In this document: positions 1-34,219 of the stretch, piece after piece
How the letters are laid out: the number at the start of each line of letters is the position of its first letter
Numbering within the stretch: position 1 is the stretch's first letter
Virus record (IMG/VR): IMGVR_UViG_3300046689_000327
Span: 1-34,219 of that record
Source: a virus
Length of the DNA: 34,219 bases
Strand: one strand, 5' to 3'
Program-made: the position numbers and the translations under genes
Notes under the pieces: model-generated
Database searches by the model: none
What the model was told of the DNA's origin: nothing
What the model saw: the letters and a program-made list of their open reading frames with translations, nothing else

Positions 1-300
1 CGAGAGCTCTTCCGATCCCGCGCCACTCGTGCCGGTCGCGCCCACCGCGCCCGAGCTGGCCGACGTCGCGCCAGTCGCGCCGGTCCCTCCGGTCGCGCCC
101 GTCGCGCCAGTCCCGCCGACCGCGCCACTCGTGCCGGTCGCGCCAGCGGCGCCCGAGCTGGCCGACGTCGCGCCGGTCGCGCCGGTACCTCCGGTCGCGC
201 CGGTCGCGCCTACGGCGCCGACAGCCCCGCTCGCGCCGACCGCGCCGGTCGCGCCGACCGCGCCGATCGCGCCGGTCGATCCCTGTGCGCCGCGGCCGTT
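1..300 (-). repeat. Collagen-coding degenerate repeats, copy A
   Basis: GC-rich repeats built from a 9-bp Gly-X-Y theme with SASS-coding interruptions. Long exact blocks are shared with 808-1230; for example about 43 bp ending near 232 recurs ending near 1200. The two tracts lie in the same orientation less than 1 kb apart. Confidence 0.8.
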
Positions 301-429
301 CAATTCTGACTCGTCGGCCCATTCAATCGAGCCCGACACACGCGTGACCAATACCTGAGCCGCCGCGAGCGCGATTGGAGCCTCGCCGGGCATCGTCGAA
401 GAAACGCGGTATACCTTGAGAGTAATCAT
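1..429 (-). CDS. Collagen-like tail fibre protein, 3' end missing (partial)
   Basis: The reading frame starts at ATG 429 and is still open at base 1, giving 143 codons without a stop. The first ~47 residues are non-repetitive (start [11 protein letters not shown]). Gly-X-Y triplets such as GAT, GAV and GGT follow, broken by SASS interruptions, as in the fibre gene just upstream. The start lies one base after that gene's TAA. Collagen-like triplets form rod-like triple-helical shafts in phage fibres, so this is probably a second fibre or adhesin. The last codons (about bases 1-17) break the triplet pattern and match Illumina adapter sequence, so the extreme end is suspect. The host-binding tip would lie outside the window. 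Confidence 0.75.
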
Positions 430-430
430 C

Positions 431-1387
431 TTAAAAAACCACGACGCGCAGGCCCATAGTCGTATTATTTTCTACGGCCGTTTGGTGGTATTTGACCGAG
501 AGCTTATCCCCGGCGGCGATTGAAACGCTCTGACCGGTCAGCGACCCGACAGTCGCGCCGGCCGCTAGTGTAACTGCTAGTGCGGTATCTACTTGGTTAT
601 TTCGGAGCGTGAGTGTAATCCCAGCCGTCGCAAAAGCATTGTTTATAAAAATGCGAATACCGGTCAGCGTTTGCGCGACAGGTGCGACAACGAAACTAAC
701 GCCCTCGGTAGTCACCGGCGCGTTCGTTTGCACATGAATGATGAAAGTGTCGGTGACTACCGAGGCGAGCGATTCGGTATCACAGGCCCAGGTATACGAC
801 AGGCCCGAATTCGATCCGGTCGCGCCGGTCGCGCCGACCGCGCCGGTCCCTCCGGTCGCGCCGGTCGCGCCGATCGCGCCGACCGCGCCACTCGTGCCGG
901 TCGCGCCCGCGGCGCCTGAGCTGGCCGACGTCGCGCCAGTCGCGCCGGTCCCTCCGGTCGCGCCGGTCGCGCCAGTCCCGCCGACCGCGCCACTCGTGCC
1001 GGTCGCGCCAGCGGCGCCTGAGCTGGCCGACGTCGCGCCAGTCGCGCCGGTCCCTCCGGTCGCGCCGGTCGCGCCGACCGCGCCGACCGCGCCGCTCGTG
1101 CCGGTCGCGCCCGCGGCGCCTGAGCTGGCCGACGTCGCGCCAGTCGCGCCGGTCCCTCCGGTCGCGCCGGTCGCGCCTACGGCGCCGACAGCCCCGCTCG
1201 TGCCGGTCGCGCCGGTCGCGCCGACCTGCGCCGTGCCAGAAATCTCGCGAGGTTTCCAGATCGTCTGCAAGCCGCCAGCGCCGTCGTCGACGGAAAATAG
1301 ATAGGCATCGCCTCGCGCGATTGGGGGCACACGTCCGTCGTGCTCGCCTGAGACGAGCAGGATCCGAATGTCTTTGGACGTTGCCAA
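431..1387 (-). CDS. Collagen-like tail fibre protein with C-terminal tip domain
   Basis: A 318-residue protein in three parts. The N-terminal ~50 residues are unique and probably attach to the baseplate. About 140 residues of Gly-X-Y triplets follow, carrying a ~34-residue (102-bp) higher-order unit interrupted by SASS. A ~120-residue non-repetitive C-terminal domain, rich in beta-prone residues, is likely the trimeric receptor-binding or folding tip. The start is TTG at 1387, preceded by AAAAGGA that overlaps the stop of the gpJ-like gene; no ATG fits better. It follows the baseplate genes directly, as tail fibres usually do. The receptor cannot be told from sequence. Confidence 0.8.
808..1230 (-). 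repeat. Collagen-coding degenerate repeats, copy B
   Basis: Repeats encoding the fibre shaft, with a ~102-bp unit containing SASS plus ten Gly-X-Y triplets present about three times. It is nearly identical to blocks of copy A, so recombination or polymerase slippage could change shaft length or join the two fibre genes. Confidence 0.8.
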
Positions 1388-1395
1388 TTTTCCTT

Positions 1396-2598
1396 TTAGG
1401 CGATCGTCACGTGCGCGCCGCTGAATGTTGCCCGCTCGCGAATGCCGACCGGGAGATTGGCGTCTAGCGTCGGGCTCGGCGCGAAACCAAGCGCGAAGGC
1501 CGTCACGTCGGTGACGCCTGCGACCGCGAGCGGGATTGCCTGGAACGCCAGCGCGATCACGTCGTCGCCGCCGGTCAAGGCCTGGCCCTTCGCGAGGATC
1601 AGATCCTTGATCTGCGTGTCCCCGTCCGCCGGGTAGTCCGCCGTCTTCACGAGGGTATAGGCGAGGTATACCGGTTTCAGCGTGAAGCGCGAGAAGCGGA
1701 CCGGCTGCGAGGTTCCGTTTTCGTCGACCGCGCTCGCGAGCGTGGACCCGTTCGTTTTGATGCCGGCGGCCTTCGAGTCGAAGATCGTTTGAGCAATGTC
1801 ATTGTCCGCGACGCTGGGTGAGTCGCCGTCATCAATGAGCATTTCGATTGAGTGCGGCGTGAGGCCGTTCGAGTCGATCAAGTCGTCGACGTTTTCGAGC
1901 CCTTCGACGAAACGAATCCCGGCTAGCTCCGGATGCGCCGCCGTGTTTTCGAGATCCGCCTTAACGGCACGCAGGGTCGAGCCGCCGCGGATCGCCAATT
2001 CGTCGAACATACGTTGACGGAGCTGGATATCCGTGTCGACGTTGCGCCCGGTGACGCCGTCGTGCGCGGCATTGGTGAAATTGTTCCAGCCGCTTGCCGG
2101 CGTCTGGATGACCCATGTTGTGCCGGCCGTGATCGGGATCGGCCCCGTCTGATTGCAAGTCGCCGACGCGGCAATATCCGCAGGCGAGCCGCCGCTATTC
2201 GTCGCCGCTGCGTCGAGCGAAAACAAGAGATCCGGCCGCCCCGTCGGATACACCAGCGAGCCCGAAGGCGCCGTGCTGCCCGCGTTCAAGTTGCAGACGC
2301 CTACGACGGTCGTCGCGCGCGCGGCGCGGCGCTCAGTCCCGGTGAGCGAGGCGAGCGCGGTCAAGAGATAGTCGGCCGCCGCGTCGCGGTCAAAGCCGTG
2401 GTACGCTTCTTCGGCAAGCTCCCAGATCTCTGCAAGCTCGCTCGCGATATTGCCGTCGAGCTGGCCCAGCTCAGTCGCGACGGCGACGTCGATCCCTTCC
2501 CCGAAAGTCGTCCGGTGCTTGTCCTGGATCGATGTGAGAATGTCGGATAGCAACTTACGATTGAAGCCGGTCGGGATTACACCAAATGCAGTCGTCAT
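1396..2598 (-). CDS. Baseplate wedge protein, gpJ/Mu gp47-like (Baseplate_J)
   Basis: A 400-residue protein. The N-terminal region ([24 protein letters not shown]), the [28 protein letters not shown] stretch and the central [33 protein letters not shown] region are typical of Baseplate_J wedge proteins. These link the baseplate hub to the fibres in contractile tails. ATG 2598 overlaps the stop of the gp25-like gene by ATGA, so the two are translationally coupled, and the fibre gene follows directly. Length and position both fit the family. Confidence 0.88.
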
Positions 2599-2990
2599 GT
2601 TACGGCCTCCGGCACGGGCGTAAATGGCCGCCCGAGATCGTCTTGGGTGATTTGAGATCCGTCTTTGAGAATGCAGGCGAATTGCGGCACGCTCAGGACA
2701 CGAGTCCGACGGTCAAACGAGATTTGAATTTGCAGCACGCGCGCGACGCCGGGCGTCAAGAGCGCTGTCCGCCTGAAGAGCGAGCGCACGAGCGACGGGT
2801 CGTAGCGCTGGCCCAAGATGCGAAACCACGGCAAGCCAAGGCGCCGATCCAGAAACCACTCACCCAAAAAGAATGAGAGATTTTGGCGGAGCCGTTGCAC
2901 GACGTAGGTTTGGAGATCCGGCGTCAAGCGCAGGCCCTTCGACAGGTCGACGTCGCCGTCGTCGTTCGACAGGAAAGAGATCGGGATCAT
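2595..2990 (-). CDS. Baseplate wedge protein, gpW/T4 gp25-like
   Basis: A 131-residue protein with the gp25/gp46-like layout: an N-terminal DLSKGLRLTPD, a central QNLSFFLGEWFLDRRLGLPW and a C-terminal beta region (RVLQIQISFDRRTRVLSV). The family is lysozyme-like in fold but non-enzymatic, and nucleates sheath assembly at the baseplate. It overlaps the spike gene upstream and the gpJ-like gene downstream by ATGA at each end. This order is standard for myovirus baseplate operons. Confidence 0.85.
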   Translation of the reverse strand: MIPISFLSNDDGDVDLSKGLRLTPDLQTYVVQRLRQNLSFFLGEWFLDRRLGLPWFRILGQRYDPSLVRSLFRRTALLTPGVARVLQIQISFDRRTRVLSVPQFACILKDGSQITQDDLGRPFTPVPEAVT

Positions 2991-3628
2991 GGTTCCAGCG
3001 CTTTCAGATTCGCCGATGCGACGGGGGTTGGCGTGAATGTGATCGGGCCGCCGGGGGCCGCGGCGAGAGCCGTTGCGAGCGCTTGAAAATTCGTATCAAT
3101 CAAGGCAGCAATCGCGACGGCCTTGAGCTTGACCGCGTCGTCGCCGGCCTCAATCCCGGCCGACGTGAAGTGCAGGCGCGACGAGTGCGAACCTGGCACG
3201 CCGATCGATTCATCGACGTCGACGCCGGCCGACGTGTCTGGATAGTAGCCGGGATACGCAACGGCGTGAAAGCCGTGCGGGCGGATCTCGCCAGGCGTGG
3301 CAAGCTGGCCCGTCGCGCGCCACTCCGCGGGCGAGTAGGTTTGGAAAACCAGGTGGACGAAGTCGCCCTTTTGCAGCCGGTAGTGCGTACTAAACTTGCT
3401 CGACCGATCGAAGCGCACCGGCACATTTACGAGCGGCGGGATCTCTTCTGCGTCGAGATCATCGTCGACCGTATAGATCGGCCGACGCAGCGCAGGGATC
3501 ACCGTCGCGCGCTGGGTCGCGGCGTCGTAGCTGTCCACAATCCCCGGCATCGAGATTTGCACGTCGACAAGCCGCGACTCGATCGCGCGCCGGATAAGCT
3601 CTGCTTCGACTGGTTCCGCTTCGGCCAT
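2987..3628 (-). CDS. Baseplate spike / membrane-puncturing protein (Gp138 N-terminal OB-fold)
   Basis: A 213-residue protein. Residues ~25-110 (ISMPGIVDSYDAATQRATVIPAL, then a YRLQKGDFVHLVF segment) fit the Gp138 N-terminal OB-fold domain of small central spikes, equivalent to P2 gpV. The C-terminal part is short and carries no lysozyme domain or obvious iron-binding tip motif. The start overlaps the hub stop by one base (TAATG). The expected role is the cell-puncturing tip under the hub. Confidence 0.8.
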   Translation of the reverse strand: MAEAEPVEAELIRRAIESRLVDVQISMPGIVDSYDAATQRATVIPALRRPIYTVDDDLDAEEIPPLVNVPVRFDRSSKFSTHYRLQKGDFVHLVFQTYSPAEWRATGQLATPGEIRPHGFHAVAYPGYYPDTSAGVDVDESIGVPGSHSSRLHFTSAGIEAGDDAVKLKAVAIAALIDTNFQALATALAAAPGGPITFTPTPVASANLKALEP

Positions 3629-4536
3629 TAGGTCACCAGTTTAAAGTCGGCTTTCTTCCCGACGGCTTCGAAGTCGCAAAACCAATCCTCCGCATGCGTG
3701 TCGCCCTTCAATTCGCATTTGGCCAGGATGAAAGATCCTCCTAGGAATCGCGACTTCAGTTTGATGCGACGCCCCGGCACGAGGTCGAGGCCTGCGCCGG
3801 CCTTGAAGATCAGACAGCGCCCTTTGACGACGCCCTTATTGGAGATCGACGGCGAGCCAATCAGGCCCGATGAGCTATCCAAGACGACCTCGAAGTCGTC
3901 GCGCGCTTGACCTAGCTTGAGGATTGATAGCGTGCCGTCCTGGATCGAATAGTCGTAGCCGACTGCGCGGCACAGGTGTCCTAGCTCATTCGCCGCGCTC
4001 CCGGAAATGGTGACGCCTTGCGAATAGATCGACGACTTGATCCCCTTGTCAATGTCGGCTGCGACCTGATCCACATTGCCGGGCTTCACTCCCAGCTCAC
4101 GCACGATACGCCTGAGCACGTCGGACGTGCGTGTGCCGGGACCAAACGAAGCGTTGATCCGCGCTGTCTGCTTCTTCTCGCCGCCATCGGTCGTCGAAAC
4201 TGTCGTGACGACGTCGCCCGAATCGCCGCGCAATTCGTGCTGGACCCAGATCGCCTGGCCATAAAAGATCTGGGTCAAACTGTCGTCGCCCATGTAGCCC
4301 GCGGCGAGCTTGATCGTCGGCGTCTTCGCCTTGGACAGGGACGCCATTAGCTCAGGCGACAGATTGTAGATCTCGACCTGGCACGTATTGGGCTCGCGCT
4401 TCCAGGTCTTGGTGGCGTTGAACGCGATTCGACGGCCGACCGGTTCGGTATCCACGCGCACCGATTCCGAGAAGACGCCGAAAGGATCATTAAAATCCAG
4501 CAGGCAAGAGATCCGGCGATTCGCGAGAGTCGGCAT
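3628..4536 (-). CDS. Baseplate hub protein (gpD/gp27-like)
   Basis: A 302-residue protein. The N-terminus contains ATKTWKREPNTCQVEIYNLSPE, a segment typical of phage hub proteins of the gp27/gpD fold. The middle (TRTSDVLRRIVRELG, then ANELGHLCRAVGYDYSIQDGTLSIL) matches late-control gpD-like proteins. The hub trimer connects the tube to the spike. It lies between the plug gene and the spike gene with 1-base overlaps on both sides. Confidence 0.78.
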   Translation of the reverse strand: MPTLANRRISCLLDFNDPFGVFSESVRVDTEPVGRRIAFNATKTWKREPNTCQVEIYNLSPELMASLSKAKTPTIKLAAGYMGDDSLTQIFYGQAIWVQHELRGDSGDVVTTVSTTDGGEKKQTARINASFGPGTRTSDVLRRIVRELGVKPGNVDQVAADIDKGIKSSIYSQGVTISGSAANELGHLCRAVGYDYSIQDGTLSILKLGQARDDFEVVLDSSSGLIGSPSISNKGVVKGRCLIFKAGAGLDLVPGRRIKLKSRFLGGSFILAKCELKGDTHAEDWFCDFEAVGKKADFKLVT

Positions 4537-4880
4537 TAGACGACAGCCCTCCCAATGTCGGCGGCCTCGAAATAGTAAAGCGGGATTGTACTTCCTAGCT
4601 CGCCGTATTGCGCGTAATCCGTCTTGCCGTCGAGCGAAGCCGCCATGAAATCGCCCGGCGGGAGGCCGACGACGAAGCGGAAGCGCGCGAGCAAGGGTCG
4701 ATTCGAAACGAGCTTGATCCCGGTCAATAGCGCATTCCCAAACGTGTCAGAGATCGACAGGTACCAGGCGCCGCCGCGCGCGTTCCAGGCGAAGTCGAGC
4801 GCATAGTCGCGCCCGTCGAGCGTGGTTCGCTGAGACCATGCCGATTGATTTTGCTGGACCGGGATATTGACGATCGCCAT
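4536..4880 (-). CDS. Baseplate plug protein, Pam3 gp18-like (DUF6983)
   Basis: A 114-residue protein with the plug-domain pattern: an aromatic and basic N-terminus, FAWNARGGAWYLSISDTFGNALLTGIKLVSNRPLLARF in the core, and a C-terminal YGELGSTIPLYYFEA. Small proteins of this kind sit in the hub lumen of compact baseplates such as cyanophage Pam3. It starts directly after the Dit-like stop (TAA then ATG) and overlaps the hub start by one base. The assignment is from recalled family pattern, not a search. Confidence 0.7.
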   Translation of the reverse strand: MAIVNIPVQQNQSAWSQRTTLDGRDYALDFAWNARGGAWYLSISDTFGNALLTGIKLVSNRPLLARFRFVVGLPPGDFMAASLDGKTDYAQYGELGSTIPLYYFEAADIGRAVV

Positions 4881-5639
4881 TTAGCCCCCCGTCGCCGAGT
4901 CGTATAGCCCGGCGGCTACTGTCTTCTTCGGGCCCTTGACCTCTGACCCGTTGCCCGTGTTGGATCCGGACTTCTTCGGCAAGCCCCGAGGCTCTAGCGG
5001 CGCCGGCAAGCCCAAGGTTACATCGCTGGTGACGAAGCGAACCTCGAGTAGGTCCAGCTCGAAAGAGCACGAGTCGCCCATGTCTGCGTCCCTGTGCGGG
5101 CTCGCATTAGTGATCGCCATACTGGCGAAGTCGCCGAAGGTCGCGTGCATTGTGATCAAGATCCCGCGCGCCTGGAATTCCTCGAAGGCCTCCCGCAGGA
5201 CCGTGAAGCGCGCGCGCGGATCGGTCGCGAAAGTCAGCGCGTCGAAGCCGGTCGGGCCTGCGCTTCCGCCGAGCCCCAGCAGACCCCCGAGTGCGCTCAA
5301 ACCAGCGCCGGCCGCCTGCGCCAAGCCGCCCGGCGTATACAAGGGCGCGCCCGGCGGATAGGCCTTGGCCGTGATCTCGGTATGCGTCGACGTCGCCGTA
5401 TTGTCCGGATCGAGATCGCCCCGCAAGGGCGAGCCCGAAAAAAGCAACGTGACGCGAAGCTGGACGGGATCCTTTCGGTAGTGGTCTGTAATCTTGCCGC
5501 CTTCTTCGACCGCGTGTTGCGTCACCGCGGCGGGAAGCTGGCCGGACTCATCCGTGATCACGTCGGCGTAGATCCGCGAGACCGCGCCGGTATCCGGATC
5601 AGTCCACTCGATCGAGGGTAGTTCGTCCAGAGAGATCAT
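4881..5639 (-). CDS. Dit-like distal tail / baseplate protein
   Basis: A 252-residue protein. The N-terminal region (VITDESGQLPAAVTQHAVEEGGKITDHYRKDPVQLRVTLLFSG) fits Dit-like proteins, where a beta-sandwich binds tube to baseplate. A Gly/Ala/Leu-rich insertion (about residues 103-128) and a C-terminal domain follow. It overlaps the tape-measure stop by ATGA. Its position between tape measure and plug/hub supports a collar at the tube end. Confidence 0.7.
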   Translation of the reverse strand: MISLDELPSIEWTDPDTGAVSRIYADVITDESGQLPAAVTQHAVEEGGKITDHYRKDPVQLRVTLLFSGSPLRGDLDPDNTATSTHTEITAKAYPPGAPLYTPGGLAQAAGAGLSALGGLLGLGGSAGPTGFDALTFATDPRARFTVLREAFEEFQARGILITMHATFGDFASMAITNASPHRDADMGDSCSFELDLLEVRFVTSDVTLGLPAPLEPRGLPKKSGSNTGNGSEVKGPKKTVAAGLYDSATGG

Positions 5640-7159
5640 TTGCCGCCCGTCCGATCTTCGAGCGTTTGGAGTGCGGCGCGTCGTTGCTCGCGCATGGCTT
5701 CATTGGTCGCCGCCTTGACGTTGCGGATCGTTTGGTGCTCGTTCGCGCCCGGCGCTACCGTGATCTGTACCGTAGGGTTCAGCTCGACCGAGTTTTGATA
5801 GACGACATTCTGTGCGACGGGGCCCGTCGCGATCTGTCCGGTCGTCGGCGTCGTCGCTAGCTGATACTGCGTGAGGGCCGCACGCGCGCTCGTCTGGCGT
5901 TCGTCGGCCGCGGCCAGCGCGGCCTTGTCCTTGTTCGTCGTGTCCTGCCGATCGCCCGTGTCAACCCTCAGCGAGTCGGGCAAATGCAACTTAGAAACGA
6001 CGGCGTTCCAGGCCTGCTCAATCCCGAGCACGAAGCCATCCCATTCCACGGCCCAGGCGGCCATGCTCGCGCTAAAGCCGTCGCCGAACACGGATAGGAC
6101 GGCGCGCACGTCGGTGAAGCCGCTCGAGAACCATTCGACCGCGTCTTGGATCCATTCGCGAACGACGGTCGCCGTACCGTCGCCGAACATGTGATCGAGC
6201 AGGCGCCCGATTAGCGAATCCTGCCCTTCGAGGAATCCGTCTAGATCGTCGAAGGCCAAAAAGATCGCGGCGAATTTCAGCGCGCCGAACAGGAACGGCG
6301 ACAGGGCCGCCCATAGCGTGAAGCCGATCGCCTTGGCTAGCGTCTTCACGCCGCTCTCGACTAGCGTCGTTTCCTTCGCCCATTCGCGGAAGGCCGAGAC
6401 GCCGGCCGTCAGGTTTTCGAGGAACGAAGTCAGGTAGGGCAGGAGATAGACGCCAATCACCGACTTGAGGCTATTGAAGCCGACTCGTAGGCGCGCGCTC
6501 TGCTTCTCGAATTCGGCGGCTCGCTCAATCATTTCTTCGGAGAAGCCGCCGCCCAGGGCTTCGAAGTCCTTGGTTAGCTCTTTGACGCCGGCCGATCCCT
6601 TGTTCAAGAGCGGGATCATGCGCGCGCCGGAGCGGCCGAAAAGCTCTTGTGCGAGTGCCGCCTTACCAGCGCCGTCTTTGGTCGACTGGAAGTGATCCGC
6701 AATCTCCGGCAAGATTTCGCTGAGCGTGCGCGTGTGCCCCGCGGCATCTTTCGTCTTGATCCCCAGCTTCGCGAAGACGGCCGTCTGCGTGCCGGCTTCG
6801 TCCTTGCCGCCGGCAATCGCGCTCGACAGGCGGCGCAGGCTGAGCGTGAATTCCTCCGCGCGGATCCCAGACTCAGCCGCGCCTAGTTCCCAGACCTGCA
6901 GTTCCTTAGTCGAGAGGCCCGTTTGCATCGAGACTCGCTCTAGCTCAGTCGCGGTCTCGACTAGCCCTTCGACCCATTCGGACGCCTGCTTCACAAGCTC
7001 GACGGCGGCGAAAGCCTGGAAGGCTTCGAGCATGAGATTGACGCCGCCGGCCGCGCCTTCGGATTCATTCTTCGTATGGCGGATCTTTTGATTGACCGTT
7101 TCGAGCTTGTGATCGTCGAAGTCAAATCCGAAGTGCGCAATGATTTCACGCAGGGCCAT
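5636..7159 (-). CDS. Tail tape measure protein
   Basis: A 507-residue protein. The N-terminal helical region contains a tape-measure signature (MQTGLSTKELQVWELGAAESG, SLRRLSSAI, then LAQELFGRSGARMIPLLNKG). A hydrophobic middle (about 235-305) may contact the host membrane at DNA ejection, and the C-terminal ~100 residues look like coil plus beta. The family rule of ~1.5 angstrom per residue implies a short tail near 75 nm. The gene follows the frameshifted chaperone gene, which is the standard order. AAGG lies 8 nt before ATG 7159. Confidence 0.88.
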   Translation of the reverse strand: MALREIIAHFGFDFDDHKLETVNQKIRHTKNESEGAAGGVNLMLEAFQAFAAVELVKQASEWVEGLVETATELERVSMQTGLSTKELQVWELGAAESGIRAEEFTLSLRRLSSAIAGGKDEAGTQTAVFAKLGIKTKDAAGHTRTLSEILPEIADHFQSTKDGAGKAALAQELFGRSGARMIPLLNKGSAGVKELTKDFEALGGGFSEEMIERAAEFEKQSARLRVGFNSLKSVIGVYLLPYLTSFLENLTAGVSAFREWAKETTLVESGVKTLAKAIGFTLWAALSPFLFGALKFAAIFLAFDDLDGFLEGQDSLIGRLLDHMFGDGTATVVREWIQDAVEWFSSGFTDVRAVLSVFGDGFSASMAAWAVEWDGFVLGIEQAWNAVVSKLHLPDSLRVDTGDRQDTTNKDKAALAAADERQTSARAALTQYQLATTPTTGQIATGPVAQNVVYQNSVELNPTVQITVAPGANEHQTIRNVKAATNEAMREQRRAALQTLEDRTGGK

Positions 7160-7177
7160 GCGCGCTGCCTTCCGGGA

Positions 7178-7857
7178 TCACGCGCGCCGCGCCGCAGACG
7201 CCGACCGGCGCGCCTGCGCCTCCCGTTCCGCCGCCGCGCGTGCGTCGGCCTCGCCTAGCAACATGGCGTCTAGCAAGGCATTCGCGGATAGCACGTCGTC
7301 GAGAGGCCAATTGCAGATCTCCTGAAAACTGTCATTGAAGCGGCCGCAAGTTGCGACGCGCCAGATCACCCAGTCGTCGCGACAGTCGGCTGGGATTGTG
7401 AAGGTAGCTCGGTCGTCGCGGCGCGCTTTTTGGCGTTCGCCCGGATCTTCTCGCCGAGCTGAGAAGACCCATTGAAAAAAGAACCGCAATTCACACGCAG
7501 CGCGAACACGAGCCACTCTAGCCACTCATCCAAGCGGCCGCGAAAGTGTCCGTCGAGAAAGGTCGCGTCGAGCGTGCGCGTCAACGCCTCGCCCTTGGCG
7601 CTGGTGAATGCGACCTGCGTCTGTGCGCCCATGACGACCGATGCGTATTCGAGATCGTCGGCCAGCTCGGCGCGCTGGAATAGCTGGCCGACCGCGAGCG
7701 CGAGTGCTTCTTCGAGACTGTCCGCGCCGACGACCTCGCCAATGAAGGGCGCAATGATGCGACCCATGCGCGCCGCGAGTCTGATCGCGTCGCGCGCGAG
7801 TAGCTTCGTTACCGTGTAGTCGCAGCTTCCGATCCGCTGCGTTTCCGAGTCCGCCAT
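7178..7857 (-). CDS. Tail assembly chaperone, -1 frameshift fusion product (G-T type)
   Basis: Read as complement 7857-7474 (128 codons) followed, after a -1 slip, by complement 7474-7178 (98 codons), giving a 226-residue product. The second frame has no well-placed start of its own. It carries a conserved-looking segment (DDWVIWRVATCGRFNDSF) and an Ala/Arg/Glu-rich helical tail. In lambda and many other phages, the short and long chaperone forms bind tape measure and tube protein at a fixed ratio. The slippery heptamer and hairpin at 7443-7480 support this reading strongly. Confidence 0.85.
7366..7857 (-). CDS. Tail assembly chaperone, short (unshifted) form
   Basis: A 163-residue protein starting at ATG 7857 (MADSETQRIG). 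AAAGGTAGG upstream is a good ribosome site; a longer frame from an upstream TTG has none. It is mostly helical with a conserved-looking core (LARDAIRLAARMG, then LEEALALAVGQLF). The frame ends in TGA at 7366, shortly after the slip site. It lies between tube and tape measure, where phage chaperones sit. Confidence 0.85.
   Translation of the reverse strand: MADSETQRIGSCDYTVTKLLARDAIRLAARMGRIIAPFIGEVVGADSLEEALALAVGQLFQRAELADDLEYASVVMGAQTQVAFTSAKGEALTRTLDATFLDGHFRGRLDEWLEWLVFALRVNCGSFFNGSSQLGEKIRANAKKRAATTELPSQSQPTVATTG
7443..7480 (-). promoter_or_regulatory. Programmed -1 frameshift signal: slippery heptamer plus hairpin
   Basis: On the minus strand the heptamer T TTT TTC occupies 7480-7474, phased exactly as X XXY YYZ in the zero frame. 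Downstream, 7470-7461 pairs with 7452-7443 as a 10-bp stem (one G-U) with an 8-nt loop. The spacer is 3 to 6 nt depending on how far the stem closes. The -1 frame then stays open to 7178. Heptamer, spacer and hairpin are the canonical elements of -1 frameshifting. Confidence 0.9.
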
Positions 7858-7898
7858 TTGAAACCTACCTTTCAAGGACGGGGCCGGGCTCGCCTAGA

Positions 7899-8324
7899 TC
7901 AGGTCGAGCCGCCCAGGAACAATTGATAGTCGACGCAGATGAATTTCCAGGGCTGATCTTCCGGCTTGTCCGTCATTGCGATCTTGGGGAAGCCTTCGAT
8001 GAAACCCGTCGGGATCGCCAGAAGCGAGACGCCGTTGCGGTCCCTCACCAGACCCGGCACGACGCCGCCGCCGCCGTCCGTATTGATATCGACTTGGTGA
8101 AGCGTCGATAGCACGTCGTTCGACTTGCTCGAATTCATGAGATGAATCGTAAGCGTGCCGACGCGGCCGTTGATTTTGACGCGCGTGACCTGGCCGTCGA
8201 CGCCCTTGACGACCTTGTATCGGGGGCCGTCTTCTTCGAATTCAATCATCGAGCCGTCGGCGAAGCCCGACATAGTGAAGCCGCCGACGATCACGTCGAC
8301 CCGAGCAGGATCCCAATTTTGCAT
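7899..8324 (-). CDS. Tail tube protein (DUF3277-like)
   Basis: A 141-residue protein. The pattern NWDPARVDVIVGGFTMSGFADGSMIEFEEDGPRYKVVKGVDGQVTRVK and the later TLTIHLMNSSKSNDVLS is that of phage tube proteins grouped with DUF3383 sheaths. It would stack in hexamers inside the sheath. It lies directly after the sheath gene, and GGAAAGGA precedes ATG 8324. Confidence 0.82.
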   Translation of the reverse strand: MQNWDPARVDVIVGGFTMSGFADGSMIEFEEDGPRYKVVKGVDGQVTRVKINGRVGTLTIHLMNSSKSNDVLSTLHQVDINTDGGGGVVPGLVRDRNGVSLLAIPTGFIEGFPKIAMTDKPEDQPWKFICVDYQLFLGGST

Positions 8325-8358
8325 AGCTTAGCTGTCCTTTCCTCTGAGGTCGAAGGGA

Positions 8359-9708
8359 TCAGGTCCCGACGGAGATACTGATTGGCGAGACTAGGTGGAC
8401 CGCGCCGGCCAGGGTCACGCTACCGGCGATCCCTGTGAGCTTGCGCGCGGCTCGGTCCGCGCTTGGCACGGCTGAGCGCGCGGGCACCGTCAGGATCGAG
8501 GCCCCCTTGACGAATCCGCCATTCGCTTCGCCTTGCAGCTGGACGGCGGACAGCGCGCTGTAGATCTGCGAAATGCCGTGATCGTCGAATGGCACCTTGT
8601 CATTGTTGAGCAAGGTTTGCACGATGCCTTCTTCGCTCCGGATTCGGTACCAGTCGAGCAGGCGCACGACGTCGGCGAATTCGCCGCCGAATACCTTGCC
8701 GTCGAGCGTATGATTGACGCCGGCCGTCGTCTCGTACACGACGTAATTCTTGGCGCGCAGGTTCGTTTTCTGCGTCGCCGTCAGATTCGAGACCGGCACG
8801 CCGACTAGGCCCTTGAAGGCGAACGTGCCGCCTGCGCCCTGCGCGCCCGGGTCGAACGGGAAGCGTTGCGCGAGCATCGCGACGCCGGTGTAGTCGCTCG
8901 TGTCTTTGAGGCAGAAGCCGCCGATCACGCGGCCCGCGCTGAGGCCCTTGAGCACGAAGCCGACGTCGGTCGTCGCGACGGAATCGAATGCCTTCGAGTC
9001 CGACGTGTTGCAGCCGAGCATCGCGACGATCGTCTCGACGTAGGCGTCGACCTGCTGCAAAATCGCGTTCGCGTTCAAGCCGATCACCAGACCATACCAG
9101 TCGGCGTCGACGTTGCGGATCGCCGCGAGATCCGCCTGTACACCCGGGTCCGGCGTCACGTCTTCGAAGCTGAGATTGTCCGTCCAATTCCTGAAGTAGA
9201 AAACGTCGCCGGCAATGTCCGCCGTGACGGCGCTTCGCGTGGTTCCGTCACTCGCGGCCGCCGTGGCATGCGAAGAGATCGCAGACGCAAGGGCTTCGAA
9301 AGCGGAGGCAAGGCCCGTCACGATTTCCGCAACCGTCGCGCTCGAATCGCTCGTATAGGTTACGTCGTAGGAGACGCCCTTATATTCGACCGTGTAGCCG
9401 TAGATCGTCGAATTGACGGCGGCCACCGGCGTCCACTTGACGACCTGCGTCCACGGCGTGGCAAGTCGTAGGACCTTCACACTCACAGGGCGATTGGGCT
9501 TCTGTGCGAACGCCCGGGCGGCCATCTTGTAGGCATGCTCCCAGGTCGTGAAGCCGTCGAGTACCATGTCGCCGAGGCTCGTGTAGGTCCGCGACAGGTC
9601 CGTATTGTGCGTATGATACGCCGCGAGCGCGAGCGTGCCAAAACCGACTTGGGAGATCGCGGGTGCTTCCGTCGATAGCACGACGTTCGCCATATCTTCG
9701 AGGCTCAT
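8359..9708 (-). CDS. Contractile tail sheath protein (DUF3383-like)
   Basis: A 449-residue protein. Features of the DUF3383 sheath family include an N-terminal VVLSTEAPAISQVGFGTLAL, an insertion domain, and a C-terminal GVNHTLDGKVFGGEFADVVRLLDWYRIRSEEGI region. Sheath subunits polymerise around the tube and contract on infection. This defines the virion as a myovirus. GAAAGGGATC gives a strong ribosome site before ATG 9708, and the tube gene follows. Confidence 0.88.
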   Translation of the reverse strand: MSLEDMANVVLSTEAPAISQVGFGTLALAAYHTHNTDLSRTYTSLGDMVLDGFTTWEHAYKMAARAFAQKPNRPVSVKVLRLATPWTQVVKWTPVAAVNSTIYGYTVEYKGVSYDVTYTSDSSATVAEIVTGLASAFEALASAISSHATAAASDGTTRSAVTADIAGDVFYFRNWTDNLSFEDVTPDPGVQADLAAIRNVDADWYGLVIGLNANAILQQVDAYVETIVAMLGCNTSDSKAFDSVATTDVGFVLKGLSAGRVIGGFCLKDTSDYTGVAMLAQRFPFDPGAQGAGGTFAFKGLVGVPVSNLTATQKTNLRAKNYVVYETTAGVNHTLDGKVFGGEFADVVRLLDWYRIRSEEGIVQTLLNNDKVPFDDHGISQIYSALSAVQLQGEANGGFVKGASILTVPARSAVPSADRAARKLTGIAGSVTLAGAVHLVSPISISVGT

Positions 9709-9722
9709 AATTGATCCCTTTC

Positions 9723-10367
9723 TTATCGGGTGCCGACTGCTACGGCCATGTCGAATGTTTCGAGTGTGCCGACCGGATCGTCGATCGCCGAGTCGGCCGC
9801 GTTGAACACAATCTCAAACAGAGCGACGCTGACCTGTCGGCCGTTGTCGTCCTTGTAATCCGTCGTCGTCGACTTGCTGATCTCACGCCAGCCGAGCCCG
9901 ACCGCTGCTAGCGCGTCGCAAATCGTCGGCAGGCCGCGCCCGGTACGGACGCGCTCCAAAAGCGGGTGCGCGCTATGCCCGTTGGATTGATCGAAGCACT
10001 CTACCTTAACCTGGATCCGAAGCCCTCGGTTACCGGTCGTCTCGTAGACGATGCCGCCCAAGGGCGCGCCGGGCCCCGCGTAGGTATCACCGGGGATTAC
10101 CGCGTCCGGATCGTAGGTCTTGCGCCACTCATCCCAGCCGATCCCTTCGATCCCGAGCACGTCCCATGTGATGCGCGCTTGTGAATTGGACGCGCTCAGG
10201 CGTACCGTGTGGCCGTCCTTGTCGGTGATCGTGCCTTCGCCGATCTGCCCGAAGAATGCCGACTGGTCGTCGCCTTGCGCGACGGGGATCCCCGAGAGCG
10301 TGGCGAAAATCGCATTGAACGCGAGCACGATCGCGTCGAAGTTTTGGGAGAGCGGCACGAAAGTCAT
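9723..10367 (-). CDS. Neck / tail terminator-like protein
   Basis: A 214-residue protein starting at ATG 10367 (MTFVPLSQNFDAIVLAF), which overlaps the previous stop by ATGA. The frame continues upstream, but that part shadows the preceding gene. Size, N-terminal helix, beta-rich body (GIVYETTGNRGLRIQVKVECFD) and position before the sheath fit a neck or tail terminator protein that caps the tail and joins the head. Family identity is by analogy only. Confidence 0.6.
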   Translation of the reverse strand: MTFVPLSQNFDAIVLAFNAIFATLSGIPVAQGDDQSAFFGQIGEGTITDKDGHTVRLSASNSQARITWDVLGIEGIGWDEWRKTYDPDAVIPGDTYAGPGAPLGGIVYETTGNRGLRIQVKVECFDQSNGHSAHPLLERVRTGRGLPTICDALAAVGLGWREISKSTTTDYKDDNGRQVSVALFEIVFNAADSAIDDPVGTLETFDMAVAVGTR

Positions 10368-10873
10368 GCGGCCCCCGAGGCCGCGCCTGGCACGACGACA
10401 TGCGAAATTGATCCGACGAATTGGCCCGAGTTTATCAGCGCCGTCGTCTTGTCTTCGCCCTTGCGGCGTTGCGTCGCGGCCGTCACGGGCGGCGCGATGC
10501 CAGCCTGAATCCGCTGGACGATGCCGCCGACAATCGAGAGTCCGACGAGATCGAGTCCCTGCTCCGGCGTCATAGCGCCGGCCTTGACCTGCTTCGCTAC
10601 GCGCCGCAGACGTTCGGTGATCTGCTCCCGTTCGGCGTCGACGTAGCCACGCAGCCAAGATCGGATCGGTTGGCCTAGTCCGAATTCGAAGATCTCGCCC
10701 AGCTCGCCGACCGTGATCCCGCTACTGGGCTCGCCGTCTTCGGCCTCGTGGACTTGCGCAGCCTTCTCGCCCAAGAGGCCGACACGCACACTAGCGCCGG
10801 CCGCCGCGCGCGCGATGCGCGCGTGTAGGGCTCGGTAGCCGTGATCCGTGTCGGTGACATGGGCTCGGGTCAT
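10364..10873 (-). CDS. HK97 gp10-like tail completion / neck protein
   Basis: A 169-residue protein. The C-terminal ALINSGQFVGSISHVVVP is a variant of the LIDTGQLxxSI motif of gp10-like (Mu gp37-like) completion proteins. The N-terminal ASVRVGLLGEKAAQVHEAEDGEPSSGITVGELGEIFEFG also fits that group. GAGGAGACC precedes ATG 10873. It lies between connector and terminator genes. Confidence 0.7.
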   Translation of the reverse strand: MTRAHVTDTDHGYRALHARIARAAAGASVRVGLLGEKAAQVHEAEDGEPSSGITVGELGEIFEFGLGQPIRSWLRGYVDAEREQITERLRRVAKQVKAGAMTPEQGLDLVGLSIVGGIVQRIQAGIAPPVTAATQRRKGEDKTTALINSGQFVGSISHVVVPGAASGAA

Positions 10874-10880
10874 GGTCTCC

Positions 10881-11171
10881 TCACGTCATGCCGCGGCAAG
10901 CCGCGCGCTCTGCAATCATCTGCTTGAGTAGGGCTGAATAGGTCGTCTCGCCGTCTGGCGACTTGCCCTTCGCGTCGAGCCGGGCGGCCCCGCCCCAGCC
11001 GCTCGATACCAGAATGTGCGCAGCACGAAGGCCGTGCGCTCGATTGATCTGCTCTTTGAAGACGGCCGGCGATACGCGCCCCGCGGCATCCGTCAAGGCG
11101 GCATCGATCATTGAATCGACGACACCCAGGAATTCCGGGTACAGCGCGCGGAAGCCGGCTCGGTCTAACAT
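10881..11171 (-). CDS. Head-tail connector adaptor (DUF4054-like)
   Basis: A 96-residue protein with start MLDRAGFRALYPEF at ATG 11171. An upstream extension would overlap the preceding gene and looks unlike coding sequence. The phrase FRxLYPEF followed by a short helix (DSMIDAALTDAAGRV) is typical of DUF4054 proteins, which sit between the capsid and tail genes and act as adaptors below the portal. Length is slightly short for the family. Confidence 0.68.
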   Translation of the reverse strand: MLDRAGFRALYPEFLGVVDSMIDAALTDAAGRVSPAVFKEQINRAHGLRAAHILVSSGWGGAARLDAKGKSPDGETTYSALLKQMIAERAACRGMT

Positions 11172-11184
11172 TGGTCCCCGGGCG

Positions 11185-11532
11185 TTACGCGGGCACCGGC
11201 GGCGCATTCGCCGCGATCACCGGGTGGACTTGTGCGGCCCTCTGCTTGTCGAGCTTCGCCGCGGCCTTGGCGATGGCCTCGCCAAAGTGCCCGGCGCGAA
11301 GCGCGGCACTCAGCGCTGAGGCTTCGACGAATTGGCCGTCGACCAAAAGCCGACACTGTCCGTCGACCGGGCGATCGATCGTCGTCGCCTTGGCCAGGTC
11401 CAGCTCGTAGGCCAGGTAAAGCTCCGGCGTAAATTCCGCCGTCGCCTTGGGGCCGAGATACAGGGGCGGCGAGACGCCTTCGAGCTGAAAACTCTTGGCG
11501 AAGTCCGCTTGATTCTGAAGGGAAATTTGCAT
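11185..11532 (-). CDS. Hypothetical head/connector-region protein
   Basis: A 115-residue protein that I do not recognise. It starts MQISLQNQADFAKSFQLEG, has a beta-type centre and an Ala-rich helix (ALRAGHFGEAIAKAAAKL), and ends Pro/Ala-rich. GGTAGGTAGGA precedes ATG 11532. It lies after the major capsid gene and its terminator and before the DUF4054-like gene, so a minor capsid or connector accessory role is likely. Confidence 0.6.
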   Translation of the reverse strand: MQISLQNQADFAKSFQLEGVSPPLYLGPKATAEFTPELYLAYELDLAKATTIDRPVDGQCRLLVDGQFVEASALSAALRAGHFGEAIAKAAAKLDKQRAAQVHPVIAANAPPVPA

Positions 11533-11561
11533 GGGTCCTACCTACCTGCGCGGGGTTGCGG

Positions 11562-11594
11562 AAAACGTCGGCCGCCCGCGCGCACGGCCGACGT
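11562..11594 (-). terminator. Intrinsic terminator after the major capsid gene
   Basis: Reading minus, a perfect 10-bp stem (ACGTCGGCCG pairing with CGGCCGACGT, arms 11594-11585 and 11574-11565) has a 10-nt loop and is followed by TTT. It sits 17 bases after the capsid stop. It probably lets capsid mRNA end here while a fraction reads through into the tail genes. Confidence 0.75.
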
Positions 11595-11611
11595 CGTCAC
11601 GAGAGATCAGA

Positions 11612-12631
11612 TCAGGAGTGGAAGTTCATGCGTGCGCAGGCGAGCGGATAGGGCACGCAGACGCCGCCGGTACGCGACTCGCACGGCACGACGAAGGCCA
11701 GGCCCTTTTGCTGGGGCGCGTGCTGTGTGAAGGGCAGCGGGATCACGTAGTACAAGATCCGCGGCTTCTTCTCGTAGGCGATGCCCAGGGCTTCGCCGCC
11801 GGTGTAGGCGAGTGCGCCGTTGACGCCGGGGCCTCGGCTGTATGCCGCGTCCAGGCGATTCCACCAAGTGACCTCTTTGATCTGGTCGTTGTTCTGAAGC
11901 CAATTCAGAATCAGCGGCTGCTTCACGTAGGTCGACGTCGGGTAGTACAGCCGCGTCTTCATACTCAGCGGGAGCAGCAGGGTATCAGCCTTGTGGATCC
12001 CCAAGGTCGCCAGCTCTGGTGCCATGACGATCTTGGTAAGATCGGCGGCGATCTTCGTGTTGCTCGCGTCGCTGGTGTCGAGCGTATCCCAGCTTCCGAA
12101 AGCGGGGGTCACGGTCGGAATGTCTGAGTGATTGATGAAACCCTTCAGGCCGCGCGCTGCGTCGCCGAAGCACGCGACGTCGTCGACGAATTGCGCATGG
12201 GCGAGCGAGGCCGCTTCCGCGCGCGCCGTGTCCAGCGCCTTGCCAGTCTTCGCCATGGCCGACTTGCGTAGGTCCTGGATCGAATACTGGTAGCCGACAC
12301 CGATGCCGTCCGTCGGAAACACGTATCGCTTGAGGAATGCGTCGACCATGGGGAAGTCGTTCGCATAGTCCGAGATCCATTGCGCCTTGCCGACCATGTC
12401 GTACGACTTGTACGAAAACGTCTCGGCGCCCGGGGGCACGCTGGTGTCGACCGGGATCAGGTCGAGCGCTTTCAGCTCGGGATACTCGATATCGTAGGTC
12501 TCAGCCTTGACGGCTTCGAGATCCTTCGCGACGAAGAAAACTTCGCCCGCGTCGACGCGATCGAAGGCCGAGTCGCTTCGCAAGAAAGCCTCGATCTCAG
12601 CCAGTACGCGGGGATTTGCGTGGAGCTTCAT
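11612..12631 (-). CDS. Major capsid protein (DUF2184 / encapsulin-type HK97 fold)
   Basis: A 339-residue protein. It has the DUF2184 pattern: N-terminal LAEIEAFLRSDSAFDRVDAGEVFFVAKDLEAV, FSYKSYDMVGKAQWISDYANDFPMVD, a central IADLTKIVMAPELATLGIHKADTLLLPL and a C-terminal beta region. Subunits form the icosahedral shell. Two purine-rich ribosome sites (GGAAAGGA and GAAAGGAA) precede ATG 12631, and an intrinsic terminator follows, both in keeping with high expression. There is no obvious N-terminal delta domain, so scaffolding is likely supplied in trans. Confidence 0.88.
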   Translation of the reverse strand: MKLHANPRVLAEIEAFLRSDSAFDRVDAGEVFFVAKDLEAVKAETYDIEYPELKALDLIPVDTSVPPGAETFSYKSYDMVGKAQWISDYANDFPMVDAFLKRYVFPTDGIGVGYQYSIQDLRKSAMAKTGKALDTARAEAASLAHAQFVDDVACFGDAARGLKGFINHSDIPTVTPAFGSWDTLDTSDASNTKIAADLTKIVMAPELATLGIHKADTLLLPLSMKTRLYYPTSTYVKQPLILNWLQNNDQIKEVTWWNRLDAAYSRGPGVNGALAYTGGEALGIAYEKKPRILYYVIPLPFTQHAPQQKGLAFVVPCESRTGGVCVPYPLACARMNFHS

Positions 12632-12664
12632 TTGGATTTCCTTTCGTCCTTTCCTAGGCCCGCG

Positions 12665-13240
12665 TTACGGGGTGCCCGTCGCTCCGGTTGCGCCGGTTGC
12701 GCCTACGGAACCAGCGGCTCCGCTACCCGAGAGCAGCACGCGAGCCAGGCCCGCCGCGCCGATCGTGTCGATGAATTTCGCACCCGGGAGCGCGATGGCC
12801 GTACCCGAGTCGGTGACCTTGCCGAATTTACCGAGCTGCGTATTGCCGCCGCTCGCGGTGATTCGCACGAAGGCTGCGTCGCCGTAATTGACGGCCGCTT
12901 CCGTAAGCACCCACACGGCGCCCTGCTCGAGAATGTTCAATTGCTCGAGAGCCACGAAGCCGCCCGTGCCGTCGTCGACCATGGCCGTTGCAGAGTGCGG
13001 CTGGCGTGCGGTCTCCAAAAGTGAGACGCCAAAGCCGGTAGTCGTCACGTCGCCGGACGCCGCGGGAAGATCGCACGTGTCGTCGGCCGTCCGGCGACAC
13101 ACGAAGATCCCGAAGGGAATGCCGGCCGTATTCGCGGCGACGACGGTCTTGGAAATCACGCGGTTCGGCTGGATCCAGCCCTCCGCCTGCATTCCCGCGA
13201 GCGCCTTCGTCAATTCCTGGACATAAGAAGTCTGGGGCAT
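12665..13240 (-). CDS. Capsid decoration / structural cement protein with collagen-like tail
   Basis: A 191-residue protein from ATG 13240 (MPQTSYVQEL), with GGAAAGGATC upstream. An N-terminal extension in frame is only the shadow of the protease gene. The pattern (IPFGIFVCRRT, QPHSATAMVDDGTGGFVALEQLNILEQGAVWVLTE, AAFVRITASGG) is that of structural cement proteins (DUF2190/Gp24-like) that lock capsomers. The last ~16 residues are collagen-like Gly-Ala-Thr triplets ending in TP. The gene sits between protease and capsid genes, as expected. Confidence 0.78.
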   Translation of the reverse strand: MPQTSYVQELTKALAGMQAEGWIQPNRVISKTVVAANTAGIPFGIFVCRRTADDTCDLPAASGDVTTTGFGVSLLETARQPHSATAMVDDGTGGFVALEQLNILEQGAVWVLTEAAVNYGDAAFVRITASGGNTQLGKFGKVTDSGTAIALPGAKFIDTIGAAGLARVLLSGSGAAGSVGATGATGATGTP

Positions 13241-13269
13241 TGTCTTGATCCTTTCCTCAGGCGCTCGGC

Positions 13270-13896
13270 TCAGCCGAACTTCACCGGCTTGCCGTTGATC
13301 GTTTGATCGGTTCGCTTGGCGCGGCCGCGCTCGGCCATGCGGGTATCGCGGCGCTTGCGCGCTGCGTCTGCGTCGGGCTCGTTTGCGTCGGCCTTCTCTT
13401 CGCGGGCCTTGCCGTCCGGGCTTGCGCCAGCCAGGCCCAGGGCCAGGGCGCGCGAAGCCGCGTCGACGCGCGGGGCGCCCGAGGGAGCGGCCGCCGCGAC
13501 CCAAGCTTCGAAGGCGCCGTCGACTTTCTCGTCGGACTTCGGCTTGCCTGCCGCGTCCAGATCGGTCCACTTGGCATCGCAGCGCACGATCGCGGCTACG
13601 CGAATCTCGCGATCCGTCTTGCCGTCGAATTTCTCAGCGTTGCCCAGGATCGCGCGCGCGCTCTCTTCGAGCTTGGTGCGGCTCTCGAGCGCGGCCTTGG
13701 CGAGGGCCGGCGCTGCGTCGGCGCGCGCCTTCTCCTGCGTGGCCTGCGTCTTGAGGGTCTCGTTTTCGCCGCGCAGGCGTTCCAGCTCTTTCGCGCTGTC
13801 CGTCTTCGCCTTGCCCGCGACGTGCGCGTCGATCTTCGCCTGGATTTCTTGCTCGGTAGCGCCCTCGAATTCGACGCCGTCGAAACGGATTTTCAT
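13270..13896 (-). CDS. Nested capsid scaffold protein (internal start of the protease gene)
   Basis: An in-frame ATG at 13896 (MKIRFDGVEFEG) has AGGAAAGG eight or nine bases upstream (13906-13913), the same ribosome-site type used by neighbouring genes. The 208-residue product is Ala/Glu/Lys-rich, with a predicted coiled coil (KELERLRGENETLKTQ) and a charged C-terminus, as in phage scaffolds. Internal starts that make a scaffold from the protease gene are known from lambda C/Nu3. The Zn-ribbon and protease domain lie before this start. Confidence 0.75.
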   Translation of the reverse strand: MKIRFDGVEFEGATEQEIQAKIDAHVAGKAKTDSAKELERLRGENETLKTQATQEKARADAAPALAKAALESRTKLEESARAILGNAEKFDGKTDREIRVAAIVRCDAKWTDLDAAGKPKSDEKVDGAFEAWVAAAAPSGAPRVDAASRALALGLAGASPDGKAREEKADANEPDADAARKRRDTRMAERGRAKRTDQTINGKPVKFG

Positions 13897-14604
13897 GGTC
13901 GTTTGCCTTTCCTGTTCGGCCGCGTCTTTGCGAGCCGGCTTGCTGCAATTTGGACACGTGGCCGCGTCGTATTTCATCGAAGCGCCGCAGTCGCACGATT
14001 TCATTTTCGGCATTGCGGCGTCTTCGTGCGCCGGTGCGATCTCGTCGCCCGCGCTGTCCAGCCTGAGCGAGACGGCCGAACCTTGGCGGCCCCAATTGGC
14101 CGGACCGATCGCCACGTGATTGTGGAAAATGTCACGCTGGATCCGGTCGTAGGATTTGCCCGCGTCAGGCATGCCAGCTGGAACGATGCCCGCCGAGTCT
14201 TCGATCTCGACGCGGTAGCCGCAGGAGATCTCTTTTAGATCTTTCCCGATGCGCCCGATCGCCGAGCCGTCGCTAATCACGAGGTCTGCGTCGACGCCCG
14301 ACGCGCTCTTGTCCGCGCGTACTGTCTCGCTCGACACGTGGCCGATCGCCGTCGACTTCCACGTGCCTGGGTCGACGAAAGATTTGGGGTGTCGTTCCGT
14401 GACGGGAAGATCCTTGAGGCTCGCGAGTGAGTCGGCCTTCAGGACCTCTTCAGGCGGCCGCCACTCGCGGATCGTCTTGCCGCTTGAGTCGGTGTACTCG
14501 AAGACGCCGGAGCGAGTCAGCAGGCCCGGCACGCGCACAGCGCCGGAGCCGAGCCGCTGGATCTTGCTGGCGTCAAGTCGAATCGCGTCAAATCTGAGAG
14601 CCAC
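13270..14604 (-). CDS. Prohead protease-scaffold fusion (DUF2213-like)
   Basis: A 444-residue protein starting at GTG 14604. Residues ~1-190 fit DUF2213: LPVTERHP with candidate catalytic His72, and EISCGY with Ser127, followed by IQRDIFHNHVAIGPANWGR. A four-Cys ribbon follows (C204, C206, C217, C220), then a coiled-coil scaffold region. It would cleave scaffold and capsid proteins during head maturation. The predicted promoter places transcription start at the GTG itself, so the mRNA may be leaderless. Next genes are cement and capsid proteins. Confidence 0.8.
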   Translation of the reverse strand: MALRFDAIRLDASKIQRLGSGAVRVPGLLTRSGVFEYTDSSGKTIREWRPPEEVLKADSLASLKDLPVTERHPKSFVDPGTWKSTAIGHVSSETVRADKSASGVDADLVISDGSAIGRIGKDLKEISCGYRVEIEDSAGIVPAGMPDAGKSYDRIQRDIFHNHVAIGPANWGRQGSAVSLRLDSAGDEIAPAHEDAAMPKMKSCDCGASMKYDAATCPNCSKPARKDAAEQERQTTMKIRFDGVEFEGATEQEIQAKIDAHVAGKAKTDSAKELERLRGENETLKTQATQEKARADAAPALAKAALESRTKLEESARAILGNAEKFDGKTDREIRVAAIVRCDAKWTDLDAAGKPKSDEKVDGAFEAWVAAAAPSGAPRVDAASRALALGLAGASPDGKAREEKADANEPDADAARKRRDTRMAERGRAKRTDQTINGKPVKFG

Positions 14605-14639
14605 GCCATGAGGCTAGCAGCCCCCAATGGGGGCGTCAA
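14605..14639 (-). promoter_or_regulatory. Promoter for the protease-capsid operon, predicted leaderless
   Basis: Minus strand: TTGACG (14639-14634), a 17-bp spacer, TAGCCT (14616-14611) preceded by TGC (extended -10), six bases, then GTG 14604 at the expected +1. The spacer holds an inverted repeat GCCCCC-ATT-GGGGGC (operator or hairpin). No Shine-Dalgarno sequence fits the GTG. Confidence 0.65.
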
Positions 14640-14662
14640 CCCATAGGGAAAAGCCCCCGATA

Positions 14663-14758
14663 CTAGCGATAGCGCACCGTAAGCACGTCGCCCGAGCTAG
14701 GCGGCGGCGGGGGCGGCGGCGGGGGCGGGCTGAAATGAAACGTGATCAGTGAGGCCAT
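14663..14758 (-). CDS. 31-residue poly-proline microprotein
   Basis: A small frame from ATG 14758 to TAG 14663, preceded by an excellent ribosome site (AAAAGGAGAT, 6 bases before ATG). The product starts MASLITFHFS, runs through ten consecutive prolines (residues 11-20) and ends with a short DVLTVRYR tail. Ten prolines would stall ribosomes without EF-P. It lies between the Mu F-like gene and the protease promoter. Function unknown; the strong ribosome site is the main evidence that it is made. Confidence 0.6.
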   Translation of the reverse strand: MASLITFHFSPPPPPPPPPPSSGDVLTVRYR

Positions 14759-14772
14759 GGGCTGATCTCCTT

Positions 14773-15603
14773 TTAGGTGTCTTCGGGTGTCTCATTCTCG
14801 ATCCCGTCGAATAAAGGGATCACAGGGATCGCCTGGCACCGACATTGATAGTCTTCGCCAGGCAGGTTCGTTTCGCCTTCGTCATTGGTGACGGGCGGAT
14901 CGTCGTAACGGAAGCGCTTGCCGTCTAGCTCTCGATGCATTGGACGCACGGCGCCGTCATGTGAGGTCGACCAAACGAATTCAGTCAGGCCCGCGGCCTC
15001 AGCCTGCGCTACGTGGACGGACGAATTGTATTTGAGCGTCTGATCTCGCGCGATCAATTTGGCTCGGCTCTCGCCGACGCCGATCCGATCTTCGAGCAGG
15101 CCGGCGATCTCTTCGTGCCGTAGGCCTTGAGCGTTCGCGTCTTCGAGGATCGACGTGAGATCGGCGACCTGATCTTCGCCCAGCTTCGAGACGAGATCGA
15201 TATTCGTCTGGCGGAACGCGGCGACAGTCTGGGCGAGCTGTCCGCCGCGGGGCGGATTGGTCCGGAAGATTGTGCTGTAGTACTTGGAGACCTGCGCATT
15301 GACGTCGCGCGTAACGCGGTCGAGCATTTTTGGGAGGCCGCTCGCCGAGACAAGCTCATTCCAGCGTGCTCGCAGGAGCGGGTTACGCCGGCCTGTGCCG
15401 ATACGCGCATCGAAGCGCAGGTCTAGCGCGTCGGCGACGGCATGGCGCCAGAGGGCAAAGAAGGCCTTGACCCATTTCAGGTATTGCGCGCGCGCCATGC
15501 GCGGCTCCGCCGGCCGGACCTTCGACGCTAGCGCCTTGTCCTGCGGCTTGCGGCCAAGCTTTTGGAAAAGCCCGACTTTAGCGCTCGCGCGTAGGCTCTC
15601 CAC
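14773..15603 (-). CDS. Mu gpF-like minor head (head morphogenesis) protein
   Basis: A 276-residue protein, start GTG 15603. The C-terminal domain is the Mu F family: ARDQTLKYNSSVHVAQAEAAG, VWSTSHDGAVRPMHRELDGKRF, PGEDYQCRCQAIPV, with the conserved Cys-x-Cys. The N-terminal half is helical. Such proteins associate with portal and shell and are needed for head formation and DNA packaging or ejection. It overlaps the upstream 39-residue gene by 26 bases. A start further in is possible because no ribosome site is well spaced for the GTG. Confidence 0.85.
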   Translation of the reverse strand: MESLRASAKVGLFQKLGRKPQDKALASKVRPAEPRMARAQYLKWVKAFFALWRHAVADALDLRFDARIGTGRRNPLLRARWNELVSASGLPKMLDRVTRDVNAQVSKYYSTIFRTNPPRGGQLAQTVAAFRQTNIDLVSKLGEDQVADLTSILEDANAQGLRHEEIAGLLEDRIGVGESRAKLIARDQTLKYNSSVHVAQAEAAGLTEFVWSTSHDGAVRPMHRELDGKRFRYDDPPVTNDEGETNLPGEDYQCRCQAIPVIPLFDGIENETPEDT

Positions 15604-15697
15604 GATCGAGCAAGCTCCAAGTCAGCGCGCAGAAAACGCCGTAGCAGATCGCCGCGCCGATGATTGCGTAATTCGTGAGGCGTGCGCCGATCTTCAC
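15578..15697 (-). CDS. 39-residue single-span membrane protein
   Basis: Frame from GTG 15697, overlapping the TGA of the lipoprotein gene (GTGA). It has a short basic start (KIGARLTN), one hydrophobic helix (about residues 10-30, YAIIGAAICYGVFCALTWSLL) and a charged tail. It is coupled to a lipoprotein gene, which is reminiscent of lysis gene pairs, but it is too short for a normal inner-membrane spanin. It also overlaps the next gene. Function unknown. Confidence 0.6.
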   Translation of the reverse strand: MKIGARLTNYAIIGAAICYGVFCALTWSLLDRGEPTRER

Positions 15698-16008
15698 GAC
15701 GCGCCTGCGTCGGCCTCGCACAGGCGGAAGCACGCAGCTAGGCGATCCGCCGTGTCCCTCGTCACGCACTGGTTGTCGACTAGTACGATCGTGTCCGCGA
15801 CGCAGGTCGTATAGACCGCAGCTTCGCAGGCCTTGACGTCGTCACGCGCGCCGCAGGCCTTGACCTCAGCGATCTTGGCCTTCGCCGCCGCGTCGACGGC
15901 TTGGCGTTGCGCCGGGGTGCAGGCCAGCGCCATTACCAGCAGCACCAAGATCGACGCCAGCAGGCGCCACATAGCCGGGCCGATTTGGGTCATGGTTCGG
16001 ATCTTCAT
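15694..16008 (-). CDS. Cysteine-rich lipoprotein
   Basis: A 104-residue protein from ATG 16008 (ATGA overlap with the portal gene). The signal peptide is MWRLLASILVLLVMALAC, with lipobox LAC; the lipidated Cys is about residue 30, so the true start may be a later Met. The mature part is short and rich in Cys (six more) and Ala. Candidate roles are outer-membrane lysis (o-spanin-like) or superinfection exclusion; neither is proven. The next gene encodes a small membrane protein. Confidence 0.65.
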   Translation of the reverse strand: MKIRTMTQIGPAMWRLLASILVLLVMALACTPAQRQAVDAAAKAKIAEVKACGARDDVKACEAAVYTTCVADTIVLVDNQCVTRDTADRLAACFRLCEADAGAS

Positions 16009-17681
16009 TTGGCGGGACCTTTCTTCTTCGCTGGGGGCTTCTTCGAGATCTTCCCGGTCGTCTCACGACTGGTGTCGTTACTGTCGTTCGGCGGCGGCGC
16101 GCCGGGCTTGTCGCGCGCGGCGGCCTTGCCCGGCTTCGTTCCGGGGGCCGCGCCGGCCGGGTCGGGCTCCGGCGGATTCTCGGCGAGATCCTTCGCGGCG
16201 ACGGAGCCGGCGATCGCCGCTTCGTTTGCCGCCTTCTCTTTCGCGACCTGCTGGGCCATGAGAGTCTCATGATCGTCTTCGAGAATTTGCTGGCGAAGCT
16301 CACGATCGAACGGGATCCAATCCTCCGGCAAGGACATTGCGATCTCTTCGGGCCGGAAAACTTGATTGGTGATCCACAGGGCGGCCTCTTGGGCCCGCTG
16401 TAGTCGGATCGTGGCCAGCTCTTGCGCAGTCGGCGCCCAGAGGGGAAGCCAGACGAGCCCCAGCGCGTCGAATGGGTCCGGCGTCTCGCCGCCATTGTCG
16501 GACTCGACGGCCTTCAATTCGGGCGCGTCGTCGGCAGCAAATAGGATCCGGAGGATCTTGAGCAGACGCGGCTCGTCTACTTGGGTCTGCTCTTGACTTA
16601 CGCCGGAGAAAAACCAGCGTAGCGTAACGTCGCCCGTCGCATTCAGCCCTGCCGGCGCTTCGCCGACCAAAAGCTGGACGGGAATGTCAGACGACGCGGC
16701 CACTCGGTTCCAGCTCCGATCCGAGAGATCCGGCAGGCCCGCGAATTGCGTCGGCTTGCGCTCAAAGGTTTCGCGTTCCTTGTCCAGCAGCACGAGCCGA
16801 GAGACTGAGCGCGTTTGGTCAAAGAGCTTCGCGCGGGTTTGGAGCTGGCCGCCGCCGGTCGGATTGCCGGCGCTCTGCTCGCCCTGCTCAGTATCCGCCG
16901 CGATCATTTCCCACAGACCCTCAATCGAGAGCACGCCTTGATTGGCGTCGCTCACTAGGATCTCGATGGCCTTCCACGTTTGCCCCGCGGACCTCAGCGC
17001 CTCGTAAGGCTTGATCAAGACGCTATGATCCCAGCCCTTTAGACGCACCTTTTCCAAGGTCTCGGTTCTAGCGCCCGGGTAGGTTACGAGGCGCGACTCG
17101 TGGATATACCCGATCGTCGAGCCTACGCCGCCCGCGTGCGGCTCTTGCAGCCGGTACAGCTCCGCTTGCCCGACCTGCGCCCCGTCGCGATAGAACGTGA
17201 AGGGGATACACCAGCGTCGGTCGATCACTCGGATCCCCAGGACCGACTTGATTCGAGTCAGGTCGAGCGGCATCGAAGGATCGAGCCCGTCGTCGACCAT
17301 GATCCACATGGCCGCGCCGCCGAAGCAGCGGCCCCAGATTCGCCCCTCAAGGTGATTTTGGACAAGCTCGAATTTTTGCAGGTACCGATCGAGATCCTCT
17401 TTGAGCCCCGGATCGATCCCGCTCAATCCGAAACCTAGGCGAAGCGCCTGCTTAGGGATCAGGTCGACGATCTTCCCGGCCAGGTCGTCGTAGCTGTACA
17501 GCGCGGCCAGGTCCGGATCGCTGAGGTACAGATTCGCCTGGAACGTGGCAAACGTCGTCTTGTCTCGGCGCGTGCCAAAACCAGTCATCACATTGACCCA
17601 GCTGTCGACCCGATCCAGATTCGAGCGGACGGCGCCCGCTAGGCCTTGGGCGAAATGCGCCAGCGTCGTAATGGGGGACAC
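16005..17681 (-). CDS. Portal protein (DUF1073-like)
   Basis: A 558-residue protein from GTG 17681. DUF1073 signatures include the N-terminal LYLSDPDLAALYSYDDLAGKIVDLIPKQALRLGF, the central PYEALRSAGQTWKAIEILVSDANQGVLSIEGLWEMI, and SDIPVQLLVGEAPAGLNATGDVTLRWFFSGVSQEQ. The dodecameric portal is the DNA entry/exit channel. The last ~70 residues are Pro/Lys-rich and probably disordered. The start codon sits at the predicted +1 of an extended -10 promoter, with no ribosome site. Confidence 0.88.
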   Translation of the reverse strand: MSPITTLAHFAQGLAGAVRSNLDRVDSWVNVMTGFGTRRDKTTFATFQANLYLSDPDLAALYSYDDLAGKIVDLIPKQALRLGFGLSGIDPGLKEDLDRYLQKFELVQNHLEGRIWGRCFGGAAMWIMVDDGLDPSMPLDLTRIKSVLGIRVIDRRWCIPFTFYRDGAQVGQAELYRLQEPHAGGVGSTIGYIHESRLVTYPGARTETLEKVRLKGWDHSVLIKPYEALRSAGQTWKAIEILVSDANQGVLSIEGLWEMIAADTEQGEQSAGNPTGGGQLQTRAKLFDQTRSVSRLVLLDKERETFERKPTQFAGLPDLSDRSWNRVAASSDIPVQLLVGEAPAGLNATGDVTLRWFFSGVSQEQTQVDEPRLLKILRILFAADDAPELKAVESDNGGETPDPFDALGLVWLPLWAPTAQELATIRLQRAQEAALWITNQVFRPEEIAMSLPEDWIPFDRELRQQILEDDHETLMAQQVAKEKAANEAAIAGSVAAKDLAENPPEPDPAGAAPGTKPGKAAARDKPGAPPPNDSNDTSRETTGKISKKPPAKKKGPAK

Positions 17682-17696
17682 GACGCAAGGCTAGCA
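17682..17696 (-). promoter_or_regulatory. Extended -10 promoter for the portal gene, predicted leaderless
   Basis: Minus strand: TGC TAGCCT (17696-17688), six bases, then GTG 17681 at the expected +1. The element is identical to that before the protease gene (14604), but the -35 position reads AGCCCC, so it would rely on the extended -10. A GGGGC/GCCCC inverted repeat lies upstream (about 17705-17722). Confidence 0.5.
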
Positions 17697-17742
17697 CGCG
17701 GAATGGGGCGGGGGCTAGTGGCCCCGATTCGTGCGGGAAAGG

Positions 17743-18057
17743 CTAGGCTCCCTTCGTTTTTCTTCGTCGATCGATCATGCGAAATGCGCACTTTTCTTCG
17801 AGCCACGCGCGGAAATCTTCGGGTTCCCGTGCGAGGTATTGGCGTCTCGCTTGGCGGTAAGCCGACATCGATTGCGCCGTTAGACCCAGTGGCTTGAGCC
17901 TTTTCCTGTCTTCCTGCTGTGCCTTCTGTGCTCGTACGCGATGTTTCGCACACATTAAAAAGCCGCGCTCGGCCGAATCCGGGCAATCTGTGCAGATACC
18001 TGCGGCTATCTTCCGCTCGCGCCGTTGCCGCACAGCAGCCTGCCTATACCGACTCAT
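17743..18057 (-). CDS. Small basic zinc-finger protein
   Basis: A 104-residue protein from ATG 18057, overlapping the upstream stop (ATGA). The start MSRYRQAAVRQRRERK is basic. A single zinc-binding module follows: ICTDC, then 11 residues, then C-x2-H (about residues 22-39). The rest is Arg/Lys-rich helix. Small proteins of this pattern are common in phage genomes and probably bind nucleic acid. The N-terminus resembles the MSRHYRQQ starts of two plus-strand genes (31066 and 31845). Confidence 0.65.
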   Translation of the reverse strand: MSRYRQAAVRQRRERKIAAGICTDCPDSAERGFLMCAKHRVRAQKAQQEDRKRLKPLGLTAQSMSAYRQARRQYLAREPEDFRAWLEEKCAFRMIDRRRKTKGA

Positions 18058-18272
18058 GGCGCCTCAGTCACGACGCAATCAGCCGCGACAGTCCACTGCC
18101 CGACCTGGCCCGTTTGGCCATGCGCGGCCCGGTAGGCGTCCAAGGCGGCGGCCTTATCGCACGGTCCCGCGTCGACGGCCTCCGGAGCGGCGTCGGCTTC
18201 CCCCGCGTCGACCGCGCCGCCGCAGGCGGCCAGGGCGAGGGCGAGGAGAGCTGCCCGGACGATCCCTTTCAT
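18054..18272 (-). CDS. Small lipoprotein, Asp-Ala-Gly rich
   Basis: A 72-residue protein from ATG 18272, overlapping the upstream stop. The signal peptide MKGIVRAALLALALAAC has lipobox LAAC (Cys17). A low-complexity linker (Ala/Asp/Glu/Gly) and a ~35-residue globular part follow. The AVDAG style of linker is common in myxobacterial lipoproteins. It may act in the outer membrane, for example in exclusion or lysis; there is no specific evidence. Confidence 0.65.
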   Translation of the reverse strand: MKGIVRAALLALALAACGGAVDAGEADAAPEAVDAGPCDKAAALDAYRAAHGQTGQVGQWTVAADCVVTEAP

Positions 18273-18649
18273 GTGCGACCCGCCTGGACCGGGAGAGTCG
18301 TCGCGAGCTGCGCGAGCGCGTCGGCGAGCGTGGCACCGTATACCATGCGCGCGCCGGAGTAGTCGCCATGCCGCACTGCGAACCGGTTCGATTGGCCGTA
18401 CGCGGTGACGAATTTCCCATTGGCCCCGTCGTCGCAGCGTAGCCATTCCCCGATCCGCGAAAGCGAAGCCGCCGCGGACAGCTCGGCCGGCGCCTGGCCC
18501 GCGGCCTGGCCGAGAAGGGCGAGCGAGAGGATCTTCGCGACGGCCGAGATCTGCGCCGCATTGCCCGGATCGGTCGAATGCGCTGAGACCGCGTCCACGA
18601 TCTGGGCCGCCAGCTTTTCGATTTCTGATTTGGTCATTGAGGTGCTCAT
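18269..18649 (-). CDS. Hypothetical protein
   Basis: A 126-residue protein from ATG 18649, in an ATGA overlap with the gene before. The N-terminal half is helical (SEIEKLAAQIVDAVSAH, AVAKILSLALLGQAAG). The C-terminal half looks like a small alpha/beta fold (RIGEWLRCDDGANGKFVTAYGQ). I do not recognise it. It is co-transcribed with the small lipoprotein and zinc-finger genes. Confidence 0.6.
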   Translation of the reverse strand: MSTSMTKSEIEKLAAQIVDAVSAHSTDPGNAAQISAVAKILSLALLGQAAGQAPAELSAAASLSRIGEWLRCDDGANGKFVTAYGQSNRFAVRHGDYSGARMVYGATLADALAQLATTLPVQAGRT

Positions 18650-18864
18650 TTCTTGCCGCCGGAGAAACGGCCGTTAGAGTTACGGTTGAATTCGTCCGGG
18701 CCGTTCGCGTTGCCCCGCGTCGTCTCGCCCTTCGGCGCGGCATAGACCGAAACGACCCGAAGGCCCGCGGCCTGGCGGCTCGCTGCGTGCTTCGCGCTCA
18801 AGGTCGAACCTTCGAGGATCGCGCCGTTGAAGATATCGAAGCGGACCGGCTTGCTGCTGTTCAT
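18646..18864 (-). CDS. Hypothetical small protein, first gene of a leaderless operon
   Basis: A 72-residue protein from ATG 18864. The first half is beta-like (PVRFDIFNGAILEGSTLSAKHA, VVSVYAAPKG). The end is Asn/Gly/Arg-rich and probably flexible. I do not recognise it. A strong promoter (TTGACG-N17-TATATA) puts +1 at the A of its ATG. Four genes follow with ATGA overlaps (18649, 18272, 18057) or a short gap. Confidence 0.6.
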   Translation of the reverse strand: MNSSKPVRFDIFNGAILEGSTLSAKHAASRQAAGLRVVSVYAAPKGETTRGNANGPDEFNRNSNGRFSGGKK

Positions 18865-18899
18865 GATCCCTATATACGGCCTGCCCCAAGCCCCGTCAA
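18865..18899 (-). promoter_or_regulatory. Strong sigma70-type promoter, predicted leaderless start
   Basis: Minus strand: TTGACG (18899-18894), 17-bp spacer, TATATA (18876-18871), GGGATC, then ATG 18864. The last -10 base is at -7, which makes the A of ATG position +1. This is the best consensus promoter in the window. It lies directly downstream of the large-terminase stop. Confidence 0.75.
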
Positions 18900-18927
18900 G
18901 ATCCTTTGAGATTTATTTTCGACCCCC

Positions 18928-20523
18928 TCAGACGTCGACGCCCAAGGCCCTGGCCGTGGCGTCGTTCCAGGTCGCCATGGCCGCCGCGAAAGCCGTGTGA
19001 TCTTTTGAGGTTAGGTACAGGACCGCATGCGTGAGTGCGTCCGGGAAATCCTTTTTGCGGCCCTTGGGGAAGGCCGCCAATTGATCGCCGACCCATTCGG
19101 CGATCGACGCCTCGTGCCAGACGGAGCCCGCCTTGTAGGGCACGCTGGCGGCCCAGGCGCGGGCCTCTTTGGAGTCTTTGGTTTTGATAGCGACGACGTT
19201 CGGGAATTTCTTCCGGAGTAGCTCAATCAATGCCGGCCCGTTCGCCTGATCCTCTATCAGGATCGCCGTCGGTTTCCACTTGGCGATTAGCTCGCCGATC
19301 AATTCGAGCGCGCGCAGGAACCCGCCGCGCTCGCTCCGGCCGTCATAGACGCCGACCCAAGGCCCCTTGGACCCGAGCACGGCTAGCCCAATGTCGGCGC
19401 TGGTTTCGTTCTGCTTGAAGTTTGCGTCCACGCTCAGTACCGAATGCGTCCCGCGGATTGGGTACTGAGCGAGCGGAAAGGATCGGAAGTATTCGCGCTT
19501 GAAGATCAGGCCGCCGGGAGGCAAACCGCGTTGCTGATACTGCGCGGCCCAGAAGGCGCTATCACGGCCGCCATGGCGCGCGGCGAGCACGTCGAGCGCG
19601 TCCTTGCCCATGCGCGGGCTCGGCCCGATTGGCTCGCCCTCGACCATGCGAGGGTCGCCGCCGAACGGTGTCTTGCATGGCCGGCTCAGCTCGTACTCAG
19701 CCGCGAAGCACAGGTGCATAGCGCCGGTCGCGACGTATAGCTCGTAGGGATCTCCGGCGCGCACGCTCTGACCTACGAGCACGCGCGCGTAGTTCAGCGC
19801 GTCGAGCCCGCGAGAGGCCGTCGTATTGCGAAGCCAATTCCACGCGGTCTCACAGATCACGCTATCGACTGCGTCGGCATTGACGTCCGACGGCTTCACA
19901 ATGTCGTCGACGACAAGCACGTCGCAATGGATCCCAGTAAGCTGGCCGCCGACCGTCGTCGAGAATCGGCGGCCGCCTAGCGTCGTCCGAAAGTCGGTGA
20001 TCGCAGGTCGGCCGCCGCGCATGTCGAGCTGTACCGTCGGCCATCGATCGCGATACCATTTCGACTGGATCAGCCTGAGCATTTGCTCGGCGAGATCGAT
20101 CGCGACCGTGTCGGCGTACGAGACGCACACGAAGCGTCTCGAGGGATCCCAGGTCCAAACCCAGGCCTGCCAAAGGACCGACCATATCTTGGACTTCGTC
20201 GACGCGGGGGGCACGTTGACGCACAGATCGTTGACTAGCGGCTTGGCCCAGATCGGACGCGCGCCAGTCGGCGCAAACGGCGCGGAGGTCGCGACGGACG
20301 CCGCCGCGCATGCGTCGCATCGGCACACGTTCGGCGCATGCCAAGGCGGGGTAATCGCCTCAGCGTGCACGCACATTTCTTCAATGTGCCAATTGGTCTG
20401 GAAGTCCTGCTCGCCGGCCTTCGTGTGATGCCAAGCGAGCTTCGCGAATTCGTAGAAGCCGCCTTTGACGACCGCGTCGCGGTCAAGCGCTACGAGAATT
20501 GCGTTTGCTTCTTCAGGGGTCAA
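18928..20523 (-). CDS. terL: Terminase large subunit
   Basis: A 531-residue DNA-packaging motor from TTG 20523, with GAGG five bases before it. The ATPase part has a variant Walker A (VPPASTKSK, 104-112) and Walker B (DVLVVDD, 201-207). The RNase-H-like nuclease has Asp366 (SVDANF), Glu424 (ILIEDQANG) and a final DFPDALTHA (about 492-500). It cuts and pumps DNA into proheads. Unusual: a ~30-residue insertion before Walker A contains CRCDAC. It lies near the small subunit. Confidence 0.9.
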   Translation of the reverse strand: MTPEEANAILVALDRDAVVKGGFYEFAKLAWHHTKAGEQDFQTNWHIEEMCVHAEAITPPWHAPNVCRCDACAAASVATSAPFAPTGARPIWAKPLVNDLCVNVPPASTKSKIWSVLWQAWVWTWDPSRRFVCVSYADTVAIDLAEQMLRLIQSKWYRDRWPTVQLDMRGGRPAITDFRTTLGGRRFSTTVGGQLTGIHCDVLVVDDIVKPSDVNADAVDSVICETAWNWLRNTTASRGLDALNYARVLVGQSVRAGDPYELYVATGAMHLCFAAEYELSRPCKTPFGGDPRMVEGEPIGPSPRMGKDALDVLAARHGGRDSAFWAAQYQQRGLPPGGLIFKREYFRSFPLAQYPIRGTHSVLSVDANFKQNETSADIGLAVLGSKGPWVGVYDGRSERGGFLRALELIGELIAKWKPTAILIEDQANGPALIELLRKKFPNVVAIKTKDSKEARAWAASVPYKAGSVWHEASIAEWVGDQLAAFPKGRKKDFPDALTHAVLYLTSKDHTAFAAAMATWNDATARALGVDV

Positions 20524-20535
20524 TAGCGCCTCATG

Positions 20536-20574
20536 GCCGGGCCCGTATGGGCCCGGCTAGTCGGCTTTGCCGAC
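20536..20574 (-). terminator. Tandem GC-rich hairpins before the terminase gene
   Basis: A perfect 9-bp stem with a 4-nt loop (20536-20557, GCCGGGCCC/GGGCCCGGC) and a second hairpin (20560-20574, GTCGGC-TTT-GCCGAC). They fill the gap between the holin candidate and the large terminase. No T-run follows, so these may be attenuators or mRNA-processing structures rather than classic terminators. Confidence 0.5.
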
Positions 20575-20581
20575 AGATCCT

Positions 20582-20788
20582 TTAGACCTGCGCCGAATCT
20601 GCGGGGCTCGCCGGCACGACCGGGTTAGAGCCCCAGGCGTCGATCCAATGCACGACGGCCGCGACGCCGGAGGCCAGCAGGCCTTGAGCATAGGTCGGCA
20701 GGCTGGGCGAGACTGCGTGTGCGACGGCTACCACGGCCGCGGCCGCGGCCGCGGCCAGGGCGGAAGATGCTAGTTTCTTGTAGTTCAT
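20582..20788 (-). CDS. Holin candidate, two-span membrane protein
   Basis: A 68-residue protein from ATG 20788 with a very strong ribosome site (GGAAAGGGATC), one base after the nucleotidase stop. After MNYKK there are two hydrophobic stretches: an Ala/Val helix (about 6-26) and a second (about 32-50, YAQGLLASGVAAVVHWIDAW), then a Pro/Ala tail. Size, charge pattern and two spans suit a class II-type holin. No endolysin gene is found nearby, so the lysis role is inferred from topology only. Confidence 0.55.
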   Translation of the reverse strand: MNYKKLASSALAAAAAAAVVAVAHAVSPSLPTYAQGLLASGVAAVVHWIDAWGSNPVVPASPADSAQV

Positions 20789-20789
20789 T

Positions 20790-21374
20790 TCAGATCCCTT
20801 TCCTTTGGTGCGCACGAGCTAGCCGCGCGACTTCGTCGATTACTGCGTCGTAGTTCAAGCACCGGACGACGGCCGGCGCAAGCGGTCCGATCCTGTTCCA
20901 GGGGCGATCGGCCAGGATCGGAACGGACGCCGGCCGGTGCGTGGCCCAGTCGTTGACGTTGTGAAGCGCGTCGTCGATCAAGACGTGCGCGTCAATCCAG
21001 TGCTTGCGGGCCCAGGGGCAGATCTGATCGGGCGCGAAGCCGAATCGCCTTTCGAGCCATCGAATGCGCTCCGGGATCCAGTGGGGCGCGCCCTTGTAGG
21101 GGCTCGTAACGACGACGACCTCACCCAGCTTGCGAAGCTCGGCGACGAGATCTTGAGAGCCGGGGATCTCGTTCATGGTCGAAACCTGCCCCGGCTGGGC
21201 GATCCATTCCGAGAATGGCTTCCACAGATCAGGCAGGCCCCACGATTTGAAAATGTTGAAATCGTGGATCTGATCCTTCGATCTCAAGTGCCCGCGGTCA
21301 GCCGCGAATTCGATCGTCTTGCCGACGAAGTCCGACAGGATCTCGTCGCAGTCGAGCGCGATTCGGAACTTCAC
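20790..21374 (-). CDS. 5'(3')-deoxyribonucleotidase-like HAD phosphatase (NT5C family)
   Basis: A 194-residue protein. HAD motif I is near the N-terminus (ALDCDEILSDF, Asp8 nucleophile and Asp10). Motif II is in EVVVVTSPYKGAP, and an ARKHWIDAHVLIDDALHNVNDW region supplies motif III and the acidic metal ligands. Family members dephosphorylate deoxyribonucleoside monophosphates. Together with the diphosphohydrolase-like gene it may shape the dNTP pool. ATG 21374 overlaps the upstream stop. Confidence 0.8.
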   Translation of the reverse strand: MKFRIALDCDEILSDFVGKTIEFAADRGHLRSKDQIHDFNIFKSWGLPDLWKPFSEWIAQPGQVSTMNEIPGSQDLVAELRKLGEVVVVTSPYKGAPHWIPERIRWLERRFGFAPDQICPWARKHWIDAHVLIDDALHNVNDWATHRPASVPILADRPWNRIGPLAPAVVRCLNYDAVIDEVARLARAHQRKGI

Positions 21375-21763
21375 AGCCGCGGCCCTCCGCGGCGCGCGAC
21401 CTTGGCTGCCACGCGCTCTTGATAGTCGGCCTCCCGCTTGAGTCGGGCTCGCTCGCGCAAGGCGGCCAGGTCCGCGCGTGCGAGCGCGCGCGCCTGCGCC
21501 ATCACACGATTCTCGATCGCGCGTTTGGCTTGGACTTCGTCGGCGTGCCGATCCATGGCATCGACGCGCGCGCGGAACGTTTTGATCCCGCGCACGAAGC
21601 GGCCGGCAAAGAGATCTTGTAGATCGTCGGGCAGATCCAGAAAGGCCGGATTCTCAGGTGGTTCGGGGAGGGCTAGCGGATCGTGCGAATTCTCCCAATA
21701 GCCGGGCGCGCAATCGATGCCCGCTACGCGCACAGCCACGCTGTCCGGATCGTAGGATCTCAT
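21371..21763 (-). CDS. Hypothetical protein with charged coiled-coil tail
   Basis: A 130-residue protein from ATG 21763 (MRSYDPDSVAVRVAGIDCAPG), ribosome site AGGAGGGGATC. The first ~45 residues are beta-like and Pro-rich. The last ~70 are a long Ala/Arg/Glu helix (DEVQAKRAIENRVMAQARALARADLAALRERARLKRE), likely a coiled coil. I do not recognise it. It overlaps both neighbours by ATGA in the nucleotide-metabolism cluster. Confidence 0.6.
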   Translation of the reverse strand: MRSYDPDSVAVRVAGIDCAPGYWENSHDPLALPEPPENPAFLDLPDDLQDLFAGRFVRGIKTFRARVDAMDRHADEVQAKRAIENRVMAQARALARADLAALRERARLKREADYQERVAAKVARRGGPRL

Positions 21764-22449
21764 TTCGCGATCCCCTCCTGCGCTTCCAAGGCCTTCTCGA
21801 GAAACGCGAGCGCGCGCCAAGCGACCTTGGCGAGGTGCGGGACGCCGTCAACGTCAATCGCGAGCGGCGCATAGGGCGCCTGCGCCGATCCAATCGTGTG
21901 CGCCAATTGGTCGATCAAGTGACGCACGAGCGTGTTGACTTCGTCGGTGCTTTTCTCGCGGGCCCAATGAAGCGGCTCGCCCGGATTGTGCTGATCGTTG
22001 CCAGCCTTGCTACACGCGGCCACGGCGGCCATCGCGCGCGGGAAGTAGGCTAAGACGCCGGTCGCGATTGGTAGCGCCTTACGCGCGTCGTAGCCGGTAG
22101 GCAGGGCCGGCGTACGCGCGAAGCCTTCCTGGCGCACGACGTCGGCCGGAACGGCGTGGACGTCGGCCCAGCCTGGCGCGCGCGGCCGGAGCTTCAAGAC
22201 GTCGCCCGCTTCGATCTGCACCGGCAGGTTAGGCGCGATGATCCCATTCACGACAAGCTGATAGCCCTCAGGGACTTCGACGACGCGCGCACTATGGCCC
22301 GAAACGAGGAGATCGAATCGGTGCGTCAAATGCACGTCGAGAAATTCGGCGCAGATACAGCCGCCGACAATGCAGCAGCCAATGTTACCCGTGTGCGCGC
22401 TCCGACCGTGGTTGCAACCCAGCCGGCTGCACATGTCTTCGCGGCTCAC
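21760..22449 (-). CDS. Zinc-motif + dATP/dGTP diphosphohydrolase-like protein (DUF5664/MazZ-like)
   Basis: A 229-residue protein. The chosen start is GTG 22449, which overlaps the TGA of the 21-residue peptide gene; ATG 22434 is an alternative. Upstream in-frame sequence shadows other genes. Domains: a Cys/His cluster (CSRLGCNHGRSAHTG, then CC, CICAEF; about 7-35), a beta segment (about 40-100), and a helical C-terminal domain (YFPRAMAAVAACSKAGNDQHNPG, PLHWAREKSTDE, VDGVPHLAKVAWRALAFLEKA). The last fits the dATP/dGTP diphosphohydrolase (all-alpha MazG-type) family. It probably hydrolyses purine dNTPs. Confidence 0.72.
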   Translation of the reverse strand: MSREDMCSRLGCNHGRSAHTGNIGCCIVGGCICAEFLDVHLTHRFDLLVSGHSARVVEVPEGYQLVVNGIIAPNLPVQIEAGDVLKLRPRAPGWADVHAVPADVVRQEGFARTPALPTGYDARKALPIATGVLAYFPRAMAAVAACSKAGNDQHNPGEPLHWAREKSTDEVNTLVRHLIDQLAHTIGSAQAPYAPLAIDVDGVPHLAKVAWRALAFLEKALEAQEGIAK

Positions 22450-22511
22450 GATCGAACCGTCAAGAGTGCGACCAGTACCATGAACGCCAGCACGATAATC
22501 ATGTCGGACAT
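22446..22511 (-). CDS. 21-residue transmembrane peptide
   Basis: A tiny frame from ATG 22511 to TGA 22446, product MSDMIIVLAFMVLVALLTVRS: one membrane helix with a short charged start and an Arg near the end. AAAAGGA (22526-22520) sits eight bases upstream, the start overlaps the small terminase stop (TAATG), and the stop overlaps a GTG of the next gene. The chained overlaps and the ribosome site argue that it is translated. It could be a pinholin-like or coupling peptide; function unknown. Confidence 0.6.
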   Translation of the reverse strand: MSDMIIVLAFMVLVALLTVRS

Positions 22512-23050
22512 TACTCAGATCCTTTTGCGATGGCTTCAAGCGCAGGTCGAAGATCTTCCAGCGCCTTCCGCGTCTCAGGATCCATTCTACTCAGGTCGAC
22601 GGCCAGGTCAACCCGCTTCGTAGGTTTGCCAGCGGCTAGGTTGCCCTGCGATCCGGTCTCGCGCATGAACCGGGCTAGCTCCGCCGGTGACATGATCGGC
22701 TGACTCGCGGTCGCCTGGCGCGCCTGCACGGCACGCAGCTCGGCGATCGTGATCTCGGCGGCCATGTCATTGATTAGCGCCTGCTGCTGGGCCCAACGTT
22801 CGGCCGCGTCTTTATTGATCTTCTGGTATTCGGCGTCACGCGCGCGCGACTGCGCCTTGTCGAAGTCGTCTACCCGATCCTCCCAAAACCAAAGTTCTGA
22901 CCAGCGATGCAAGGTCGCGAAGCACGCGCGGCAGGCCCGCCCGGTCGCCGCGATGGATCGTGTCGGGCCCGACTCGCGGTAAAATTGAAACGCCTGGTAG
23001 GCGTCAGCGGGCTCGCCGTTGATCTGATCCCATGCGGAAGGCTCGGCCAT
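22511..23050 (-). CDS. terS: Terminase small subunit
   Basis: A 179-residue protein. The N-terminal region (EPADAYQAFQFYRESGPTRSIAATGRACR, then LHRWSELWFWEDRVDDFDKA) is a helix-turn-helix DNA-recognition domain as in phage small terminases. A central coiled-coil oligomerisation region (AEYQKINKDAAERWAQQQALINDM) and a charged C-terminus follow. It recognises packaging sites and stimulates the large subunit, encoded four genes downstream. The first gene after a hairpin/promoter region. Confidence 0.8.
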   Translation of the reverse strand: MAEPSAWDQINGEPADAYQAFQFYRESGPTRSIAATGRACRACFATLHRWSELWFWEDRVDDFDKAQSRARDAEYQKINKDAAERWAQQQALINDMAAEITIAELRAVQARQATASQPIMSPAELARFMRETGSQGNLAAGKPTKRVDLAVDLSRMDPETRKALEDLRPALEAIAKGSE

Positions 23051-23060
23051 CGTAGCCCCA

Positions 23061-23100
23061 AATGTAGCACGGCCCGCCTGGGGGAAGCCAGACGGGCCGT
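23061..23100 (-). promoter_or_regulatory. Extended -10 element next to a long hairpin, before terS
   Basis: Arms 23100-23088 and 23081-23069 form a 13-bp stem (one G-U) with a 6-nt loop, without a T-run. TGC TACATT (23069-23061) follows at once, resembling an extended -10 with +1 about four bases before ATG 23050. The hairpin may end the upstream transcript or act as operator over the -35 region. Confidence 0.5.
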
Positions 23101-23130
23101 CACGGGTACGATTTCGCGCGATCTTGGTGG

Positions 23131-23463
23131 CTACCCTTTCGGGTCCGGGTTTTCCCCGGGGGCCTCATTCTGTGCCGTTCCTTCCGCAGGCGCCAATGGG
23201 GGCGACGGCTGAGTATCGCCGACCGGCTGAGGATTGTCCAGCGGCACGTGCGGCAAGCCGTCGCCGGCCACGTCGACGACCTCCGGCGGATCCATATCGT
23301 CTTCGTCCACGTCGACCTCGACCGGAAAGATCGGGGCGTCTTCGAGCGCCAGGAATGCGTCGGCGCGCACGAAGGCTTCTTTCGCCACGGCCTCCGGGGT
23401 TCCGCGATGCTCCGAAACGCTGAGCGCTAGCAACAGTCCAAACGCTACGTCTTCACGATCCAT
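23131..23463 (-). CDS. Hypothetical acidic protein
   Basis: A 110-residue protein from ATG 23463, ribosome site AGAAAGGATC. The first half is a short helix region (AFGLLLALSVSEHRG, VAKEAFVRADAFLALED). The middle is strongly acidic (PVEVDVDEDDMDPPEVV) and the end is Pro/Glu-rich and probably disordered. I do not recognise it. It could be a DNA mimic or a partner-binding tail, but there is no direct support. Confidence 0.55.
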   Translation of the reverse strand: MDREDVAFGLLLALSVSEHRGTPEAVAKEAFVRADAFLALEDAPIFPVEVDVDEDDMDPPEVVDVAGDGLPHVPLDNPQPVGDTQPSPPLAPAEGTAQNEAPGENPDPKG

Positions 23464-23486
23464 GTTCTTGTGATCCTTTCTTGCGC

Positions 23487-23756
23487 CTATTTGGCGCGCT
23501 GTCCGCCGTGTGGCGCTGTCCTGGGGTATTCGACCTGTAGATCCGCGAGCGTGTATCCGAGCGCGCGCACGGCCTTGAGCGTGGCTTGCCGGACGAAGTT
23601 GCCCGCATTCGTGTCCTTGTCCTTGGCCGCCATGTGGACGACGTCCAGATCGCTCAGAAAGAATCTGACCGGTAGGACGACCAGACGCGCCTGAGCATTT
23701 GCCTTGCGTGTCGCGGCCGCCTTCTGCGCTGCTTTGCTTTTCTTGCTGTCTGCCAT
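23487..23756 (-). CDS. Hypothetical small basic protein, possible ribbon-helix-helix
   Basis: An 89-residue protein from ATG 23756, ribosome site GAAAGGATC. The N-terminus is Lys/Ala-rich (KKSKAAQKAAATRKANAQ), followed by a strand (LVVLPVRFFLSDL) and two helices (NAGNFVRQATLKAVRALG). This order suggests a ribbon-helix-helix-like DNA-binding fold, without certainty. It sits immediately after the Dam-like methyltransferase and could regulate it or the genes that follow. Confidence 0.55.
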   Translation of the reverse strand: MADSKKSKAAQKAAATRKANAQARLVVLPVRFFLSDLDVVHMAAKDKDTNAGNFVRQATLKAVRALGYTLADLQVEYPRTAPHGGQRAK

Positions 23757-23765
23757 GAGATCCTT

Positions 23766-24365
23766 TCAGCGTGACACATACCCGAGCGGGCTAAATTCGT
23801 CAACGAATCGCGCGATAGCCTGTTCCCAATCGCCGGCCCTTGGCGGCACGAATACAATCGCCGAGTCCTGCGGCGGGCTTTTGCCGGAGCGGCGGATCCC
23901 GTCTTCGCCGACGACGTCAAACGCGATCCGCTCGCGCGGCATACACCAGGGGAACGACTGCGGCGCGCGTACGCCGCCGAGGCCCTGTGCAGTCCGAAAG
24001 ACACCCGTATTGAACGCGACGAAAATCGCCGAATGAACGAAACCGCTCTCCCAGTCATTCGCCAGCTTGCCCCACCACACAGCCGCGCTTGAGAGCGCCC
24101 GCGGCTTCGTGCTCGGGAGAAACGTTTCCGGATCGAGCTTGCCGCCGGGCGGATTGAGAAACACGCGACCCGACCAAGCCCGAAACAAGCCGTCGCCTTT
24201 TCCCATGTCTGGGCCGTAGCCGGTCTCGGCCCTCACGATCTCATTGGCGGCCGAGCAGGTCGCGGGATCCAGGTCGATCCTTTCCAGAACGCGCCGCGCG
24301 CGCTCGACTATGTCGACGGGAGTGTAGTGCTCGTTTGACAGGCTTGTATTCGTCGGCGTCGTCAT
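23766..24365 (-). CDS. Phage DNA N6-adenine methyltransferase (PF05869-like)
   Basis: A 199-residue protein. Motifs: NEHYTPVDIVERARRVLERIDLDPATC (SAM and family signature), GLFRAWSGRVFLNPPGG (catalytic NPP-type motif), and a C-terminal AIVFVPPRAGDWE. Family members methylate adenine, often in GATC, to protect phage DNA. It overlaps the previous stop (ATGA). Fits the GATC-rich sequence of the window. A second adenine methyltransferase gene lies at 29728. Confidence 0.82.
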   Translation of the reverse strand: MTTPTNTSLSNEHYTPVDIVERARRVLERIDLDPATCSAANEIVRAETGYGPDMGKGDGLFRAWSGRVFLNPPGGKLDPETFLPSTKPRALSSAAVWWGKLANDWESGFVHSAIFVAFNTGVFRTAQGLGGVRAPQSFPWCMPRERIAFDVVGEDGIRRSGKSPPQDSAIVFVPPRAGDWEQAIARFVDEFSPLGYVSR

Positions 24366-24652
24366 GTGGTCGGCCTCCGGTAGAATGGTCCGCGTGGGGC
24401 GCTAAGCGACCAGTACGGATCGCAAGTATACATCGAGAGCCCGAGCGTACCGGGCGAAATATGTCGTCGGCCGCTGCACACGCATCCGACGTCGTCGACC
24501 TCCGCGCCGTCGACGAAGACGATATCATAGTCGTGATAGTGATCCCTTTCGGCTCGGATCGCGACCTTCGACGCTTCGATCGCGTCGGCCAGGTCCGGCC
24601 AGGCGCCTAAGACCTCGTGTCGATAGACGCCGCATTGGATCGCTACGAACAT
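24362..24652 (-). CDS. Hypothetical small protein
   Basis: A 96-residue protein from ATG 24652. Mixed alpha/beta with MFVAIQCGVYRHEVLGAW, LADAIEASKVAIRAERDHYHDYDIVFVDGAEV, and a C-terminal part with CVCSGRRHIS and a YTCDPYW segment. I do not recognise it. It is the first gene after a hairpin; TTGACG lies at exactly the same distance from the ATG as at other leaderless promoters. Confidence 0.6.
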   Translation of the reverse strand: MFVAIQCGVYRHEVLGAWPDLADAIEASKVAIRAERDHYHDYDIVFVDGAEVDDVGCVCSGRRHISPGTLGLSMYTCDPYWSLSAPRGPFYRRPTT

Positions 24653-24687
24653 GCCCCAACCCTGCCCCGTCGCGGCGCCGTCGTCAA
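24653..24687 (-). promoter_or_regulatory. Candidate promoter, weak -10, predicted leaderless
   Basis: TTGACG lies at 24687-24682, ATG starts at 24652, and the 17-bp spaced -10 position (24664-24659) reads CAGGGT, a poor match. The geometry equals that of 14604 and 18864. The -35 partly overlaps the hairpin at 24686-24722. Confidence 0.4.
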
Positions 24688-24724
24688 GGGATCTCGCCCA
24701 GGCCTCCCAGGCGAGATCCCTTTT
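24686..24724. terminator. Bidirectional hairpin terminator
   Basis: A perfect 13-bp stem, arms 24686-24698 and 24710-24722, with an 11-nt loop. Plus-strand reading ends in TTTT; minus-strand reading ends in CTT and runs into the TTGACG. It follows the lipoprotein esterase gene by ~10 bases, so it likely ends that transcript. Confidence 0.65.
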
Positions 24725-24733
24725 CCGGTCAAA

Positions 24734-26413
24734 TCACCAGCCGGCCGAGAGTGCCGCGCCTGCTACCAGGCCGCCAAGCGCGTCGGCCGCCGCGGGTCCG
24801 TCGTGCAGGCCGTCGGGCTCATACGGGCCGTCGGGCTCGGAAACCATGATCCGCGAAGCGCTCGCTAGCCCTGGCTGAGCAGCGCGCGCCGCGGCCCAGT
24901 TTGACCCGTGCGGCGTTACCGCCATTTGCGCGAAGATTGTGCGCTCGGGCAATCCCGTGCGCGCGTAGAAGTAGCTGAGCGCGCTATCCGTTTTGCTAAC
25001 CCAGGCGTTGACATGCGCGAGATCGCTAATTGCCTCGGCCTGCCCCTGATCCCACCAAAGGTAGCGGAATTTGCCGCCGCGCGCAATCGCGTCCTGTGTA
25101 CGCGCGACCATAGATCCCATGAGAGAATTACGCAGGCCAAAGCCGCGCGGGAAGGCTGGATCCCAAATCGCCCAAAGTACGCCGCCCGATTGCGGCGGAA
25201 CGATGCCCGAGCCGCCGAGCATGCAAGGGACGATCACGAGAGGCCGACCGCTCGCGGCCGCGATCTGATTGGCCATCGCGATAGCGTTACCATACGACTT
25301 GAGCGCGGCCGGATTCTCGAGTGAGATCAGATCCGTTTGATTGGTTGGATCGTCATACTTGGAAACGGCTGCCTTGTAGACGTTGTCATTGCCCAGCTCA
25401 AGGATCCCGCTCGTGAAGGTCAGTGAACCCGCGCTCGTGTAGTTGCTGTTCTGACTCTGTCCGCCGATCACGATGAAATCGAAGTCTGCGGGCAGCGTGA
25501 TACCTGCGGCTACGGTCGCGGCTGTGCTAGGCAAGGTCTGCGGCGCCGCCGGCAACGCGAGCGACGGATACCGCGTGCGCGCGTAGGACCAAACGCTAGA
25601 CCGCGTCGGGTCCGCCATTTGACCCTCGTAGATCAACGCTTCCGCGATATCCACGTCGGCGCGATAGCTCGCGACACCCGTTCCGCCAATCACGACGCCG
25701 ATCCATTGACTGAGATTTCCGGTCGGCGCATTCGTCCACGCGCCGCCGTCGATTGATACCTTCGTCGCCGACGTGTGAAAATAAATCTCGTACAGGTGCC
25801 ATGCGGTCGGCGTGGTTACGACCTGCGATGCGAGCGTGCCCAAGATCTCTACATGATTAGTACCGGAGCCCAGGCGTAGACCTACACCCGATCCGCCAGC
25901 GATCCATGCGTCATGCGGCGTGCCTGCGTAACCGCGCGCTACTACGAATGCGTGCACCGGCGGATAGAAGGTCGGCGCACTCGTCGTGTGTGTCGACTGC
26001 AGAAAGCCGCCTGACGCTTTGCGCGGCTCGTATGCTGCGTGTCCGTCGATTGCCAGGGGAGCCGTCGTTACGGCGCCGCCGATCTCGGTCAGCGCCCCCC
26101 AAGGACAGCCGGCGCTACTCGCGCACTTGTCGACATAGCCGTCGTCCGCCCGATACCAGGCAAGTATCTGCGGGTCCGCTGTCCAGTCAGGCGGCCCTGC
26201 GTCTGCGCCGCCCGTCGCGCCTGCGACGCCGCCAGTCGCGCCAGCTTCGCCAGCCACTCCGCCCATTCCGGCGCCTCCCGTCGCGCCAGCTTCCCCGCTC
26301 GTGCCTGCCGCGCAGGCGCCTAGGCCGACTAGGCCGAATGGCTCGCGCGTCGTCGACGTTTCACAAGCGACGGCGAGCGCCAGCGCTACCAGAAATAACC
26401 AAATCGATTTCAT
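24734..26413 (-). CDS. Lipoprotein with LamG-like domain and sialate O-acetylesterase-like (SGNH) domain
   Basis: A 559-residue secreted protein. The signal peptide MKSIWLFLVALALAVAC ends in lipobox VAC. A Gly/Ala-rich linker (about 36-72) follows, then a LamG-like carbohydrate-binding region (about 75-280; ILAWYRADDGY, WHLYEIYF, ADVDIAEALIYEG). The C-terminal SGNH region has a Ser motif FIVIGGQSQN near 319-328 and DGLHDGP near 538, as in family 6 carbohydrate esterases. Ribosome site GGAAAGGGATC. It could remodel host surface sugars or block adsorption. Linker style is myxobacterial. Confidence 0.72.
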   Translation of the reverse strand: MKSIWLFLVALALAVACETSTTREPFGLVGLGACAAGTSGEAGATGGAGMGGVAGEAGATGGVAGATGGADAGPPDWTADPQILAWYRADDGYVDKCASSAGCPWGALTEIGGAVTTAPLAIDGHAAYEPRKASGGFLQSTHTTSAPTFYPPVHAFVVARGYAGTPHDAWIAGGSGVGLRLGSGTNHVEILGTLASQVVTTPTAWHLYEIYFHTSATKVSIDGGAWTNAPTGNLSQWIGVVIGGTGVASYRADVDIAEALIYEGQMADPTRSSVWSYARTRYPSLALPAAPQTLPSTAATVAAGITLPADFDFIVIGGQSQNSNYTSAGSLTFTSGILELGNDNVYKAAVSKYDDPTNQTDLISLENPAALKSYGNAIAMANQIAAASGRPLVIVPCMLGGSGIVPPQSGGVLWAIWDPAFPRGFGLRNSLMGSMVARTQDAIARGGKFRYLWWDQGQAEAISDLAHVNAWVSKTDSALSYFYARTGLPERTIFAQMAVTPHGSNWAAARAAQPGLASASRIMVSEPDGPYEPDGLHDGPAAADALGGLVAGAALSAGW

Positions 26414-26428
26414 TACTGATCCCTTTCC

Positions 26429-27892
26429 TTATCGTCCCGGGTGGCCTTCAGGCAAGATCCCTAGATCCCAATTACGCCGGATGGCCGCAAAGGCGGCCTG
26501 GTATTGGAGCGCTACCGCATTGTAGCCCCAGCGCGCCACGGCCCGATCTCGCCGCGCCTGGCGCGTGGCCAGGTCTTCGACGGGCAAGGCGAGCCAATGC
26601 GTGAGCGCGGCGCGGAATTCGTGGATCCCGCTGGCCAAGATCCCGTCGCTCTCTTGGACGTGTTCGACGAAGGCCGCGAAGTTTGACGCAATCACCGGGC
26701 ACCCGCTCAGCAGGGCCTCAGCGCAGACGCCGCCGAAGGGTTCATGAAACATGCTTGGCACGAGCGTACACGCGGCCCCAGCGTACAAGGCGCTCAGCTC
26801 GGCTCGGGAATCGACCTTGCCTCGCCAGACAATATTCGGCGCAACCAGACGATCGGACCTCGGCTCGCCGCTCACACATACGAAGTCGATTGAGGGATTG
26901 GAGCCCGCCAATTGGTCGACGATCTCGATCCCTTTGATTGACGACATGCGACCGACGAAAACGCAGTAACGGCGCCTGCGGCCCGCGTTCGCAATGTCCG
27001 CCGCCGGGCCAGTCCAGGCCGGCTCCGCGGCCTCGGTCGACGCTTGCCAATCATCTGCATCATAGTAGTTCGGCACGACTGCGGTCGTCGTCAACGCGGC
27101 GTAATGCGGGAAGGGATCGCCCTTCTCTGTCCCGATGCCGCCGCCGTGGATCGCGCTATGGCGGCCCATGTGCCACGCGCGCCAGGTCTCAGATTCGAAG
27201 ATCCGATACGCGCCCCAAGGTCCGTTTGCGTAGCCGATCCCGGTCTCGATGTGCGCGTTGCCTCGGAACGCGGCGACGAAATCCGGCTGGGGGCTAAAGA
27301 TGTGTGCGACGAGATCGCCCGACTGGATCCGGTGCTTCAGGGCTCGCCGGACCTGCGCAAAAAAGGCGTCTGTATTCTCGCCGTCTTGGTGCGTCGCGCC
27401 GTGCTCGCCGCCAGTCGTCTCGCCGAGCAATCGCGCGCCGAAGTAGTCCAGCAGATCCTTTTCCGAGAAGATCGTTACGTGCTCATCTGCGGTCGACTGG
27501 CTCGCCCCGTTCGAGTACTCGATCGTGCGGTAGCCCGCGAGTCGCGCCACGTCGGGGAAGCGTCGGAGCTTGCCTGTGAAGGCGCAATGATTGAACCGGT
27601 CGTCGGCGATCGTGTGCGCCAAGCCAATCACGTGGATCGTCGGGCGCGCGTCCAGGCGCGCCTTGCGCTCGACCCTACGCGAGTATTGCTGATCTGTCTC
27701 GCCGTAGCCGCGCAGGCCGACCGCGCCGCGCGGCGATTCATCGGGCCGCGACGACTCTTCATGCACCGTGGCGCGGCCACTCTTCTCGAATGCGGCGACT
27801 CGCTCGACTTCGGCAAGGGATCTCGCGGCTGCGTCAGCCTGTGCGTGTCGTAGTGCGTCCAGGTTCGTCGGGCTTGTCTTTGATCGGCTCAT
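26429..27892 (-). CDS. Glycosyltransferase, GT-B fold (GT4-like)
   Basis: A 487-residue protein from ATG 27892. The C-terminal half has the GT4 pattern: YCVFVGRMSSIKGIEIV, PNIVWRGKVDSRAELSALYAGAACTLVPS, then EPFGGVCAEALLSGCPVI (the E-x7-E sugar-nucleotide motif). The N-terminal ~100 residues are charged helix without an obvious family. The sugar and acceptor cannot be told. It is followed by the esterase lipoprotein, suggesting joint action on a surface glycan. The start lies within one base of a predicted +1. Confidence 0.78.
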   Translation of the reverse strand: MSRSKTSPTNLDALRHAQADAAARSLAEVERVAAFEKSGRATVHEESSRPDESPRGAVGLRGYGETDQQYSRRVERKARLDARPTIHVIGLAHTIADDRFNHCAFTGKLRRFPDVARLAGYRTIEYSNGASQSTADEHVTIFSEKDLLDYFGARLLGETTGGEHGATHQDGENTDAFFAQVRRALKHRIQSGDLVAHIFSPQPDFVAAFRGNAHIETGIGYANGPWGAYRIFESETWRAWHMGRHSAIHGGGIGTEKGDPFPHYAALTTTAVVPNYYDADDWQASTEAAEPAWTGPAADIANAGRRRRYCVFVGRMSSIKGIEIVDQLAGSNPSIDFVCVSGEPRSDRLVAPNIVWRGKVDSRAELSALYAGAACTLVPSMFHEPFGGVCAEALLSGCPVIASNFAAFVEHVQESDGILASGIHEFRAALTHWLALPVEDLATRQARRDRAVARWGYNAVALQYQAAFAAIRRNWDLGILPEGHPGR

Positions 27893-27928
27893 CCGATGAG
27901 ACCTAGCTGAAAGGATCTGGCCGGTCAA
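27893..27928 (-). promoter_or_regulatory. Promoter for the glycosyltransferase gene, near-leaderless
   Basis: TTGACC (27928-27923), 17-bp spacer, TAGGTC (27905-27900), seven bases, ATG 27892. The expected start is at or one base before the ATG. A stem (27941-27959, GGCCCCA/TGGGGCC) and a 14-bp palindrome (27970-27983, AGGCCCGCGGGCCT) lie just upstream. Confidence 0.55.
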
Positions 27929-28134
27929 GGGATCTGGTCGGGCCCCAGGGCGTGGGGCCGCCCCGATCCAGGCCCGCGGGCCTGCGGCTGGCACACCAAG
28001 CGCGCTCGACGTTAAATAAATAATTCCGACGCGATTTAAATAACTCCGAGAAACTGTTTAGACAGAGTCTAAGTGTGCCGCCCAAGCTAACTCGTTGAAA
28101 TCATTCGGATCAGCTATTATCAAGATCCGGCCCG

Positions 28135-28447
28135 CCGTTCGTGTGCCGGCACAGACCCCCTTCTGTGCCGCAAGTGTGCAATTGCTAGAAGTCCGAATTC
28201 ATTCGGCTTTAATCCCATGAGTCAGATGAGTCAAGCTTTTGGAGTCGCTCCCCTACTGGCCGCTAGTAGACAACTATGTACTTGCATTTACAGTGCTACT
28301 GTAATTGATCCTATCTCATCTATCTATTTCTACTCAAAGATCAGATCTCTGACTCATCTGACTCATGGGATTAAAAGCTAATGGTTACGCAATTCGCCGA
28401 ATTGCACACCTTCGGCACACCGAATTAATGTGCCGGCACACGAACGG
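28135..28447. repeat. 313-bp imperfect palindrome with nested inverted repeats
   Basis: The outer 19-bp arms (28135-28153 and 28429-28447) are exact and each contains the self-palindrome TGTGCCGGCACA. The middle arms share GTGTGCAATT (28174; reverse at 28400). The inner 26-bp arms (28208-28233 and 28350-28375) are exact and contain two ATGAGTCA units 9 bp apart. The central spacer is ~115 bp and AT-rich. Confidence 0.85.
28288..28304. promoter_or_regulatory. Operator-like palindrome near the centre
   Basis: TTACAGT-GCT-ACTGTAA, a perfect 7+7 inverted repeat with a 3-base centre. It lies about 5 bp from the centre of the large palindrome. Size fits a dimeric repressor site. Confidence 0.6.
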
Positions 28448-28467
28448 TGGGCCGGTCTATGGCACAG

Positions 28468-28501
28468 AAAAGGCCCGGCGGGAATTAACCCCGCGGGGCC
28501 C
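28468..28501 (-). terminator. Intrinsic terminator of the small minus-strand operon
   Basis: Minus strand: GGCCCCGCGGG, seven-base loop, CCCGCCGGGCC, then TTTT. The stem has one mismatch. It follows the 60-residue protein gene (stop 28532) by ~30 bases. Confidence 0.75.
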
Positions 28502-28531
28502 GTTTTCGGACGCTGCGAACGTAAATGGTAT

Positions 28532-28714
28532 TTACGAATTACCAATAATCGGCAATTCGGACTGGCGGATCCAGCCCGGCTCGTACGGCGAGCGCCAGCG
28601 CATAAGCCATCGCAGGCGGCCTTGCGCGTCGGTCCAGAGGATGATCCGTCGGCCGACGATGCAACGACGCCCGTCGCCGACCGCGACGACTAAGCGGGCT
28701 TTGACGCCGCTCAC
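28532..28714 (-). CDS. Hypothetical 60-residue protein
   Basis: From GTG 28714 (GTGA overlap with the previous stop) to TAA 28532. It is basic and beta-like: KARLVVAVGDGRRCIVGRRIILWTDAQGRLRWLMRW, then a W-I-R-Q-S-E-L-P end. Unrecognised. Last gene of the four-gene operon before a terminator. Confidence 0.6.
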   Translation of the reverse strand: MSGVKARLVVAVGDGRRCIVGRRIILWTDAQGRLRWLMRWRSPYEPGWIRQSELPIIGNS

Positions 28715-28977
28715 TTGCCGTCGCCCGGCGTATCGAGCGCGGCGATCAAGGCGTCGGCCAGGGCCAGGGCGTCGGCCGCAATATCGGCTGGCTCTCGACG
28801 GAGTGCTGGACCTTGGTAGGCGTCGATCATTTTGAGGTAGGGATTGACGGATGCGAGCGAGGCCACGGCCAGCCGTTCGCGCCGCTGCATAGTGCGCCTG
28901 CGCGCGCTCTCCAAGACAGGACAATCGCTCGCGTGCCTGCGCGGATCGAAGCTACCGCACCATTCGCACGCTTTCAC
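28711..28977 (-). CDS. Small zinc-knuckle-like protein
   Basis: An 88-residue protein from GTG 28977 (GTGA overlap). The N-terminus has a metal-site pattern CEWCGSFDPRRHASDC (C-x2-C, His, Cys). The rest is helical (RRERLAVASLASVN, IAADALALADALIAAL). In-frame sequence upstream of the GTG shadows the membrane-protein gene. Unrecognised; possibly nucleic-acid binding. Confidence 0.6.
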   Translation of the reverse strand: MKACEWCGSFDPRRHASDCPVLESARRRTMQRRERLAVASLASVNPYLKMIDAYQGPALRREPADIAADALALADALIAALDTPGDGK

Positions 28978-29372
28978 GAGGCCCCCTTCCGGCGCGTGCC
29001 TGAGCCCAGGCTGAGCGTGCAACCCGTAGCCACGCCGTTGATCGCGACGAGATACGAGAGCGCAGCCACGGCCAGCCAATGCGCCGTGGCTGGGGAAACC
29101 ATGACGCCCTCAAGCAGGACACAGAAGCCGACCGACTTGAACGCGCTAGAGAAAGCGTTTCGGGCCCATTGGAACACGGTTTGGAGCGAGAAGAGGAGCC
29201 CGCCGCCTACGAGGCCCCATGCGCCGGTCGGCGCGAGCCCGCCGGTCGAGGGATCGTGTGCGACGAAGTAGATCGCGATCGGCACGAAGCCGCCGAGCAG
29301 AAACCCGACGGCTAGGGCCAGCCTGTTTCGAGCGGCGAAGGCGCGCTTGACCTGGGCGACGACGCCGATCAT
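28974..29372 (-). CDS. Multi-span membrane protein
   Basis: A 132-residue protein from ATG 29372 (ATGA overlap). After a basic start (VKRAFAARNR) there are about four hydrophobic segments: 18-38, 52-70, 80-95 and 98-118. The C-terminus is basic (SGTRRKGAS). Could be a holin, an exclusion protein or a small pump-like protein; no family recognised. Confidence 0.6.
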   Translation of the reverse strand: MIGVVAQVKRAFAARNRLALAVGFLLGGFVPIAIYFVAHDPSTGGLAPTGAWGLVGGGLLFSLQTVFQWARNAFSSAFKSVGFCVLLEGVMVSPATAHWLAVAALSYLVAINGVATGCTLSLGSGTRRKGAS

Positions 29373-29557
29373 GTCTCGGCCCCCATGTCGAAGGCCGGCA
29401 CGCGAGGCGAAGACACGGCGCCGGGCGTCGTGACGCGCACGTAGGGCGGCGTTTGGGAGTAGTCGGGGGCTAGGTCCCCCGGACGTGCGGGGGCCGTGGC
29501 CTGCGGGCTAGAGCCCCCAGCCAGATTGGAATTCACCGGATCGGATTTGCGTGCCAT
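29369..29557 (-). CDS. Hypothetical 62-residue Pro/Ala-rich protein
   Basis: From ATG 29557, with GAAGGG upstream. Pro/Ala/Ser-rich and probably disordered, with a basic start (ARKSDPVN). First gene of the 29557-28532 operon. No family recognised; coding status is moderately supported by the ribosome site and downstream coupling. Confidence 0.5.
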   Translation of the reverse strand: MARKSDPVNSNLAGGSSPQATAPARPGDLAPDYSQTPPYVRVTTPGAVSSPRVPAFDMGAET

Positions 29558-29727
29558 ATTATTTTGCCCTTCGATTGGATTGGACTCATTGGAGCCGCGC
29601 CGCCGTTCGGTGCGTCGCGACCTCTCAAGATCCTTTAATCCCTCCGGCGCACGTCGTCGAGCGAAATCGACCGCGGCCTATCGAAAAGATCTGGCCAGGC
29701 GCCCCGGGCCGGAGTATCTCAGAGGCC
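29558..29727. other. Divergent intergenic region
   Basis: This 170-bp gap separates the minus-strand operon (29557) from the plus-strand block (29728), so both should have promoters here. On the minus strand GGATCTTGAGAGG resembles the -35 context at 18864, but no matching -10 is seen. On the plus strand a TATCTC lies seven bases before ATG 29728, without a good -35. Confidence 0.4.
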
Positions 29728-30441
29728 ATGCAGTACTGCGGCGGCAAGTCGCGAATCTCAAAAAAGATCGCGCACATTATCTTAGCGGAACGTAGCGGCA
29801 GGATACTCTGGGAGCCGTTCTGCGGTGCTTTGAGCATGACTATCGCGCTGCAGCCAGATTTGGCCTCGGACATACATCCGGGACTGATTCAACTCTATAG
29901 TAGGACAGCGGCAGATCCGAATTGGTTAGACGATTTTGAGTGCTCTGAGCAGGATTATCAGAATGCGCGAGCACTGCCGGATGCCGATCCTTTGAAAGCC
30001 TTTATTGGATTCGGCTGTTCTTTCGGCGGCAAATGGTTTGGCGGTTTCGGGCGTCGGCGAATCACGGCTAAAAATCCGCACAGTGTGTGTCATGTTTCTC
30101 GAGTATCGTTAAAAAAGAGAGTAGCTCAGATACGCTCTGTGCTGTTGCAGTGCCTTCCGTTCGATGCGATTACGCCGAGTGCCGGATGCTTGCTCTATTT
30201 AGATCCGCCGTACTCGAATACGACGCTGGCCGGTTCGACGCCATTCGATCAATCGAGATTCCTAGATCTCTGTGAAAGCTGGGCTCGCGCGGGAAGCATC
30301 GTATTTATTAGCGAGTATGATCTACCAATCGGTAAAATATGCTGGCGAGGCAAACCGCAATGCAGTTTAGGTAGTGGTGTTGCAGGTGGGCAATCTGGCC
30401 GAATTGGCGAAGGTCGTGAAGAAAGGCTATATCGGCTATGA
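29728..30441 (+). CDS. D12-class DNA N6-adenine methyltransferase
   Basis: A 237-residue protein from ATG 29728; the upstream in-frame extension does not look coding. D12-class motifs in order: QYCGGKSRISKKI (SAM motif), WEPFCGALSM, then ASDIHPGLI, catalytic LYLDPPYSN, and a C-terminal SEYDLPIGKICWRGK. Length is normal for small Dam-type enzymes, which methylate adenine (often GATC). Base composition is lower in GC than its neighbours, which suggests recent acquisition. It overlaps the next gene (ATGATG). Confidence 0.85.
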   Translation: MQYCGGKSRISKKIAHIILAERSGRILWEPFCGALSMTIALQPDLASDIHPGLIQLYSRTAADPNWLDDFECSEQDYQNARALPDADPLKAFIGFGCSFGGKWFGGFGRRRITAKNPHSVCHVSRVSLKKRVAQIRSVLLQCLPFDAITPSAGCLLYLDPPYSNTTLAGSTPFDQSRFLDLCESWARAGSIVFISEYDLPIGKICWRGKPQCSLGSGVAGGQSGRIGEGREERLYRL

Positions 30442-31064
30442 TGCGTGTCTCATTGCGACGGCCGGGCCAAGGCGCCGTGCCGACTGTGATTGAATGTAGC
30501 TGGGATCAGGTCGTCGAATTCTACGTTGCGGCCGCGAAGACCCCCGCCCGCGAGCGCGATCCCTCCGGCGTCGGCGGCGACGTGCCGGGGATCGCCTTCG
30601 GCGCGTTCGACGGATCCTTTAAGGTCGAAGCCCTTCGGACTGAAGGATTGTGGGCCATGGTTTGGGATTTCGACGACGTCGGCCAAGTCGAATTCGAACG
30701 GGCCTTGGCCCAAATCCGCGCGGCCTTCAGCCGCGGCCTAGCACATACCACGTGGAGCTTCGGCGAAGCGGGCGTCTGGACGCCAGCGCGGCCCGTACGA
30801 GCCCGCGTCGTCGTGCCGTTTGACGAGCCCTGCCCCGCGCACCAATGGCCCCACGTGTGGCAGGTCTGCGCCGGCTTCGCCCTGGCCGAAGGGGCCGCGC
30901 CCGACGCCCAATGCAAGAACGTCAATCGGTGGTACTATCTCCCGGTGGATAGGATCGACGGACTTGTGCCGCAATGGGCTAGGCCTTGCTGGATCGAGAC
31001 CTGGCCCGAGCCCGTCGAAGCATATGTCGCGAGTTTTCACGAGACGAAAGGTTGGGCTTTCTGA
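30438..31064 (+). CDS. Archaeo-eukaryotic primase-like (PrimPol-type) protein
   Basis: A 208-residue protein. Key motifs: WAMVWDFDDVG with Asp77 and Asp79 as candidate metal ligands, TTWSF (about 104-108), ARVVVPFDEP (about 122-131), Asp156, and KNVNRWYYLP (160-169). The set fits the catalytic core of AEP primases found beside DUF5906 helicases. Here primase and helicase are on separate genes. It would start replication. Full-length PrimPols are longer, so polymerase activity is uncertain. Confidence 0.68.
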   Translation: MMRVSLRRPGQGAVPTVIECSWDQVVEFYVAAAKTPARERDPSGVGGDVPGIAFGAFDGSFKVEALRTEGLWAMVWDFDDVGQVEFERALAQIRAAFSRGLAHTTWSFGEAGVWTPARPVRARVVVPFDEPCPAHQWPHVWQVCAGFALAEGAAPDAQCKNVNRWYYLPVDRIDGLVPQWARPCWIETWPEPVEAYVASFHETKGWAF

Positions 31065-31065
31065 A

Positions 31066-31272
31066 ATGAGCCGACACTACAGACAGCAACACAAGCGGGC
31101 CCGTCGGACGCGCGCGCCGGTCGCGTGGCGCTCGACGGCGACGAAAGAGCGACGGGCGCAGAAAATGAAAGAGCTGTTCGAGCTGGAAGTCGTCGCTCTT
31201 AGTCGGAATGACGGCACCACATTCGCGGGCCGGAAGGCGGCGCGCGTCGCTGGGATCCATGCCCGCAAATAA
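31066..31272 (+). CDS. Small basic protein, MSRHYRQQ family, copy 1
   Basis: A 68-residue protein from ATG 31066, one base after the primase stop. N-terminus MSRHYRQQHKRARRTR, then a helix (KMKELFELEVVAL) and a basic end (FAGRKAARVAGIHARK). The first eight residues recur in the gene at 31845. Strong positive charge suggests nucleic-acid binding. It overlaps the HNH gene by 14 bases. Confidence 0.6.
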   Translation: MSRHYRQQHKRARRTRAPVAWRSTATKERRAQKMKELFELEVVALSRNDGTTFAGRKAARVAGIHARK

Positions 31273-31681
31273 GCACGGCCACCATTGGATCCGCAACGAC
31301 AAGCGCAAAAGGATCCACGAAAGGGACGGCTGGCGTTGCGCTTGGTGCTTCGCGGATCTGCGCGGCGACGGCGCTCAAGGCGTGCGCACGCTTGACCATG
31401 TCGTGCCACGGTCGCGCGGCGGCGACAATGCGGCCTCGAATCTCGTGACGGCCTGCGGCGGCTGTAACTTGGAGCGCGGCGAAAAGGATCTCGTGGAATC
31501 GTGCGCGTTATTCGCTTCGCGGATCGCATACTATCGCCGGCTATCGCAGACCGAGCGTACCGAGATCGGCGCGGCGATTCTGACTCGCGTCCAGGATTTC
31601 CGAAATCGGCCCTTGCCGCCGGTGAAGCGAGCGCCGCGCCGCCGCCCTGGCGACGATCGCGCGATCGAGCTGGGCGCATGA
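31259..31681 (+). CDS. HNH endonuclease
   Basis: A 140-residue protein from ATG 31259. Zn and catalytic motifs: RKRIHERDGWRCAWC (Cys27, Cys30), LDHVVPRSRGGDNAASNLVTACGGCN (Asp46-His47, Asn57/61, Cys66, Cys69, Asn70). The C-terminal helix carries the basic PVKRAPRRRPGDDR. It could nick DNA in packaging or replication or degrade competitors; homing seems less likely because it is embedded without interrupting a gene. Confidence 0.82.
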   Translation: MPANKHGHHWIRNDKRKRIHERDGWRCAWCFADLRGDGAQGVRTLDHVVPRSRGGDNAASNLVTACGGCNLERGEKDLVESCALFASRIAYYRRLSQTERTEIGAAILTRVQDFRNRPLPPVKRAPRRRPGDDRAIELGA

Positions 31682-31848
31682 ATAAGGACGAAGAATCCTG
31701 CGCCCAATGCGGCGCCGATCCGTCGATGCCCGACGGCGAAGACTGCGGCGAACTATTCGCCTGCGGCGCTTGCGGTCGGATCATTTGCGAGCATTGCGCG
31801 GCCGGCGGCCTGTGCGATTCGTGCGACGTCGAGGCGATGCTCGAATGA
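31678..31848 (+). CDS. Cysteine-rich acidic zinc protein
   Basis: A 56-residue protein from ATG 31678 (ATGA overlap). Four CxxC pairs or equivalents: CAQC, CGAC, CEHC, CDSC. They suggest two zinc sites, ribbon or RING-like. The rest is acidic. No family recognised. It lies in a tight operon between HNH and helicase genes. Confidence 0.65.
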   Translation: MNKDEESCAQCGADPSMPDGEDCGELFACGACGRIICEHCAAGGLCDSCDVEAMLE

Positions 31849-31988
31849 GTCGCCACTACCGCCAGCAACGCAAACGACACCGCGCCGCGTGGCGCCGCTT
31901 CACGCGCGTCCTACGCATGCGCGTGAAGGTCCGACTATCCGGCGCGATTAGTTCGATCCGGATCTGCGGGAGCATCTTCGCCCCATGA
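31845..31988 (+). CDS. Small basic protein, MSRHYRQQ family, copy 2
   Basis: A 47-residue protein from ATG 31845 (ATGA overlap) to TGA 31988. Start MSRHYRQQRKRHRAAWRR, then RVLRMRVKVRL: almost all basic. The start is shared with 31066. The stop overlaps the helicase start. Likely a DNA/RNA-binding peptide. Confidence 0.55.
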   Translation: MSRHYRQQRKRHRAAWRRFTRVLRMRVKVRLSGAISSIRICGSIFAP

Positions 31989-33904
31989 AACTCTCCGAGA
32001 TCCTATCGCTCCCGGTGACGGTCGGCGGAGCGGCCGTCGCGCCGGCCCAGCCAGCCGCGCTCGACCAAAGCGACATTATCGGCCATCGGGAGCTAGTCGA
32101 GCTAGCGCAACGCCTGGCCAAGCGCAAGAATGAGAAGCACCAGCAGCTCGGCCGCGCGCTTGGCGCCGTCGTGCGTGGGGCGAGCTTCGCGGCGAAGGGC
32201 TACCGAAATGACACGATGCGCCTGCTCGCGCTCGAGATCCTTGAGGCGTACCCCTACGCCGCGCCTGAGCCGATCGTGGACTGCTTCCGGCTCTCGCTCG
32301 ACGTCATGTCGACGGAAGCCGGGCCGGGCAATCCTGCGCCGAGCATGGCCGAGCTGCGCGGCATGCTGGAACGCTTCCAAGGCGTCAAGCAGGCGAAGGC
32401 CCAAACGACGGCCTGGCTCGGCGGCGCGGTCGCACGCGCGCCTCAGCCAATCCCAGCCGGGGCCACGCTGGCGCCTTTGGTCGACGGGGCGCCGGCCGAC
32501 GCGGGGCCCGGCGCGGCCGCCCAAGCCGCGGACGGTTTCGATTGGCGCAACGTGATCGTGATCGCCGACGGAGAATACTTCGTGCGACACCCGCAGGGCC
32601 GATCGTACCCGTTTCACCTACGGTCGAAAGAGGCCCTTCGGATCGAGCTGCAAAGATCCTTTGCGGATCTGCTTCCCCTCTATGATGAAATGGGCCAGCT
32701 GCGACCGGTGGACGAATTGATTGACGCCTACGCATCGAACGCGCACCAAATCGTATACGACTACACCGCGACGGCCGTCGAATTCGATCCGCACTTGGCG
32801 CGCCTGCGTGTCGGTTTCAGCATGGGCGCCCTTGACCGCGTCGAGATCGAGCCCGAGCCCGACGAGAGAGTCGAGGAGTGGTTGCAGCAAATGGCGGGAG
32901 GCACGGCCGGCGCGCTGGCAGAATTGTATGACTGGATCGCGTCGACGGATCAACGCTACATCGCGCACCCAGCTACGGCCCTCGTAATCGTCGGCGCGCC
33001 GAACATTGGCAAGACAGTCCTAGCGCGCGCGCTGGCGGCCACGTGGGGCGTACGAGAGCCGAGCAAGTTTGCTTATGTGCTGGACCGGTTCAACGGATCC
33101 CTTCGCTCGTGTCCGATCTGGCACGCAGACGAGCGCATGCCCGACGACTTGAACGACGCGACCTTTCGCGAGATCGTCCAGCAGAAGCAACGCGACATTG
33201 AATTGAAGGGTCAAGAGCGCGTACCGCTGAGGGGCTGCGCGCGGATCCTTATCACGCTCAATTCGATCGACGACCTTCGGATCTCCGTCCCTCATGGCGT
33301 CGACGCGGCGCAGGCCTGCGCCGATCGCCTCTCGATCTATCAGGCCGACTCACCCAAGGCGCACACGGCCCTAATGCGACTCGACCGCGACGAAGCCGAG
33401 ATCCTTCAGGTCGCGCGACACCTACGCTTCGTCCAGACGCAGATAGAGCCGCGAGAGAAACGCTTCTACGGCGGCCGCGACGACGGAGCCGCGTCAATGG
33501 CGCCGATCCTCAAGGCTACCGCGGCGCGCTATCCGACTTTCTTCGACGGGATCGCGGACTATCTCGACAATTTCCAGGCCTGGGAAAAGGACTATCACGG
33601 CGGCCCGCCGTCGCCGCTCCGGCCCGGGATGCGCTTCCCAATCTTCGCCGAGGGCGAAAGGATCTGGATCTGCAAGGGCGAGTTTTGCAAGCGCCTGGGG
33701 ATCCCGGACACGGCCCGGCACTTGAGCGAGATGGTATTGAAGCCCTTCCTAGCCGGCGAAGCCGCGCGCGTCTCATGGGGCCCCGCGACGGCTCGGATCC
33801 AGCCCTGGTATCTGCCCTTGGACGCGGCGAAATTGGAGATCGCGACAGGCGCAGATCCCGTACCGGCGCTAGTCCACGGCACACGAAAACGCTTAGGCCT
33901 GTGA
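31985..33904 (+). CDS. Replicative helicase, SF3 / DUF5906-type
   Basis: A 639-residue protein. The ATPase core is typical of SF3/DUF5906 proteins: Walker [13 protein letters not shown] (about 335-344), Walker B-like [11 protein letters not shown] (about 379-389), and ILITLNS (sensor-1/motif C, about 421-428). The N-terminal third is helical with no zinc finger. It probably forms a hexamer unwinding the origin and works with the primase-like protein at 30438. Start overlaps the preceding gene (ATGA). Confidence 0.8.
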
Positions 33905-33959
33905 AAAGATCTGGACGGGATATCGCGGGCGAGGTAGAAAGGATCAGGAGGCAGCAAAA
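33905..33959 (+). promoter_or_regulatory. Gap with strong ribosome site for the pentapeptide gene
   Basis: The 55-bp gap contains AGAAAGGATC and AGGAGG in tandem; AGGAGG ends eight bases before ATG 33960. No promoter is evident. Confidence 0.6.
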
Positions 33960-34219
33960 ATGAACGAAATCAGAAATCGTTTCACGGGCGCGGTACTCAA
34001 GACGATCGCGGTGGATACCCTGAGCGACGCGGACCTGAGCGGCGCGGACCTGAGCGGCGCGAACCTGAGCGGCGCGGACCTGAGACACGCGGACCTGAGC
34101 GGCGCGAACCTGAGCGGCGCGAACCTGAGCGGCGCGGACCTGAGACACGCGGACCTGAGCGGCGCGAACCTGAGCGGCGCGGACCTGAGCGACGCGATCC
34201 TGAGACACGCGGACCTGAG
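33960..34219 (+). CDS. Pentapeptide-repeat protein, partial (3' end missing)
   Basis: Frame from ATG 33960, open to the window end (86 codons). After ~20 residues ([16 protein letters not shown]) come A(D/N)LSG-type pentapeptides, mostly ADLSG and ANLSG with RH variants. These fold as right-handed quadrilateral beta-helices. Some family members mimic DNA (gyrase inhibitors such as MfpA and Qnr); others are of unknown function. N-termini like this one recur in phages. The end is missing. Confidence 0.8.
34020..34219 (+). repeat. 15-bp tandem repeats coding pentapeptides
   Basis: About 13 units of 15 bp (themes CTGAGCGGCGCGGAC and CTGAGACACGCGGAC). Identity is high, so array length could vary by slippage or recombination. 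The window ends inside the array. Confidence 0.85.

Follow-up and report, generated by a model that had tools for sequence, protein, structure and literature searches.

A candidate replication origin with facing repeat arrays around an AT-rich core in a contractile-tailed phage encoding an SF3-type helicase

The stretch of DNA analysed here, hereafter the window, is the entire IMG/VR record IMGVR_UViG_3300046689_000327 (34,219 bases, without end repeats). Structural genes, encoding tail fibre, baseplate, tape measure, sheath, capsid, portal and terminase, occupy the record leftward from ~27.9 kb, and a noncoding region extending from the start of a glycosyltransferase gene (27892) to ~28.5 kb separates this block from a second one. 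To the right follow a small leftward membrane-protein operon and, beyond it, rightward genes for a D12-type DNA methyltransferase, a putative primase, an HNH endonuclease, a DUF5906/SF3 helicase and a pentapeptide-repeat protein. The last of these genes (33960-34219, with 14 CCTGAG copies) is truncated by the record end, identifying the right end as an assembly break; as the left end adjoins a repetitive tail-fibre region, the genome is probably incomplete. The tail-fibre gene carries a ~102-bp coding repeat (717-1233) that is arranged differently in a near-identical contig (L041), and the ~126 bp that separate the terminase gene from the NT5C-like gene (20740-20865) are missing from another, otherwise 99.9% identical contig (L042). 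Beside the terminase genes, 5'-deoxynucleotidase-like and dATP/dGTP diphosphohydrolase-like genes (20790-21374 and 21760-22539) have a possible role in nucleotide-pool or base modification.

The noncoding region contains a nested imperfect palindrome (Table 1). Its outer exact arms (CCGTTCGTGTGCCGGCACA, 19 bp, 28135-28153 and 28429-28447) span 313 bp, its inner exact arms (TTTAATCCCATGAGTCAGATGAGTCA, 26 bp) lie at 28208-28233 and 28350-28375, and as a gapped inverted repeat the structure reaches somewhat further out. The first-pass annotation of this DNA, which proposed a replication origin here, had placed the palindrome correctly, along with an AT-rich spacer of ~115 bp, an operator-like palindrome at its center, two ATGAGTCA units per arm and two AT-rich 12-mers, all of which are present. 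It had also counted eight TGTGCC hexamers on both strands; the array stands, with nine copies in 27990-28467. These are arranged as a left and a right set and an outlying copy, and each set includes a near-copy, TGTGCA ~11 bp past the last TGTGCC on the left and TGCACA at 28403 on the right, giving spacings of 22 and 11 bp in the left arm and of 11 and 21 bp in the right arm. Two TGTGCC pairs make a self-palindrome, TGTGCCGGCACA. Exact copies of ATGAGTCA occur only four times in the whole window, all of them in the arms. The central palindrome, with a fold z of only -1.5, is weak on its own. Outside the arms, the two AT-rich direct repeats are a candidate second repeat class or melting site.

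Table 1 Features of the element and its surroundings (window coordinates).
Feature	Position	Strand	Details
Left arm, nested palindrome	28123..28233	+	gapped inverted repeat with 28350-28459; exact 19-bp and 26-bp blocks
Right arm, nested palindrome	28350..28459	-	gapped inverted repeat with left arm
AT-rich spacer, candidate melting core	28234..28349	.	116 bp
Operator-like central palindrome TTACAGTgctACTGTAA	28288..28304	.	fold z = -1.5
Left TGTGCC iteron set	28074..28180	+	28074(+), 28142(+), 28148(-), 28164(+)
Right iteron set	28403..28466	-	GGCACA (TGTGCC on -) 28414, 28435, 28461; TGTGCC(+) 28429
Outlying TGTGCC copy outside arms	27990..27995	-	
ATGAGTCA doublet, left arm	28217..28233	+	9-bp pitch
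ATGAGTCA doublet, right arm	28350..28366	-	9-bp pitch
Two AT-rich direct repeats AAATAA(t/c)TCCGA	28018..28049	+	AAATAAtTCCGA (28018), AAATAAcTCCGA (28038), 20 bp apart
Glycosyltransferase gene, left flank	26429..27892	-	not conserved in relative
Small membrane-protein gene, syntenic marker adjoining element in both phages	28974..29372	-	70% identity over 63 aa to relative 10580-10852
Terminator-like hairpin and T-tract, closes membrane-protein operon against element	28464..28508	-	-25.9 kcal/mol, z = -3.6
Candidate AEP-like primase, weak assignment	30438..31064	+	phrog_3228 E = 0.0027
SF3-type helicase, candidate initiator	31985..33904	+	DUF5906 E = 2.6e-6
Small terminase gene	22511-23050		

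Both the palindrome and the hexamer array are well in excess of chance. The palindrome alignment scores 108, compared with at most 33 in any of 500 dinucleotide shuffles. It is by far the best of the window, the next being a tail-fibre coding repeat (49); among the other scanned phage sequences, leaving out one artefact from a run of N, the best score is 53 (phage Mu). For the hexamer, the nine copies compare with a best count of at most 6 (mean 3.6) in shuffles. As single-stranded DNA the element folds with a z of -16, and a search against Rfam returned no match, indicating no known RNA. The window reaches its highest AT content over 100 bp (65%) and 150 bp (60.7%) from 28286 and 28266, respectively, and over 50 bp (70%) from 28011; ranked by AT content, the first and second 100-bp stretches of the record (starts 28286 and 28011) both fall within the element. 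The cumulative GC-skew, suggested earlier as a check, has its minimum at 28421, inside the element. However, third-codon-position skew tracks the coding strand and not the side of the element, so that the skew is confounded and the minimum adds little as origin support.

Terminase and capsid searches identified one related contig that reaches the place of the element, IMGVR_UViG_3300025939_000018 (L032, G003), with 64% identity in the major capsid protein and 48% in the terminase. Terminase, capsid and membrane-protein queries against genomes returned none reaching this place, near-identical contigs end before it, and no relatives were found via the helicase (viral and genome collections, plasmids, and phages at the default cut-off), the glycosyltransferase or exact arm patterns. 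Gene order is collinear between the two phages across 8.6-24.3 kb of the window, beyond which the left-flank genes are wholly different, and past the element the membrane protein is again homologous. Between these markers the relative has its own array, in which GTGTCA occurs nine times in 10104-10483 (shuffle maximum 5) and mostly faces inward, all four left-hand copies pointing rightward and four of the five right-hand copies leftward. The left-arm copies start at 10104, 10125, 10168 and 10201, and together with ATGTCA near-copies at ~10147 and ~10190 are set at steps of 21, 22, 21, 22 and 11 bp. The most AT-rich 100-bp stretch of the relative sits between its two arrays. In this single relative, the earlier suggestion that repeats should be conserved at the same place in related phages is borne out by an equivalent inverted array at the syntenic position.

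The repeat word itself is not shared, as TGTGCC is absent from the element of the relative and GTGTCA from that of the window. A DNA alignment of the two elements is no better than shuffles, so that their homology rests on place and layout. The inverted-repeat alignment of the relative is marginal (31 against 28 in shuffles; fold z = -3.1), and we conclude that conservation lies in the location, the pair of facing arrays and the AT-rich core more than in an extended hairpin. As the left-flank genes are unrelated, the element has been kept independently of its neighbours. An 8-mer common to both cores, GATCCTAT, was considered as a leftward -10 box and rejected, since the two regions share 11 8-mers, and several are expected by chance. 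From the conserved block up to the element, the two phages differ in a way suggestive of a cargo-exchange site, window 24734-27892 (acetylesterase, glycosyltransferase) being replaced in the relative (8018-10034) by a trypsin-like protease, a 235-aa protein and a predicted coiled-coil protein. The gene for the latter (9564-10034, minus strand) adjoins the element and has no counterpart in the window; its product, whose N-terminus may form a winged helix, could be a DNA-binding partner of the element. The contig of the relative stops ahead of any replication gene.

The window, in contrast, extends into the replication genes. The product of 31985-33904 (639 aa) matches PF19263 (DUF5906) above the gathering cut-off, a domain also carried by the BPP-1 primase-helicase, and its helicase core (residues 300-458) gives weak tblastn matches to phage primase-polymerases, in line with the earlier assignment as an SF3-type helicase. 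It is a separate ORF without a Pfam primase domain. The AEP-like primase that was proposed alongside it is backed by one weak profile match of the 30438-31064 product (phrog_3228, replicative helicase-primase), and not by Pfam, which gave no match. The start of the SF3 gene lies 3.5 kb rightward of the element, and the gene reads away from it, placing the element 5' and not 3' of the gene. Two structure predictions without alignment reached a pLDDT of 35-36 (helicase 35), too low to judge whether a winged-helix DNA-binding domain is present. None of the scanned ORFs was recognised as a phage polymerase.

Run on P4 and lambda as a positive control, this hexamer scan puts P4 crr at the top, followed by P4 ori, and places the O-iterons of lambda second; the P4 type-1 repeats are spaced at 10/11/22/43/10, comparable to the element. 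The highest-ranking noncoding hexamer cluster of P22 and of BcepC6B is attP or the integrase region, and coding repeats surface elsewhere, so that a cluster alone is no proof of an origin. The best palindrome of BPP-1 falls at the stem-loop place proposed for AEP-SF3 replication. In two phages with SF3 primase-polymerases that weakly match the helicase of the window, the gap after the replicase gene is the AT maximum of the stretch read and carries a phage-specific word, AATCTA/ATCTAA in Stenotrophomonas phage QDWS359 of the Bradleyvirinae (L056 20991-21620) and CTCAGA in Xanthomonas phage YB23 (L057 3226-3853); judged from these features, both gaps are candidate origins. TP901-1 (L051 36041-36435) has a noncoding palindrome scoring 48 and an ATCAAA cluster upstream of a Fic-family gene.

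Comparison to established systems reveals partial likeness to several. Origins of phage-inducible islands (PICIs) always consist of two iteron sets flanking an AT-rich region, a split-iteron layout described as unique to these satellites (PMC6092414), and the element shares with PICIs and SaPIs the two short-iteron sets around an AT-rich region, the element-specific iteron and an initiator-type helicase gene in the genome. It differs in lying 3.5 kb 5' of that gene, whereas the PICI origin is immediately 3' of rep, in belonging to a contractile-tailed phage and not to a satellite, and in having arms that are mirror images over ~110 bp. P4 ori and crr similarly combine 8-bp repeats in both orientations and near helical spacing with a second, AT-rich direct-repeat class. 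Within the arms of the element the 11 and 21-22 bp steps agree with helical spacing, while gaps of 68 and 26 bp do not. P4, however, uses a pair of cis sites and an alpha protein in which a TOPRIM primase is fused to SF3, whereas this incomplete record has no second TGTGCC cluster and the putative primase and helicase are separate ORFs. The P4 comparison drawn in the first-pass annotation suits the repeat layout, but the element does not adjoin the helicase gene and a scan for a second crr-like site was negative.

For AEP-SF3 replicons such as pRN1 and BPP-1-type phages, a large inverted repeat conserved in structure and not in sequence has been proposed (PMC4234260). The element resembles those of pRN1 and Bordetella phage BPP-1/BIP-1 in being a large inverted repeat near a putative AEP-SF3 module, with the AEP weak here. 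Structural rather than sequence conservation would be a further parallel, the inverted repeat being strong in the window (z = -16) and marginal in the one relative (z = -3.1). The BPP-1 arms contain a doubled 9-bp unit as well. Yet the BPP-1 stem-loop has 48-nt arms and an 8-bp loop, lies 3' of the gene and is without a hexamer array, as opposed to the 116-bp core, two arrays and location 5' of the helicase gene found here; the placement 3' of the replication gene typical of pRN1 and BPP-1 is thus not seen. The QDWS359 and YB23 gaps, whose function is putative, agree in coinciding with the AT maximum of the stretch read and in a repeated word differing between phages, and depart in their weak palindromes (scores 31-32) and other location relative to the helicase gene. 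On these comparisons, the element may work like a PICI or P4 origin, yet differs in position or number of sites, which would make it a look-alike and not a member of either group.

The main rival to an origin is a late-operon regulatory region, which we regard as unlikely overall. The element would then hold a leftward late-operon promoter, with a phage protein on both arrays looping the DNA and the central palindrome serving as operator, and the repeat word would turn over since regulator specificity diverges between related phages. Both adjacent operons run leftward, so the left block needs a promoter about here, the terminator-like hairpin closes the upstream operon, the central palindrome resembles a repressor operator, and the relative encodes its coiled-coil protein, possibly with a winged helix, right beside its element. 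However, promoter-like matches there do not exceed the chance level, a promoter would not require two arrays spread over 300 bp around the AT maximum of the record, neither a repressor nor a lysogeny gene was recognised, and the coiled-coil gene lacks a counterpart in the window. It is improbable that the element serves in packaging (cos/pac) or partition, as a binding site for the small terminase subunit or for a partition protein. Repeat arrays are used by packaging and partition systems alike and the gene for the small terminase lies on this side too, but the element lies 5 kb upstream of that gene (~2.7 kb in the relative), while cos/pac is normally in or beside it, and no gene resembling ParA or ParB was recognised. 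An attachment site, the repeats being arm-type integrase sites around a core, has slightly less in its favour still: it would fit the clusters found in P22 and BcepC6B, yet the large ORFs of the window and the relative (both incomplete contigs) include no integrase or excisionase, and symmetry over 110 bp is unusual for attP arms. Least credible is a MITE-like mobile inverted repeat functionless for the phage, since, although parts of the arms match almost exactly, as a recent inverted duplication would leave them, the relative has a counterpart of differing sequence at the same place, the window holds no further copies and no transposase was recognised.

Taken together, we propose that the element is probably the replication origin of this phage, a reading based on sequence and held with reasonable rather than high confidence. 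It is favoured by the anatomy, the excess over chance, the counterpart in the relative, the P4 and lambda controls, the parallels to SF3 replicons and the presence of an SF3 gene 3.5 kb away. Against it stand the placement 5' of the helicase, unlike PICIs, BPP-1 and pRN1, where the origin is next to the gene on its 3' side; the single relative, whose contig ends before the replication genes; and the marginal inverted repeat of that relative, the integrase-region clusters in P22 and BcepC6B and the low pLDDT values. The origin proposed in the first-pass annotation is hence partly supported, the array of the relative and the skew minimum being favourable and the skew test itself weak.

Protein binding, melting and firing at the element would, we infer, proceed as follows. 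Two mostly inward-facing sets of initiator-binding repeats, at near whole-helical-turn spacing within each arm, would flank the AT-rich core. The most likely initiator is the SF3 helicase or a small partner protein; loaded on both arms, it would melt the core, allowing two helicases to assemble. The nearby putative primase would then prime synthesis, and extension would likely fall to the host polymerase, which we propose because no phage polymerase was recognised among the scanned ORFs.

More tentatively, and with the balance of probability somewhat against it, the two phages may represent a contractile-tailed lineage with a PICI-like split-iteron origin, in which layout and place persist while the word switches from TGTGCC to GTGTCA, placing related phages in separate origin-compatibility groups. 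To our knowledge, replication origins have yet to be located in most metagenome phages. If the proposal is correct, two inward-facing arrays of a single word around an AT maximum, located between the late and the replication block, would constitute an origin signature for SF3-helicase phages. A repeat word that can be replaced with the layout kept would make both the co-evolution of initiator and origin and the compatibility of co-infecting phages testable. The layout described as exclusive to satellites (PMC6092414) would then extend to full phages.
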